Assembly (NCBI GenBank): GCA_014762625.1
Contig: JABURQ010000191.1
Span: forward strand, 1 to 58,150
Length of the DNA: 58,150 bases
Source: Planctomycetaceae bacterium
GTDB taxonomy: Bacteria > Planctomycetota > Planctomycetia > Planctomycetales > Planctomycetaceae
Direction: 5' to 3'
Numbering within the stretch: position 1 is the first letter of the stretch; each line of letters opens with the position of its first letter. This document shows positions 1 through 58,150 of the stretch, piece after piece. Both the position numbers and the translations under genes were made by a program. The notes beneath the pieces are model-generated. The model worked only from the letters and a program-made list of their open reading frames with translations, searched no databases and had not been told where the DNA came from.

Positions 1-125
1 GCAGACTCCTGTGCGGCGTAGGCACCGGGAACGATTAAACTACTGAGCGTGGCGGCAGCGGCGACTTGTCCGGTCGATTTCATCAAGTCGCGGCGGGACA
101 TCTGGGAATCATTCGGTTGAATCAC
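1..125 (-). CDS. N-terminus of a Tat-exported protein (partial, runs off the window)
   Basis: Only about 41 N-terminal residues are present. A GTG at 125 has an AGGAG eight bases upstream, and an in-frame ATG lies at 101. The peptide carries a twin-arginine signal (S-R-R-D-L-M-K), then an Ala-rich hydrophobic stretch (Q-V-A-A-A-A-T-L-S-S-L) and a cleavage-like A-Y-A-A. Leaders of this style are common on planctomycete Gfo/Idh/MocA-type oxidoreductases and other Tat substrates, but nothing of the mature protein is visible, so the family is not assigned. It lies downstream of, and on the same strand as, the trypsin-DUF1080 gene, after a gap of about 177 bp. Confidence 0.7.
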   Translation of the reverse strand, partial: MIQPNDSQMSRRDLMKSTGQVAAAATLSSLIVPGAYAAQES

Positions 126-302
126 GAAAAGTGCTCCTCGTTTTTTGTGTGGACAAAAGTTGTTTGTGTGGATAGAAAACTCAGGAAGGAAAGCAGACCA
201 TCAAGTTACCGCGATTGGTGAGGTTGTGCAAATCCTATTTCTTGGCGGCGATGAGCTCCAGCGAAGATTCTCCTTGGCTCGTATTTGGGGAGATTTGAAG
301 AA

Positions 303-2261
303 TTATTCGCTCAAGTTCGTGATTGGGGTGAGTTCCAGATCCCGGAACTCGACTTCGGTTCCTTCGGCCTGTAACGCAATCTGCCCTTTTTTCGCAGTGC
401 AGTTCATGCCGTGATTCACTAGGTCATCGTTGACCCACACTTTAATCTCATCCCCAACGCATTCGACGATCATAGTGTTCCATTCGCCAGTCGGTTTTTC
501 TGAATTGTCTGTAAGATTGAGAATCCGTCGAGACTTACCTTCCGTAACGCCCCACGTTGCTTTCGGCCCGCGTCGTTCCACCATATTGGGAACGACGATG
601 TCTTCCCCACAGAGCCACAAATCTCCGGCGTTACCGGAATTCATTTGGACCTCTATTGATTGGGGATACCTTTTGTAGAGCGATCTCAGCTTTGAGACAT
701 GCACTGCTAGACCGCTGGCGCCGGATTTGCCGGCAAATCGGTATTCAAACTCAAGTCGATAATTTTCATATTGCTGGTCGGAAATCAGAAAGCCCCGGGG
801 ATACCCGAGAGTCACGAGTTGACCGTCACGGACGAAAAAGGTCGGTTTGTTTTCAGGATTGGGATCACCTTCTGGAACGTCGAGATGCCAGCCGGTGAGA
901 TCCTTGCCGTTAAATAAACTGTTGGCGATTGATTCTGGAGCCGGCTTTCCAAAATGCGGCGAGGTGGGATCTTCTTCCGGTTTCAGACGCTCGACGCGAA
1001 TGGCTCCCTCTACCAAATCTCCGGTGGGAATGATCGACGCCAATTCTCTGAGGCATTCCAGCTCGTTTCGTCCGAACTCCATTTCTACGACACCGACACG
1101 TGCTTTGAGATCGTCAGTGAGCACAAGTTCGGCGAACACATCAAGGCCTGTGATACTTGTCATGACTTCGGAGATCACGTTCCCGTTGGTCGCCGGATCG
1201 TATTTGGGAGGAGGAAGTTCGTAGGACTCTCCACCTCCCGCCAGCTGAAATCGCCGACTCGCGGTCGTCCCGAATGTTCTGGAGCGTCCGGTCGCTCCCA
1301 CCTCCCAGATCGCAATCAAGGCGGTTTTATCTTTGTCATCGTGAGCGAGCGTCACTCTGATCCCCAGAGAGCTCAGGCTCCGGTCTTCGAATTTCACCTT
1401 CAGCCAGTCGGTTCGTAACCAGGTCAGTTGGTCGAATTCGTCCTCATCTTTTTCGATTTTGTAGCGATGGCGGAATCGACGTTCGGAGGGGATCTTGATG
1501 ACGATCGCCTCGGATGCCGCTGGCTTGCCAGGTTTGGGAATCCCTTTGGCTTCACTCGTCGGGGTCAGTAATGCCAGTTCGCGCAGTCGAACTCGTTTTC
1601 CCACTTTGACGAGATGATTGATTTGCTCGCAGGAAATGGCAAAGTTGAGATTCTGGGATCCAAGCAGCGTGCTGCTATTGACGCCGACGACTTCCCCTTT
1701 GAAATTCAAGAGTGGTCCGCCGCTGCTTCCCGGTGAAATCGGGGTGCTGGTTTGCAGCCAGGTTCCACTCAAGCCCGGAGCGAACTCTTTTAATTCCTCA
1801 CCTTTACGAATGCCACTGACAATTCCCTCGCTGGCGGTAAAGGAAAGACCGCGTGGTGCACCGATGGCAATCGTTTTGTCCCCTTTTCTCGGCAGGGAAA
1901 TAGCGACCGGCAAAGCTGTTAACTTTTTGTTCGTCTCAATTTTCAGGAGCGCCAGGTCAAACGCCGTATAATGAGCGTTCCAACCGAGCACTTTGGCAGT
2001 CGTTTTATCTGCAAAGGTGACTACAGCCGATTCAGAATCTCCGACGACATGATAATTCGTCACGATCCACTTTCGTTCGACATCGACCACAAAACCACTT
2101 CCAATTCCCTGACTCCCGTCTTTATAGTTGACGTCAATACGCACACAGGCAGGCTCAGTTGTCTCGATCAAATCAGCCAGACTGAGTTCATCGGCTTGCA
2201 AATTGATCGGAAACAATCCCGCCAAATAGAGCAGACAGATGTGAAATAGAGTTCGATTCAT
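303..2261 (-). CDS. Exported trypsin-like serine protease fused to a DUF1080 domain
   Basis: 652 residues with a signal peptide (about 1-23). Residues 25-220 are an S1C/HtrA-like trypsin fold: catalytic His71 (T-N-Y-H-V-V), Asp102 (A-F-D-L-A-L) and Ser180 (G-S-S-G-G-P) are all present. There is no PDZ domain, unlike DegP. A middle region (about 235-450) is not recognised. The C-terminus (about 455-650) opens with L-F-N-G-K-D-L-T-G-W-H, the hallmark of DUF1080, a concanavalin-like fold now also called 3-keto-disaccharide hydrolase. The likely role is a periplasmic or surface protease held near carbohydrate by the C-terminal domain; that link is inference. It follows the two CBS genes by 34 bp and may share their transcript. 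Confidence 0.88.
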   Translation of the reverse strand: MNRTLFHICLLYLAGLFPINLQADELSLADLIETTEPACVRIDVNYKDGSQGIGSGFVVDVERKWIVTNYHVVGDSESAVVTFADKTTAKVLGWNAHYTAFDLALLKIETNKKLTALPVAISLPRKGDKTIAIGAPRGLSFTASEGIVSGIRKGEELKEFAPGLSGTWLQTSTPISPGSSGGPLLNFKGEVVGVNSSTLLGSQNLNFAISCEQINHLVKVGKRVRLRELALLTPTSEAKGIPKPGKPAASEAIVIKIPSERRFRHRYKIEKDEDEFDQLTWLRTDWLKVKFEDRSLSSLGIRVTLAHDDKDKTALIAIWEVGATGRSRTFGTTASRRFQLAGGGESYELPPPKYDPATNGNVISEVMTSITGLDVFAELVLTDDLKARVGVVEMEFGRNELECLRELASIIPTGDLVEGAIRVERLKPEEDPTSPHFGKPAPESIANSLFNGKDLTGWHLDVPEGDPNPENKPTFFVRDGQLVTLGYPRGFLISDQQYENYRLEFEYRFAGKSGASGLAVHVSKLRSLYKRYPQSIEVQMNSGNAGDLWLCGEDIVVPNMVERRGPKATWGVTEGKSRRILNLTDNSEKPTGEWNTMIVECVGDEIKVWVNDDLVNHGMNCTAKKGQIALQAEGTEVEFRDLELTPITNLSE

Positions 2262-2295
2262 GGTTTCTATGAATAGTTCTGGTGACGCAGAACTG

Positions 2296-2754
2296 TCAAT
2301 TGAGTTTCGCAGTTAAAAACTCAGTGACCCGCTGAGGGCTGACAATTCCCTGGATATTGCCATCCAAGTCGATAATCGGGACGTGGCGGTAACCGCTCAC
2401 CGCCATCACGCATAACGCGGAAGCGGATGCGGAAGTCTCGTGGACGTAAATGGGGTTCGATGTCATGAATTCGGAAACGGGGCGATCGCCGAACGGCTCA
2501 GTTCCGATTTTCATCAGGGCGTCTCGTTCAGAAAACACACCGGCCAGTCGCCCTTTCTGTTCCACCATCAGACAGGAGATATCGAGGGCCGCCATGGTTT
2601 TCAATGCGTCCCGCACCGGAGTCTCGGGAGAGATGGTGGTAATCGGCTTATGGTGAATCGCGGTCACCGGCTCCTCGGCGAGCGCTCGTTCGACGGGATC
2701 CGTGTATTCTTTCGGATCGTAATTTTCGAGTGGATCCTGGAATTCTTCAATCAT
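2296..2754 (-). CDS. CBS-pair protein (second of two)
   Basis: 152 residues. After an acidic N-terminal tail of about 35 residues there are two CBS motifs (about 36-90 and 100-150), including I-T-T-I-S-P-E-T-P-V, G-V-F-S-E-R-D and H-V-P-I-I-D-L-D-G-N. CBS pairs (Bateman modules) usually bind adenine nucleotides and regulate a partner. Here there is no fused catalytic domain, so it is probably a stand-alone cytoplasmic sensor. Its ATG lies one base after the TGA of the upstream CBS gene (T-G-A-C-A-T-G), so the two are almost certainly translationally coupled and may form a heterodimer (inference). Confidence 0.9.
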   Translation of the reverse strand: MIEEFQDPLENYDPKEYTDPVERALAEEPVTAIHHKPITTISPETPVRDALKTMAALDISCLMVEQKGRLAGVFSERDALMKIGTEPFGDRPVSEFMTSNPIYVHETSASASALCVMAVSGYRHVPIIDLDGNIQGIVSPQRVTEFLTAKLN

Positions 2755-2755
2755 G

Positions 2756-3226
2756 TCAGGCTCCTTCGCGCGTGTTTAGATGAGGCGTTCCACCGATTCG
2801 CTGGACCATCACCTGCTCGGGGAAGTGGTCGGCGATGTATTCCAGCAAGCCACGTTGCCCCGTTAATCCGACCAGATTCCCTTCCGCATCCACGACGATC
2901 ACGAATCTCAGATTGCGGCTGGTCATCTGATTCAGGACTTCCACAATCGGAGCGTCGTCTCGGGCGGATGGCCAATTTGATTCCATCGCCGAAGAGACCG
3001 GAGCCGAGAAGTCGGTACTCTCGTCAGCCAGTAGTTTAATGAGCTGGCTTTCCGTAAAAATTCCGATCGGTTTTCCATCGGCATCGACGATGATCGCGCA
3101 TCCCAGCCGATGTGATTTCATCGCGTCCACAACCTGATTGAGTGGTTCGTCTGGAGAAACCGTGACCGGTTCTCTGAGAGAGAGCGTACGGACTTGTTCC
3201 GCTCTCATATTTTCCTGCAGGCCCAT
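2756..3226 (-). CDS. CBS-pair protein (first of two)
   Basis: 156 residues made almost entirely of two CBS domains (about 10-65 and 78-135), with V-T-V-S-P-D-E-P-L-N, G-I-F-T-E-S-Q-L and V-V-D-A-E-G-N-L-V-G motifs. The start is well supported by GAGGAG about six bases upstream of the ATG at 3226. It heads the coupled CBS pair. No effector domain is attached. The ligand (AMP, ATP, SAM or similar) cannot be read from sequence. It lies 80 bp downstream of the SGNH hydrolase gene on the same strand. Confidence 0.9.
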   Translation of the reverse strand: MGLQENMRAEQVRTLSLREPVTVSPDEPLNQVVDAMKSHRLGCAIIVDADGKPIGIFTESQLIKLLADESTDFSAPVSSAMESNWPSARDDAPIVEVLNQMTSRNLRFVIVVDAEGNLVGLTGQRGLLEYIADHFPEQVMVQRIGGTPHLNTREGA

Positions 3227-3306
3227 AAGTAACTCCTCTCAAATCTCAAGTGCATAGCGGCATTCGAGGGTAATTTCAGGATAACGTTTACGGGGCTTTC
3301 AAAACA

Positions 3307-4878
3307 TCATTTTTTTTTTTCGGAGACATCTGGCTTCTCTTTGAGAAGTTGGAATTCCTTTGGTCGTGATGAGTTGTGACTTTCCACGCGATGCGGGAAA
3401 CGTTCGGCGGCAGGTGGTCCGTCGGCCCGACCGGCGGCCCATCCACGGAGGGAATTGAGGGTTTCCTGTCCTTTGAAAAAGTAATGACTGTCGAGGCTTT
3501 GCAGGTGAGCTTTCCACACTTGCTCTCGCTCGCTGGAGTCCTGCTCGTAGACGCACAAATTAATTTCACTCATCTTCTTCTGTAGGGCTTCGGCCATTAG
3601 CTGGTGACCGGCGACCGTGGGGTGGACGTGATCGGCCAGCCATTGACTGTCAAGCATCCCGCTGCGAGATCGTTCCTCCAGCAATTCGTAGGCATCGAGA
3701 AGTGACGTTTTCGTCTCTCTGGCGACTCTCAGGATCACGTCCTCCAGTTCGGACACGATGCGCAACGGGCAGACATCTTCCTCGCGCGCCTGCAGGAATG
3801 CCTGCTTTGCCTCGTGGTTGCGTTTTCGTGTGAGGTAGCACTGCCCCAGTTCGTACCACGCCAGGGCGTATCGAGGATCGATTAAAACTGCTTTCTCAAG
3901 GGCGGCAATCGAGGCCGAGAGATTCTCCCGGTAATTTTCGCGGGCCGTATTCATTAACCTGCGAATCTCCGAGGCTTGTTTTGGAGACAGTTTCTCCGAC
4001 ACTTCAGATTTGAACGGTGGGGAGTCAGCGAGATTGGAGGGGGGACGGATGAGGATGACCGGTACGTTGTGTCGTCGGCACAGTTCCAGCATACGGCGGA
4101 GGTTGAATTCAAAGTGAGCGACGATTTGTTGTCGCCACTCGTCGTCGCGATGGTAGGCTCGCAAACTGTCGTTGTAATCGAGGATCGCATCGACTTCTCC
4201 CTTAAGTTGCGGTTTCGGTTTCTGAGGGGCTTTCATCGATCCCATGGCGTGCCGCATCAGGTGAAACAAATGCGAAGAGGCGGACAGGTTCATCGAGATC
4301 CGTTCGAAACTCGAATCGGGCTTGAGATGGTCGTAGCTGCGGTCTTCCAGAAACTCATTGTGTCCCGTGCAGAGAACAATCAGATCGGGATGATAAGTCA
4401 GGACTTCTTCAAGAATCGGGACGAGTCGGTAACTGGCGTAGGACAAACCACCGCAATTCACGACATCCCAACTTTGTTGCGGGTTGTCTGCCTGGAGCCC
4501 CAGTTCCAGCCAGGTGCCGAATGTCGTTTCGATCGAATACGGTCGTCCTTGAACTGTGGAACCTCCCAAGACAAAGATGCGGGATTGGTTGTCCGGTTTC
4601 ACCGCGGGGAAAGATTCCGCCGCGAAAAACTTGAGTCGAGCTGGGGCGATTTCGTAGACATCTCCTTGTTGCTCGAAGAGTGGTGTGACTTCCGCAAAAC
4701 CGACGTACGGATCATCCGCTAAGGCGGGAACTCCCCAGCCCAGCAGGCGACATAGTAGTTCCAGTCCCACCACCACCAGCAATCCCAACAGAATCGCGGC
4801 GCCCCGAAAGACCCAGCGTTTCCTTTTCCGCGGGGCTTCAGTTTCAGATTGGGTTGTGGTGTCCGTCATCTCACTCAA
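3307..4878 (-). CDS. Membrane-anchored SGNH/GDSL hydrolase with a TPR-like insert
   Basis: 523 residues (TTG at 4878; an in-frame ATG at 4869 is an alternative). A basic stretch R-K-R-K-R precedes one transmembrane helix (about 25-45), so the catalytic part should face the periplasm. SGNH blocks are visible: nucleophile Ser107 in L-G-G-S-T-V, block II Gly in N-C-G-G, block III Asn174 in T-G-H-N-E, and Asp416/His419 in D-H-V-H-P. Residues about 320-365 form a TPR-like helix pair (A-L-E-K-A-V-L-I-D-P, A-W-Y-E-L-G-Q-C-Y). The family includes esterases and O-acetyl transfer enzymes of polysaccharides; the substrate is unknown. It starts 7 bp after the ceramidase-like gene and is probably in its operon. 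Confidence 0.87.
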   Translation of the reverse strand: MSEMTDTTTQSETEAPRKRKRWVFRGAAILLGLLVVVGLELLCRLLGWGVPALADDPYVGFAEVTPLFEQQGDVYEIAPARLKFFAAESFPAVKPDNQSRIFVLGGSTVQGRPYSIETTFGTWLELGLQADNPQQSWDVVNCGGLSYASYRLVPILEEVLTYHPDLIVLCTGHNEFLEDRSYDHLKPDSSFERISMNLSASSHLFHLMRHAMGSMKAPQKPKPQLKGEVDAILDYNDSLRAYHRDDEWRQQIVAHFEFNLRRMLELCRRHNVPVILIRPPSNLADSPPFKSEVSEKLSPKQASEIRRLMNTARENYRENLSASIAALEKAVLIDPRYALAWYELGQCYLTRKRNHEAKQAFLQAREEDVCPLRIVSELEDVILRVARETKTSLLDAYELLEERSRSGMLDSQWLADHVHPTVAGHQLMAEALQKKMSEINLCVYEQDSSEREQVWKAHLQSLDSHYFFKGQETLNSLRGWAAGRADGPPAAERFPHRVESHNSSRPKEFQLLKEKPDVSEKKK

Positions 4879-4885
4879 AAAGTCA

Positions 4886-7018
4886 TTACTCCATCAATGG
4901 TTTCAATTCTTCCGATGAAAGAGCGCGAGGGAAGACGGCGATTTCATCCAGTCGGCCTTCCCAGTTGTCTGTCCCATCACTTCGGCCACCGAAATAGAAT
5001 TGCGCATAGTCTGAAGGGAAGTTGCCGGAATCCTCTACGCTGATTTCCGGTTCGGAGTTTCCATTCAGATAAACGTCAACGTGATCTCCCTTTCGGACCA
5101 GGGCGACCTGATACCACGTCCATCGATCCAGAACGGTTTTTCCGATTTTCTTGACGCCATCACCCGTCTGATAGATCAGTTGGCCCGGATGATTCTCAAG
5201 GCCACCCAGTCCCAAGAACTCGCTATATCGGTCGACTCCCCAATTCTGGCCGCGTCCGAACATCCAGCCTGTCACAGGACGGGCAGCGGTCGGCATTCCG
5301 TTCCAGCACCAGAACACGATGGTGTAGTCGTTTTCAATCTCCGGTAGTCTCGCAGAAAGACGTCCTCCGGCGAAATGAATCGAGCGATTGAGTTCTTCGT
5401 CCTGGCAGTATTTGTCCGAGGCTGGCCCCGAGAGGAAAAAGGCGACCGGAGGTTCGAGAATCGCATCGTTGTGCTGCGGTGAACTGTCTTTCGCGCGAAG
5501 TCCCTGCATTTCGTCGAGTCGCCAATAGGCCGATGGTTGCGCGGAGAGAAGATTGTTGGCGACAGGTCCTCGAGTCTGGACAAACGAATGACGCGCCTGC
5601 CCGGTCACTTTCTCCAAGAGTTCGAGGGCGGTTTCGGCGATCTTCGGCTCCGCGGTTTCTTCCAGTCCCGCCGAACGAGCGGCCCAGGTGTTGTAACCTC
5701 CGAGCATGTGTTGTTCGGGAGGAGGGATGTAGCCGTCACCGCCGTTGGCAAGTTCGATGACCATCGTATGTGGCAGGGGGGATTGGAGTTTGACTTTTAA
5801 TCCCGTGAGGGCGTACGTTTCGTTGGGAGTGCTGGCGATGCCGATATTGCCGAGTTGCAATCCCTGTACGACGATTTCAGTCGATTGTCGTTCGTGGAGA
5901 ATGACCTGTTCCCGTGCGTAGATTTCTTCCTGGGTTTCGGGGAGTCGATCTCCCATCTCTTCGACAATCTTTTGCGACCAGAGGAGTAACTGTTTGTCGG
6001 GAACGCGATAGTTGAGTTCCATCCTGGTTTCTGCCATACGCACGGGAACATCGGATTGATATTGAATGGTTTCATAGGCTTGTATCGCGTAGTCGGCGAG
6101 CCCAGAGGCGTATTGTTCCATTTGGAACTGTTCCACTTCGTTTGGCTCAGTGTTCTTGTAATCCTTCCGCCAGATATCTCCGCTGCACCCGTGCGACATG
6201 GCGGCGACGAACGGAGCCCGGCCTTCTCCCGGCTTGCCGGCAATGCGGGTTTGCAGTTCGTTGCAGAATTCCCCGAAATAGTCGGCGCTCAGCGGTTTGG
6301 GACCGCTGAAATAGTGCATTGAGAAATTCGCCAGCAAGGCAATCGGACGTCCGCCTCCCTTGGCGCGGAGGGCCACCAGAGCGAGTTCCGGATCTTCGGG
6401 GCCCGATTCTCCGACGACGTCGTCCCAGTTTCGACCGGCGTGCATGTTGGCACGGACGGTCGGATTTCCGAAAGGATCGTCACGAAGGCGGTCGGGGCGC
6501 AAAATCCAGCGACGCAGCGCGGTGTAATCGGGGGCATCAATACTCCCCCAGCCGATCTCCGCCGGTTCCAGATTCGCTTCCGCTGTTGCGATGGCTTCCG
6601 CCAGTTTATCCCGGAGGTAGGGAACGTAATTCGGATCGGCATCGGTCCCCAGGCATCCCATGCTGGCGGGAGCGGAGTGGGTGTGCGTTGCCGAAATCAG
6701 CATATGGTCGGGAGATATTTTCGTCCGAGTGGCGGCCAGGGCTTTGGCATCATCCAGTAGCGGTCGGGGCATCATGCAGCTATCGACGACCACAATCGCG
6801 ACTCGTTCGTTGCCGTCATCGACGACAATCGCGCGGGCATTCACGGGAGTGGTCACCTGGTCGGCGGAACGACTTCGCATTCCGCCGTTCACGAAGACCG
6901 GAAATTTCGAGGGAGTGACATCGACGATGGCGGCTCCCGCACGAAATTCCGCGAAGCAGGATTCAGGGGTTCCGGCCACAACCGCCAGAATGATCATCAG
7001 TAACATATTTATTTTCAC
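4886..7018 (-). CDS. Exported neutral/alkaline ceramidase-like hydrolase with a C-terminal LamG-like domain
   Basis: About 710 residues from a GTG at 7018, chosen because GGAG lies eight bases upstream and a signal peptide (L-L-M-I-I-L-A-V-V-A) follows directly. A TTG at 7060 would add an implausible polar leader. The N-terminal region matches the neutral/alkaline non-lysosomal ceramidase family: A-G-A-A-I-V-D-V-T-P near the mature start, zinc-binding S-A-T-H-T-H-S-A-P (His112/His114) and N-F-S-M-H-Y-F. In planctomycetes this family is large and its true substrates are mostly unknown. From about residue 490 a LamG/concanavalin-like domain follows (Y-W-R-L-D-E, V-F-W-C-W-N-G, R-L-D-E-I-A-V-F-P-R-A-L). 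It is first in an operon with the SGNH hydrolase and divergent from the PhoD-like gene. Confidence 0.88.
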   Translation of the reverse strand: MKINMLLMIILAVVAGTPESCFAEFRAGAAIVDVTPSKFPVFVNGGMRSRSADQVTTPVNARAIVVDDGNERVAIVVVDSCMMPRPLLDDAKALAATRTKISPDHMLISATHTHSAPASMGCLGTDADPNYVPYLRDKLAEAIATAEANLEPAEIGWGSIDAPDYTALRRWILRPDRLRDDPFGNPTVRANMHAGRNWDDVVGESGPEDPELALVALRAKGGGRPIALLANFSMHYFSGPKPLSADYFGEFCNELQTRIAGKPGEGRAPFVAAMSHGCSGDIWRKDYKNTEPNEVEQFQMEQYASGLADYAIQAYETIQYQSDVPVRMAETRMELNYRVPDKQLLLWSQKIVEEMGDRLPETQEEIYAREQVILHERQSTEIVVQGLQLGNIGIASTPNETYALTGLKVKLQSPLPHTMVIELANGGDGYIPPPEQHMLGGYNTWAARSAGLEETAEPKIAETALELLEKVTGQARHSFVQTRGPVANNLLSAQPSAYWRLDEMQGLRAKDSSPQHNDAILEPPVAFFLSGPASDKYCQDEELNRSIHFAGGRLSARLPEIENDYTIVFWCWNGMPTAARPVTGWMFGRGQNWGVDRYSEFLGLGGLENHPGQLIYQTGDGVKKIGKTVLDRWTWYQVALVRKGDHVDVYLNGNSEPEISVEDSGNFPSDYAQFYFGGRSDGTDNWEGRLDEIAVFPRALSSEELKPLME

Positions 7019-7273
7019 AATACAGTCTCCGTTTTCCGATCTTATGTCATAGCAGCGCAAATCTTATTCCAGTAGTACCACACTCAGCCAGTTGAAAACA
7101 GAACCGAATTCTGGGGATTTCCGGATCGGGCTCTCCCTTTACAGATCTTTGTGTCGGCTTGCATCGCTCCGCTCGTTCCGCCAGGTTCTCAAGAACGATT
7201 TTGTGATTCGTGTCGGAGTCAAGTATCATACCGGGAGTCCTTTGAAATACCGTTTTGCTGGAAACACGCTCTT

Positions 7274-8830
7274 ATGAAATATTCCTTCCTGTTAAAGGTC
7301 TCTGTTGGGATTTTATTTATTTCCAATTCCGTTTCGTTCGCGCAGCACGATAATTCCCGAGATGCCGTGAAACTGATCGCCAACGGCAAATTTGGTCAGG
7401 TCGAAAAAACGCTGAACGGCAACAAACCATACGGCGGTGACGCCGAAAAACTGTACGTCGAAATGTTGAGTCTGCTGGCGCAGGACGAAGTTCAATCCGC
7501 TTTTCAGAAAGCGACTGAAGCCGTGGATCGGGGGCTTCCGTTCGAACGTCTGGTAGTCGGGCCGCGGGAGCAGCTTTCGAAACTGCACGCGTTGCCTAAG
7601 TTTCAGAACTGGAAGAAAGAGAGTCCGGTTTCGAAATTGCTTCACGGTCCGATGGTCGGGAATGTGACCGATTCGACAGCTTCGATCTGGGTGAGAACTG
7701 ATGGAGAGCAGACAGTCCGCTTGATTGTCGGCGGGGGGGCGGCTGTCGCCGATGAGAAAACGACTTCCGAGGAGGCCGACTTTACCGCGGTTCTCCAAGT
7801 CGCAAAACTGACTGCGAATACGGAATACGAGTATCGCCTGCTGATTGGTAACGATTCGGTTGCCGAGGGAAGCTTCAAGACATTTCCCCGGCAGGGGACC
7901 GGCGGCCAATTTTCGGTTGGATTCGGCGGGGGAGCCGGCTATGTGGTCGAGTGGGAACGGATGTGGGACACCATACTCGCCCGGAACCCGGATGCATTTC
8001 TGATGCTCGGTGATAACGTTTACATTGACCAACCGGAATCTCAGCTGACGCAGAAATACTGCTATTACCGCCGACAATCGCGACCCGAGTGGCGACGCCT
8101 TATCGCTAATACGCCGATGTATTCCATCTGGGACGATCATGACTTCGGCACCAATGATTGCATTCCCGGCCCGGAGATTGCCAAACCCGCCTGGAAACCG
8201 GAAGTCTGGGAAACATTCACGCATAACTGGGTGAATCCTGGTTACGGAGGCGGTGCCGAGCAGCCGGGCTGCTGGTACGATTTTCACATCGGTGACGTTC
8301 ATTTCATCATGCTCGATGGGCGATATTATCGGGATCTCAACGGGGGCACGATGCTCGGTCCGGTTCAGAAAAAATGGGTGTTGGAGACGCTGAAAAATTC
8401 TGGGGGGACGTTCAAAATTCTGGTTTCGCCGGTCCCGTTCACATCGGGGATCAAACCGGGAAGCAAAGACCCGTGGGACGGTTATCCCGAGGAACGCGAG
8501 GAACTCTTTTCGTTCATTGAAGACAACAGGATCGAGGGAGTGTTTCTGATCGCCGCCGACCGACATCGTACCGATTTGCGAATCACCGAACGTCCGAACG
8601 GTTACGATCTGTACGAACTGGAGAGTTCGCGACTCACGAATCATCACACGCACGGCGTCGTGAAGACCGAGGGGATGGTGTGGGGGTATAACAAAACCTG
8701 TTCGTTCGCTCTGATGAAGTTCGATACGACGGCCAACGATCCTGAGGTGACCTTTCAGTGCATCGATATTGAGGGCGATTTGAAGCACTCGTCGGTGCTC
8801 AAACGGAGCGAGTTGACCTTCAAGCGTTGA
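7274..8830 (+). CDS. Exported PhoD-like alkaline phosphatase
   Basis: 518 residues from the ATG at 7274, which opens a clear signal peptide (K-Y-S-F-L-L-K-V-S-V-G-I-L-F). Upstream in-frame codons give a Cys-rich, unlikely leader. A helical region (about 25-115) precedes a fibronectin-like N-terminal PhoD domain (about 125-205: H-G-P-M-V-G-N-V-T, S-I-W-V-R-T). The metallophosphatase core carries L-G-D-N-V-Y (Asp247), W-D-D-H-D-F-G-T-N-D (286-295) and A-A-D-R-H-R. PhoD enzymes are Ca/Fe phosphodiesterases and phosphatases. The usual F-x-S-C segment reads F-S-V-G-F-G-G-G here, so the Fe-ligating Cys of Bacillus PhoD is absent. It is followed 87 bp later by the CehA-like gene. Confidence 0.88.
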   Translation: MKYSFLLKVSVGILFISNSVSFAQHDNSRDAVKLIANGKFGQVEKTLNGNKPYGGDAEKLYVEMLSLLAQDEVQSAFQKATEAVDRGLPFERLVVGPREQLSKLHALPKFQNWKKESPVSKLLHGPMVGNVTDSTASIWVRTDGEQTVRLIVGGGAAVADEKTTSEEADFTAVLQVAKLTANTEYEYRLLIGNDSVAEGSFKTFPRQGTGGQFSVGFGGGAGYVVEWERMWDTILARNPDAFLMLGDNVYIDQPESQLTQKYCYYRRQSRPEWRRLIANTPMYSIWDDHDFGTNDCIPGPEIAKPAWKPEVWETFTHNWVNPGYGGGAEQPGCWYDFHIGDVHFIMLDGRYYRDLNGGTMLGPVQKKWVLETLKNSGGTFKILVSPVPFTSGIKPGSKDPWDGYPEEREELFSFIEDNRIEGVFLIAADRHRTDLRITERPNGYDLYELESSRLTNHHTHGVVKTEGMVWGYNKTCSFALMKFDTTANDPEVTFQCIDIEGDLKHSSVLKRSELTFKR

Positions 8831-8917
8831 TGGCTGGCTGCCGATTTCTTTTTGCAACCGGAGGAGCGGATCTCTAGATTGAAAAGGAATGTTCCTCTTC
8901 GTTTGGGTGAGATCGTC

Positions 8918-11386
8918 ATGAAACGTTTGGCTATTTGTCTTGCGGCACTGGTTCTGTATTCGTTCGGTCTGCGGTCCGAGGCGGCCGACGTTCCGGTGAA
9001 CATCGTCGAGGGGCAGCCACTGGCGGCGAACGTCAATCGTCTGCTGAATGCGTTGGATTTTCTGGGATCGCCGCTCTCGGCAGAGGTCGCCGCATCTCTC
9101 AAGAAACCGATGGAAGAGCGGGATTCTGCCGCGATGCAGAAAATCCTCGACCGGGAGGTTCTGTGTGTGGTGCATCTGAATCCCGAATATCGGGTGAAAG
9201 TCTCGCGCGGCCCGGATGAAGCGACGCTGGTGCAGAACGGTTATCGTCCCTGTCTGGTGAAAATACTCAATGAATCGACACTCACCGAGCGATTGCGGAT
9301 CAGTTCGCCGCAAAGTGGAGCGCTCTACGCGGGGGTTTCTCAGGGAAGTCTCACGCGACAGCAACAGACCGAACTGGCGAAGAATGAAAACACAACCGGT
9401 ACGCGAGATCGGATCTTCGAGGTGGAGATGTTCCAGTCTCCGCCGATGACCGAGCGCCTGAGCGGTCTCGAAGTCGAATATGCGATTGCATTGATTTATT
9501 GTCTCGATGCGGGGAAGCGGGAGGCGACACTGACCTTCGATGTGGGTCAGGGAACGCAGGATATCGGCTTCCGGGGAGAGTTGCCGGTACTGTTTGACGT
9601 GCGTCCGGCGGTTCCCGTTCAGTTGTCGATTCACGATTTTGACGGTGAGCCGACGACGGCGAAGCTGGTCATCCGGGATCCTCAAGGGCAGGTTTATCCG
9701 CCTCAGCCGAAACGTCTGGCTCCCGACTTTTTCTTTCAGGAACAGATTTATCGACACCATGGGGAAGTGATCGATCTGGCGCCCGGCACCTATACGGTGG
9801 AGAGTTCGCGAGGACCCGAGTACCACGTCCGGACCCAAAAGCTGACGGTTCCCGAAAAGGGGCCGACGACTCTCGACATCCAACTCGAGCGCTGGATCAA
9901 TCCGCTTGAGTACGGTTTTTATTGCGGGGATCACCATATTCACGGAGCCGGTTGCGCCCATTATCAGGTCCCGACGCAGGGAGTCACACCGGAGGATATG
10001 TTCCGGCAGGTGAAGGGGGAGGGGCTGAATGTCGGCTGCGTTCTGACTTGGGGACCGTGCTACGACTTTCAGCGGCAATATTTTTCCGCCCAGGCGAATC
10101 TGATCAGCGAAGCGGAAACCGTCCTGAAGTACGATCTGGAGATCAGCGGCTTCGGCTCGGCGGCATTGGGGCATGTCTGTCTGTTGAATCTGTCCGATCA
10201 GACTTATCCCGGCTCGCAGGGAACGAAAGAACTGGGCTGGCCAAGTTGGACGTTGCCAGCCCTGAAATGGGCGAAGGAGCAAGGAGGCGTGACCGGGTAT
10301 CCGCATTCCGATATGCGGGACGATCCGAAAGGAGCGGCGGAGTGGATCGTGGGATGTTACGATGCTGACGGCAATGGCTCTCTTTCGCGCGAGGAATATC
10401 GTTCGGCGTTGCTGCCGGAGGAGGCCGCTTCGATCGATACCGATGAGGACGGCCTGTTGTCGCCGGCGGAATTGACGACCTCCGCGGAACGCGCTTGCCA
10501 ACGATTGCCGAATCTCGTGCTCCCCTCGATGCGCGGGTCGGGGGCGATGGAAATATTTGTGACGACGCCGGCGGGTGTCTGTGACTTTATTTCGGCGATG
10601 GACACCGCTCGGATCGGCGAATGGAATACCTGGTATCACATCATGAATTGTGGGTTCCCGTTGAAGTTGAGTGGCGAGACCGATTTTCCCTGCATGTCGA
10701 GTCGCCGGGTCGGTAAAGGACGCGTCTACGTGCAAATGGGGGACGAACCGTTTAACCGTCTGATCTTTTCCGATTGGGCCGAGCGTCTGGGAGCGGGGCA
10801 GTCGTACGTCTCCGACGGATTCGCTCACGCTCTGCAGTTTGAAGTCAACGGCGTGACGCCGGGGACCGAGGACATTGCCCTGGACCAACCCGGAACCGTG
10901 AAGGTTGACTTCGAGGTCGCGTTCGCTCCGCAAGTGCCGAAGGCGGTTTTCCACGGCACGTTGGAAAGTCTCGACGGCCCCCGCGAAGTGGGTGATTCCC
11001 GCATCCTGCACGCTCCTCGAAACGACGAGTGGGTCGAGGGAGGAACGAAACAGGTCGAACTCGTTGTGAACGGCGAGGTCGTCCGGACGTTCGAGGTGGA
11101 ATCGGGAACACCGGTCGCTCGCTCGGTCGAAATTCCGATCGAGCGCAGCAGTTGGATCGCGTTGCGTCAGTTTCCTCAGTTACATACCAATCCCGTCCGT
11201 GTGATGGTGGCCGATCGGCCGATCCGGGTCTCCCGGCAGTCCGCCGAATGGTGCGCTCAGTCGGTCGAATTGCTCTGGAAGAATCGCAGTCGTTTCATTC
11301 GCGAAGGAGAGCGTCCTGCCGCCCGCAGCGCCTACGACGAAGCGATTCGCATTTATCGAGAGCGAGCCAACGAAGTCGTTCAATAA
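8918..11386 (+). CDS. Exported CehA/McbA-family metallohydrolase with an inserted EF-hand pair
   Basis: 822 residues from the ATG at 8918, which starts a signal peptide (K-R-L-A-I-C-L-A-A-L-V-L). Residues 25-325 are beta-rich. The PHP-like metal site starts at G-D-H-H-I-H-G (His339, His340, His342), as in CehA/McbA phosphoesterases, and continues through G-Y-P-H-S-D. Two EF-hand loops interrupt the core: Asp482-Glu493 (D-A-D-G-N-G-S-L-S-R-E-E) and Asp507-Glu518 (D-T-D-E-D-G-L-L-S-P-A-E). The known relatives hydrolyse carbaryl and similar esters, but planctomycete paralogues probably act on natural phospho- or carboxyl-esters. Calcium control through the EF hands is inference. It is likely co-transcribed with the PhoD-like gene. 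Confidence 0.87.
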   Translation: MKRLAICLAALVLYSFGLRSEAADVPVNIVEGQPLAANVNRLLNALDFLGSPLSAEVAASLKKPMEERDSAAMQKILDREVLCVVHLNPEYRVKVSRGPDEATLVQNGYRPCLVKILNESTLTERLRISSPQSGALYAGVSQGSLTRQQQTELAKNENTTGTRDRIFEVEMFQSPPMTERLSGLEVEYAIALIYCLDAGKREATLTFDVGQGTQDIGFRGELPVLFDVRPAVPVQLSIHDFDGEPTTAKLVIRDPQGQVYPPQPKRLAPDFFFQEQIYRHHGEVIDLAPGTYTVESSRGPEYHVRTQKLTVPEKGPTTLDIQLERWINPLEYGFYCGDHHIHGAGCAHYQVPTQGVTPEDMFRQVKGEGLNVGCVLTWGPCYDFQRQYFSAQANLISEAETVLKYDLEISGFGSAALGHVCLLNLSDQTYPGSQGTKELGWPSWTLPALKWAKEQGGVTGYPHSDMRDDPKGAAEWIVGCYDADGNGSLSREEYRSALLPEEAASIDTDEDGLLSPAELTTSAERACQRLPNLVLPSMRGSGAMEIFVTTPAGVCDFISAMDTARIGEWNTWYHIMNCGFPLKLSGETDFPCMSSRRVGKGRVYVQMGDEPFNRLIFSDWAERLGAGQSYVSDGFAHALQFEVNGVTPGTEDIALDQPGTVKVDFEVAFAPQVPKAVFHGTLESLDGPREVGDSRILHAPRNDEWVEGGTKQVELVVNGEVVRTFEVESGTPVARSVEIPIERSSWIALRQFPQLHTNPVRVMVADRPIRVSRQSAEWCAQSVELLWKNRSRFIREGERPAARSAYDEAIRIYRERANEVVQ

Positions 11387-11391
11387 TTTTC

Positions 11392-11808
11392 TCATTTCGT
11401 CGGTCGTCCGCCGACGTCCGTCCCCCTTTCATATGCATCGCGGGCTCCCTCCAGCATCCGGTCGAATTCGGGGCCGACTTCGGTTGCCTCGCGTTGTAAC
11501 TGTTCCAGAAACTCAAGCTCCTCTTTGCGGATTTTGTGATTCGCATACAGCATCTGCAGCAGATAGAACCGTTCCTCGGGGAGAATTTTATCGTCGTCCA
11601 GCAGGACCGACCGAAGGACGCCGAAAAACAGACCGTCGAACTCCGCGGGATGCGATTTCGCCCCGACGTAAATCCTGATCAGCAGTTCGACATCCTGCAG
11701 GTCGAGAACATCATCCGCCGTGATCGCGTCGCAGACCCGCATGAGTTCTGCGTCGTCGAGTTTTCCGTCGGCCAGAATTTCAGACAAAAATGCATGCGGG
11801 TTTTTCAT
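11392..11808 (-). CDS. TerB-like helical protein
   Basis: 138 residues, all predicted helix, with no signal peptide and no membrane segment. The layout recalls TerB/DjlA N-terminal folds: paired acidic helices with I-L-A-D-G-K-L-D-D-A-E-L, then L-D-D-D-K-I-L-P-E-E-R and a final K-I-R-K-E-E-L-E-F-L. TerB-like domains bind metal through acidic residues and are often regulatory; the exact role here is unknown. Its stop lies 5 bp from the stop of the convergent CehA-like gene. It lies downstream of, and on the same strand as, the two-domain MBL gene, with a 71 bp gap, so co-transcription is possible. Confidence 0.75.
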   Translation of the reverse strand: MKNPHAFLSEILADGKLDDAELMRVCDAITADDVLDLQDVELLIRIYVGAKSHPAEFDGLFFGVLRSVLLDDDKILPEERFYLLQMLYANHKIRKEELEFLEQLQREATEVGPEFDRMLEGARDAYERGTDVGGRPTK

Positions 11809-11879
11809 AATGTGGATTTCTTTGGTTGAAAAATGAGAGAACGCGATTTCGGTGAGTCGATTGGGGAAGCTATCTCAAA

Positions 11880-13856
11880 TTACTCCTTCTCCGTACGCCC
11901 CAGAACCAGAAAGTCAAACAGTTCGCCGTGGTGTTTTTCGTTCAGCGTGATATCGAACGTCGCCTGCCGGACCCCGGCGGCCACCTGGTCACGATCGACG
12001 GTCAGTTTCACCTCGTAGTCCCGCTCGCCGTCAGGCTTCACGAAACCCGTTAACCGCGACGGCTCCGCCGTGATTCCCGGCGGGAGTTTCAGCTCGATAT
12101 CGTGTTTTTCGGGGACGCCCCGGAAATTGCGGACTGTGATGGTGACCGTCTGAGTCTCGGCTTCCGTCAGATCGACCCGATACGGATACGCCGAGACCCA
12201 GTACGGATCGTAGCCATATTCGTAATGCTCCTGTGGCAGCATCGCTTTGTAGAGTCGGATCATCTCTTTCGACCAGTCGTGATACCGCTGGAGGAAACCG
12301 GCCGGTTCGTCCATCACGTACGAATGGCTCCCCATCACGATGTCCGGGTTGAGATCCTTCAGGTACGCACTCCCCAGCAGATACCCTTCCTCCAGAATCG
12401 AGCTGTTTCGGGCGACGACCGCTTCGTGACCGTTCTGGTTGGGGTCGGACGCGGTGCCGAACAGATTGTCTCCCGTGAACGCAATCCGCTTCCCGTCGAT
12501 CTCCAGCCATAGACAGCAGCCGAATTCGGTCTGTCCCGGCATCCAGTCCACCTGAATTTTGTAACCTTCCCACATCACTGATTCCCCGTTCTTGAACGGC
12601 TTTTCGATCTTCATGCCGTCGAACCCGTCGCCGTAGGCCGCGACGAGGGCCGAGTAATCATAACGGCGGGGGTGTTCGCATTTGTCGGCGATGATGTCGA
12701 GGGTCCACGCCTCGGCGTTGTATTTCTCTTTGAGATGCGGGCCGAGGAGAAAGTGATCGCCGTGCATGTGCGAGATCCAGAAGGCGTCGATCTCTTTCAG
12801 TCCCATGTGGGCACGCAGGCCGACGATGATTTCTTCCAGCATCGCGACGGGGAAGAGTCCCGCGTCGAGAATCAGGCCGCGGCCGTTGTCCGAAATGATG
12901 ATCGCGAAGTTTTTGCCCTTCGTCTCGTGACTCAGTTTATACAGGTGCGGCGTGACCTGATTGATGAGCGGGACCTTGGTCGGTTTGGAATACGAATCCC
13001 GCTGCTCCTCGGTCGAATCGAAGACCGGATAACCGCGAACGTAGCTCGCCAGAAACGTTTCCAGCTTTTTGTGGTAGGTCTCGAATTGCCGGTGAGCGTT
13101 GTTGATAACCGGTCCCTGCGAGGGACAGGCGATGTCGATCTCTGCGGCAATCAATTCCTGAACGGAAGCCATTAATGTCTCGATTCCTTTTCCGAAGCCG
13201 TAATCCCATTCGCTGTCAAACCAGGTGGTGAACTTCGCTCCGTCGTGCATCAGGCCGCCGGTGAAGGCGAGGGTGGTCTCTCCCGTTTCGATCAGATAGC
13301 TGAGGCTGCCGGGCGAATGACCGGGCGTCAGTCGGCAGTCGATTTTGAATCCCTCCCACTCGAAGACCTCTTCGTGATCGAGGGTTCGATCGAGCGGAAT
13401 CGATTCTCTCGGCGGGCGGGAATAACTGGCTCCGTAGACCGTGTATTGGTCGCCGAGCTTCGGATACCACTTGCGGAACTGGTGCGGCGTCTCGAACAAT
13501 GCTGCTTCCGCCAGCGGGGCGGCGACTTTCGTCGTCGTCCGATCGACGAGATCGATCCCCTGGCACTGCTCGCGGTGATGGTGGGTGAACAGGATCCAGT
13601 CGACGGTGGTAATGCCGAGCTTTGGCAATGCGTCGAGGACCGAGCCGTCTCCCAGATCGATCAGGAGCGCCTGCTCTCCCTGCTTCAGCACGTAGGCATT
13701 GCAGGTGTCGGACCAGACGTAAAGGTTCGGGAACGACTCGGGATCCGGTTGCCGGAAGCCGTCGGGCGTCTGGGCGCGAACGTTTGTCGCACCGAGGAGT
13801 ACGGCCCCCAGAATGCAGGCTGTGAACAGGGATTTCAGTCGATCATTCAATAACAT
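11880..13856 (-). CDS. Exported tandem metallo-beta-lactamase-fold protein
   Basis: 658 residues from the ATG at 13856, chosen because GGAG lies seven bases upstream and a signal peptide follows (S-L-F-T-A-C-I-L-G-A-V-L-L). An in-frame extension to 14024 is low-complexity and unlikely. Two MBL domains follow. The first (about 40-270) has T-H-H-H-R-E-Q (92-97), P-G-H (His180) and F-T-G-G (198-201). The second (about 300-515) has S-H-M-H-G-D-H (363-368), P-G-Q-T (Gln442), F-T-G-D (Asp463) and G-S-H-S (His511). Residues about 570-658 form a beta-sandwich. Neither site has the full canonical ligand set. Substrate is unknown; family relatives include lactonases and glyoxalase-like hydrolases. Confidence 0.85.
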   Translation of the reverse strand: MLLNDRLKSLFTACILGAVLLGATNVRAQTPDGFRQPDPESFPNLYVWSDTCNAYVLKQGEQALLIDLGDGSVLDALPKLGITTVDWILFTHHHREQCQGIDLVDRTTTKVAAPLAEAALFETPHQFRKWYPKLGDQYTVYGASYSRPPRESIPLDRTLDHEEVFEWEGFKIDCRLTPGHSPGSLSYLIETGETTLAFTGGLMHDGAKFTTWFDSEWDYGFGKGIETLMASVQELIAAEIDIACPSQGPVINNAHRQFETYHKKLETFLASYVRGYPVFDSTEEQRDSYSKPTKVPLINQVTPHLYKLSHETKGKNFAIIISDNGRGLILDAGLFPVAMLEEIIVGLRAHMGLKEIDAFWISHMHGDHFLLGPHLKEKYNAEAWTLDIIADKCEHPRRYDYSALVAAYGDGFDGMKIEKPFKNGESVMWEGYKIQVDWMPGQTEFGCCLWLEIDGKRIAFTGDNLFGTASDPNQNGHEAVVARNSSILEEGYLLGSAYLKDLNPDIVMGSHSYVMDEPAGFLQRYHDWSKEMIRLYKAMLPQEHYEYGYDPYWVSAYPYRVDLTEAETQTVTITVRNFRGVPEKHDIELKLPPGITAEPSRLTGFVKPDGERDYEVKLTVDRDQVAAGVRQATFDITLNEKHHGELFDFLVLGRTEKE

Positions 13857-14066
13857 TCCGCGTCTCCGTAGGCCGACTCTCCGAGTCGGCATGTTCGATG
13901 ATGGGTGTTTCTCACGGGGGCTTCCGCTAACGCGGAGCGCCCACCGCCACCCCTTTCCCTCTTCAACCCCTTCCACGATAACGGCTTGAGTCGTCCGTTC
14001 CCACGAGTTTTCCTTTCCGTTCATTGTTCAGAAACTTGGGGACTGTTTGATGGCTGAATCCCGAGA

Positions 14067-14115
14067 GTTTTCAACTTCACAAATTTGAAAGTTGTGAACT
14101 TGAAAAGTTGAAAAC
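14067..14115. repeat. AT-rich nested inverted repeat between two genes
   Basis: Perfect 11-bp arms at 14067-14077 and 14105-14115 (G-T-T-T-T-C-A-A-C-T-T and its complement) enclose a second short pair, C-A-C-A-A and T-T-G-T-G. It lies 22 bp downstream of the stop of the RepA-like gene and about 210 bp upstream of the tandem MBL gene. It has no GC-rich stem or T-run, so it is not a typical intrinsic terminator. It may be an operator, a protein-binding site or chance. Confidence 0.5.
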
Positions 14116-14136
14116 ACGAGCGAAAACGTGCGGTAT

Positions 14137-15306
14137 TTAATCATTTTCCAGGAGTCTCCACGACCAAGGGCCTCTTTGCCCCTGTTTGAATTTGCGGGCG
14201 ACCCGGTTTAACGCATCACGGACCGGATGTTGGGTAAAACCCGCCTTCCGCGCGTCGCTGAAAATCTCCACCGACTTCTTCTCCCCCGCCGCCAGGTACT
14301 GCCGCAACCACGACTCCGCCTGAGCCGTCTGCGAAAAACTCCAGACGCTCCGTCCCAGCCGCACCCGACCGATCGCTTCCGCAAAGGTGATCGAGTCGTC
14401 CGGCTCTCCCCACTCGACGGCGGCGATGCCGTCCGCATCGGGAACGATCGAAAACTGAAAGCCGAGCCGGTCGTCTCCCAGATGATGGCGGATCGGTAAC
14501 AGCAGACGACGTTGGCGGTCGCGGGGATCGCGGGCCACGCCCCAGACCGCTTTGAACGTCGGATCGTAATCGGCCCGCCACTGATTTTTGTGCGGCAGCG
14601 GCACAATCCCGCCGGGACGGACCGTCTCGACACAGATGACGGCGACGTCGTGCGTGTCGGCCAGCGTCTCCAGATCGAATAGGACCTCCTGCAAGTGGCG
14701 TTGTCGGGCGGTCGGGTCGCTCGGCAGGTCGAGGAACTCGCTCAGGGAATCGATCAACAACAACCCCGGTCGCTTCCGGCTGCGGACGATCTCCTCCAGC
14801 AGCGGTCCGTGAGCCGGAAACTGGAATGGCTTGCTCTCCTGCGATTCCCCGGCGACCGTCGAGATCAGTTGAGTGAGTGTCAGATTGACGCCGGCCGTTC
14901 GCAAACGGGGCAACACAATATCCCGCAAGCCATGCTCGGGGGAGAGCAGAAACGCGTTGGCGGCCTTGTTCTCGCTGCCGTCGGGCCAGTCCGCTCCCGT
15001 GGTGACGCGGGCGATCAGGTCGGCGGCGACGATTGATTTGCCGTCTCCTCCTTGTCCGGTGAGGAGGGTGAGTTTGCCGCGCGGAATCCGTTGCGGCCAC
15101 AACCAGTCGGGGGGACTGGCGTTGAGGTCGTCCAGCGGCACGAGTCGGTCGCCGGGTGCCGGTTGTCTCGGATCGGGATTCGTCTCCGGTTCCCAGAACC
15201 CAGGAGGCCAGAGGAGTCCGTCGTCGGCGGGAGGCGTCGCGTTCCAGTGATACCGGGTCATCTCCCGCTTGTACTGTGTTTCATCGATCAGATTTCGCCG
15301 ACGCAT
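14137..15306 (-). CDS. RepA-like / AAA_25 RecA-fold ATPase, possibly 5'-truncated
   Basis: 389 residues. RecA-type ATPase: Walker A G-Q-G-G-D-G-K-S (84-91), Walker B L-L-L-I-D-S (Asp186), and a P-E-H sensor-like segment at 123-125, as in plasmid RepA/AAA_25 helicase-like proteins. A winged-helix-like tail is possible (S-D-A-R-K-A-G-F-T, D-A-L-N-R-V-A-R). The ATG at 15306 is the only start available: the frame stays open for another 24 codons upstream and still looks coding (P-I-P-D-N-I-D-E-R-A-V-L-A-E), but ends at a TGA inside the palindrome at 15375-15393. The N-terminus may have been lost by an insertion or rearrangement there. These ATPases usually sit in plasmids, phages or integrated elements; no integrase, primase or origin is recognised nearby. 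Confidence 0.78.
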   Translation of the reverse strand: MRRRNLIDETQYKREMTRYHWNATPPADDGLLWPPGFWEPETNPDPRQPAPGDRLVPLDDLNASPPDWLWPQRIPRGKLTLLTGQGGDGKSIVAADLIARVTTGADWPDGSENKAANAFLLSPEHGLRDIVLPRLRTAGVNLTLTQLISTVAGESQESKPFQFPAHGPLLEEIVRSRKRPGLLLIDSLSEFLDLPSDPTARQRHLQEVLFDLETLADTHDVAVICVETVRPGGIVPLPHKNQWRADYDPTFKAVWGVARDPRDRQRRLLLPIRHHLGDDRLGFQFSIVPDADGIAAVEWGEPDDSITFAEAIGRVRLGRSVWSFSQTAQAESWLRQYLAAGEKKSVEIFSDARKAGFTQHPVRDALNRVARKFKQGQRGPWSWRLLEND

Positions 15307-15374
15307 CTCGGCGAGAACCGCTCGTTCGTCGATGTTGTCGGGAATCGGTTTGTCGGGGATGGGAAACGTCCTTT

Positions 15375-15393
15375 GGTGTCAGTACCTGACACC
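15375..15393. repeat. Palindrome G-G-T-G-T-C-A-G / C-T-G-A-C-A-C-C
   Basis: Perfect 8-bp arms (15375-15382 and 15386-15393) with a 3-base loop. From memory, similar G-T-G-T-C-A-G-G-T-A-C motifs occur as REP-like hairpins near IS200/RAYT-type transposases in planctomycetes and other bacteria. No transposase is present here. It marks the point where the reading frame of the RepA-like gene breaks down. Confidence 0.6.
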
Positions 15394-15500
15394 GTTTTGA
15401 GTTTTATGTGTTGAGTTTTAAGTGTCGAGTGAGGGGAGCAACGCCTTGAACTACACCCTCCCCTCTGGGAGGGGCGAAGGTGAGGAACGAACCTTCGGGG

Positions 15501-15658
15501 AGGGAAACTACAGAGCCCGCTTCGTGAAATGCAACGAACCGGACGCTAGCGAGCAACGGCGTCCGCTTCGCGAAAGCGAAGAGGAAGGACGACGGCGCTA
15601 GAAAAAGCACCTCCCTTTTCCGGCTGATTTCGTCGAAGACATATTCAGCCTAATCAGA
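15501..15658. repeat. Repeat D, copy 1
   Basis: Starts with A-C-A-G-A-G-C-C-C-G-C-T-T-C-G-T-G-A and ends at C-G-T-C-G-A-A-G-A-C-A plus a diverged tail. It matches 16019-16112 closely at both ends, but carries about 60 extra bases after G-A-G-C-A-A-C-G-G. Non-coding, function unknown. Confidence 0.75.
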
Positions 15659-15870
15659 CGCTGGGCGAGCAAACTCGCGACAGCGAGTGCGCTAGAGATT
15701 GCTTAGCCATTCCCTCGGTTCGGAGAATCCACCCCGCACGCTAACTCTGGTACGAGCGAGCTGACAAGACCAGTTTCCGGTTGCTCCTGAGCGGTCGGGC
15801 AGGGGCCTCCCTGCCGAAGAAAAAAGACTTGTAGGAAAATCGCACGCCAAGGGGCAGGGAAGAAAAGAAA

Positions 15871-15910
15871 GCCACGGATGAGACGGATGAAAACGGAGAC
15901 CCACGGATGA
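15871..15910. repeat. Repeat B, copy 1
   Basis: G-C-C-A-C-G-G-A-T-G-A-G-A-C-G-G followed by A-A-A-A-C-G-G-A-G-A-C-C-C-A-C-G-G-A-T. Other copies lie at 16287, 41409 and 41661. The core holds two direct C-C-A-C-G-G-A-T units flanking A-A-C-G-G-A-G. Confidence 0.8.
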
Positions 15911-16018
15911 TTTGGGGAGAGGAACCGCGGATGACGCGGATTTCTCGGATAGTTGATAAGACTTCACCCTCCACCAGAATGGGGGAGGGTCGGGAGCGAG
16001 CCTCAGCGAGTGGCCGGA

Positions 16019-16112
16019 GAGGGAAATAACAGAGTCCGCTTCGTGAAATGCGACGAACTGGACGCTAGCGAGCAACGGCTGATTTCGTCGAAGACAGATT
16101 CAACCAAATCAG
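16019..16112. repeat. Repeat D, copy 2
   Basis: Shorter second copy of the element at 15501-15658. The two outer blocks are joined directly, so one copy has lost or gained the middle segment. Confidence 0.75.
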
Positions 16113-16150
16113 CCGCAAGGCGCTAGCCTGCGGTTAAGTAGGAGTTTCTG

Positions 16151-16172
16151 TAGGGCCGGTTCCACCGGCCAG
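16151..16172. repeat. GGCCGGT hairpin (copy 1)
   Basis: T-A-G-G-G-C-C-G-G-T-T-C-C-A-C-C-G-G-C-C: a perfect 7-bp stem with a 3-base loop. The same hairpin recurs at 24494 and, inverted, at 24543. Confidence 0.75.
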
Positions 16173-16210
16173 AAAAAATGGACGCCGATCGAAACGGATT
16201 TCCGCAGATT

Positions 16211-16284
16211 TGTCGGGTCGGCTGTGCGGACCATTCTGTTTGACGCAAAGTCAATGAGACGCGGAGAAACGCAAAGAGATTAAG
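16211..16284. repeat. Repeat A, copy 1
   Basis: Core G-C-G-G-A-C-C-A-T-T-C-T-G-T-T-T-G, then G-A-C-G-C-A-A-A-G-T-C-A-A-T-G-A-G-A-C and A-A-A-C-G-C-A-A-A-G-A-G. Near-identical copies lie at 24611-24688 and 41586-41660. Directly followed here by repeat B. Confidence 0.85.
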
Positions 16285-16286
16285 AA

Positions 16287-16326
16287 GCCACGGATGAGAC
16301 GGAGAAAACGGAGACCCACGGATTGG
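16287..16326. repeat. Repeat B, copy 2
   Basis: Same element as 15871-15910, placed three bases after repeat A. The A-then-B order is also seen at 41586-41696. Confidence 0.8.
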
Positions 16327-16378
16327 AAAAGAACTCATCCTGCGGTGGTGAACCGTATCGCTGACAGTCATTTCCGAA

Positions 16379-16404
16379 GCATGCTCACGCAAGCGAGAGT
16401 ATGG
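16379..16404. repeat. Repeat E, copy 1
   Basis: G-C-A-T-G-C-T-C-A-C-G-C-A-A-G-C-G-A-G-A-G. A second copy lies at 18987-19011. Both copies lie upstream of a small orphan gene on the plus strand. Confidence 0.6.
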
Positions 16405-16547
16405 CCACTGGCTTAAACAACTCTATTGAAAAATTACTTGAAAGGATGATTTGGAAACACTAGACTAAGAAACGTGCTTGGGCACATAACTACACCGTGA
16501 GGTGTATCAATTCAAATAACTTCTAACTGGAGTTCAAGGAGACCGAG

Positions 16548-16961
16548 ATGGTTGACCATGATCTTACTGCGCTTTCAGCGCCGATTGAAGAGCTACGTGC
16601 TGATGTTCAAGCAGCTTACGAACGCTTGGATAACGAATGGGAAGCAGTTGCTAATACCCTAAAAAAGCTACCAATTCCCTGTGATGTTGCTTGTTGCATT
16701 GGAGAACATCCAACAGGTTTTCCTTTATACGAGTTATCTTGGAGGAAATGGAAAGGGAAAAAAAGAGTCTGTTATGTAGTAACATTTCTTAGAGATGGGT
16801 ATGAAGGTCCTGAAGAAGAGGAAGACGTCACTCCATATGACGAATGGAGTGGTCCTCAGAAACTTAAGTATTTATCATTTGTGCCGAAGCTATTTGATGC
16901 CGCAAGAGAGCAAACCCAGCAATTCATTTCTTTGACGCAAAGTCATGGAGCAAAGAAATGA
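16548..16961 (+). CDS. Orphan protein of unknown function
   Basis: 137 residues, not recognised. The ATG at 16548 has AAGGAG about six bases upstream. The protein is soluble and acidic, with an N-terminal helix (E-E-L-R-A-D-V-Q-A-A-Y-E-R-L), a central Cys-containing beta region (C-D-V-A-C-C-I-G-E-H-P) and a D-G-Y-E-G-P-E-E-E-E-D acidic loop. It is AT-richer than its neighbours. Its last codons (Leu-Thr-Gln-Ser-His-Gly-Ala-Lys-Lys) are encoded by sequence resembling repeat A (about 16930-16955), so the natural C-terminus may have been replaced. Its stop overlaps the next ATG by four bases. Confidence 0.65.
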   Translation: MVDHDLTALSAPIEELRADVQAAYERLDNEWEAVANTLKKLPIPCDVACCIGEHPTGFPLYELSWRKWKGKKRVCYVVTFLRDGYEGPEEEEDVTPYDEWSGPQKLKYLSFVPKLFDAAREQTQQFISLTQSHGAKK

Positions 16962-17197
16962 AACACTCTTTAAATTCTCCAGTGCCATCTTGGGTTCGCA
17001 ATATTTGTTGCATTACTCCCTTTATCGCACTGCTTGCTATATCAGTCTCAAGCCTCATCGGAAATTCCCCAAGCCATATTGGCTCTATTGGTCTAATACT
17101 TCTATGTGGAAAAACGACTTCATGGGTTTTGCATGGAGGGATAGTCCATCCTATTTGCAGGATAGACTTGGTGCAGTTGTCACAAAAAGACACATAA
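16958..17197 (+). CDS. Possible small membrane protein
   Basis: 79 residues starting at an ATG that overlaps the previous stop (A-T-G-A), the usual sign of translational coupling. Two hydrophobic segments (about 17-35 and 42-60; F-I-A-L-L-A-I-S-V-S-S-L and I-G-S-I-G-L-I-L-L-C-G) suggest a two-helix membrane protein. No family is recognised. A TTG-initiated frame on the opposite strand (16924-17259) covers the same DNA, so the call is tentative. Confidence 0.35.
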   Translation: MKHSLNSPVPSWVRNICCITPFIALLAISVSSLIGNSPSHIGSIGLILLCGKTTSWVLHGGIVHPICRIDLVQLSQKDT

Positions 17198-17392
17198 TGA
17201 CTGTCCAATGAGTGAAGGGCTTTGATCACACGATATGTAGTCAATAAGTAAACTTCCAACAGAGTCTAAGGTCGTCGCTTACTAGTTCGATTGGATTTCG
17301 ACGTGAGGCAGACCTTGGGCGACTCGATAGCCCCCTGATTCACCTAATTGAAGCGATCGGGCATCCTGAAAAACGTCTCTCCTTCACCCCCA

Positions 17393-18799
17393 TCATTCCA
17401 CTTTGGAGCGGATGGGGAAATGGGCTCCCGTTTTCAGCAGCCAGTCATCGAGCTTTTGGGCCAGGCGACGCGTCAGGTCGGGACTTTCGGGGGCGAGATT
17501 CTTTCTCTCGCCGATGTCGCTGTTGAGGTTGTAGAGTTCGAGGGAGCCGTCGTCGTAGCGCTTGATGAGTTTGAAGTGCCCCTCCCGGATGGCGCTGCCG
17601 AGCCGGTTGCGCTGATGGAAGGCGTAGTTCGGATAGTGAAAGTAGAGGGCGTCCCGTTCGAAGTTTCCGGTTTGTCGCAGGAGCGGCAACAGGCTCTGGC
17701 CGTCGAGGGGATGATCGGGAGTGGGAGGCAGGCCCGCCACGTCGAGCAGTGTCGGGTAGCAGTCCATGCTGATGACGGGGGTCTCGCAGATCGTGCCGGG
17801 TTCCACCTGACCGGGCCAGCGGACGATCATCGGGATGCGGAGGCCTCCCTCGAATAACATCCCTTTGAATCCCCGCAAGGGACGGTTGTCGCCGTTGTAG
17901 CCGCCGTTGTCCGATGTGAAGATCACGAGCGTCTTCTCGCGGAGGCCGAGCGTGTCCAGTTCTGTGAGAAAGCGTCCGATCTCGGTGTCCATCGCTTCGA
18001 TCATGGCGGCGTAGATGTGATCTTTCAGGCCCTGGTCTTTGCGTTGTTTGTATTTGGCGATCAGTTCCTCGCGGGCTTCCATCGGGTAGTGAACCGAATA
18101 GGGCCACCAGTTGAGATAGAACGGGCGTTCGCGATGTTGGCGGATAAAGGAGATCGCTTCGTTGGCGAGACGTTCGGGGAGGTACTCTCCTTTCTGTTTG
18201 GCTTTGAGGGCCGGGATGCGATAGGGGGCGAAGTAGCTGGGCGGTCCGCCGCGAAAGCAGCCGCCGACGTTGAGGTCGAAGCCTTGTTTTTCGGGTCGGA
18301 AATCGAGTTCGTTGAGCCCCTGGGTGTTGTTGCGGCTTACATAGGAGAGGTGCCATTTGCCGATGTGGGCCGACGTGTAACCGGCGGTCGAGAGTCGTTC
18401 GGCGATGGTGACGTAAGCGAGATCGAGGTGCCGGACGGATTCGGCTTCGTGCAGATCGGAGCCTTCGAGGGAGAAGCCGTCTTTGTGGCCGGGGGCGTGG
18501 TTGGTGAGGTGAATGCGGGCGGGTGCCTGTCCGGTCATCATGGCGGCGCGAGTGGGAGAACAGACCGGCGAGGCGGCATACGCATTCGTAAACTTCATCC
18601 CCTGGGTGGCGAAATGATCCAGGGCGGGGGTATCGACCAACTTATTGCCGTAACTGTGCAGGTCTCTCCAGCCGAGGTCATCGGCCATGATGACGACGAT
18701 GTTCGGTACTACCCGATCTTTCGCAGAGCCGGAGAGGGGGGATGAGATCGCGAGGGCGAACAGCAGCAGTCCTGTCGAAAGGCGTGGATAACGATTCAT
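17393..18799 (-). CDS. Exported arylsulfatase A-type sulfatase
   Basis: 468 residues with a signal peptide (about 1-26). Family S1 sulfatase: metal-binding M-A-D-D-L-G-W (Asp40, Asp41), formylglycine site C-S-P-T-R (Cys80), I-G-K-W-H-L and F-T-S-D-N-G-G motifs, and a C-terminal L-Y-N-L block. The Cys must be oxidised to formylglycine by an FGE or anSME encoded elsewhere. Substrate is unknown; the class acts on sulfate esters of sugars. No clear Shine-Dalgarno precedes the ATG at 18799. It stands alone between two small orphan genes. Confidence 0.92.
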   Translation of the reverse strand: MNRYPRLSTGLLLFALAISSPLSGSAKDRVVPNIVVIMADDLGWRDLHSYGNKLVDTPALDHFATQGMKFTNAYAASPVCSPTRAAMMTGQAPARIHLTNHAPGHKDGFSLEGSDLHEAESVRHLDLAYVTIAERLSTAGYTSAHIGKWHLSYVSRNNTQGLNELDFRPEKQGFDLNVGGCFRGGPPSYFAPYRIPALKAKQKGEYLPERLANEAISFIRQHRERPFYLNWWPYSVHYPMEAREELIAKYKQRKDQGLKDHIYAAMIEAMDTEIGRFLTELDTLGLREKTLVIFTSDNGGYNGDNRPLRGFKGMLFEGGLRIPMIVRWPGQVEPGTICETPVISMDCYPTLLDVAGLPPTPDHPLDGQSLLPLLRQTGNFERDALYFHYPNYAFHQRNRLGSAIREGHFKLIKRYDDGSLELYNLNSDIGERKNLAPESPDLTRRLAQKLDDWLLKTGAHFPIRSKVE

Positions 18800-18986
18800 G
18801 CCGGTGGGCTTTCTGGAACGTGGCCGCGAATGAGGTCCGTTGCGTCATCGTATCGGCGGATATCTCGGGGTGCCAGCGGGGATCGTGTGGGTTCCACCGA
18901 CCAGCACAACCGGAAAGCGGAACGAAGACGAAAGAAAAACTCCTAATATTCGAGAACGAATCTGGTAAGATATCAACTCTCCCAAG

Positions 18987-19011
18987 GCATGTTCACGCGA
19001 GTGAGAGCAGG
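18987..19011. repeat. Repeat E, copy 2
   Basis: G-C-A-T-G-T-T-C-A-C-G-C-G-A-G-T-G-A-G-A-G, differing at a few positions from 16379-16404. It ends about 58 bp upstream of the small gene at 19069. Confidence 0.6.
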
Positions 19012-19068
19012 ACAACAAGCATCACTTCACTCTTTGTGAATGCCATTCGACTGAAAACCGGTGAAACA

Positions 19069-19278
19069 ATGAGTTTGTTAGACCGTCTCGTCCATGTTTT
19101 TATGTGCCTCATTCTGGGTGTGGTTTGTGGTGAAATACTGACAAATATTTTCATCGATCATGGTCCTGGATACGACCACGGTTTCGGAGAAACAACGTCT
19201 GCCCGCTGGTGCTTTATTTCCATCTCTGCTGTTGGTTTCTTTCTGTTGAGCAAGAGTCGGTTCAACAAGATGTTTTAG
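19069..19278 (+). CDS. Possible small membrane protein
   Basis: 69 residues from the ATG at 19069, with two hydrophobic helices (about 8-27: V-F-M-C-L-I-L-G-V-V-C-G; about 46-60: C-F-I-S-I-S-A-V-G-F-F-L-L) and a short basic tail. The upstream part of the same open frame (from 18742) is low-quality and antisense to the sulfatase start, so the internal ATG is preferred. No family is recognised. It lies 104 bp before the SDR gene on the same strand. Confidence 0.45.
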   Translation: MSLLDRLVHVFMCLILGVVCGEILTNIFIDHGPGYDHGFGETTSARWCFISISAVGFFLLSKSRFNKMF

Positions 19279-19382
19279 GCCGGCTAACCTATGAGTCGTT
19301 TGTATTCTTTGCACCCGGTTGTCGGGATCCGCTATGATCGGACGACCGCCAACATCCACCAACACGAAAGTGACCCGGACTC

Positions 19383-20165
19383 ATGACATCATCACGCATC
19401 GCACTTGTGACGGGAGCCGGGCGGGGCATCGGCAAAGGGTGTGCGCTGGAACTGGCGAAAGCGGGCGTCGATCTCGTCATCAACGACCGGCCCGAGTCTC
19501 CCGATCTGGAGCAGACGGCGGACGAAATTCGCGCGTTGGGGCGGGAGTGTCACGCCGTCCCGGCGAATGTCTTTGAGTACGCCGAGTGTCAGCGGCTGGT
19601 TTCGGCGGCTGTTGATGCTGGCGGGCAAATCGACATTCTGGTCAGCAATCCGGCTTACAGTCGCCGGGGCCGGTTTCTCGACTATCCTCCCGAGGAATTC
19701 GAACAGACAATACAGGGGACGTTGACGAGTGGTTTTTATCTGAGCCAACTGGTCGCCAAGCATCTCGTCGAGCGGAAGGCTCCGGGAAAAATCGTCTTTA
19801 TTTCGAGCGTGCAGGCGGAGTTGCCGATCGGGTTGTGTTCGGCGTACGGAGCCGCCAAGGCGGGGTTGAATCACATGATGCGGTCGATCTCGGTCGAACT
19901 GGCGGAGCACGGCATTTTGGTGAATGCGATCGAGCCGGGCTGGATCGACACGCCGGGCGAACATGCGACGTTCAGCGAGGAACAGATTCGCGAGGAAGGG
20001 AAAAAACTGCCGCTCGGTCGTCTCGGCCTGCCGGAGGAGATCGGGAAAGCGGCGGCGTTTCTCTGCTCGTCGGATGCCGATTACATCACGGGAACGGTGT
20101 TGCCGGTGGACGGCGGGTATCGGTACAAGGATTGTCGCGTGTCGGGGGATCGTTTGCGTCCGTGA
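19383..20165 (+). CDS. Short-chain dehydrogenase/reductase (SDR)
   Basis: 260 residues, the usual length of a classical SDR, cytoplasmic. Cofactor motif T-G-A-G-R-G-I-G (10-17), catalytic Ser142 (I-S-S-V-Q), Tyr155 and Lys159 (Y-G-A-A-K), and a C-terminal V-D-G-G-Y. The canonical N-N-A-G after beta-4 is S-N-P-A here (88-91). Asp36 (N-D-R) at the end of beta-2 suggests NAD rather than NADP preference. It resembles FabG-like and sugar or polyol dehydrogenases; the substrate cannot be named. Its stop is 4 bp from the end of the convergent M24 gene. Confidence 0.9.
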   Translation: MTSSRIALVTGAGRGIGKGCALELAKAGVDLVINDRPESPDLEQTADEIRALGRECHAVPANVFEYAECQRLVSAAVDAGGQIDILVSNPAYSRRGRFLDYPPEEFEQTIQGTLTSGFYLSQLVAKHLVERKAPGKIVFISSVQAELPIGLCSAYGAAKAGLNHMMRSISVELAEHGILVNAIEPGWIDTPGEHATFSEEQIREEGKKLPLGRLGLPEEIGKAAAFLCSSDADYITGTVLPVDGGYRYKDCRVSGDRLRP

Positions 20166-20169
20166 CGAT

Positions 20170-21285
20170 CTATAGCTCCAGCGGGAAATCAGTCAGGCGT
20201 TCGACGCCGGTTTCGGTGACGCGGTAATCCTGTTCGAGACGGATGCCGCCCCGGAGGGAGTCGGTGTAGAGTCCCGGTTCGGCGGTGAAGCAGTCGCCGA
20301 CTTCGAAGCGATCGTCCCAGTGCGGGTTGAGGTGAGGGGCTTCGTGCGGGAAGAGGCCGAAGCCGTGTCCGAGGTGATGAAAGAAGGCGTCCGGGGCAAA
20401 GTCGTCGAGCATCGCTTTCGCCTGTTCGTAAACAGCCTGGCCACTGACGCCGGGGCGGACCGTCGCTTCGACCATCGTCAGAACGTTCACGATCTGTTCC
20501 CAGGCGGCGAGTTGTTCGTCGGTCGGTGCTCCACTCACTGAAAACGTGCGGCAGTTATCGGCGTAGTAACCGCGGTAGCAGGGACCGAGATCGAGAATGT
20601 ATAATTCGCCCGCTTCACATTTCCGGTCGCGCGGCGGTCCTCCGGGAGTGCCGCACTGATAGTCGTTGCCGGTCGCGGTGAGCGGTTCCCCGGCGACGTT
20701 GACGGCTGCCGCCTGCAATTGATTGAAGACGTCGAGTTCCGAGATGCCGGGGGCGATGATCTCGCGGGCGGTTCGGTACATCGCCGCGGTGCAGTCGATG
20801 GCCCTCTGGATCATTTTTAGCTCGTCCGCGTCTTTGCGGCGACGAAGATACCGCAGCTCGGGGTCGAGATCGACGAGTTGCCGCGGATCGCAGCCGGGGA
20901 GATGTCGGAAATGCTGTCCGCAGATGGAACCTTCGAGTCCCAGACGCTGGAACGCTGCAAACGTCAAGTGGTCTCCCAATGCGTTGAGGCTCGCCTGATG
21001 CTGATCCTGTCGCAGAGTGGAGCAGTGCTGGGCGGGGAAGGTGACGACATCATCGGCGGCGGCGTGGGGGGGGATTTCGTTGGGAGCCGACAGCGTGCAG
21101 CGTCCCGAGGTTTCGAGTATCAGGGCGGCCTGCATCAGTCGATGCGGACGAAATCCGGTCAGCCACTGGATGTTTTCGTGGGAGACGATGAGTGCCGCAT
21201 CGACCGACAGGGATTCGAGTAATTCCTTCAGGCGAGCTTGTCGTCGGCGACAGAGTTCGGGATCGAGAGTGAGAGGTACGGACAT
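20170..21285 (-). CDS. M24 family aminopeptidase P / Xaa-Pro peptidase-like protein
   Basis: 371 residues from the ATG at 21285; the longer open frame to 21423 adds a Pro/Arg-rich leader without support. Creatinase-like N-terminal domain (about 10-145), then the pita-bread M24 domain with all five metal ligands: Asp232 (L-D-L-G), Asp243 (Y-A-D-N), His307 (L-G-H-G-F-G), Glu336 (A-E-P-G) and Glu351 (L-E-Q-D). It is therefore probably an active dimetal peptidase, cytoplasmic, releasing N-terminal residues next to proline. It sits 35 bp downstream of a sulfatase gene on the minus strand. Confidence 0.9.
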   Translation of the reverse strand: MSVPLTLDPELCRRRQARLKELLESLSVDAALIVSHENIQWLTGFRPHRLMQAALILETSGRCTLSAPNEIPPHAAADDVVTFPAQHCSTLRQDQHQASLNALGDHLTFAAFQRLGLEGSICGQHFRHLPGCDPRQLVDLDPELRYLRRRKDADELKMIQRAIDCTAAMYRTAREIIAPGISELDVFNQLQAAAVNVAGEPLTATGNDYQCGTPGGPPRDRKCEAGELYILDLGPCYRGYYADNCRTFSVSGAPTDEQLAAWEQIVNVLTMVEATVRPGVSGQAVYEQAKAMLDDFAPDAFFHHLGHGFGLFPHEAPHLNPHWDDRFEVGDCFTAEPGLYTDSLRGGIRLEQDYRVTETGVERLTDFPLEL

Positions 21286-21320
21286 GGATGGTGGCAGGTC
21301 TGGTCGGTAATACGGTGGCT

Positions 21321-22697
21321 TTATTTCTGTTTGCGGGCGTCGGGGACGTTCACCTTCGGCAGCCATTTCGCGTGGTCGTCCATCAGCTGGCGGTAGTTGG
21401 AATCGCCGGCGAGATTGTTCCATTCCCGCGGATCGACGCGATGGTCGTACAGCTCCTCGCTGCCGTCGGCGTAGCGGATGTAGCGGAAGTGCTCGCTACG
21501 GACGGCGTGATTGTTCTGCTGATAGGTGGTGAGGGCGGGGCGTTCCCAGTCGGTGCGGGGATCGTCCAGCAGCGGCTTGAGACTGACCCCTTCGAGACTG
21601 TCCTTCTCCGGCAGACCGCACAGCTCGACGAGTGTGGGGTAGACGCTGAGGAGTTCGACCGGTCGTGAACAGCGTTGTCCTGTGGTCTGTCCCGGCAGAC
21701 GGATAATGAACGGCACGCGGGTCGAACGTTCCCAGAGTGACTGTTTCGCCCAGCGTTGTTTTTCGCCGAGATGGAAGCCGTGATCGGAGTAGAGGACGAC
21801 GATTGTGTTGTTCGCGTGGGGACTTTCATCGAGCGCGTGCAGCAGACGACCGACCTGGTCGTCGGTGAAACTGGAGGAGGCGAGAAACGCCTGGACGGCG
21901 GGCTTCCACTGATGTTCGCTCACGAACCAGTCGTGTGCGGGGGGGGTGGGATTGTTGGTCAGGTCGATGGCGGCGCCGGGGAGATCGTCGCGATCGTCGT
22001 CTTTGACTTTCGGTAACAGGACCTGATCGAGGGGGCGTTTGTCGAAGAAGCGTTGGGGGGCGTACCACGGGACGTGCGGTCGATAGAGCCCCACGGCGAG
22101 AAAGAACGGCTGGTCGTGTTCTTTGCCGAGCTGTTCGATGCCCCAGGAGGCGTCGACGAAATCGCCGAACTTCTCTTCCGCGTATTGCTGCGCTCCGTAA
22201 TCCCAGAGGCCGCTGCGGTTTCCTTTGATTTTGACCAGTCGTTCGTCGATTTTCTGCCGTTGTCCCGGTCGGGGACCGACCACTTCAAACGACGGCACAT
22301 CGACGCGCGAGCCGTGATAGATCTTGCCGGTGGTGAGGGTGTGATAGCCGTGCTGTCCGAAATATTGCGGCAGGGTGATGCGATTCTTATTTCTCGGCGT
22401 GTTACGGAACCAGGGCGAATTGACGTAGATGCCGGTGGTGGAGGGACGCAATCCCAGCATCAGACTGGTGCGGGAGGGATTACAGATCGGGGCCTGGCAA
22501 TGGGCATTCGTAAATAGTGTGCCACGCGCGGCGAGGGCGTCGATGTGTGGTGTGTCGGCTTGCGGGTGTCCGTCGAGACAGCCGACCCAGTCGTTGAGGT
22601 CGTCGATGGCGATCAGGAGGACGTTCGGTTTGTCGGCGGCGTCACTCGACGAAACGAGCAGCGACAGCATCAGGAACAGGAGCGAAAGAGCGCGCAT
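21321..22697 (-). CDS. Exported iduronate-2-sulfatase-like sulfatase
   Basis: 458 residues with a signal peptide (about 1-20). I-D-D-L-N-D-W-V-G-C near the start is typical of the iduronate-2-sulfatase-like group. Formylglycine site C-N-P-S-R (Cys72), then T-T-G-K-I-Y-H, L-Y-S-D-H-G-F-H-L-G-E and E-L-Y-D-H-R-V-D-P. The ATG at 22697 has AAAGG eight bases upstream. Its substrate is probably a 2-O-sulfated sugar by family analogy only. It is the upstream neighbour of the M24 gene and likely shares its transcript. Confidence 0.92.
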   Translation of the reverse strand: MRALSLLFLMLSLLVSSSDAADKPNVLLIAIDDLNDWVGCLDGHPQADTPHIDALAARGTLFTNAHCQAPICNPSRTSLMLGLRPSTTGIYVNSPWFRNTPRNKNRITLPQYFGQHGYHTLTTGKIYHGSRVDVPSFEVVGPRPGQRQKIDERLVKIKGNRSGLWDYGAQQYAEEKFGDFVDASWGIEQLGKEHDQPFFLAVGLYRPHVPWYAPQRFFDKRPLDQVLLPKVKDDDRDDLPGAAIDLTNNPTPPAHDWFVSEHQWKPAVQAFLASSSFTDDQVGRLLHALDESPHANNTIVVLYSDHGFHLGEKQRWAKQSLWERSTRVPFIIRLPGQTTGQRCSRPVELLSVYPTLVELCGLPEKDSLEGVSLKPLLDDPRTDWERPALTTYQQNNHAVRSEHFRYIRYADGSEELYDHRVDPREWNNLAGDSNYRQLMDDHAKWLPKVNVPDARKQK

Positions 22698-22785
22698 GAG
22701 AAGACCTTTGTGCTAAAACCAGGTTCTGTTTCAGCATGCAGGGGAAACGCGCGGAAATCAACGGTGGGTTTTCGAAGAGCGGGCG

Positions 22786-23523
22786 TTACGACTCTGCGGG
22801 GCCGCGATCGAACGTCTGCTGGAGGACCGCAGCCAGATCTCTCAGCAGCGGAGCACTCTGTCCCGTGTAGGACGAGCCGTGCATCACCGCCAGAGTCTCC
22901 GGTTCGAGTTCGGCGAGCGAATTCAACACTCCTTCCGTCTGTCGCGTGTAGGGGATGTAGCCGGCGAGCGGTCCCTGTTGCATCTTCTCCATCGCCGCGT
23001 GGGACGGTCCGACCAGATCGGAGGAGGTGACGGCGTCCACATTGCCGAAGTGATGGAACAGGTCGGAACAGAACAGGGTTTTCCGTGATTCCTCGAAGAA
23101 GACGCCCGCGTCCCAGCCGTGGGGAATGTGCGGTGTCTGGGTGAAGCGGAAGCGATACTTGCCCGTCGTGAGGAGGTCGTCGTTCGTCATGCCGAAGGCG
23201 GGGCGACTGGCGAAATCGTCCACGCTGACCATCTTGCCGAGCGCCGTGCAGACCGGCTGGGCGTGAGGCGCGATTTTCAGCCACTCGTTCAGACCGCCGA
23301 TCTCGTCCGACTCGAAATGGCTCCAGGCGATGTGACGCAGCGTCGCGGGATCGATCAACTGCCCGACCGCTTCTTTCAAGGCGGGGAACATTCCTTTCAG
23401 GCCCGCGTGGAACAGAAGCGGTTCCTCGTCGCGGACGAGAAAATGGTTGAACTGCATGTCGATTTCGGGAACGTACAGCGAGAGTCGGAACAGGTCGGGA
23501 GCAATTTCATCGATGGCGGTCAT
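22786..23523 (-). CDS. MBL-fold protein of the flavodiiron/ODP type
   Basis: 245 residues from the ATG at 23523 (AGGA upstream); the longer frame to 23643 lacks support. The metal motif is H-F-E-S-D-E (His69, Glu71, Asp73), matching the H-x-E-x-D diiron pattern of flavodiiron/ODP proteins rather than the H-x-H-x-D of zinc hydrolases. Later ligands are plausible in I-P-H-G-W-D, C-S-D-L-F-H-H and V-M-H-G. There is no flavodoxin or rubredoxin domain. It could bind oxygen or NO, or be a diiron hydrolase; the sequence does not decide. Cytoplasmic, and divergent from the DUF1080 gene. Confidence 0.8.
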   Translation of the reverse strand: MTAIDEIAPDLFRLSLYVPEIDMQFNHFLVRDEEPLLFHAGLKGMFPALKEAVGQLIDPATLRHIAWSHFESDEIGGLNEWLKIAPHAQPVCTALGKMVSVDDFASRPAFGMTNDDLLTTGKYRFRFTQTPHIPHGWDAGVFFEESRKTLFCSDLFHHFGNVDAVTSSDLVGPSHAAMEKMQQGPLAGYIPYTRQTEGVLNSLAELEPETLAVMHGSSYTGQSAPLLRDLAAVLQQTFDRGPAES

Positions 23524-23713
23524 GGAGTGTGGTCCTGAGGGGGAGGAAATGTCATGACTCTGATTATCGCCGGGACGTGAGAGGATGGCGAGGGGATTCT
23601 GTCCGGAATTGTGGACGGCGGAGCGGACGAATTTCAGACGCACTGTTGGTTCCGTGGTGCAAATCGGTCATAATCGGGCAACACACATTCCTTATTGACC
23701 CTCTGGGAGTTTT

Positions 23714-24451
<738 letters not shown>

Positions 24452-24493
24452 CGCGCGTGGCGCTGGCGACGTGTCCGTCCGTGGTTATTTTCG

Positions 24494-24563
24494 TAGGGCC
24501 GGTTCCACCGGCCAGCGAATCTGCGAGAGTGAATTTTTCTCAGGCCGGTAAAACCGGCCCTAC
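24494..24563. repeat. Head-to-head pair of GGCCGGT hairpins
   Basis: T-A-G-G-G-C-C-G-G-T-T-C-C-A-C-C-G-G-C-C starts at 24494 and a second hairpin G-G-C-C-G-G-T-A-A-A-A-C-C-G-G-C-C-C-T-A ends at 24563. Each is a perfect 7-bp stem, and together they form a larger inverted repeat that could fold as one structure. Confidence 0.75.
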
Positions 24564-24610
24564 TCTCTCTGCATTCGCTATCAGGCCGCCGATTGAGCAG
24601 ATGAGAGCAG

Positions 24611-24688
24611 ATTTGTAGGGTCCGTTGTACGGACCATTCTGTTTGACGCAAAGTCAATGAGACGCTGAGAAACGCAAAGAGATTAAGG
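24611..24688. repeat. Repeat A, copy 2
   Basis: Almost identical to 16211-16284, including the flanking T-A-G-G-G-T-C-C-G-T-T-G-T segment, which is shared with the copy at 41586. Confidence 0.85.
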
Positions 24689-24732
24689 ATGACGGATGGA
24701 ATGGGTCGCCCCGTTTACTCGTCAAACGGGAT

Positions 24733-24822
24733 GCGTGAGCACAAGAGGCCAGGCACCGTTCTAAAATCAGGAATCAAAAATCCCAAATTGAGAGACCGCG
24801 GATGACGCTGATTTCGCTGATA
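24733..24822. repeat. Repeat C, copy 1
   Basis: About 90 bp: G-C-G-T-G-A-G-C-A-C-A-A-G-A-G-G-C-C-A-G, then an A-rich middle, then G-A-C-G-C-T-G-A-T-T-T-C-G-C-T-G-A-T-A-G. A close copy lies at 41909-41999. Confidence 0.85.
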
Positions 24823-24995
24823 GGAATCCAGCCTCCGCGGAGGTTTGTTCCTGATCTTCATTGAAGATCCAGTGCACCGAATCAACGCTTAGAGCCCGTC
24901 TTCAAATTCCATTTTGGCTACGAATGGCGAGCCAGTTACCCGCTTTTTGTTGGTCTGCATCGTCGAATCTTGAGGATTCGACTGCTTCGACCGCC

Positions 24996-25238
24996 TCAAT
25001 CGGGCAACAGTTCGCTCATTCTCGCCTCGAAAAGCGAATTAGAAGACAAGCTCTTAGGTTTACACTGAATCAACAAGCCTACTGTCTCCCGAGCGAGTGA
25101 AACTTCTCGCTGATAATCTTCAAATCCTTCCACTTGCACTTGAAGCAACATCGTATCCTTATCTTCGTGATACGGAATAGCACGGCTGTTAATAAAGAAA
25201 TTGCCATCTCTGTCGGAATAGGCCGTCTCTGGTTCCAA
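24996..25238 (-). pseudogene. Possible remnant of a carboxypeptidase-regulatory-like protein
   Basis: An 80-residue frame from a TTG. It reads as the C-terminus of a larger protein: T-A-Y-S-D-R-D-G-N-F-F-I followed by beta-strand-like L-L-Q-V-Q-V-E-G-F-E-D-Y, recalling carboxypeptidase regulatory-like (CarboxypepD_reg) domains. There is no plausible start or upstream domain; the frame upstream becomes Lys/Arg/Gly-rich. It lies 154 bp downstream of the Wzz-like gene on the same strand. It could equally be a chance frame. Confidence 0.25.
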
Positions 25239-25392
25239 CTCTCCGCCTCCCCTTTTTCCGGTGTTTTTTTCGGGGCGATAATTTTGTTTCGTCGATGATA
25301 CCGGAATCGCGTCGGGAAATGGGGAATTTCTCTTGGTGGCGCTCGTTTATCACCCGGCCATTTGAGAAATGGCCATCCTGCGCTATTCTTAA

Positions 25393-26373
25393 TCAATCGA
25401 TCGGGAACTTGGCGGGATGGACCAAAGTAACGGGGGCGGGGCGCGTTTTCATGCGGTATCTCGACTGAAACATTTTTTCCTCGAGCCAATGAAGCTCCGT
25501 CTGCAATTGTTCGAGTTGGTTACTTAAAGCCTGAAACTGCGGAGATGAATCGACGCGCGAGACAGGGTGGACCAGGCGAGCGAGTTCATCTTTGAGTTCT
25601 GAAATGGAATAATCCAGGCGAGCGATGTCGAGTTTTTTATTATCGATTACCGCTGTGCTTTCTTCATTCGATTTTTCAAACTGTTCAGTAGTTTCCGTAA
25701 ATCTCACATCTGCATTACATCGCAGTAACTCCACTTGGAGGTCGGCCAATTCTTCGAGCAACCGAGTTCGATATGCTTCAGCCCTAGTAACCAGTACCGT
25801 TTCGTCATTCAGCTCAGTTTGAAACTTGCTGAGACTCTCTCGAGTCGCATCAATTCTAGATTTTACAGTCTCAATACGCATTTCCAAATACTCGTAAATC
25901 TCATGATCGGCTTTGGTTACCTTATTGTTTGCACGCTCCTGAAACGCCTGAGCGACACTGTTTATGATTAATACAGCATCCTCTGTTGGAATCTCCACTG
26001 GGAATGAGATTCGCAGGGACCCTCCGGGGAACTGTTTGATCTGTAAATGCTCGCTTAGCCATCGCTTTTTCTTGGGGGGCATGAGCGCCAGAAATGATTC
26101 TCTCCTGTTGTCTGTTTCTTGATTCAGCTGGTTGAATATCTCGTCAAGTGCCCTGTCTAGAACATCGGGGTGAGTCACGTACGGCGTCATGATGTCAAAC
26201 TTGTGGACGAAAGCCTCGCCTTGCTGAAATTGCAACGGATCATCGTTGCTCATTCGCTCGACCAGTAACTCTGCGTAGACATCCTCGTTGGGAACGGGAC
26301 GCAAAAAGTACCAGAAAACGATCCCGCCGCTGACGATCGAAAGCAACAGCCCGGCAAAAAATACTTTCTTCAT
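25393..26373 (-). CDS. Chain-length-determinant-like (Wzz/GumC-type) coiled-coil membrane protein
   Basis: 326 residues. One N-terminal transmembrane helix (about 4-24: V-F-F-A-G-L-L-L-S-I-V-S-G-G) is followed by a mixed periplasmic domain (about 28-150) and a long coiled coil (about 150-310, heptads with many Glu/Leu/Arg). This matches the Wzz/GumC-type subunits of polysaccharide co-polymerases. The second transmembrane helix and tyrosine-kinase domain of full-length proteins are absent, and it is shorter than GumC. No polymerase or flippase gene is near, so a role in surface polysaccharide assembly is inference. Confidence 0.65.
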   Translation of the reverse strand: MKKVFFAGLLLSIVSGGIVFWYFLRPVPNEDVYAELLVERMSNDDPLQFQQGEAFVHKFDIMTPYVTHPDVLDRALDEIFNQLNQETDNRRESFLALMPPKKKRWLSEHLQIKQFPGGSLRISFPVEIPTEDAVLIINSVAQAFQERANNKVTKADHEIYEYLEMRIETVKSRIDATRESLSKFQTELNDETVLVTRAEAYRTRLLEELADLQVELLRCNADVRFTETTEQFEKSNEESTAVIDNKKLDIARLDYSISELKDELARLVHPVSRVDSSPQFQALSNQLEQLQTELHWLEEKMFQSRYRMKTRPAPVTLVHPAKFPID

Positions 26374-26859
26374 GGGTCGACCTCTTGTTGATCAGATCGC
26401 TTAGCTGGATTACGTCAATCTCGGCGGTTCATCTCTCCAAGGTATGCTTATTGGAGATGGTATCTGTCAGCACACTCAATCAAACACAAATGAACAACTG
26501 TATTCAAGAAGAAATTTCGTGTGAACATATTATTTAAGTGTTAGCTGCAAGGACTTGGGAATTTGCGATCGCTCATGTGGGCACCTCTTTGGGAAATAAT
26601 GCGATTGCAGAAACGAACAAGAGAGTTCTGCATCAGGAATCCGTGGCGACAGAAATCTTCATTCGAAAGACTGAATTTCTAACCACCAATCTCGTGAATC
26701 ACACGAATGAAAAACGGCCGCGGATCGATTCCCGCGATACGAGAGAGGGAGAAGAATTAGATTCTCGCGCAAAGGCACTAAGACAGAAACCAAATTCGGG
26801 TGGCGCTCAAACACAGATCATTGGCGCGTAACAATTGATGATCGCCACACAGCAACCGA
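26374..26859. other. Intergenic region with nothing recognised
   Basis: About 490 bp between two minus-strand genes. A plus-strand frame at 26538-26831 is of poor quality (Arg/Thr/Asn-rich, no start signal). The stretch near 26770, G-C-G-C-A-A-A-G-G-C-A-C-T-A-A-G, resembles worn pieces of repeat A. No promoter or structure is convincing. Confidence 0.6.
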
Positions 26860-28443
26860 TCATTTCTCGTTGCCGTTCCCGTTGCCCGCTTTTGATTGTT
26901 CGTTGGTGGTGTTAGTGTAGGGGAGGTAGATCGGGTCCCGTTCGTAATTCCCTTTCCCTTTTTCCCAGTGGAACGTCTCTCCCTCGATCACCAGATCCTT
27001 GCGGGCGTTCAGATTGGTGGCCGGGTCGGCGAAGGAGTCGGGGGCGTATTGGCGGAGTTCGGCTTTCTTGTCCGCGTATTGCGGATCGTCGGCGAGGTTG
27101 TGCCATTCGTTCGGATCGCGCTGGACATCGTAGAGTTCTTCGCCGTCTTCGCCGTAACGAATGTAACGCCAGTTGCGATTGATGACGGCGTATTCTCCGG
27201 GGTTCATATGGGGGAGCAGGACGTGTCGATCTTCGGCAGACTGCGGATCGGCCAGGGTTTTCGCGAGTGATTCTCCTTCCAGTTTCTGAGCCGGCTGCGG
27301 CAGATGGCACATCTCGACGAAGGTCGGGTATATATCGATCAGGCTGACGGTGACATCGGTCTTTTCACCGACCGCGACGCCGGGACCGGCCCAGATGAAG
27401 GGGACGTTCGAGGTCCGTTCCCAAAGCGTATGCTTGCCCCAGTCCCCTTTTTCGCCGTGGTGATAGCCGTGATCGCTCCAGAGAACGACGATCGTGTTGT
27501 CGGCGTAGGGGCTCGCTTCGAGGGCATCGAGAACGCGGCCCATCATGGCGTCCGCGTAGCTCATACAGGCGAGATAGCCGTGGATCGCGTCGTCAACAGC
27601 ATCCAGCTCGACCAGTTTTTCGTGATGAGCGCGACGGCGGTTTTCCTTGATCCGGCGGATTTTCGGCGGCAGGTCTTCGAGGTCGTCGTCCTTGATGGGA
27701 GGGAGTTCAATCTGTTCCGGGTCGTAGAGATCGAAGTATTTCTGCGGGCAGTAATTGGGGAAATGCGGGGCGTAGATCCCGACCGCCAGGAAGAACGGTT
27801 CCTCGTGTTTCTCCTGGAGCTTCTCGACCGCCCAGTTGATGCGTACGGTGTCGGCCATTTCCTCTTCGCGGTTGTCGGGGATGGCCCCCCATTCGAGGAA
27901 TAACCCTCCGGTGATTTTCTTGCCGCGGTTGTAGATACTGTTGGGAAAGGGGTTCGGGAACGGAGTGTCGTCTCCCCACGAATCGAGCGGCCAGCCGTTT
28001 TCCCGTTGCCGCGGCGTGCGGAGAAAGAATTCGTTCCAGCCGCGCACGTCGATTGCTCCGGCGGGATGGTGAAACAGTTTGCCGGCTCCGAACGTCTGAT
28101 AGCCGGCTTTGGAAAAGCTGACCTGCAGCGGTTCGATCTCCGGATGATGGACGAAGTAGTTGGCGTTGCGGTAGCAGCCGGTCGTCGAGGCGAGCTGTCC
28201 GCTGAAAATGGCCGCTCGGCTCGGAGCACAGAACACGCCCGCGGTATGCGCGTTGGTGAAATTGACTCCGCGTGAAGCGAGGCGGTCGAGGTTGGGGGTG
28301 ATGGCACGCGGCGTGGCGCCGAGACTGCCGATCCAATCGTTCATATCATCGACAGCGAGAAAGAGGACGTTGGGACGATCTTCTTTCGCGGCGAGAGCGG
28401 GATTCAAGGCGAAAAGCGACAGCAAAACCGGCAGGAACTTCAT
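26860..28443 (-). CDS. Exported iduronate-2-sulfatase-like sulfatase
   Basis: 527 residues from the ATG at 28443, preferred over the longer frame to 28515 because G-A-G-G-A-A-A precedes it and a signal peptide follows ([12 protein letters not shown]). V-D-D-M-N-D-W-I-G, formylglycine site C-A-P-S-R (Cys72), G-A-G-K-L-F-H and [11 protein letters not shown] place it with the iduronate-2-sulfatase-like sulfatases. It has a Gly/Asn-rich C-terminal tail. It starts 37 bp after the CE15-type esterase and is probably in the same operon. Confidence 0.92.
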
Positions 28444-28480
28444 GACGTTTCCTCGAGTGGTGGATTTGAAAGATCGAGGT

Positions 28481-29626
28481 CTATTCAGCAGGGCGAGCTG
28501 GAATCGTCCAGTCAAACCCGTCCAGGTCGGGGTTTCGGATCTGATCGAACTGCTTGCCGCTGGCAGGTTGCTTATTAAAGAAGATCAGGTCGGCGAAATC
28601 GAGGACGGTCTGCAGGTCGTCCATCTCGACGCCGTGACCGCGGGGCGAATGATCGTAGAGGCCGAGCCTGTTTTTGACACCCAGCCATTCGTAGACGGGA
28701 ATCAGCGACTCATAGGCTTCGATATGCCCCTCACAGAAGGCGGGTTTTTCTTTTCCCATGATGGCCAGGTAAGCGCGGGGAGCGATGACGGCCCCCAGGA
28801 AATGCCGATCGACGGGGAGTCGATCCATTTTTCCGGCAAAGGTTTTGTAGGGTTCGCCGGCCCACTTCACATTTCCCGGCCCCCACATACTGTCATCGAA
28901 GAGATGGACCGCATGGGCGAGCGTGGTGATGGGAGCGGTTAAATCGACACGTTTGTTGATCGCTCCGACGATCGTGGCGACCCGACCGTAACGGGAACAG
29001 CCGGTGAGGATCACCTTGTCGAACTGGTGCTCTTCGGTCAGGTAGTAGACGATCTCGTTAATCCCCCAGACCCAACCCATCGATCGCGTCGCTTCAAGAT
29101 CGGGATAGACGTTCCGGGCGAGCTTCTCATAGGGCGAGACTCTGACCCCGGCGTAGTCGTAGCCGCGTGCGGCGATTTCGAGAGCGTCCTCGTCTTTCGG
29201 ATCATCGCGGGCGATCACATCGATCAGGATCGAGCGGGCTGCGCGGTCCCGGTGTAAATGGTAGATGATGGTGGTCGGTTGATCGAGATCGGGCCCCAGC
29301 AGGAGTCGGGCGGTGTACTTGATGACCTTGCCGTCTGCGAGCGGTTCTTCGGTTCGTTGTTCGATTTTGTATTTCCCGACCGGCGGAAACAGGGGGCCGA
29401 AAATGTAGTGTTGCAGCAGGTCCATCATTTCGGCCTGGCGCTCTTCCCAGTCCGCGACCGTTTTCACGCGTCGATCGGAGCCGAAGAACTGAAACGGATC
29501 CGGCAGTTTCTTCTGCGCGGGGAGTTCCTCGAGGGAGGGATAGCGATCGTCTGCGTTCGTCTCGCACGGCAGCACAAGCATGGACGCCAGGAGTATCTCA
29601 GCCATCACAATCATTGTTTTCACCAT
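28481..29626 (-). CDS. Exported CE15-type glucuronoyl esterase-like hydrolase
   Basis: 381 residues with a signal peptide (about 1-25). The nucleophile motif T-G-C-S-R-Y-G-R (Ser211) matches the conserved G-C-S-R-x-G of carbohydrate esterase family 15; the partner His331 lies in [15 protein letters not shown] also fits the family. CE15 enzymes cleave esters of (4-O-methyl-)glucuronic acid in xylan-lignin and, in marine bacteria, possibly in other uronate polymers. A-A-G-R-G-Y-D-Y-A-G resembles the oxyanion-side loop. AAGGGA precedes the ATG at 29626. It lies between the GH43-like gene and a sulfatase, all on the minus strand. Confidence 0.8.
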
Positions 29627-29673
29627 CAGGCCAATCCCTTCTGAATATCACCACTTGCAAAGCTAACGACGTA

Positions 29674-31509
29674 TCACTTCTCGGGAAATTTCACGGACGA
29701 GACCTTCAATCCGCCGTAGCTCGCTTCGAGTGTGTGTCGCATTTGACGAAAGCCGATCTGACCTTTGCCGTAGGGAGAATCGTCATCGACCACGTCGAAG
29801 GAAACTTCGCCGTCGATTTCGAGGATGATGCGGTTCTTCAATTTGGCCAGACGCAGATGAAACGATTTGTCGGTCTTGCCGTCGATGGGAGACGCGCCGT
29901 TTGCCAACTTGTTTTTCTCGACTTCTTGGCCGTCTTTTTTGAGATGAGTCGCTCCGCGGGGAACTCCCTGTTCGTTAGTGGCGGAGTAGGAGGTGTGATA
30001 GCAGTCGATCTCGCCGCGGGTGTAGAATCCGAATCTCGCTCCCCGTTTGGGGAGACCGGGCTGGAAGATGCTGCCTCCGTCGTGGGCCTGGGCGGCGAAG
30101 AAGATGATCGCCGTTCCCTGCGGGGCTTCGTGCTGAAAGTCCCACTCCGCGACAAAGCTTTCGGGAAACGTGCGCGTGTTCCAGAGGACGGCATGGTAGT
30201 CGTCATTATTGAGATGCAGGCGTCCTTCTTTGACGGAGACGTCCGCCTTCCCTTCCAGAACCCAGTCGATCTCTTCGGAAGGCGGTTGCGTCAGCGTCTT
30301 GTCGTCCGCCAGTTGGTCTTCGTGAATGACGCGCAGCGGTTCCTCGAAGGAGGTTTCATACAACGTTTCGAGTTCCAGGTCTTTCAGAATGTCGTCGAGC
30401 GAGACCGATTTCCGCGGCTCGGATTGCTGGGCCTGTTTCTTCTTTTTCTTGGGCGGCTTCGGTTTGTGGTTCTCTACTTCAATCGCCGCCGTTTGTGTGG
30501 CTTGTGTGGGAGAACGATCGCTTGTTTGAGTCAACCGTATGAGTTCATCCTGCACCGGTTCTTCTAATTCCGCTGTCGCGTACACGATCAGTCGCGGACC
30601 TTTCGACGCACTCGTAAACAGATAAATCTTCCCGTCCTCGAAATAGAACTCCGCGCCGCGGATGCGGTTGTTGAGCGGCGGTTCGTCGGGGGGATCCATC
30701 AGGACATATCGTGTGCCGCCCGCACCGACCGGACTGAGTTCCCGATCGACTTCGACATACTTCAGATTCCCACCTCGCCAACTGGTGTGATCCTGATAGA
30801 CGACGTAATTCTTTCCTTTCCAGCGAAACAGCGACGGTCCGTAACAGTCGTTCATTTCTCCTGCGATCGGTTCTACCAACGGCGTTTTCAACGGCACCCA
30901 GTTTTCGGCGTCTTTGGAGTGAGCCAGCCAGACACAACGAATCCCTCGGTCTTCAAGAAATCCCGAGTAAAGCATGATGTATTTGCTGCCGTACTTTTCG
31001 AGCGGGTATTCGTACATGCGGCTGTAAGTCGCGTTGCGGGTGCCGATGTTGCCAGCGGTGATGCTGACGCTGTGATAAGTGAAGTGGAGGCCGTCCTCGC
31101 TGGTCCACAATTCGGTTTGCGAGTTTTTCCTGTGTCCCCAGAGGAAGAACTTCTGGTGCTCTTCGACCCAGCGGACATCGGGTGCGGAGGGGCCTTCGAC
31201 GACCGGATTCTGTTTGTATTCGATCCACGGTCCCTCGAGGCTGTCGGCGTAGGCGAGGCTGGTGGCGATATGCTTATGCGGCGCGTGATAGAGGTAATAC
31301 TTGCCGAGCGGGTTTTTGATACGTCCCTCGGTTTTGACGATCGTGGGATGGATGAGGTCGTCGTTGGGGGAATATTTGAGGTCGTTCGGGTGGAGGACCA
31401 CCCCCTGTAATTTGAACTCCGGCAACGGACCGTCTGCGTCCAGATCGGGGATCGCCCCCAAAAGAACGGACATTATTCCTATAGCCAGTAACGAGCTGCG
31501 TGCGTCCAT
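29674..31509 (-). CDS. GH43-like beta-propeller protein with a C-terminal DUF1961 domain
   Basis: 611 residues with a signal peptide (about 1-25). Residues about 30-320 show five-bladed propeller repeats of GH43/GH117-like enzymes (K-Y-Y-L-Y-H-A-P-H, F-L-W-G-H-R, N-D-C-Y-G-P-S-L-F, I-Y-L-F-T-S-A). A Lys-rich linker (K-P-P-K-K-K-K-K) follows. The C-terminus (about 400-611) resembles DUF1961/YesU, a concanavalin-like fold tied to rhamnogalacturonan use: I-I-F-F-A-A-Q-A, D-C-Y-H-T-S-Y, G-Q-I-G-F-R-Q-M. This combination suggests an exported carbohydrate-active enzyme; the bond cleaved is unknown. It is upstream of the CE15 gene by 47 bp and divergent from the arylsulfatase. Confidence 0.8.
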   Translation of the reverse strand: MDARSSLLAIGIMSVLLGAIPDLDADGPLPEFKLQGVVLHPNDLKYSPNDDLIHPTIVKTEGRIKNPLGKYYLYHAPHKHIATSLAYADSLEGPWIEYKQNPVVEGPSAPDVRWVEEHQKFFLWGHRKNSQTELWTSEDGLHFTYHSVSITAGNIGTRNATYSRMYEYPLEKYGSKYIMLYSGFLEDRGIRCVWLAHSKDAENWVPLKTPLVEPIAGEMNDCYGPSLFRWKGKNYVVYQDHTSWRGGNLKYVEVDRELSPVGAGGTRYVLMDPPDEPPLNNRIRGAEFYFEDGKIYLFTSASKGPRLIVYATAELEEPVQDELIRLTQTSDRSPTQATQTAAIEVENHKPKPPKKKKKQAQQSEPRKSVSLDDILKDLELETLYETSFEEPLRVIHEDQLADDKTLTQPPSEEIDWVLEGKADVSVKEGRLHLNNDDYHAVLWNTRTFPESFVAEWDFQHEAPQGTAIIFFAAQAHDGGSIFQPGLPKRGARFGFYTRGEIDCYHTSYSATNEQGVPRGATHLKKDGQEVEKNKLANGASPIDGKTDKSFHLRLAKLKNRIILEIDGEVSFDVVDDDSPYGKGQIGFRQMRHTLEASYGGLKVSSVKFPEK

Positions 31510-31884
31510 GGTGTCATTCCGGAATTGTGTGTGTGGCGGAAGATCACTCGAATTGAACAGAGCATCTCCAGTTTATCACTCCGTCGAGCGCCTCCATTTT
31601 ACGGCAGATCTGACTGAAATTATGAAATTTGCGGGATTCGTATCTCGATCGTGGGGAGACTCCCGAATTTCGAAAGCGGAATTCATCAGCGACACAAAAA
31701 CGAATTTTCCGTGCTAATTAATCATTATTTTGATTTGAAGAAGAAATATCGCTGACTACAGTTTGAAACCCCTCATCGAGTTTCTCCTCTGAAACGTCCC
31801 CATCATTCACCATTCTGATCAGACGTGTTGCAGAACGTCATCAAATTTGATGCAAACGAATCTCTCTACAGCAAAGGAATGACC
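31510..31884. other. AT-rich divergent intergenic region
   Basis: About 375 bp between the GH43-like gene (minus) and the C-T-A-G-R arylsulfatase (plus). It should carry both promoters. The only clear structure is the palindrome at 31839-31852. No confident -35/-10 pair was found. Confidence 0.6.
31839..31852. promoter_or_regulatory. Candidate operator palindrome
   Basis: Perfect 14-bp palindrome C-A-T-C-A-A-A-T-T-T-G-A-T-G, with outer T-T-G-C-A and T-G-C-A-A extending the symmetry. It lies 32 bp upstream of the arylsulfatase start, where a repressor or activator could act. Regulatory function is inferred from position and symmetry only. Confidence 0.35.
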
Positions 31885-33570
31885 ATGCTGCGTACTCTCT
31901 TATTCGTCACTATTGTGGCATTCCCCTCGTGGGTAGGGGCTCAGGAAACTCAATATTTTGGGATAAAAAAGAATGAGGATGGATCGGTTGATGCCAAAGC
32001 AGTCGCCACTCTCAAGACCAAATTCCAGGACGCCGGCAAGAAGAAGCCGAACATCCTCATCATCTGGGGGGACGATATCGGGACCTGGAACATCAGCCAC
32101 AATAATCGCGGCATGATGGGTTACAAGACTCCCAATATCGATCGCATCGCACGCGAGGGGGTTTCTTTCACCGACTACTACGGACAACAAAGTTGTACTG
32201 CGGGACGTGCCGCGTTCCTTAACGGCAGCGTTCCCGTTCGGACGGGGATGACTAAAGTCGGGATGCCGCACGCACCGCAAGGCTGGCAGAAGACCGATGT
32301 CACATTTGCGACCGTCTTGAAAGCTCAAGGTTATTCCACCGCCCAGTTTGGTAAAAACCACCAGGGTGACCTCGACGAGCATCTCCCCACGATGCACGGC
32401 TTTGACGAATTCATGGGGAACTTGTACCACCTGAACGCTGAGGAAGAACCCGAAAACCGCGACTATCCTGCCGACATGAAGTTGGCGAATGGGAAAACTT
32501 TCCTTGAGCAATTTGGACCGCGCGGCGTGATCAAGGCAAAAGCACTTCCTGGAGGTAAGCAGCAGATCGAGGATACCGGTCCTCTGACCAAAAAACGGAT
32601 GGAAACGATTGACGAGGAAACTCTCGCCGCTGCCAAAGACTTCATCAATCGCAAACACGAAGAAGGCGGCCCGTGGATGTGCTGGTGGAACGCGACTCGC
32701 ATGCACTTTCGCACGCACGTCAAGGAAGAACACAAGGGACTGAGCGGTCCGAGCGGCAATGAGTACCACGATGGCATGATGGAACACGACATGCAGGTGG
32801 GTGAATTGCTAGATTTGGTCGACAAACTCGACATTGCTGATGACACCATTGTGCTGTACTCGACGGACAATGGTCCGCATTACAATACCTGGCCGGATGC
32901 GGGAACCACTCCTTTCCGCAACGAGAAAAATTCCAACTGGGAAGGCGCTTATCGGGTTCCCGCATTCGTTCGCTGGCCCGGCAAGTTTCCCGCGGGAGCC
33001 ACCGTCAATGGCATCGTCTCACATGAGGATTGGCTGCCAACCTTTGCTGCCGCTGCTGGTGAGCCAAACATTGTAGAAAAGCTTAAGGAAGGTGTTGAAC
33101 TCAACGGTCGCAAGTACCGCAACTACATCGACGGTCATAACATGATCGACTATCTGTCCAAAGCCGGGACTTATAAAACGATCCTCGAAGATCAGCAGGC
33201 ATCACCTCGTAAGCAATTTATCTATGTGGCCGACTCGGGTGATATCTGCGCCATTCGCGTGGGCGACTGGAAGGCGGTCTATTTGGAGAACCGCGCTCAC
33301 CAGCTTCAAGTCTGGCGTGAACCTTTCATTAAGCTCCGCATGCCGCTGCTGTTCAATCTCCGACGTGATCCATTCGAGAAATCGCAACACAATTCGAATA
33401 CGTATCACGACTGGATGATCGACCGCGCTTACGTCCTCGGCCCCATGCAGGTCGTTGCGAGTCAGTTCCTCATGACGTTGAAGGATTACCCGCCCAGTCA
33501 GACACCGGGCGACTGGAGTCTTTCAACTCTCGAGGAGCAGATCAAACGCATGAATGTCGGAGGCAAGTAA
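31885..33570 (+). CDS. Exported arylsulfatase with a C-T-A-G-R active site
   Basis: 561 residues from the ATG at 31885, which has AAGGA about six bases upstream and opens a signal peptide (L-R-T-L-L-F-V-T-I-V-A). The formylglycine site is C-T-A-G-R (Cys104), the C-x-A-x-R variant instead of C-x-P-x-R. W-G-D-D-I-G (metal ligands), F-G-K-N-H-Q-G, L-Y-S-T-D-N-G-P-H and R-W-P-G-K are present. Anaerobic maturases (anSME) are known to accept C-x-A-x-R, and some aerobic systems may too. It is followed by a strong terminator and then by a HAD phosphatase and porin, a grouping seen with arylsulfatases elsewhere. It is the sulfatase least like the other six here. Confidence 0.92.
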   Translation: MLRTLLFVTIVAFPSWVGAQETQYFGIKKNEDGSVDAKAVATLKTKFQDAGKKKPNILIIWGDDIGTWNISHNNRGMMGYKTPNIDRIAREGVSFTDYYGQQSCTAGRAAFLNGSVPVRTGMTKVGMPHAPQGWQKTDVTFATVLKAQGYSTAQFGKNHQGDLDEHLPTMHGFDEFMGNLYHLNAEEEPENRDYPADMKLANGKTFLEQFGPRGVIKAKALPGGKQQIEDTGPLTKKRMETIDEETLAAAKDFINRKHEEGGPWMCWWNATRMHFRTHVKEEHKGLSGPSGNEYHDGMMEHDMQVGELLDLVDKLDIADDTIVLYSTDNGPHYNTWPDAGTTPFRNEKNSNWEGAYRVPAFVRWPGKFPAGATVNGIVSHEDWLPTFAAAAGEPNIVEKLKEGVELNGRKYRNYIDGHNMIDYLSKAGTYKTILEDQQASPRKQFIYVADSGDICAIRVGDWKAVYLENRAHQLQVWREPFIKLRMPLLFNLRRDPFEKSQHNSNTYHDWMIDRAYVLGPMQVVASQFLMTLKDYPPSQTPGDWSLSTLEEQIKRMNVGGK

Positions 33571-33610
33571 TTGGAGCTGTTGAGCATACTTCGTGCTCTC
33601 AACTGTTCTG

Positions 33611-33638
33611 AGGCGCCTCTTCGGAGGCGCCTTTTTTT
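33611..33638 (+). terminator. Strong intrinsic terminator after the arylsulfatase
   Basis: A perfect 9-bp GC-rich stem (33611-33619 with 33624-33632) closes a C-(TTCG)-G tetraloop, one of the most stable RNA hairpins, and is followed by a run of seven T. It separates the arylsulfatase from the HAD gene, whose ATG is only 25 bp further on, so the HAD gene needs its own promoter or read-through. Confidence 0.93.
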
Positions 33639-33662
33639 CTTCTTCTACTCAAAGTCACGCTC

Positions 33663-34643
33663 ATGACAAGAGTCTTTTTGATCCTCATATTATTCTTGCC
33701 ATCAACATTGCAGGCAGAGGATCCATTGCCCTCTTGGAACGATGGACCGACGAAGGCGAGCATCATCGAGTTTGTGAACAGCGTTACGGACAAAGAATCT
33801 GAATACTTTGTGCCTGTTCCAGAACGCATTGCTGTCTTCGATAACGATGGCACTCTCTGGTCCGAACAGCCGGTCTATTTTCAACTCTTATTTGCGAACG
33901 ACCGCGTTAAAGCGTTGGCTAAGGACCATCCCGAATGGAAAACCGAGCAGCCGTTTCAGGCGGTCCTGGAAAATGACATGAACGCGCTGGTCGCCTCCGG
34001 CAAAGAAGGACTGCTCAAAATCCTTGCGGTCACTCATGCCGGGATGACGACGGACGAGTTTGCCGAGACGGTTCGGGACTGGCTGAAAACAGCCCGACAT
34101 CCGACGAAGAAGGTCCCCTACACCGATCTGGTGTATCAACCGATGCTGGAAGTTCTGCAATACCTGCGAGCCAACGGATTTAAAACATTTATCGTCTCGG
34201 GTGGAGGGATTGACTTTCTGCGCGTCTGGGCCGAGGACGTGTATGGTATCCCGCCGGAACAGGTGGTCGGTAGCAGCATCAAAGTGAAGTACGAAGAGCG
34301 AGATGGAAAGCCCGTTTTAGTCCGCTTACCGGAGATCAACTTCATCGACGACAAAGAGGGCAAACCGGTCGGCATTAATACACATATCGGCCGTGCTCCG
34401 ATTGCTGCGTTCGGGAATTCGGACGGCGACTTTGCAATGCTGAAGTGGACGGATCGCAAATCGCACACCCTGAAAGTGCTCGTGCATCACACCGACGATA
34501 AACGCGAGTGGGCTTACGACCGAGGCTCGCATGTCGGCGGTCTCGACAAGGCCCTCGACTACGCTCGACAACACCACTGGACGGTGGTCGATATGAAAGC
34601 CGACTGGAAGCGAATCTCTCCGTCTGGCCCCGATTCCGATTAG
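33663..34643 (+). CDS. Exported HAD-superfamily phosphatase
   Basis: 326 residues with a signal peptide (about 1-18). HAD motifs: I, F-D-N-D-G-T (nucleophile Asp60, acid Asp62); II, V-S-G-G-G (Ser179); III, a Lys near D-D-K-E-G-K (231-234); IV, G-N-S-D-G-D (251-256). The alpha-helical cap (about 70-160) resembles phosphoserine phosphatase-like members. Export is unusual for HAD enzymes, but known for a group that accompanies arylsulfatases and porins. It may dephosphorylate a periplasmic sugar or organophosphate; the substrate is unknown. It lies 162 bp upstream of the OprB porin gene. Confidence 0.87.
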   Translation: MTRVFLILILFLPSTLQAEDPLPSWNDGPTKASIIEFVNSVTDKESEYFVPVPERIAVFDNDGTLWSEQPVYFQLLFANDRVKALAKDHPEWKTEQPFQAVLENDMNALVASGKEGLLKILAVTHAGMTTDEFAETVRDWLKTARHPTKKVPYTDLVYQPMLEVLQYLRANGFKTFIVSGGGIDFLRVWAEDVYGIPPEQVVGSSIKVKYEERDGKPVLVRLPEINFIDDKEGKPVGINTHIGRAPIAAFGNSDGDFAMLKWTDRKSHTLKVLVHHTDDKREWAYDRGSHVGGLDKALDYARQHHWTVVDMKADWKRISPSGPDSD

Positions 34644-34805
34644 GCATTCTGGGTGGGCTATTTGTGTTAAGTGAGATTTACGTCTCTCTGATTGCAGGAG
34701 AAGCCTTAATTCCTGGCACAACCGTCACTCTTTCACAGAAATCGTTCCAGCAATGCTCCGGAATAATCGATAACGATTCTTAGACGCCAGAACCAGGGGC
34801 AAAAT

Positions 34806-36110
34806 ATGAATCGTTACATTCTTCTTCTCGGTTTCCTCATCGTCGGGGGATCGACGATTTCTCTCCACGCACAGGAATGCACCTCCGCATCCTGTTGTGA
34901 TGTAGATGCCTGTTTCGGCGCTGTCGATGGCGGCTGGTGTCAATCGACCATGCTGACCGGAGACTGGGGGGAAGTTCGGAACGATCTGGCGGAGAGTGGA
35001 ATTACCGCGCAGCTCGATCTCGTCAATTTTCACTTCGGTGTCCTGCGGGGAGGAGAAGAGCAGGAATATCAGTACGCCGGTCACGGTGACTACGTCTTCA
35101 ATATTGACGGTGGAAAAGCTCTGGGGCAAGACGGACTGTTTATCAAAGTTCGAGCCGAACATCGTTTCGGAACGGGCATCGCCGAGTCGGCGGGTGTTTT
35201 ATTACCCCCGACCGTGAATGGGGATTTGCCGACACTGGCTTCCGAAAATCTCTACCTGACCAATGTGATGTTCACTCAGTTTCTCTCGCCCAAGTTCGCC
35301 GTCTTTTTCGGGAAGATCGACACACTCGACGGCGACGTTAACGCGTTTGCTCACGGTCGCGGCAAAACACAATTTTCCAATGTGGCATTCGTCGCCAATC
35401 CAATCGGGTTGCGTACCGTGCCCTATTCCTCCCTCGGGGCCGGATTTGTGATTCTGGATGATGAAGGGGCCGAGCCGATCTTTACCTTCACCGCCATCAA
35501 TGCCAAAGATACCGTCCGCACCAGCGGATTTGATGAGCTGTTCGAAGAAGGGGTTGCCCTCGCGGCCGAATACCGCATCCCCACCAATTTTTTCAACAAG
35601 CCGGGACACCAACTGTTCGCCGGAACCTGGAGCAGCCGGAATTACGCCGCCCTCAACCAGGATCCGCGTATCATCCTGCCGCAGATTCCCATTAATCGCA
35701 CGGATGGCTCGTGGTCGTTGTATTGGAACTTCGATCAATTCCTGCATGTTGACTCCTGCGACCCAACCAAGGGCTGGGGATTGTTTGGGCGAGCCGGAAT
35801 TGCTGACAGCAAAGCAAACCCCATCAGCTACTTTTTGAGCCTCGGTGTGGGAGGGAACAGTCCGCTTGCCGGTCGCGCGAATGATCGCTTTGGAGCCGGC
35901 TGGTTCTATTCCGGCACGAGTGACGAAATCGCCCCCTTCCTCGAACTGGTTACCGGTCCGATTAGTAACAGCCAGGGTGTGGAGCTGTTCTACAACATCG
36001 AAGTCACGCCGTGGTTTCATATGACCCCCGACTTGCAGGTACTGGTGCCCGCTCGGGAAGATCTCGATCCCGCTCTGCTAGTCGGAGCTCGTGGCGTGAT
36101 CACGCTTTAA
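34806..36110 (+). CDS. OprB-family carbohydrate porin
   Basis: 434 residues with a signal peptide (about 1-22), then a short Cys-rich segment (C-T-S-A-S-C-C-D-V-D-A-C) that is unusual before a porin barrel. The rest fits OprB: L-T-G-D-W-G-E-V-R-N-D-L-A-E-S-G-I, F-G-K-I-D-T-L-D-G-D, alternating beta-strands and a C-terminal W-F-H-M-T-P-D-L-Q-V-L-V-P-A block. OprB porins pass sugars across the outer membrane, so this is evidence for a functional outer membrane. AGGGG precedes the ATG. With the HAD enzyme and sulfatases it suggests uptake of desulfated sugars. Confidence 0.9.
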   Translation: MNRYILLLGFLIVGGSTISLHAQECTSASCCDVDACFGAVDGGWCQSTMLTGDWGEVRNDLAESGITAQLDLVNFHFGVLRGGEEQEYQYAGHGDYVFNIDGGKALGQDGLFIKVRAEHRFGTGIAESAGVLLPPTVNGDLPTLASENLYLTNVMFTQFLSPKFAVFFGKIDTLDGDVNAFAHGRGKTQFSNVAFVANPIGLRTVPYSSLGAGFVILDDEGAEPIFTFTAINAKDTVRTSGFDELFEEGVALAAEYRIPTNFFNKPGHQLFAGTWSSRNYAALNQDPRIILPQIPINRTDGSWSLYWNFDQFLHVDSCDPTKGWGLFGRAGIADSKANPISYFLSLGVGGNSPLAGRANDRFGAGWFYSGTSDEIAPFLELVTGPISNSQGVELFYNIEVTPWFHMTPDLQVLVPAREDLDPALLVGARGVITL

Positions 36111-36164
36111 TCGTCTGGCAGTGCGATTCGTTATTCACGCCCGGCAATATTGACGAATCAGTCT

Positions 36165-37715
36165 CTACTTCTCGTCCTCTTCCAGCGGGCGGCTGCCGGT
36201 GAAGGCTCCCCACTGCTGGCGGAGTTCGTAGTCCGGGTCCGCTTCGTAGACGGCGGGAACGTAGTTGGGATTGAGTTTCGGCAGGCGGGCGCCGACTTCG
36301 TCGAAGTAACCCATCATCGCGTCGTGGAGTCGTTGGTGTTGTTGCGGATAACGATCGGCGATGTTGTGGACTTCGCCGTCATCTGTGGAAAGGTCGAATA
36401 GCAGCGGGATGTCGGGACGGTCGTAGAAGTGGAGAACCTTCCACGGGCCTGAGACGATCGCCGAATGCGGCATGCTGCTCCGGTAATGCGGATAATGGAA
36501 GTAGAGGTTTCGGTTCAGAAAGCTCTCAGATGGTTCTTTTCCCGCCATAAAGGGAGCGAGACTGACGCCGTCGATCTCCTTCAATGCATCGGGATCGCCG
36601 CCAGCCCAATCGACGAAGGTGGGCAGGAAGTCGTAGTTCACCACGTTCCCCTGAAAGACGGAGCCTCCTTTAATGTCCGGTCCTTTGACGATCATCGGGA
36701 CGCGGATGCCGCCCTGCCAGACCCACCATTTGCGGGCGTGGTGAGGTTGCGTCAAGCCGGGGAGGAAATCGTGACGATAGCCGTTATCGGCAACCAGGAC
36801 GACGTAGGTGTTGTCGGCGATGCCGAGCTCGTCGATGCGATCGAGAACCGCGCCGATGCGTCCGTCGAGATCTTCTCCCATGCCGAGCCAGATGGCGGGA
36901 TCCTGTTTACGGTTGACGGTTTCGGGCGTTTTGTTGTTGGCTTTGTACCAGGCCTGGACGAGAGGATGTTGGACGTACTTTTCCCGCGTTTCGTTGAGAC
37001 ATTCGCGGCCTGCGTGCATCGCGTAATGTGAAATCTGGAGATAAAAAGGATTCCCTGCTTTGACTTGTTGGTCTATAAATCCCAGTGCTTTCTCGGTGAC
37101 GCTGAACATCAACTTGGGGTCTTGCATGTCTTTGGGAAGACGCCTGGGAGTCGGCTCTCCTTTCTCCAACCTCGCCGTCAACGTGTTGCCGGGATTGTTG
37201 TTGGTGTCTCCGTCGTGCAGGACGTACCCTTCATCTCCCGGATTGCCGCGCATGTGCCATTTTCCGATGTGGGCGCTGACGTAGCCGAGCGGCTTGAGGG
37301 CTTCAGGGATGGTAACCGCGTCCGGATCGATGGTCATGTCCGAGACGCAATCGACGACCGGGAACTCCGGGTTTTGTCTCTCATTGTAGTATTCCTGCCC
37401 CCGGGAATTCAGATAGACGGTGAAGCCGTTCCGCGGCGAGGATTGTCCCGTCTGGAGACAGACCCGTGACGGAGAACATTGCGGCGAGGCGTAGGCGTTG
37501 CGGAATTTCATCCCTTCGCGAGCCAGTCGTTCGACGTTCGGCATCTGGAGGACCGGCATGCGGGAATTGGGCATCGAATCGTCCATCGAGACCGGCGTTC
37601 CGTTCCAGGCCCAGTCGTCGATGAACAGCATCACGATATTCGGTTTGTTCTCGGCTCCCCAGATGGTTTGAGAGGAGAGAGCGATCAGGATCAGAAGTGC
37701 GAGGCGATGTTTCAT
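36165..37715 (-). CDS. Exported sulfatase (second of a coupled pair)
   Basis: 516 residues with a signal peptide (about 1-20). Metal ligands in F-I-D-D-W-A-W, formylglycine site C-S-P-S-R (Cys80), [14 protein letters not shown] and [11 protein letters not shown] long insert with M-D-D-S-M-P-N-S lies before the active site. Its ATG overlaps the TGA of the upstream sulfatase by four bases, so the pair is translationally coupled and probably acts on the same glycan. Substrate is unknown. Confidence 0.92.
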
Positions 37716-39055
37716 TTGCGGTTTTTCTTTTTGTCGTAATCTTCGGGCAGTTCCGCGTTCCAGGCGTTCAAACGCTTCGTGAGACGGGCGACGAGGTCGG
37801 GATGCTTCTCGGCGACGTTACGACTTTCGCTCGGGTCGGTGGCGAGGTTGTAAAGTTCGACCTGTTGCCGATTGCCGCGACCGGAGAGATGTAGTTTCCA
37901 GTCTCCCTCTCGCATCGCGGGCGATCCGTTGGGAGCACTCGGTTTCCAGAAGAGCGGTTTGTTTCGCTCGCGATTCGCGCCGAGCCAGATATCGGAGATA
38001 TCCTCCCCGTCGAGTAGTTCGGGGCGTGTGTCGATGCCGGCGAGAGTGCAGAGGGTCGGCATCCAGTCGATGAAGGAGCAGACGTTTTGCGAATCGACGC
38101 GTCCTGCGGGGATGTGTCCGGGCCAGCGGATAATGAACGGTACGCGGGTGCCTCCTTCGTATTGCGTGTGCTTGCCGCCGCGATAGATTCCGGCCGAGCC
38201 GAGCATGTTCTTGGAAAATTCGCGGACCCCTTTGCTTTTCAGAATGATCGGGGCGGGTCCGTGATCGCTGGAAAAGACGACGATGGTGTTGTCGCGTAAG
38301 CCGAGTTCGTCGAGTACCTTCATCACGCGGCCGACGTTCTGATCGATCTGGTACACATCGCCCAGATACCGTCGCATACAGGCGTCGAGATCGCCGCCGA
38401 TCTGGGTGCATTCCTCGAATTTGTGCTGCATGGTGTCGGGAAAGTCGGCTCGTTCGACGGTGACAGCGTTGAATTTGTCGGCGAGCGCCGGGGGTGGGTT
38501 GACGGGAAAATGCGTCGCGTGGCCCCAGACGTTGACGTAGAACGGTCCGTCTTTGTGTTCCCGGATGAAGTCGATGGCGGCGGCGTAGAGGTCGTCGTCC
38601 CGACCGGCGTTTTTGTCCCGACTTTTTCCGATCACTTCCACGGTGTCGATGCCGTAGGTGCCGTTGTCGTCGTCGGGGCCCATGTGCCACTTGCCGAAGT
38701 GGCCGGTGTGGTAGCCTCGCTGTTTCAGGAGTTCGGTGATGGTGGTGCGGTCGCCGAATCCGTAGTCGGCGGCGTATTTCGCAAACCGGGGCGGAAAGAG
38801 GCCCGTCATCAGTCCGGTGCGACTCGGATTGCAGGTGACGCCGGTCACGTAGAACCGGGTGAAGCGGGTTCCTTCGGCGGCAAGTTGATCGAGAGCCGGA
38901 GTTTGGGCGTAAGGATGACCGTAGCAAGCGAGATCGCCAAACCCGAGGTCATCCGCGAACATGAAGACGATGTTCGGCGGTTGCGGTTCGTCGGCGTGAG
39001 ACGATGCGGCCCCGAAGAGCAGAGTCAGCACGAGCAGCAGAGATTTCAGTTTCAT
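37712..39055 (-). CDS. Exported arylsulfatase (first of a coupled pair)
   Basis: 447 residues with a signal peptide (about 1-21). [10 protein letters not shown] (metal site), formylglycine site C-N-P-S-R (Cys75), [15 protein letters not shown] and L-Y-N-L-A-T-D-P. Typical arylsulfatase A-type length and layout. It heads the coupled sulfatase pair, and its start is divergent (about 230 bp) from the sigma factor gene, which makes it a candidate target of that sigma factor. Confidence 0.93.
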
Positions 39056-39282
39056 GAGCGCGTCTCAGAAGTTGAGTTGTCGAACATCGTGAGGATCGGT
39101 CTCCTCTCTGTCTTACTCCAAAAGACCGTCCGGTTTTACGCCTCAATTGAAACTTTTCGTGTTTGAGAGGCGTTCGGTGCGTGGTTTTGAAGCCTCAAAC
39201 CGATTGCTGGGAAACAGTTTCTCGGGCGGGGAAAATTTGAAAAACGCTCGTAAAATGCGGCCGATTCGGGGAGTGTAAGGGT

Positions 39283-39816
39283 ATGTCTGAGCGGAACCCC
39301 GAAATCTACGAAGAATTCCTCGGCCAGTTTACGGCCCAGGAATCGGCGCTGCGCGCGTACGTTCGTCGTCTGGTGCCGACGCGTCAGGACGTGGCGGACG
39401 TGATGCAGGGGGTGGCGCTCGTGCTCTGGAAAAAGTACGACGAACTGGATCATCCGGATAATTTCCGGAAGTGGGCGTTCGGCGTCGCGCGGTACGAAGC
39501 GTTGGCGTGGTTACGGGATCAGGCCCGCGATCGACGCGTGCTGGCGGGGGACCTGATTGAGCAGATCGCGCGAGAGGCGAGTGCGCGGGAAGCTCTACTG
39601 GAGGCCCAACGGGAAGCGCTCGAAGGCTGTCTCGAAAAAATCCCCACCGGTCAGAGGGCTCTCGTGCTTCAGGCGTACTCTCCCGAGGCGCAAATTCAGG
39701 AGATCGCGCAGCAGAGCGGACGAACGGTAGGCGGCTTTTACCAGTGGCTGCATCGTATCCGACTCCGATTGATGGACTGTACCGAACGGGCGGTCCGCGT
39801 GGAGGGGCTCTCGTGA
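39283..39816 (+). CDS. ECF-type sigma-70 factor, planctomycete-specific style
   Basis: 177 residues. Sigma-2 region (about 10-80: Y-V-R-R-L-V-P-T-R-Q-D-V-A-D-V-M-Q, N-F-R-K-W-A-F-G-V-A-R) and sigma-4 region (about 115-170: I-Q-E-I-A-Q-Q-S-G-R-T-V-G-G-F-Y-Q). This matches the sigma factors that planctomycetes and Verrucomicrobia pair with FecR-like proteins. It should direct RNA polymerase to a small regulon, perhaps the neighbouring sulfatase genes. Its TGA overlaps the GTG of the next gene. Confidence 0.92.
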   Translation: MSERNPEIYEEFLGQFTAQESALRAYVRRLVPTRQDVADVMQGVALVLWKKYDELDHPDNFRKWAFGVARYEALAWLRDQARDRRVLAGDLIEQIAREASAREALLEAQREALEGCLEKIPTGQRALVLQAYSPEAQIQEIAQQSGRTVGGFYQWLHRIRLRLMDCTERAVRVEGLS

Positions 39817-41315
39817 ATCCAACCTCTCCCTCCCATCAACTGTTCGCCGACTACGTCGCGGGGACGATCTCCGCTGACGACCTGCAACGTCTCGAAGTCG
39901 CTCTGACGGAGAGCGAAGCACTGCGGCAGGAATTCATTGGCTATCTGAATATCGATGCGGCGCTGGCTGATGTGGCGGCGTTGTCGCCGGCAGAACTGGC
40001 CGAACTGGAGGCGATCGAAGCGACATGTGACCTGTCGCCAGTTCCCGTGAGCTCGTGGAGAGGGCAGATTGTGGCGCTCCTGGGAGCGATCGCCGCGCTG
40101 CTGCTGGTTTCCGTCACCCTCCATCAATCCGACTCGGAGTCGCAGCCGGTCGCTCAACTTGTGGAGACGATCGACGCCCGATTGATGACCTCCGGGAACG
40201 AGGTCTGGAGACGCGATGATTTAACGGCGGGAGCGTATCGACTAAACCGCGGCTTTCTGCATTTACGATTTCGCGGCGGTGTGATGGTTTACGTGGAAGC
40301 CCCCGCGCGATTTGACGCGGTCAGCGACAGTCGCCTGATTTTGCACAGCGGTCGGCTCTCGGCGTCGGTTCCTCCTGAGGGGATCGGTTTTACGGTCGAG
40401 ACGCCGGAAGCGGAAGTGGTCGATTTCGGGACCGAGTTTTCGGTCGATGTGGGAGAAGACGCGAGTGAAGTGCATGTGTTCGACGGCTTGGTCCGGGTCT
40501 CGCCTCGGGGGGACCGCACGAATCAGCCGACTTCCATCGACCTCCGGACGCAGCAGGCGGTCCGAATCGAGAAATCACAATCGAAGCCGCTCGATATCGA
40601 GGTGGCCCACGAGCGTTTTGTCCGCGACTTCCAGGAACCTCCCGTCCCTTATCCTTCCCTCGTTTTGAAGCAGAACCCGTTGGCTTATTACCGGATGCCG
40701 ATCCGGGAGCATGGTTTGATCTGCTTCCATTCCGATAGTTATCACGGCGACGTGCTGACTGAAGAGATGGACCGGGCGCGTCCCCCTCACGCCAAAGGGT
40801 TGATCGGCGGAGCGTTACGCGTACAGGCGGAATCGATCGGTCGCGGAGGATACGTCGAAGTCGGGCCATCGTTCATGATGGGGCAGCTTTCGGTGGTGGC
40901 GTTCGTGTACGCCGAGGGGAGCGGATCGACGCGAACCATGCTGACAAATCTGTCGGGCAACGAGGGCAATTATCGACTGGCTCTCGACGAGAACGGCATT
41001 CTGAACGCGACCGTCTGGACCGCGGACGGCGATATGGTCTCTTGCCGGGGGACGCAATCGCTGGCACTGAAAACCTGGCAACAGGTCATTCTTACCGCGG
41101 ACGGTGAAGAGTTGCGATTGTTTCTGGACGGGCAAGAAATCGCGTCGACCGATTGTCCGTTATTGAAAATCGTCGAGCAGCCGCCGATCTGGTTCGGCAC
41201 GTCGCCGAGTGGTGAGGAACTGTGGGACGGTCGCCTGGATGAAGTGGCGTTGTTCGATCGTTCTCTGTCCGCGGAAGAGATCCGAAAACTCTATCGACGG
41301 GCGTTTCCGAAGTAG
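39813..41315 (+). CDS. FecR-like transmembrane regulator with a C-terminal LamG domain
   Basis: About 500 residues from the GTG at 39813, which overlaps the sigma stop (G-T-G-A); an upstream ATG in the same frame lies inside the sigma gene. An N-terminal cytoplasmic anti-sigma-like region (F-A-D-Y-V-A-G-T-I-S-A-D-D-L) is followed by one transmembrane helix (about 85-105: I-V-A-L-L-G-A-I-A-A-L-L-L-V-S-V), a FecR domain (about 130-270: G-V-M-V-Y-V-E-A-P-A-R-F, V-V-D-F-G-T-E-F-S-V) and a LamG/concanavalin domain (about 295-495: G-L-I-G-G-A-L-R-V, D-G-R-L-D-E-V-A-L-F-D-R). The LamG part could sense glycan in the periplasm and control the sigma factor; that link is inference. Confidence 0.9.
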   Translation: MNPTSPSHQLFADYVAGTISADDLQRLEVALTESEALRQEFIGYLNIDAALADVAALSPAELAELEAIEATCDLSPVPVSSWRGQIVALLGAIAALLLVSVTLHQSDSESQPVAQLVETIDARLMTSGNEVWRRDDLTAGAYRLNRGFLHLRFRGGVMVYVEAPARFDAVSDSRLILHSGRLSASVPPEGIGFTVETPEAEVVDFGTEFSVDVGEDASEVHVFDGLVRVSPRGDRTNQPTSIDLRTQQAVRIEKSQSKPLDIEVAHERFVRDFQEPPVPYPSLVLKQNPLAYYRMPIREHGLICFHSDSYHGDVLTEEMDRARPPHAKGLIGGALRVQAESIGRGGYVEVGPSFMMGQLSVVAFVYAEGSGSTRTMLTNLSGNEGNYRLALDENGILNATVWTADGDMVSCRGTQSLALKTWQQVILTADGEELRLFLDGQEIASTDCPLLKIVEQPPIWFGTSPSGEELWDGRLDEVALFDRSLSAEEIRKLYRRAFPK

Positions 41316-41408
41316 CGGAGTGAGCAGGGATGGTGCTTTCCGAGAATCGGAGAAAAAGAATGATGTTGGGTGGCGGTGCGCGGCTTGCCCGCCAGTGTTT
41401 GAAAAGAG

Positions 41409-41450
41409 AGCCACGGATAAAGCGGAAGAATACGGAGACCCACGGATTGG
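41409..41450. repeat. Repeat B, copy 3
   Basis: G-C-C-A-C-G-G-A-T-A-A-A-G-C-G-G, then T-A-C-G-G-A-G-A-C-C-C-A-C-G-G-A-T-T-G-G. Slightly diverged from the copies near 16 kb. Confidence 0.75.
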
Positions 41451-41501
41451 AAAATCCATCATCCGACGTCAATAGGCGAGGACAGGAGTCAGGATTGGAT
41501 G

Positions 41502-41526
41502 ACACTGGCGACTTGTTCGCCAGTGT
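41502..41526. repeat. 10-bp hairpin A-C-A-C-T-G-G-C-G-A
   Basis: Perfect 10-bp arms (41502-41511 and 41517-41526) around a 5-base loop. Its right half is the C-G-C-C-A-G-T-G-T-T-T-G-A motif also found at about 41390-41403. Without a T-run on either side, it is not a clear terminator. Confidence 0.65.
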
Positions 41527-41585
41527 TTGAGACGGGCCCCAACGAATGGAATTCCGATGACGTCGATCAAAGCGGATTGACGCAG

Positions 41586-41660
41586 ATTTTGTAGGGTCCG
41601 TTGTGCGGACCATTCTGTTTGGCGCAAAGTCCATGAGATGCGGAGAAACGCAAAGAGATG
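41586..41660. repeat. Repeat A, copy 3
   Basis: Includes T-A-G-G-G-T-C-C-G-T-T-G-T-G-C-G-G-A-C-C and C-G-C-A-A-A-G-T-C-C-A-T-G-A-G-A-T. Followed directly by repeat B, as at 16.2 kb. Confidence 0.85.
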
Positions 41661-41696
41661 ATGGACACGGAAGAAAACGGAGAGCCACGGATTGGG
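41661..41696. repeat. Repeat B, copy 4 (5'-shortened)
   Basis: G-A-C-A-C-G-G-A-A-G-A-A-A-A-C-G-G-A-G-A then C-C-A-C-G-G-A-T-T-G-G-G. It lacks part of the first half seen in the other copies. Confidence 0.7.
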
Positions 41697-41908
41697 AAAG
41701 AAGACTCACGCAGCGGCGCGGCGACGCAGCGAAAAGGATCGACATTTGACGCTCTGCGTAGGCCGAAGTGAAGGAAACGCTTCTTCTCGCGCCCTTGGCC
41801 TTACTCCGAGCTAATCGCTCAATGGCCTGCGGTTACGCAAGTCGGCATGAGCGATGTTGAATGTTTCGCAGGGAGAATTATGAAACAAACCATGAGTGGC
41901 AATCGGGG

Positions 41909-41999
41909 GCGTGAGCATAAGAGGCCAGGCACCGTTCCAAAATCAGGAATCAAAAATCCCAAATTGAAAAACCGCAGATGACGCTGATTTCGCTGATAG
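41909..41999. repeat. Repeat C, copy 2
   Basis: Nearly identical to 24733-24822 over about 90 bp, with differences only at scattered single bases. Confidence 0.85.
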
Positions 42000-42149
42000 C
42001 AGCCAATTCCTCCCCGAAGGATTGCGCCTCACCTTCGGCACTCCCGTTGGAACGGTAGGGGGGATGTCAGAAAGTAGATCGATGCGGTAGTCTTGCTGGT
42101 ATGGGTTGGGGGCCGTACTTTCGCTGGTGTGGAGATCTGAGAAATCGTT

Positions 42150-43904
42150 CTACCGATTGTCCTGCGAATTCTCGGGAATGTGATAGATCAGAATCGATCT
42201 TCCCGCCCGATCGACCGGCGTCTCGTCTTGAAAGATCGATACGCCTGCATCGAAGATGGATTGGATTCGTCCTTCAGGTTTGAAGGTGTAGTAATCGATT
42301 CCATTAAGGTGCGAGACGCTGATCGCGTACCAGCCGGGAGGAATCTGGTAACCGTCGGGGCGCGTTAAAGGATTGGAGATCTCTTCCGGAATCGCGGAAA
42401 ATTCGACGCCCGCGATTTCCGGGTGAAGAATGCCGAAGTAGGCCAGATGCAGCGTCTTCACCTGCGGATGACGCTCGCGCCACGCCTTCAGATCGTAAAG
42501 ATCCTGGCCCCAGTCATAATTGGCATCGGAGAACCACCAGTAATCGGGCTGGATCGCGCGTCCCGCCAGGTTCACATAACTCAAACTGTGGGAGACCGAA
42601 CCGATTCCGCTCGCCATCACACTCACCAGCAGCGCGACGATGCCCCATCGCTTCTTACCTGTCTCGGCGGTCGCCAACACCCCTACCCGGCTGATTGCCA
42701 CAAACAGAAACGGCAGTACCGGCGTCAGATAGCGGTAATAGTTCAACCGCGTCTGAGAGGAGATGAACACAAACAGAAACAGGGCCGGAAGAATAACGGC
42801 GATCGTGTGACGGGCAGACGATTCATTCTCATCGGGAGACCTCCACGGCAGCACTGCGACCACCGCCAGCAACCAGAGACCGAGCGGTTCCTTGAGCAAG
42901 ATTGCCGCCAGATGAAAGTACCACCATCCCTGCTCGTTCCGTTGGCCGGCGAAATAGAGAATTCGTCCCGATTCAAAATCTTCACGCTGACTGTCGAAAC
43001 CGTGGACGAACGGTTTCGGAAGCGGAACGGGAACTTCTCCCAGCCAATGGTCCTCAAACCGGTTACCGAGCAATCGATACTCGGCAGTCGAGATGCCGTT
43101 CAGAAGCCGAGATTCGAACTGATACTCGCCGAGTGGTTGGCCGGTATTTTCGAACGCATAGCCGAGATTCAAAACGACAAATCCGAAGAACACCGCCACT
43201 GCTCCCTGAAGCAACTCCCGTCCCCAACGGGTTTCCGCATTGGTATTGAATAACCGGTCCACCACCCAGACTGTCACCCAGATTGCCGGCAGACAGAGCC
43301 AGGTTAACTTCGTCAACAGGCAGATGCCGAACATTACTCCGCAGATCGCCGCGCGCCCCCATTCCGGCGATCGCAGCCACCGCCAGAAATGGTAACCGGC
43401 CCAGATTCCCATTGCAGCCGACGCCACATCGGCAGTGATCAGTGCCCCGTTTCCCAGAATCGTCGGGGAAAACGACCAGAGTGTCAGCGCCACCAGTCCG
43501 GCCGACGGACCGTACAGACGACGCCCCCAAAGGTAGCATCCCCACGCTCCCAGCAAACTAAAGGGGAGACAAGCCCATCGCGAAGCGGTCGTCAATTCGC
43601 GCATCCGTTTGGCGTTCGCGGCCATGAAATTCTCTGCGACATCGAATTCCTTCCGTACAGGTAAATCACCAAGCGAACTCCAGTCCGATTCCGGATCCAG
43701 AAAGAACAACGGAATCGCCGCCACGGTTTTCACCAACGGCGGATTGACGGCATACAAATCGGTTCGTCCCGATTGCCAGGTGTACCAGCCGGCTGTCAGA
43801 TGCAGCGGTTCATCAAATGTCGGTGCCATCCGCCAGCCGGACCACGCCAGCAGCGCGGTATGGAGCGCGAGCAGCCAAAAAACCAGAAATCGATGTCGTG
43901 CCAT
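42150..43904 (-). CDS. GT39/ArnT-type multi-pass membrane glycosyltransferase
   Basis: 584 residues from the ATG at 43904, chosen because G-G-T-G-A lies about eight bases upstream; a GTG at 43916 is an alternative. About ten hydrophobic helices follow. The first periplasmic loop carries the acidic pair F-D-E-P-L-H typical of the PMT/ArnT (GT39/GT83) fold, and Y-A-V-N-P-P-L-V-K matches the conserved N-P-P segment. Such enzymes transfer sugar from a polyprenyl-phosphate donor to lipids or proteins on the outer face of the inner membrane. The C-terminal periplasmic domain includes W-W-F-S-D-A-N-Y-D-W-G-Q-D. It is divergent from the DUF1573 operon. Confidence 0.87.
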   Translation of the reverse strand: MARHRFLVFWLLALHTALLAWSGWRMAPTFDEPLHLTAGWYTWQSGRTDLYAVNPPLVKTVAAIPLFFLDPESDWSSLGDLPVRKEFDVAENFMAANAKRMRELTTASRWACLPFSLLGAWGCYLWGRRLYGPSAGLVALTLWSFSPTILGNGALITADVASAAMGIWAGYHFWRWLRSPEWGRAAICGVMFGICLLTKLTWLCLPAIWVTVWVVDRLFNTNAETRWGRELLQGAVAVFFGFVVLNLGYAFENTGQPLGEYQFESRLLNGISTAEYRLLGNRFEDHWLGEVPVPLPKPFVHGFDSQREDFESGRILYFAGQRNEQGWWYFHLAAILLKEPLGLWLLAVVAVLPWRSPDENESSARHTIAVILPALFLFVFISSQTRLNYYRYLTPVLPFLFVAISRVGVLATAETGKKRWGIVALLVSVMASGIGSVSHSLSYVNLAGRAIQPDYWWFSDANYDWGQDLYDLKAWRERHPQVKTLHLAYFGILHPEIAGVEFSAIPEEISNPLTRPDGYQIPPGWYAISVSHLNGIDYYTFKPEGRIQSIFDAGVSIFQDETPVDRAGRSILIYHIPENSQDNR

Positions 43905-44051
43905 AACTCTATTCACCGCAACAAAATTGAACTAAACATAACATTGCATATGTTGGAATGTATGCTATTTTGGCAAAATATTCTTGAACAAATATTTTTT
44001 ATAATTACACTCCATGAATGTCTACTAAATGTATTAACTAAGGCGGAATTG

Positions 44052-45157
44052 ATGAAAACGCTCATCATATCAATCTCCTCTCTTTTTGTGCTGGGCTCCG
44101 TTCTTCTTTCGGCGGCATTTTTCACCACACACACACACACACACACAAGGCCAAGCACTCTCAATTCTTACGGACTCAGAAGGCAGATTCTGAATTGGGC
44201 GAAATCTATGAGGGACAACGGCTCACTCATCAGGTCACATTCTCGAATATCAGCGGGACTGACCTCGAAGATATTCGGCTCACCACCTCCTGTGGCTGCA
44301 CCCACGTGAATCCCGATCGGTTGTCATTGGCGGCGGGAGAGTCACAGGCCGTGGAACTGGAAATACACACCGAGGGCTTTCTTCAGCGTTCGCCGCGTTT
44401 TTCGGAAACCTTTCAGGTCGCTTTAAGAGCCAGTTTACTCGACGACGACAATGAGACACAGCAGGAGACCTTTACGCTCGGCGGAACCGTCAAACGCTGG
44501 GCGATTCCCACACCCGCATCGTTAGAATTCGAAGGCATGAATCCGATCGTTCAGGGGGACGTCGGTCGCAGGGAACTGACACTTCAACTCGATGACGGGA
44601 TTGAACTCAGCTCGCTCTCGGTCGATCATCCCGAGGGGGGAAAGGTAGACATACGAAGAGAAGCCCAACTTACGAAGTTGGTATATTCACACCGGGCGAC
44701 CGAGCAGACCGGAGACTTCAAAGGCCTCATTCGTTTATCGGCCACCAGAAATGGTAACAAACTCCCACCAGTTCGGATACCCGTTAGAGGGACCGTCGTT
44801 CCTCCCTACGAACTGATACCCCGGCAGGTGGCGATTCCTCCCCAGCCGGTCGGACAAGTTCTCACGCGAACCGTCAAATTGAGATCCCTGCGGAACATCG
44901 GATTCGATTTAGAAACGGCAGATATTGGTGATGAGCGAGTGACCGTTGAAATCCTCGATTCCGATAAGCAATCCACAGTGCGCGAGTTGAAACTATCCAT
45001 CACCGTTTCCGAGGCAGGGGACCATCTATATAAACCTGTGCTCAGAATCCTTCCGCATGAAGGTGAAAGAGCTCCTGTCGAATTAACAATCCCTATTCGA
45101 GCTTATGGGATCGATCGTAACATTGCTCAGCAAACACCGCAGAGGATTACACCGTGA
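44052..45157 (+). CDS. Exported DUF1573 protein, split by a (CA)11 tract (out of frame as sequenced)
   Basis: An ATG at 44052, with G-G-A just upstream, opens a signal peptide (K-T-L-I-I-S-I-S-S-L-F-V-L-G-S-V-L-L). This frame runs through the CA tract and stops at 44309. The mature DUF1573 domain (L-G-E-I-Y-E-G-Q-R-L-T-H, T-T-S-C-G-C-T-H) sits in another frame, open from before the tract to 45157; its only start candidate near the domain is a TTG at 44195 with no signal. Removing one CA unit, or adding two, joins the frames into a protein of about 367 residues. DUF1573 domains are Ig-like periplasmic or surface modules with a conserved C-G-C. The gene may be phase-variable, a fresh mutant or a sequencing error. 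Its end overlaps the next GTG. Confidence 0.8.
44126..44147 (+). repeat. (CA)11 dinucleotide microsatellite inside a coding region
   Basis: 22 bases of uninterrupted CA, encoding alternating Thr-His, exactly between the signal peptide and the mature domain of the DUF1573 gene. A unit number of 10 or 13 would restore the frame; 11 and 12 do not. No comparable tract was noticed elsewhere in the window. Confidence 0.95.
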
Positions 45158-46272
45158 ACAATAAACGTTCGTGTATTATACAGTTATCAATCTTCTTGAC
45201 CTTAATTGGTGCCTTAGGGAATTCGATTTCCGCTCAGGACAATTTCCAGGTCGGCGATCCCTTGCCGCAGATCGTCCGGGACGACTGGGACGAGCGTCGG
45301 CAGCAATGTCAGACTGTCCACTGGAAACTGAACGCTCGCGAGATGTTCACGCCGGGAAGCCTGAATCTCCCCATCCCAGATCATACAGAAAAGTACGGTC
45401 CATTGCCCAAGGAAAATTCATTTCGCGAGCGCGGCTTCGAACTTTGGATCGATTTTGACGGATTGAAAGTCCGGTCGGAAAGCGATGGTGAAAATTTCAT
45501 CTTTCGCGAAGAGAAAGGAAAGCATGAATTGCGTTCGTATCGTGAAGCGGCGCTTTTTGACGGAGAGAAATTTCAGAAGTACGAACCGGACCAACAGGTT
45601 AAGATTCTGAATAAATCGAAAGGAAGTACGGGCTTTAATGTGGTCTTCGAAGCGATACATCTACCGCTTTTCTGGTCGCGTGGCAAACTGTTCGGTCCCG
45701 GAGCCCCTCTCCATCCCGATAAACTCGATCGGAATCCCGATTTCGAGAGCTTTCGTATTCAACATTACGACCCGGTAAATCGACTGCTTACTGTGCGTGC
45801 TCCAGAAGCCCGGCAGACGTTTATTGACTACGAATTCGATCTCAATAAACAGTCTGCCATTACGCGCATGACGATGTATTCGGGGGACCGTCTTACGCGG
45901 GAAACAGTGGTGGAGTGGCATCAGGAGGGCGAACTCTGGCTTCCGACGCGATGGACGATGTCAACTTACCGGGGACTGAATAGTGAATTGGAAATCTCTT
46001 CCGAATGCACAGTGGAGATTCAGGAGTGCGGCGTCGATCTGTCGGATGTCGAATTTCATATGGAGCCGGAGCCTGGGGAACCCTACTACAACGAGGAAGA
46101 GCGAACTTCTTACGTCAAAGGGAAGGCCGGCGAGTCGGACGTTCCCCGCGAACTTGCGAAAATACAATCGGGCGTCGAGGCACGACAGCGACTATGGATC
46201 GTCAGTGCCGCGGTTCTGGCCGGTGGACTTCTCGTGGGAGCCTGGTGGATGCGACGGAAGGGGTTGGCCTGA
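45154..46272 (+). CDS. Exported, C-terminally membrane-anchored protein of unknown function
   Basis: 372 residues from a GTG that overlaps the DUF1573 stop (G-T-G-A). Signal peptide (about 1-27, ending S-I-S-A-Q-D), a beta-rich ectodomain (about 30-335: F-E-L-W-I-D-F-D-G, R-I-Q-H-Y-D-P-V-N, R-M-T-M-Y-S-G-D), then a transmembrane helix (about 350-366: V-S-A-A-V-L-A-G-G-L-L-V-G-A) and an R-R-K-G tail. The anchored, mostly extracytoplasmic beta domain recalls LolA-like or outer-membrane-sorting folds, but I cannot assign a family. Its expression should depend on translation of the upstream CA-gated gene. Confidence 0.82.
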   Translation: MNNKRSCIIQLSIFLTLIGALGNSISAQDNFQVGDPLPQIVRDDWDERRQQCQTVHWKLNAREMFTPGSLNLPIPDHTEKYGPLPKENSFRERGFELWIDFDGLKVRSESDGENFIFREEKGKHELRSYREAALFDGEKFQKYEPDQQVKILNKSKGSTGFNVVFEAIHLPLFWSRGKLFGPGAPLHPDKLDRNPDFESFRIQHYDPVNRLLTVRAPEARQTFIDYEFDLNKQSAITRMTMYSGDRLTRETVVEWHQEGELWLPTRWTMSTYRGLNSELEISSECTVEIQECGVDLSDVEFHMEPEPGEPYYNEEERTSYVKGKAGESDVPRELAKIQSGVEARQRLWIVSAAVLAGGLLVGAWWMRRKGLA

Positions 46273-46368
46273 GTAATCCTGTCTCATGAAAATTATTAAA
46301 ATATACAAGAGTTGAATTGATATCGGAAAGTACGACTGTCAAAAAATACTTTTAAAAGGAGCTAAACG

Positions 46369-46770
46369 ATGAAATCTAGAAAACTTGCCTTCACAGGGTC
46401 TTTAATTGTTATGGGGTGGCTCTGTCTCTTCACTCCCAGGGGAGAGGCACTTGTTGAATGTGTGGGAGGCTGCTACAGCTTTTGGACAGGGCATAAGACC
46501 AGCACGAACATCTGCGCGATGTTCGATCCCTACAATTGCGTGGATTATTCTGGATATAGATTTGACACTGATGAGGGCGGTACGTGTCAGATAGTTGGTG
46601 CTGGCGAAATGAATCCTAACTTTACATATTATCATTGTGATGAAATGACCTGTGTTCCAGAATGCGATAATTGCGGTGCAGGAAACACTTGCCTTCACTA
46701 TGGATATGTTAACCAAGGGTGTACCGATAAAGGAGACTTTCCTCGTTATGAATGTTCAGGAGCTCCGTGA
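46369..46770 (+). CDS. Cysteine-rich secreted protein of unknown function
   Basis: 133 residues. The ATG at 46369 has AAAGGAG upstream. Signal peptide (about 1-27, ending R-G-E-A). The mature part of about 106 residues holds 12 cysteines (for example C-V-G-G-C, C-V-P-E-C-D-N-C-G-A-G-N-T-C), enough for six disulfides, and many aromatic and Gly residues. It is AT-richer than most genes here. It is placed between the anchored protein and the DUF1559 gene (97 bp and 19 bp gaps), so all four probably form one operon. It may be a structural surface or pilus-linked component (inference). Confidence 0.75.
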   Translation: MKSRKLAFTGSLIVMGWLCLFTPRGEALVECVGGCYSFWTGHKTSTNICAMFDPYNCVDYSGYRFDTDEGGTCQIVGAGEMNPNFTYYHCDEMTCVPECDNCGAGNTCLHYGYVNQGCTDKGDFPRYECSGAP

Positions 46771-46789
46771 GTATAAGGTACGAGGCGTT

Positions 46790-47782
46790 ATGTTTAATAT
46801 TGTTAAAAAACATAATCATAGTCCCCTTCGTTGTGGCTATAGCGCGATTACGGGCTTTACGATCATCGAACTAATGGTCTCACTTGCGATTATCACTTTG
46901 CTGATCGCCCTGCTGTTGCCCGCCGTACAGTCGGCTCGCGAATCGGCTCGGGCTGCCTCCTGTCGCAATAACCTGCATCAGATCGGACTCGCCGCACAGA
47001 ACTTCGAATCGGCCCACGGGCATTATCCTTCCAACGGCTGGGGGTTCCTTTGGATCGGTGATCCCGATCGCGGTCTGGGTCCGAAGCAGCCGGGCGGCTG
47101 GATTTATCAGAGTCTCCCGTATCTGGACGAGAAGACGCTGTTCGAACTCGGGTCCGGCCTGGAAGGGGCCGCGAAGACATCGGCTTTACAGAAAATGGCG
47201 CAAATTCCGCTCGCCGTGATGACCTGTCCCAGTCGTCCGGGACCGCAAAGCGGACCCTCGAATCCCGATCTGATCTTTGCCAATTATTCGCAACCGCAGG
47301 TGGTTGCGAAGACCGATTACGCCGTCAACGAAGGGGACTACATTTCCGACACGGACGGCGGTCCCCCCTCCTATAAGGCCGCTGAAAATCCTGCCTACGC
47401 ATGGACCGATGTCCGCGATGTGACGGGAGTCTCGTTTTTGCGCAGCCGGATTCGGGTGGCCGACATCCCGGACGGGACGTCCCAGACAATTTACGCGGGC
47501 GAGAAATATGTGAGCGTGGAAGGATATGAAAACAACAACGATGCGGGCCACGATCAATCGATGTTGAGCGGCGTCGATCTGGACCTGAATCGCTGGACGA
47601 TTGATACGCCGCTTCCCCACGGAAAAATCAAGGCGGAACGCCGCTTCGGCAGCGCGCATCCCGGCGGATGTCACTTCGTCTTCTGCGATGGCTCGGTCCG
47701 ACAAATCTCCTATCTCATCGACAAAGCGACCTACCGGTCGATGGGCAATCGCCGTGACGGTAACTCCAATCCGCTGCCTTGA
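46790..47782 (+). CDS. DUF1559 prepilin-like (type II pseudopilin-type) protein
   Basis: 330 residues from the ATG at 46790; the frame is open further upstream but overlaps the Cys-rich gene. Type IV prepilin leader with cleavage at G22/F23 (I-T-G-F-T-I-I-E-L-M-V), then the hydrophobic helix S-L-A-I-I-T-L-L-I-A-L-L-L-P-A-V. DUF1559 hallmarks: R-N-N-L-H-Q-I-G-L-A after the helix and H-P-G-G-C-H-F-V-F-C-D-G-S-V near the C-terminus. Planctomycetes carry dozens of these; their role (pseudopilus, surface fibre) is mostly unknown. Processing needs a prepilin peptidase encoded elsewhere. Confidence 0.92.
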   Translation: MFNIVKKHNHSPLRCGYSAITGFTIIELMVSLAIITLLIALLLPAVQSARESARAASCRNNLHQIGLAAQNFESAHGHYPSNGWGFLWIGDPDRGLGPKQPGGWIYQSLPYLDEKTLFELGSGLEGAAKTSALQKMAQIPLAVMTCPSRPGPQSGPSNPDLIFANYSQPQVVAKTDYAVNEGDYISDTDGGPPSYKAAENPAYAWTDVRDVTGVSFLRSRIRVADIPDGTSQTIYAGEKYVSVEGYENNNDAGHDQSMLSGVDLDLNRWTIDTPLPHGKIKAERRFGSAHPGGCHFVFCDGSVRQISYLIDKATYRSMGNRRDGNSNPLP

Positions 47783-47892
47783 GAAACCATCGACTGATGG
47801 TGAGGCTCAAGGACGAAGCAGTCGTCTTTATTGAAGAGTGGGTGAAAAGTTTCACGCAACTGCATGGTGACGCAGAAATTACGATTAGATCG

Positions 47893-50163
47893 CTACTTGT
47901 CCTTCAGATGCTTGCGGAAGAAGGTATCCGCGGTGTCGATGGCTTCGTCGAACCAGCGTTGTTTCCCGAGGAATGGGTGTGGGGCGTCGTCGATGACCGT
48001 TAAGCCGGTCGGGATGGTGAGGTTCTGCATCTGTTGTCGGAACAGGTCGGCGTGGGTGCTGGGATCGTCGTTTTCGCCGGTGATGAACCAGCAGGGAGGG
48101 TCGGATTTGTCGAGATGATACAGAGGAGAGGCGAGTTGGAAGGTCTCGGGTTTCTCGTCCAGTGATCCGCCGAGGAACTGACGCCAGATGGTGCCCCGAT
48201 CTTCGGCGGCGGAAATTCTTCGCGTCCGGTCGGAGAGGAAATCGGTCTGGGCACCCATCGGGACCGCCGCCTGGATGGCGCTGCTGAAGTCGGCGTTTCC
48301 GCCCGCGCCTTCAAGTTCTTTCACGCCGGACGATGTCGCGAGCAGGGCGGTCAAGTGACCTCCCGCGGAGAGGCCGATTGCTCCGATCCGGTCGGTGTCG
48401 ATACCGTATTCATCGGCATGGGCTCGCAGGAACCGGACTGCCGCTTTGCAGTCCTCTATCGCGGCGGGGAAAGGCGCCTCTCCGCTCAATCGATAGGAGA
48501 TGGTCGCCGCCACGTAGCCGCGCGCGGCGAGAGCCTGGGCGATTTTGCCGTGGCTGGTGCGGTTTCCGTTGGCCCAGCCGCCGCCGTGGATACAGACGAC
48601 AGCGGGTAACGCTCCCCAGTTCCCCTGCGGACGATAGAGGTCCATTTCCAGCGTGCGGTCGCCGTAACGGGCGTAGGTGACATCGAGTTTCTGATGAAGC
48701 TGGTCGAGGGTTTCGCGGGGGATTTCAGTGCGGCCGTCCGGACGCGGTGTGGAAACGATCCCCGGCGGTCGAGCGTCGAGTTGCATTTCCTCCTGAAAGA
48801 GAATCGCCATGCCGCGCAGCTTGCGGAGGATGTCGCGGTTCCGGACGAGTTCGGTTTCTCCCGGATCGTTTTCCAGATCGTACAGTTCGAGACTCGGATT
48901 CAGGTAGAGCTTCCAGTTTTTCCAGCGGACGGCCGCGAGGGCACCCTGGCTGCCGTGATAGAAGAAGGCGTCGTTATATTCGTGGCGGTTGATCAGGGGC
49001 GCCCATTCGCCGGGCGGTTCCCAGCGTCGGCGGAGCGGCACCGCGGCGTTGAGCGACATCTTCTTTCCGGGCGGGGGGACGGACTCGGTTTCTCCCGTGA
49101 GGAGCGGGCTGATATCGCGTCCGTCGATGACCAACTCTGGCGGGACTTCAATGCCGGCGAAGGTGGCGAGCGTCGGGTACCAGTCCATCGCGCGAACCAC
49201 CGCCGACGATTCCGCGCCCGATTGCAATCCGAGTCCCGGTCCCCAGGCGATCGCCGGAACGCGGATGCCTCCTTCGTAGGTGGAGAGTTTTCGTCCCTGG
49301 ATTTTCTGTTCGGGTGTGCGTCCCGGTCCGCGTCCGTTATCGGAGGCGTAGATGACGATCGTATTGTTGTCGAGTTTTAATTCTTTCAATTTGTCGAACA
49401 GCCGACCGACGTGGTGGTCGAGTTCCTGAATCGCGTCGCCGTACTCGCCCCAGTTGGAACTGCCGCGGAATGGTTCGCTGACGCCGAGAGGATTGTGGAG
49501 CATGGTGTGCGGCAGGTAGACGAAGAAAGGTTGTTCGCGGTGCTGCTCGATGAATTGGATCGCTTCATCGGTGTAGAGTCGTGTCAATTCGGCGGGATCG
49601 GCGGGGCGTTTGACGACGTTGTCGTTCCGCATCAGCGGGACGCCTCCTTGGTCCTCGAAGTAGACCACTTCGACCGGGTCGAGATTGTGGAGGAGGCCGA
49701 AATAGTGGTCGAAACCCTGGTTTTTGGGCAGAAACGGTTCGTGGAAACCGAGATGCCATTTCCCGATACAGGCGGTGGCGTAGCCGTTCTGTTGAAAGAG
49801 TTCGCCGAGCGTCAGTTCGTCGGGGTGGAGACCGGTTGGTGAATCGGCGCGATGGACCCAGATATGGTTACCGACACGACGGGGATAACAGCCGGTCAAC
49901 AGGCCCGCTCGCGAGGGACTGCAAATGGGCGCGGCGGCGTAGTAATCGGTGAAACGCGTTCCCTGTTGGGCCATGGCGTCGATGTGCGGGGTGTTGACTT
50001 CGGTCGCGCCGTAACAGCCGAGGTCGTAGTAGCCCTGATCGTCGACGAAGATGAAGACGACATTGGGGGGCGTCTTCTCCTCTGCCTGTAACCACGCGCC
50101 GCGAATCATCACCAGAGCGATCAGAAGGTAGAGGACGTTCGAGACGGAAGGTTTGCGGCGCAT
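47893..50163 (-). CDS. Exported sulfatase fused to an alpha/beta-hydrolase esterase
   Basis: 756 residues with a signal peptide (about 1-27). Residues 33-460 are a full S1 sulfatase: V-D-D-Q-G-Y-Y-D-L (Asp41, Asp42), formylglycine site C-S-P-S-R (Cys81), I-G-K-W-H-L and L-Y-D-L-E-N-D-P. Residues about 488-756 are a carboxylesterase of the BD-FAE/lipase type: oxyanion H-G-G-G (526-529), nucleophile Ser599 in G-L-S-A-G, acid near Asp699/Asp700 and His729 (P-H-P-F). Both active sites look intact. One polypeptide could thus remove sulfate and an acyl group from the same glycan. It is third in an operon after the DUF1553 and DUF1501 genes. Confidence 0.92.
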   Translation of the reverse strand: MRRKPSVSNVLYLLIALVMIRGAWLQAEEKTPPNVVFIFVDDQGYYDLGCYGATEVNTPHIDAMAQQGTRFTDYYAAAPICSPSRAGLLTGCYPRRVGNHIWVHRADSPTGLHPDELTLGELFQQNGYATACIGKWHLGFHEPFLPKNQGFDHYFGLLHNLDPVEVVYFEDQGGVPLMRNDNVVKRPADPAELTRLYTDEAIQFIEQHREQPFFVYLPHTMLHNPLGVSEPFRGSSNWGEYGDAIQELDHHVGRLFDKLKELKLDNNTIVIYASDNGRGPGRTPEQKIQGRKLSTYEGGIRVPAIAWGPGLGLQSGAESSAVVRAMDWYPTLATFAGIEVPPELVIDGRDISPLLTGETESVPPPGKKMSLNAAVPLRRRWEPPGEWAPLINRHEYNDAFFYHGSQGALAAVRWKNWKLYLNPSLELYDLENDPGETELVRNRDILRKLRGMAILFQEEMQLDARPPGIVSTPRPDGRTEIPRETLDQLHQKLDVTYARYGDRTLEMDLYRPQGNWGALPAVVCIHGGGWANGNRTSHGKIAQALAARGYVAATISYRLSGEAPFPAAIEDCKAAVRFLRAHADEYGIDTDRIGAIGLSAGGHLTALLATSSGVKELEGAGGNADFSSAIQAAVPMGAQTDFLSDRTRRISAAEDRGTIWRQFLGGSLDEKPETFQLASPLYHLDKSDPPCWFITGENDDPSTHADLFRQQMQNLTIPTGLTVIDDAPHPFLGKQRWFDEAIDTADTFFRKHLKDK

Positions 50164-50209
50164 GGAAGAGAGTTCCTGAGTGTGTGAGAGAGTCAGTCGT
50201 GACCGACCG

Positions 50210-51595
50210 TCAGGCGATCAACGGTGCGATCACTTTGCCGCCGAACTGGCTCAACTGTTTGAAGCGTCCGGCGTGATAGTAGGTCAGTTTGTTGTCGTCG
50301 AGTCCGAGCAGTCTCAGCAGAGTGACGTGGAAGTCTCGGACGTGATGGACTTCTTCGACTGCCGTCATGCCGGTTTCATCGGTGGCGCCGATGGTGTGTC
50401 CCGCGTTACAGCCGCCCCCCGCCATCCAGATCGTCATCGCGTTCGGGTTATGGTCGCGACCGTAGGCGGTCCCGCCGCGAATACCGTTATCGGGAGTGCG
50501 TCCGAATTCGCCGCACCAGACCAGGAGGGTATTGTCGAGAAGGCCGCGTTGCTTGAGGTCGGTAATAAGGGCGGCGATCGGTCGATCCACGCTGCGGACG
50601 AGATTGCCGTGCGCCCGTTCGATGTAATCGTGGCTGTCCCAGGTTCCTTTGTAGAGTTGGACGAAGCGGACTCCTTTCTCGACCATTTTGCGGGCGAGGA
50701 GACATTTGCGACCGAAGCCGTCGGTGGCGTCGTTGCCGATGCCGTACATCTCCAGCGTTTGCCGGCTTTCGCCGGAGAGATCGATGGCGTCGGGGACTTC
50801 GGTTTGCATGCGGTAGGCGAGTTCGTAGTTTTCGAGTCGGGCGGTCAGTTCGTCGTGTTGGGGGTGTTGTTCGGCGTGTCGCTGGTTCATGGTGGCGAGC
50901 AGATCCAGATTGCGGCGTTGCCGTTTCGGAGTGACGCCGCTGGGAGGCTGGAGATCGAGGATGGGTGAGCCGGTCGGTCGCAGCGGGGTTCCCTGGTAAA
51001 ACGCGGGGAGGTAGCCGTTGCTCCAGTTGGCGGCTCCGCCCTGGGGATAGGAGACTTCGGGGAGGACGATGAATCCGGGGAGGTCCTGATTCATGGAACC
51101 GAGGCCGTAGGTGACCCAGGCGCCGACTCCCGGATCGCCCCCGAAGCGATTGCCGCAGTTCATCTGGTACATGGCGGTGGGGTGATTGACGCTATCGACC
51201 TGACAGCCGCGGAAAAAGCAAAGCTCGTCGGCCACTTCGGCGAGATGCGTCCAGTTATCGGCCATATCGGCCCCGCTTTCGCCGTGCTGACTGAATTGGA
51301 AGGGACTCTGGACGTAATAGCGTTTGCCGCTTTCCATCGCCGACTTCTGCTCTCCCGCGCGCACAAATTCCTGGAGATGCAGATCGCGGAGGGCCGGTTT
51401 GGGATCGAAGGTGTCGATGTGCGACGGTCCCCCTTCCATCATCAGGAAGATGCAGTTGGTCGCTTTCGCGGGGAAATGACCGTCGCGCGGCGCCAGCGGC
51501 GCTTTCGCCTGTTGCTCTTCCGCGAGTAGCGAAGTCAAGGCGATGCTACCGAGCGAAGCGCCCATGCCGTACAGGAATTGTCTGCGATCGTTCAT
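50210..51595 (-). CDS. DUF1501 protein, Tat-exported
   Basis: 461 residues. GGAG lies eight bases before the ATG. Twin-arginine signal D-R-R-Q-F-L-Y-G at 3-10. DUF1501 is related to the alkaline phosphatase/sulfatase superfamily: M-M-E-G-G-P-S-H-I-D-T-F-D-P-K at the metal site, W-C-G-E-F-G-R-T-P and G-R-D-H-N-P. There is no sulfatase-type Cys. It is found next to DUF1549/DUF1553 genes in nearly all planctomycetes, yet its reaction is unknown. It lies 72 bp after the DUF1553 gene and 46 bp before the sulfatase-esterase gene. Confidence 0.92.
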   Translation of the reverse strand: MNDRRQFLYGMGASLGSIALTSLLAEEQQAKAPLAPRDGHFPAKATNCIFLMMEGGPSHIDTFDPKPALRDLHLQEFVRAGEQKSAMESGKRYYVQSPFQFSQHGESGADMADNWTHLAEVADELCFFRGCQVDSVNHPTAMYQMNCGNRFGGDPGVGAWVTYGLGSMNQDLPGFIVLPEVSYPQGGAANWSNGYLPAFYQGTPLRPTGSPILDLQPPSGVTPKRQRRNLDLLATMNQRHAEQHPQHDELTARLENYELAYRMQTEVPDAIDLSGESRQTLEMYGIGNDATDGFGRKCLLARKMVEKGVRFVQLYKGTWDSHDYIERAHGNLVRSVDRPIAALITDLKQRGLLDNTLLVWCGEFGRTPDNGIRGGTAYGRDHNPNAMTIWMAGGGCNAGHTIGATDETGMTAVEEVHHVRDFHVTLLRLLGLDDNKLTYYHAGRFKQLSQFGGKVIAPLIA

Positions 51596-51667
51596 CGGAA
51601 ATTCTCCACATCACGAGGTGGGACGGGACGAGGGTTTCTTCGATCCCGTTCACCGTGCGATCACTAC

Positions 51668-54511
51668 TTAATACACATAAATAAATTCGTTCGAGTTGAG
51701 GATCACCAGGCAGAGATCCGACAAGGCACGCGTGTGGCGGTTGACGTCGTCAGGCTGGAGATCGGGGACAAAGTCATCGTTCGGGTAGAGCCGTTCCACA
51801 AACTGGAACTGCTCGCCGGTGTTTTCTTCGACCGCTTCCCGGACCACTTCGAGGGGGGGCGTCGGTCGATCTGGAGCGGTGTCGGGGATCAGGCGTTCGA
51901 TTTCTCGCCAGTGTGCCAGGCATTCCTCCAGTTCCGCCTCGGACGGTTTTCGCGACAGGCATAACTCGAAGCAGCGACTGACGGCCGCCCGGTCGCTCTC
52001 GGTTTCCCGGAGTGCCCGGTCCGCGAGGGTCAGCGCGCGGGTATGGGTGTTGAGGCCGTTGAAGAGGGTGAAAACTTGCGGCGTGACGGTTGAGGTTTCG
52101 CGTCTTTCGCAGGAGAAGTCGGGGGAGGGGGTGTTGAAAACTTCCAGCGAAGGGGGAATCAAACCTCGCAGTCGCAACACATAGAGCGAACGGCGGTGTC
52201 GCTGTTCGGGGAGAGGGTTCGGAGTCCACGCCGCGGCGAAGGTGCCCATCACCATGCGGGGTTGGAGGGCGACTTCCTGATTGATTTCGGGCCGACACGG
52301 AATGCCTCCCAGAGTGGGGTTCAGTTCTCCCGTGACGGAGAGCATCGTATCGCGGAGTTCTTCGGCGCTCAGGCGACGCGGCTGGAAGACGGCGTAGCTG
52401 GTCCCTTCGGGATCCCGCTCGTCGAGCGATTTCGGATCGGGATGTTGCGTCGATCGGCAATAGGCGTCGGAGTTCATGATGTGGCGATGCAGGGCTTTGA
52501 TCGACCACCCTTCTTCGACAAACGTGGAGGCCAGCCAGTCGTGTAACTGAGGATGCGTCGGGCGTTTCCCCGTCGAGCCGAAGTTGTTCGGGTTGCCGGC
52601 GAGAGCCTGGTTGAAATGCCAGAGCCAGATTCGATTCACGATCGTACGTGTCGTCAACGGGTTTTCGGGATCGGCGACCCAGGCGGCGAAAGCGGCCCGT
52701 CGTCCTTCGATGGTTTGCGGGATGTCGGTTGATACCTGTTGGTCGATGACGCTGAGTGTGTCGGGGGGGACCGGTTGGCTGGGCGAGAAGGGATCGCCGC
52801 CGGTCAGGATGGCGGTTTCTTCCAGTTCCCCGGCTTGCAGAGGTTTCTCGGGGACACGGACGGGGGACATGACGCTTTTGACGGAGGGGGTTCGTCCATC
52901 GTAAACCGCCAGGGCGTACGGCTGATACCGGTCGAACTCCCAGCCGAGTCGCTGGAGTCCTTTGCGGGCGACGCGTTCGAGGCCGAACTGTTCGGGAGTG
53001 AAATCGACCAGCTTGGGCGGGTATTCATCTTCCCGGAATCCCGCGTTTCGCATCTGGTTGCGGGCGGCGTTGAAGATGCCGCTCTGCATTCCGTTGGCCA
53101 TCAGTTTGGCGACGGCTTTGTTCCACCGATCCGGGGAGAGATTCTGTCTTTCGTACCAAGCCTCGGCGTTCGTCAGCAGAATGCTATCGAGTTGCGCGAG
53201 GATTTTCTGATATTCGTGGCGTCGTTGGCGGAGATAGGCCTGTTCCTCGAATCCTGAGGTATTCTCCTCGGGAAGGAATTCGGCTTTTCGTTCCGCCAGT
53301 TGTGTGGTCGAGAAGACCGCCTGTATCGAATAGTAATCCCTGGTGGGGACGGGATCGAATTTGTGGTCGTGGCAGCGTGCGCATTGCAGCGAGTGGGCGA
53401 GAAAGGTTTCGCCGACGCTATTCGTGACGTCGTCCAGAAATCGTTGCCGGGCGACTTTGGCGACTTCCATGCCGGTCAGTTCCCACGGTCCCATCCGCAG
53501 AAATCCAGTGGCGATGATCTTTTCCGGATCATCGGGATCGATTTCATCGCCGGCGATTTGCTCGCGGACGAAGGCGTCGTACGGTTTGTCGTCGTTGAAG
53601 GCGCGAACTACATAATCACGATAACGCCAGGCGTTCCCGCGCTCGAAGTCGTTTGCGAATCCGGAGGAATCGGCGTAGCGAGTGACGTCGAGCCAGTGTT
53701 GCGCCATCCGTTCGCCGTAGTGAGGTGAATCGAGCAGACGATCAACGACCGCCGCGAACGCTTCCGCGTCCGGTCTCGGATCCTTCAGAAAGGCGTTCAC
53801 TTCCGCGGGCGTCGGCGGTAAGCCGGTCAGGTCAAACGTGGCTCGACGAAGGAGAGTCCGGCGGTCGGCGCGAGGAGCGAGTTCCAGGCCATCGGGAAGC
53901 GCCTGTTCGATCAGGACATCGATCGGATTTCTCTCTCCCTCGACTTCCACTTTCTCGACCGGTTGATAGGCCCAGAGCCCGGCGGGATCGTATTTACGGT
54001 TCGTCCATTCGTCGTCCAGACCGCCCGAGGTTTTCACGGGAATGCCGTCTTCGACCGACCACGCTTTTTCATATTCGGTTTTGATTTCCTGTTGTCGTTC
54101 TTCGTTCGGCCAGACGGCTCCCGAAGAGATCCAGTCGTGGAGCCATTGGAGTTGTTTCTCGTTGAGTTGTTCCGCTTCTTTGGGAGGCATGGCCGACCAG
54201 AAATCACTTTCGCGCGTCGCGGCCAGATACAGCGGGCTATTTTCCGGTTGGCCGACGACAATGGCCGGCTCTTCGCTATCGCCTCCGCGGAGGAGTCCCT
54301 TCGCGGAACGAACATCGAGCGAACCCTCGATCATGTCGGGGTCGTTGCCGTGACAGCCGAGGCATTTTTCACGGAGCAGGGGAGCCACCCGGCGGACGAA
54401 CAGGATTTCGGAGTCTTTGGTGCCGAGTTCCTGCGCATAACTGGCTGTACTACCTGCGAAGAAAACGATGATAGCCGCCAGGCAATTGAGGACCGGGAAA
54501 TCGAGCTTCAT
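51668..54511 (-). CDS. PSCyt1-DUF1549-DUF1553 multi-domain cytochrome-like protein
   Basis: 947 residues with a signal peptide (about 1-27). PSCyt1 (planctomycete cytochrome C) motif C-L-G-C-H (Cys50, Cys53, His54) is followed by M-P-P at 108-110, whose Met could be the distal haem ligand. DUF1549 (about 195-395) carries a second C-A-R-C-H (377-381) and R-A-T-F-D-L-T-G-L-P-P-T. DUF1553 (about 600-900) carries T-R-T-I-V-N-R-I-W and L-S-A-E-E-L-R-D. It probably binds one or two c-type haems in the periplasm. Its function is unknown; it always pairs with DUF1501, and it heads this operon. Confidence 0.93.
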   Translation of the reverse strand: MKLDFPVLNCLAAIIVFFAGSTASYAQELGTKDSEILFVRRVAPLLREKCLGCHGNDPDMIEGSLDVRSAKGLLRGGDSEEPAIVVGQPENSPLYLAATRESDFWSAMPPKEAEQLNEKQLQWLHDWISSGAVWPNEERQQEIKTEYEKAWSVEDGIPVKTSGGLDDEWTNRKYDPAGLWAYQPVEKVEVEGERNPIDVLIEQALPDGLELAPRADRRTLLRRATFDLTGLPPTPAEVNAFLKDPRPDAEAFAAVVDRLLDSPHYGERMAQHWLDVTRYADSSGFANDFERGNAWRYRDYVVRAFNDDKPYDAFVREQIAGDEIDPDDPEKIIATGFLRMGPWELTGMEVAKVARQRFLDDVTNSVGETFLAHSLQCARCHDHKFDPVPTRDYYSIQAVFSTTQLAERKAEFLPEENTSGFEEQAYLRQRRHEYQKILAQLDSILLTNAEAWYERQNLSPDRWNKAVAKLMANGMQSGIFNAARNQMRNAGFREDEYPPKLVDFTPEQFGLERVARKGLQRLGWEFDRYQPYALAVYDGRTPSVKSVMSPVRVPEKPLQAGELEETAILTGGDPFSPSQPVPPDTLSVIDQQVSTDIPQTIEGRRAAFAAWVADPENPLTTRTIVNRIWLWHFNQALAGNPNNFGSTGKRPTHPQLHDWLASTFVEEGWSIKALHRHIMNSDAYCRSTQHPDPKSLDERDPEGTSYAVFQPRRLSAEELRDTMLSVTGELNPTLGGIPCRPEINQEVALQPRMVMGTFAAAWTPNPLPEQRHRRSLYVLRLRGLIPPSLEVFNTPSPDFSCERRETSTVTPQVFTLFNGLNTHTRALTLADRALRETESDRAAVSRCFELCLSRKPSEAELEECLAHWREIERLIPDTAPDRPTPPLEVVREAVEENTGEQFQFVERLYPNDDFVPDLQPDDVNRHTRALSDLCLVILNSNEFIYVY

Positions 54512-54760
54512 GGTGGTTCTGCTGTGCGGAAGTTCCAGAATTCGTGTGTGAGTTGGCCAATCTCTATTTTAGGTGATTGAGGCCGCAAAGTCGAAAAGAA
54601 CCGACGAGTTTGCTTAGATCCTTCAGCAGGAGCGTTGAGACAGATCAGTGTTTGGTGATGCATTGGTCTGAGAGTCTCAAAAACCGCCGAATTCTTGACA
54701 TTCAGAGGACCGACCGGCAAGGTGGTGTTCTCTGCAAAACTTTTGATTGAGTTCAATATA

Positions 54761-56833
54761 ATGAAACGTCCTCCCTTACTGATGGCCCTGTTCCTGTCTG
54801 CGGTCGTCTGTCTGACGGAAGTGGATCGCTCACTTCAGGCGCAATCTTTTCATCATTCAACAAGGGCCCGGCAAGTGGAATCCCGACTGAAATCGATTTA
54901 CGAGCGGAGAGAGTTTCGCCCTCGGAACATTCGCATCGAATGGTTCCAGGAGAGTGGCGGTTATGCCCTCTGGGAACGGGACGATCGAACCGACGAGAGA
55001 ACGCCCAACGGTTTCGATCTCAACACCGGAGAGCCGACCGAGATCGATCCCACTGATGCGTTGCGATTCGAATATGGAGAACGACTCTCGCCGGGGAAGA
55101 CGCATGTTTTCGAGGAGCGCGACGGCGAATACTTCGTCCGCGAGTTGGCAACTGATCAACGCACGCGACTCACACCCGCTGAAACCGAAGGGGACATCTA
55201 TTATAGCGATGCGGTCTGGAGCCCCGACGGGACGCAAGTCGCCTTCATCGAACACGATCGGTCGGATGTACGGTTACGACCGGTGCTGGTGCCGAGCGAT
55301 CCCTCTTATCCCGGTGTCGAGAAACATCGCTTCGCTCGTGTCGGAGAAACGATTGAAAAGTTGCGTGTCGGAGTGGCGAGCCTCGACGGCGATCAGACAC
55401 GCTGGCTGCCGCTCGATCCTCCCGAAGAAGGATTCTACATCGGTCAACTCGCCTGGGTTCCGAAATCCAATGACGTGCTGGTCGAAAAACTGAGCCGCTT
55501 TCGCGACACGCGCGAGTTCTGGATCTACCCGGCAGAAGGAGATCCCCAGCGACTCTATACGGAAACCAACAAGGCCTGGGCGATTGCCAGTCAGGGAACA
55601 AATCTCGGTCTGAACTGGCTGGATGAGGGACGGAAGTTTCTCGTCGTGAGTGAGAAGGATGGCTGGAGGCATGCGTTTCTGTATTCGCTCGAAGGTGAAG
55701 AACTTGCCGTGTTGACGCCCGGAGAATACGACATCATCGAGCGCTCCGTCATCGACGAAGAAGGAGGCTGGTATTACTTCTACGCGTCGCCGGAAAACGG
55801 GACACAGAAGTACCTGTATCGCGTCCCTCTCGACGGTTCGGGGACGTTGGAACGCATCACTCCCGCCGACCAGCCGGGAACCCACGATTACGAATTCTCA
55901 CCCGATGCGAAGTGGGCCGTGCATACCTACTCGCAGATTAACATGCCGCCTGTCGTTGAGATCGTCAGCATTCCTGAACACACACGCTTACGCATTCTGG
56001 AGGACAATGCCGAAATCCAGGCCCGCATGGACGAACTGAACGATCGTCCGGTGGAGTTTCTCCAGCTCGAAATTGAAGAAGGCGTCTCTTTGGACGCCTA
56101 CATGGTCAAGCCGAGAGACTTCGACGCGACGAAAAAATATCCGGTTCTGATTTATGTGTACGGCGAACCGCATCTGCAGACGGTGTTGGACCGGTGGGGA
56201 GCGGGGCAGATCGATTTTCATCGCGTCATCGCCGACCAGGGCTATCTCGTCGTCTCAATCGACAATCGGGGGACTCCCTGTCCGAAAGGAGCCGACTGGC
56301 GACGATCCATCTTCGGTAGCCTGGGGCCGCTTTCGACCGAGGATCAAGCCGCCGCTTTACAGGAACTTGGCCGGACTCACGCTTACGTCGATCTGTCGCG
56401 TGTGGCGATCTGGGGATGGAGCGGCGGGGGATCGAATACTCTGAACGCCATGTTCCGCAAACCCGATCTGTATCAGGTGGGGATTGCGGTGGTGCCGAAA
56501 CCGCAACCGCATTTGTATAACGCCTGGTTTCAGGAAATCTATATGCGGACCCGCGAGGTGAATGCTGAAGGTTACGAACGATCGGCTCCGATCAATTTCG
56601 CGGAAGGATTGAAAGGTGATCTGCTGATTGTGACCGGTTCCGGCGAAACCAACACGCACATCCAGATTATCGAAGGGCTCGTCGACAAACTGATCGAACT
56701 GGGCAAGACGTTCGATTACATGGTTTATCCGAACCGCGATCACGGTTTGAGTGAAGGAGCCGGGACGCTGGTGCATGTGAGGATGTTGATTGTGCGCTAC
56801 CTGATCGATCATCTTCCTGCGGGACCGCGGTAG
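54761..56833 (+). CDS. Exported S9 (DPP IV-type) peptidase with an altered catalytic triad
   Basis: 690 residues from the ATG at 54761, which opens a signal peptide (K-R-P-P-L-L-M-A-L-F-L-S-A-V-V). The N-terminal beta-propeller (about 60-420: S-P-D-G-T-Q-V-A-F-I-E, F-S-P-D-A-K-W-A-V-H) is of DPP IV type; the alpha/beta-hydrolase domain (about 440-690) has nucleophile Ser554 in G-W-S-G-G-G and His661 in R-D-H-G. The acid position, usually D-D-N-x-H, reads G-E-T-N-T-H (Glu629), and the Tyr of the usual G-W-S-Y-G-G is Gly. It may be an active enzyme with Glu, or a non-peptidase. It is divergent from the DUF1553 operon. Confidence 0.88.
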   Translation: MKRPPLLMALFLSAVVCLTEVDRSLQAQSFHHSTRARQVESRLKSIYERREFRPRNIRIEWFQESGGYALWERDDRTDERTPNGFDLNTGEPTEIDPTDALRFEYGERLSPGKTHVFEERDGEYFVRELATDQRTRLTPAETEGDIYYSDAVWSPDGTQVAFIEHDRSDVRLRPVLVPSDPSYPGVEKHRFARVGETIEKLRVGVASLDGDQTRWLPLDPPEEGFYIGQLAWVPKSNDVLVEKLSRFRDTREFWIYPAEGDPQRLYTETNKAWAIASQGTNLGLNWLDEGRKFLVVSEKDGWRHAFLYSLEGEELAVLTPGEYDIIERSVIDEEGGWYYFYASPENGTQKYLYRVPLDGSGTLERITPADQPGTHDYEFSPDAKWAVHTYSQINMPPVVEIVSIPEHTRLRILEDNAEIQARMDELNDRPVEFLQLEIEEGVSLDAYMVKPRDFDATKKYPVLIYVYGEPHLQTVLDRWGAGQIDFHRVIADQGYLVVSIDNRGTPCPKGADWRRSIFGSLGPLSTEDQAAALQELGRTHAYVDLSRVAIWGWSGGGSNTLNAMFRKPDLYQVGIAVVPKPQPHLYNAWFQEIYMRTREVNAEGYERSAPINFAEGLKGDLLIVTGSGETNTHIQIIEGLVDKLIELGKTFDYMVYPNRDHGLSEGAGTLVHVRMLIVRYLIDHLPAGPR

Positions 56834-56993
56834 GTTTTAAGAGTTGCTCGATTGGGGCTCTGGACTCAACCGAGATGACAATCTCAGTTCCCACCAGTTG
56901 AGGAAGAAAATTCTCTTCGAATTACAGCTTCAATAAATGAAGTATGACTCACGATTCCGCTGCCGCTGATTTCATCAGAATCTCTCATTTTCT

Positions 56994-57010
56994 TGTTCAA
57001 CCTTTGAACA
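56994..57010. promoter_or_regulatory. Short inverted repeat upstream of the exported protein gene
   Basis: T-G-T-T-C-A-A / T-T-G-A-A-C-A arms around three bases, about 90 bp before the ATG at 57100. It could be an operator; no supporting promoter was recognised, so chance is possible. Confidence 0.25.
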
Positions 57011-57099
57011 GGTCTTGGTAGTGTGACACAAATTGACCGGATGTGCGATGTTTTTGATTTCGTCTGGCACGATGTTAAACTTCTCCAGAAAGGTTCGAT

Positions 57100-58032
57100 A
57101 TGCGCTCGATCTCCAAAATGCTGGCCCTGTTGGCAGTTGTCTGTTCATTCTGGCTATCCACCAAACAAGGAGAGGCCGAAACGCGATTTACCGTTGTTGA
57201 CAGCTCCTCATCGAGTTGGGTTGCGCGAGGCTACCACGATTATACCGTTTCCCCAGATAACGGTTGGACGTTCACTCCTTCCCGGAACTTCGATAATGGT
57301 GTTGGGTTTTATATTTCCGGACCGGCGCTCGCCGGTACGACAGTGACTTACTGGCGACTGAATTTCGCCGCTCCCTTCAATGCGTTGTTAGTTCCAGGTG
57401 AGTACGCCGACTTTCAGAGATTTCCCTTCCAGGACAACGATCGGCCGGGATTGGAGTTTGCCAGCACCGGACGACTCGACAACCAAGCTGCGGGTACATT
57501 TGAAATTCTGGAGGCGACTTACGGACCCAGCGGTGAGGTGCTGACTTTTGCAGCCGATTTCATTCACTATGGCGAAACTCTTGTGGAGAGATACGCCATC
57601 GTGGAAGTTCGATATAATTACGACGAAACGCCTCCTCCGGTCGAGGTTGAGATTGATGTTGAACCGGGCAAAGGAGGCCCCAAACCAAGTCGTATCAATC
57701 TCCGCTCGAAGAAGACGCTTCCGGTAGCCATACTCAGTACCACCGATTTTGATGCGACGGAAGTCGTTGCAGAAACGGTTCTGTTGGGGGATCCGGTCCT
57801 TTTGGAGGCTGGAAGCGGGATCGCGGTTCCGTCTGTTGGCGGTTCGGTGGAGGATGTGAACGGGGATGGAATGGACGACCTGCTTGTGCTTTTTCAAATC
57901 TCTGAGATCTCCGGATTTGGAGCGGTTGCTCCTGGTAGCGTAGAAGTCCTGTTGATCGGAGAGACGACCAGCGGTACCCCGATTTATGGATTTGATAACG
58001 TGCGTGTCACGCCGAAGAAGAAGAAAAAATGA
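57100..58032 (+). CDS. Exported protein with an FG-GAP/dockerin-like C-terminal module
   Basis: 310 residues with a signal peptide (about 1-26, ending G-E-A-E). Beta-rich N-terminal domain (about 28-180), not recognised. A Pro-rich hinge (T-P-P-P-V-E-V-E) leads to a domain seen in many exported bacterial proteins: I-N-L-R-S-K-K-T-L-P-V-A-I-L-S-T, D-F-D-A-T-E-V and calcium-loop-like D-V-N-G-D-G-M-D-D-L. The protein ends in K-K-K-K-K, which is unusual and could mediate binding to an acidic polymer. Function is unknown. A terminator-like hairpin follows. Confidence 0.85.
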   Translation: MRSISKMLALLAVVCSFWLSTKQGEAETRFTVVDSSSSSWVARGYHDYTVSPDNGWTFTPSRNFDNGVGFYISGPALAGTTVTYWRLNFAAPFNALLVPGEYADFQRFPFQDNDRPGLEFASTGRLDNQAAGTFEILEATYGPSGEVLTFAADFIHYGETLVERYAIVEVRYNYDETPPPVEVEIDVEPGKGGPKPSRINLRSKKTLPVAILSTTDFDATEVVAETVLLGDPVLLEAGSGIAVPSVGGSVEDVNGDGMDDLLVLFQISEISGFGAVAPGSVEVLLIGETTSGTPIYGFDNVRVTPKKKKK

Positions 58033-58093
58033 ACTGATTGACTGTTCGAGCATGGACTCGAAAAGTCTCATGCGATCTCTAAGCAACAAAGGG

Positions 58094-58131
58094 CAACCCG
58101 GAGGGACATCACCGGGTTGACCGCCTTTTTT
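58094..58131 (+). terminator. Probable intrinsic terminator after the exported protein gene
   Basis: Perfect 8-bp arms C-A-A-C-C-C-G-G / C-C-G-G-G-T-T-G (58094-58101 and 58112-58119) with a 10-base loop, followed by six bases and then T-T-T-T-T-T. The gap between stem and T-run makes it weaker than the terminator at 33.6 kb. Confidence 0.65.
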
Positions 58132-58150
58132 CGAACCTGCGCCGAGTCAC

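Follow-up and report, generated by a model that had tools for sequence, protein, structure and literature searches.

A sulfatase and a BD-FAE esterase joined in one apparently exported planctomycete protein

Overview

We identified a gene in which a sulfatase and a BD-FAE-type esterase, both with their catalytic residues in place, are encoded in a single frame within a 58,150-nucleotide stretch of Planctomycetaceae DNA (the whole stretch is called the window below). The product is probably an exported enzyme whose two domains remove the decorations of a glycan that is both sulfated and O-acylated. This interpretation, first put forward in the first-pass annotation, appears plausible in outline from the sequence, and the joint action of both domains on one doubly decorated polysaccharide is a proposal.

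Gene and domain architecture

The open reading frame begins with ATG and contains no internal stop (Table 1). A full-length match to the sulfatase profile (PF00884, 8.2e-60, residues 33-338, profile positions 1-301 of 301) is followed in the same frame by a BD-FAE match (PF20434, 1.7e-50, residues 507-700, profile positions 1-201 of 215). Both scores lie far above the Pfam cut-off, and the C-terminal half was also matched, more weakly, by other alpha/beta-hydrolase profiles. The sulfatase half, of the formylglycine type (SulfAtlas S1), carries the motifs CSPSR, GKWHLG, and SDNG, starting at residues 81, 134, and 274, and the esterase half HGGG (526-529), GLSAGG (597, with Ser599), GENDDP (696), and HPF (729), His729 lying C-terminal of the PF20434-matched stretch. 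We take the sulfatase residues examined below to have metal-binding or catalytic roles, and the HGGG, G-x-S-x-G, Asp, and His elements to play their usual parts in BD-FAE proteins, with Asp699 of GENDDP presumably the acid of the triad. The protein is apparently exported by a putative Sec signal, because its N-terminus is hydrophobic by eye and forms a helix (residues 7-24) in the predicted structure. The first-pass annotation had described two active sites in one exported protein; both domains do lie in this frame, the export signal being putative, and Cys81 in CSPSR, HGGG, Ser599, and His729 all stand at the positions that it gave.

Table 1. Coordinates of the fusion gene, its parts, and its upstream neighbors in the window
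Feature	Position	Strand	Remarks
Sulfatase-esterase fusion gene	47893..50163	-	756 aa
Putative Sec signal peptide, residues 1-30	50074..50163	-	Judged by eye
Sulfatase catalytic domain (PF00884), Cys81 in CSPSR	49150..50067	-	Pfam
Inter-domain linker, about residues 466-487	48703..48768	-	Sequence variable, length nearly constant
BD-FAE domain (PF20434): HGGG526, Ser599, probable Asp699	48064..48645	-	Pfam and motifs
DUF1501 gene (PF07394)	50210..51595	-	Upstream, co-directional, 46 bp from fusion gene
PSCyt1-PSCyt2-PSD1 gene (PF07635, PF07583, PF07587)	51668..54511	-	Upstream, co-directional

Predicted structure and nearest solved relatives

An AlphaFold2 model built from 59 sequences (mean pLDDT 93.0, pTM 0.79) shows two whole domains connected by a short linker, the esterase half being modeled confidently; an earlier model from 45 closely related sequences (pLDDT 70.5, pTM 0.50) was not used. 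Against solved sulfatases, the sulfatase half superimposed over 385-398 residues at an rmsd of 2.1-2.3 and Z 44-45 (ranks 1-12); human arylsulfatase A, PsS1_19B, and others were tied in Z, and the nearest structures span several subfamilies. Because of these ties, and with none of the best 50 rows more than 36% identical, neither a subfamily nor a substrate can be read from the fold. Sulfatases filled the best 50 rows of either fold search, which span residues 30-470, and no esterase was among them. By sequence, the nearest solved relative of the esterase half is Lip_vut4 (6nkf, 1.1e-31), followed by an acetyl xylan esterase (6xyc, 1e-25), a carbohydrate esterase (6tkx, 1.1e-25), and a bifunctional GH43-CE protein (6mly, 2.5e-25). 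On the strength of the names of these relatives, acetyl may be weakly favored over feruloyl as the acyl group.

Occurrence of the fused form

The contig search kept 77 loci, 67 of which (L009-L075) are matches of at least 70% identity and were sorted into classes by hand from their frames. Both domains occupy one frame in 44 of the 67 (43 complete, plus L021, which is 5'-truncated at a contig edge), the sulfatase stands alone in 9 (L055-L059, L061-L063, and L075, the last 5'-cut), and in 3 (L066-L068) it is followed by a different tail. Another 9 loci are cut by a contig end and were left uncounted (3': L046, L048, L050, L053, L072; 5': L054, L060, L069, L071), and two were counted as neither fused nor split: L042, whose frame is broken by a single stop, and the 5'-truncated L074, which contains four stops. 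Records holding the same proteins were left out (L087 = L014, L088 = L021, L090 = L073, L091 = L050), and L086 is the window itself.

Judged by record titles, fused copies occur in Planctomycetota and Verrucomicrobiota, mostly in metagenome-assembled genomes with a few strains; Stieleria tagensis, Rhodopirellula europaea, and Roseiconus nitratireducens are among the records not marked as metagenome-assembled. Across 99 genomes (the window's own included, up to about 10 candidates scored per genome), near-full matches were identified in at least 5 (its own, G001, G006, G039, and G032), and the matches listed also include a copy in G052 whose 3' end runs off the contig, a close relative in G060 with the sulfatase only, and esterase-only relatives in G023, G002, and G096. 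A search of 392 genomes of the phylum, scored at two candidates per genome so that esterase-only copies could be missed, gave 8 genomes with matches at E up to 1e-120, 5 of them full-length (its own included) and 3 sulfatase only. The sulfatase-BD-FAE order, whose spread the first-pass annotation had proposed to check, is thus the form of most related loci yet patchy across the phylum.

Sulfatases and BD-FAE proteins of the same genome

The genome that carries the window (G000) has at least 128 PF00884 matches, with 150 of 202 candidates scored, and 6 matches to PF03781 (FGE-sulfatase). By eye, 19 distinct PF00884 stop-to-stop frames exceed 600 aa, a length that alone is no proof of fusion. 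Two frames of 1125 and 1072 aa (C99:26373-29210 and C138:3189-5696) contain two sulfatase matches each and are apparent tandem sulfatase fusions.

Among the 19 BD-FAE matches listed for this genome, only the gene in the window shares its frame, by coordinates, with one of the listed sulfatases. Three other BD-FAE frames exceed 600 aa, and the Pfam scan found no sulfatase in any of them: the first has BD-FAE behind a gluconolactonase-like (SGL) domain (C52, L121:466-2238), the second has BD-FAE followed by a GDSL-esterase domain (C101, L123:196-2262), and the third, scanned to the limit of its locus, is another esterase with a partial BD-FAE match. Sulfatase fusions had been called rare in the first-pass annotation; for sulfatases in general this is weakened by the 19 long PF00884 frames and published counts (PMC4807772), and it does stand for the sulfatase/BD-FAE pairing, at one of 19 BD-FAE matches.

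Split variants and history of the fusion

Standalone sulfatases 69-80% identical to that of the window were identified at L055-L059, L061-L063, L075, and L092. One of them, L055, is titled Acidiferrobacteraceae (Pseudomonadota); its sulfatase groups within a clade whose other members are verrucomicrobial, and it has the PSD1-sulfatase-DUF1501 order in common with them, so the contig is probably misbinned. Esterase-only relatives comprise L093, an esterase 78% identical that by eye seems to begin with a signal peptide of its own, L095, and L094 (1477-2664, G002, the genus of the window), in which the esterase is kept at 68% identity, most of the sulfatase domain is missing, and CSPSC replaces CSPSR; L094 reads as a decayed fusion. 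At L066 (6306-7109), L067 (7336-8127), and L068, a tail of about 260 aa takes the place of the esterase behind sulfatases 72% identical to that of the window. A serine protease, considered for these tails from their SAAHTF and GDSGA motifs, was unsupported by Pfam or the PDB: the tails of L066 and L067 had no Pfam match at E up to 1, and that of L067 had one chance-level match only against the PDB (E 0.28).

The tree of the sulfatase half was made by a quick method, and of its 74 inner branches 35 are open and 20 are starred. It requires 10 changes of the label "fused", of which starred branches force 4 or more, and 8 of the label "sulfatase only", of which 3 or more are forced. A starred clade of six members, five verrucomicrobial by title, holds five sulfatase-only copies and one fused copy (L031), and the fused copies L029, L044, and L051, titled Verrucomicrobiota, fall among planctomycete copies on unstarred branches, where binning errors are possible. 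The sulfatase-only L092 branches first, with a support of 89 and a long-branch warning, so that the fusion may or may not be ancestral; in the later branches domain loss would be the simplest reading. On the tree of the esterase half, 8 of 60 inner branches are starred, the outgroup branches are very long, and no branch separates the outgroup from the rest; there, L093 (unstarred) and L094 (starred, beside L014) fall among fused copies. Either domain can apparently be lost or kept alone, and since close relatives carry one domain by itself, coupling of the two would not be obligatory and the domains seem to be used modularly. Within the planctomycete and verrucomicrobial sulfatase repertoire, the gene may be seen as a modular element that probably moves horizontally.

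Proposed function

In the mechanism that we propose, Cys81 would be converted to formylglycine by one of the FGE-like proteins of the same genome, and the formylglycine would hydrolyze a sulfate ester. Ser599, Asp699, and His729, with HGGG as the oxyanion hole, would hydrolyze an O-acyl ester, most likely acetyl, and the fusion would bring both activities together to the same pool of oligosaccharides.

The fusion might instead be a convenience of secretion or expression, in which case the domains would work independently, or on different substrates, and their linkage would carry no catalytic meaning. Since the domains can exist apart, it may be no more than co-secretion, a reading that we regard as possible though somewhat doubtful. 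It is favored by the loss of either domain (of the 67 loci, 9 have just the sulfatase and 3 have another tail behind it, and L093, L094, and L095 are esterase-only), by the many changes of the "fused" label on the sulfatase-half tree, including those forced by starred branches, and by the joining of BD-FAE to two other enzyme domains in the same genome, where this domain evidently pairs readily. However, the fused form is the commonest, at 44 of the 67 loci, and the length of the linker is near constant across records from two phyla. The family is well defined for testing whether a single protein takes both sulfate and acyl groups off sulfated glycans, and its sulfatase-only and esterase-only close relatives offer natural controls that make a test of coupling feasible.

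Gene neighborhood

In the window, the PSCyt/PSD1 gene, the DUF1501 gene, and the fusion gene follow one another in one direction, separated by 72 and 46 bp. The window also encodes, within 22 kb (17393-39055), an OprB porin, a glucuronyl-esterase-like protein, six more sulfatases, and a GH43-like (GH43/DUF1961) protein whose GH43 score is just over the cut-off; another sulfatase was identified on 33 of the 67 related loci. Elsewhere in the window (303-2261, minus strand), a trypsin-like domain is joined to a 3-keto-disaccharide hydrolase domain (PF13365 and PF06439).

A DUF1501 gene at 60% identity or more was identified on 17 of the 67 loci (66-86% found, the 86% match of L040 covering residues 414-456 only), with other DUF1501 genes there at 29-58%, and PSD1-like matches were present on 16 of these 17, L040 being the exception; the Roseiconus copy, L064, has DUF1501/PSD1 genes beside it. 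Counting only loci with enough flank, the linked DUF1501 occurs on 13 of 45 that have 5 kb or more upstream and on 11 of 34 that have 5 kb or more on each side. The DUF1501/PSD1 linkage is therefore a minority condition, missing from most loci with sufficient flank. Freshwater Verrucomicrobia have been reported to carry sulfatase genes close to PSCyt genes, the function of PSCyt being given there as unknown (PMC5615132). It is conceivable, although we hold it unlikely, that PSCyt/PSD1, one DUF1501 lineage, and the sulfatase, with or without esterase, form a conserved cassette that moves horizontally, and that its cytochromes oxidize the same sugar that the fused enzyme strips. If that were true, the enzyme would give PSD1/DUF1501 pairs a concrete link to a substrate; the linkage in part of the family is in any case a lead on the uncharacterized DUF1501 and PSCyt/PSD1 proteins.

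Conservation of both halves

We compared catalytic residues across 45 fused homologues, made up of 44 complete sequences (43 of the 67 loci and L089) and L021. The sulfatase residues D41, D42, C81, R85, K135, H137, H219, H223, D275, N276, and K292 and the esterase residues H526, G527, G528, S599, D699, D700, and H729 are identical in all 45, and they are also invariant in the alignment of the window with the 44 complete homologues, to which it is 71-79% identical; P83 of the CSPSR signature is kept in 44 of 45. Among 13 sulfatase-only or other-tail relatives, one of them cut before C81, H219 is replaced in 3 (L066-L068).

Across 46 sequences (1035 pairs), mean pairwise identity is 0.51 in the linker (about residues 466-486) vs. 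0.82 in the sulfatase half and 0.73 in the esterase half, which makes the linker, for all its steady length, the least conserved stretch. In the 14 closest of the 1035 pairs, dN/dS ranges over 0.035-0.129 for the sulfatase half and 0.057-0.151 for the esterase half; these pairs are not independent, with several from one clade, dS near 1 in many, and the window in none. Taken together, the kept residues, the less conserved linker, and the low dN/dS in close pairs argue that both halves of the fusion family are under constraint.

This agrees with the claim of the first-pass annotation that both halves keep their catalytic residues. An inactive domain in close homologues, one of two findings that it had named as telling against the fusion, was sought, and the checked residues were present in all 45 fused homologues compared. 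That one domain is catalytically dead and serves as a binding module is accordingly very improbable: the gene in the window offers no support for it, the relative L094 does have a decayed sulfatase part, and both the identity of the checked residues and the low dN/dS of both halves stand against it. The other, a junction made by assembly or frameshift error, can be dismissed almost outright, since we found nothing in its favor (L042 is the copy with an in-frame stop among the 67 loci) and the same junction recurs in 44 other aligned sequences from many records, including some not marked as metagenome-assembled.

Comparison with known systems

The literature searches made found no paper on BD-FAE together with a sulfatase and no description of this sulfatase/BD-FAE family; the joining of a sulfatase to an esterase is already in print in general terms. 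Going by length, Kim et al. (2016) put the number of multi-domain sulfatase genes at an estimated 34 and 21 in the planctomycetes P1 and P2, and they named esterase/lipase among the partner domains (PMC4807772). These resemble the gene in the window in joining a sulfatase to other domains, but in the part of that paper concerned with them, the esterase/lipase fusions are given without gene, subfamily, or catalytic residues, and their identity with the family of the window cannot be said. Fusions of sulfatases with GH10, GH32, and GH29 domains are on record as well (PMC6388578).

The sulfatase half has the same fold as the solved sulfatases human arylsulfatase A, PsS1_19B, and S1_16 9fo1 (Z 42-45, with 33-36% of 376-398 residues identical), but those solved chains, 444-483 residues long, have no esterase half. 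The esterase domains of 6mly, 6xyc, and 6tkx are homologous by sequence, but they are single or joined to GH43, with no sulfatase named. P36 of Formosa agariphila, in which an S1_25 sulfatase and a GH78 rhamnosidase are described as acting in consecutive steps of ulvan breakdown (PMC8511951), is like the fusion protein a multimodular sulfatase with two catalytic domains in one polypeptide; it differs in that its partner is a glycoside hydrolase, and its sulfatase (6hr5) is 28% identical in the structural alignment. Set beside these systems, the fusion looks like a further case of the known planctomycete and verrucomicrobial habit of fusing sulfatases to carbohydrate enzymes.
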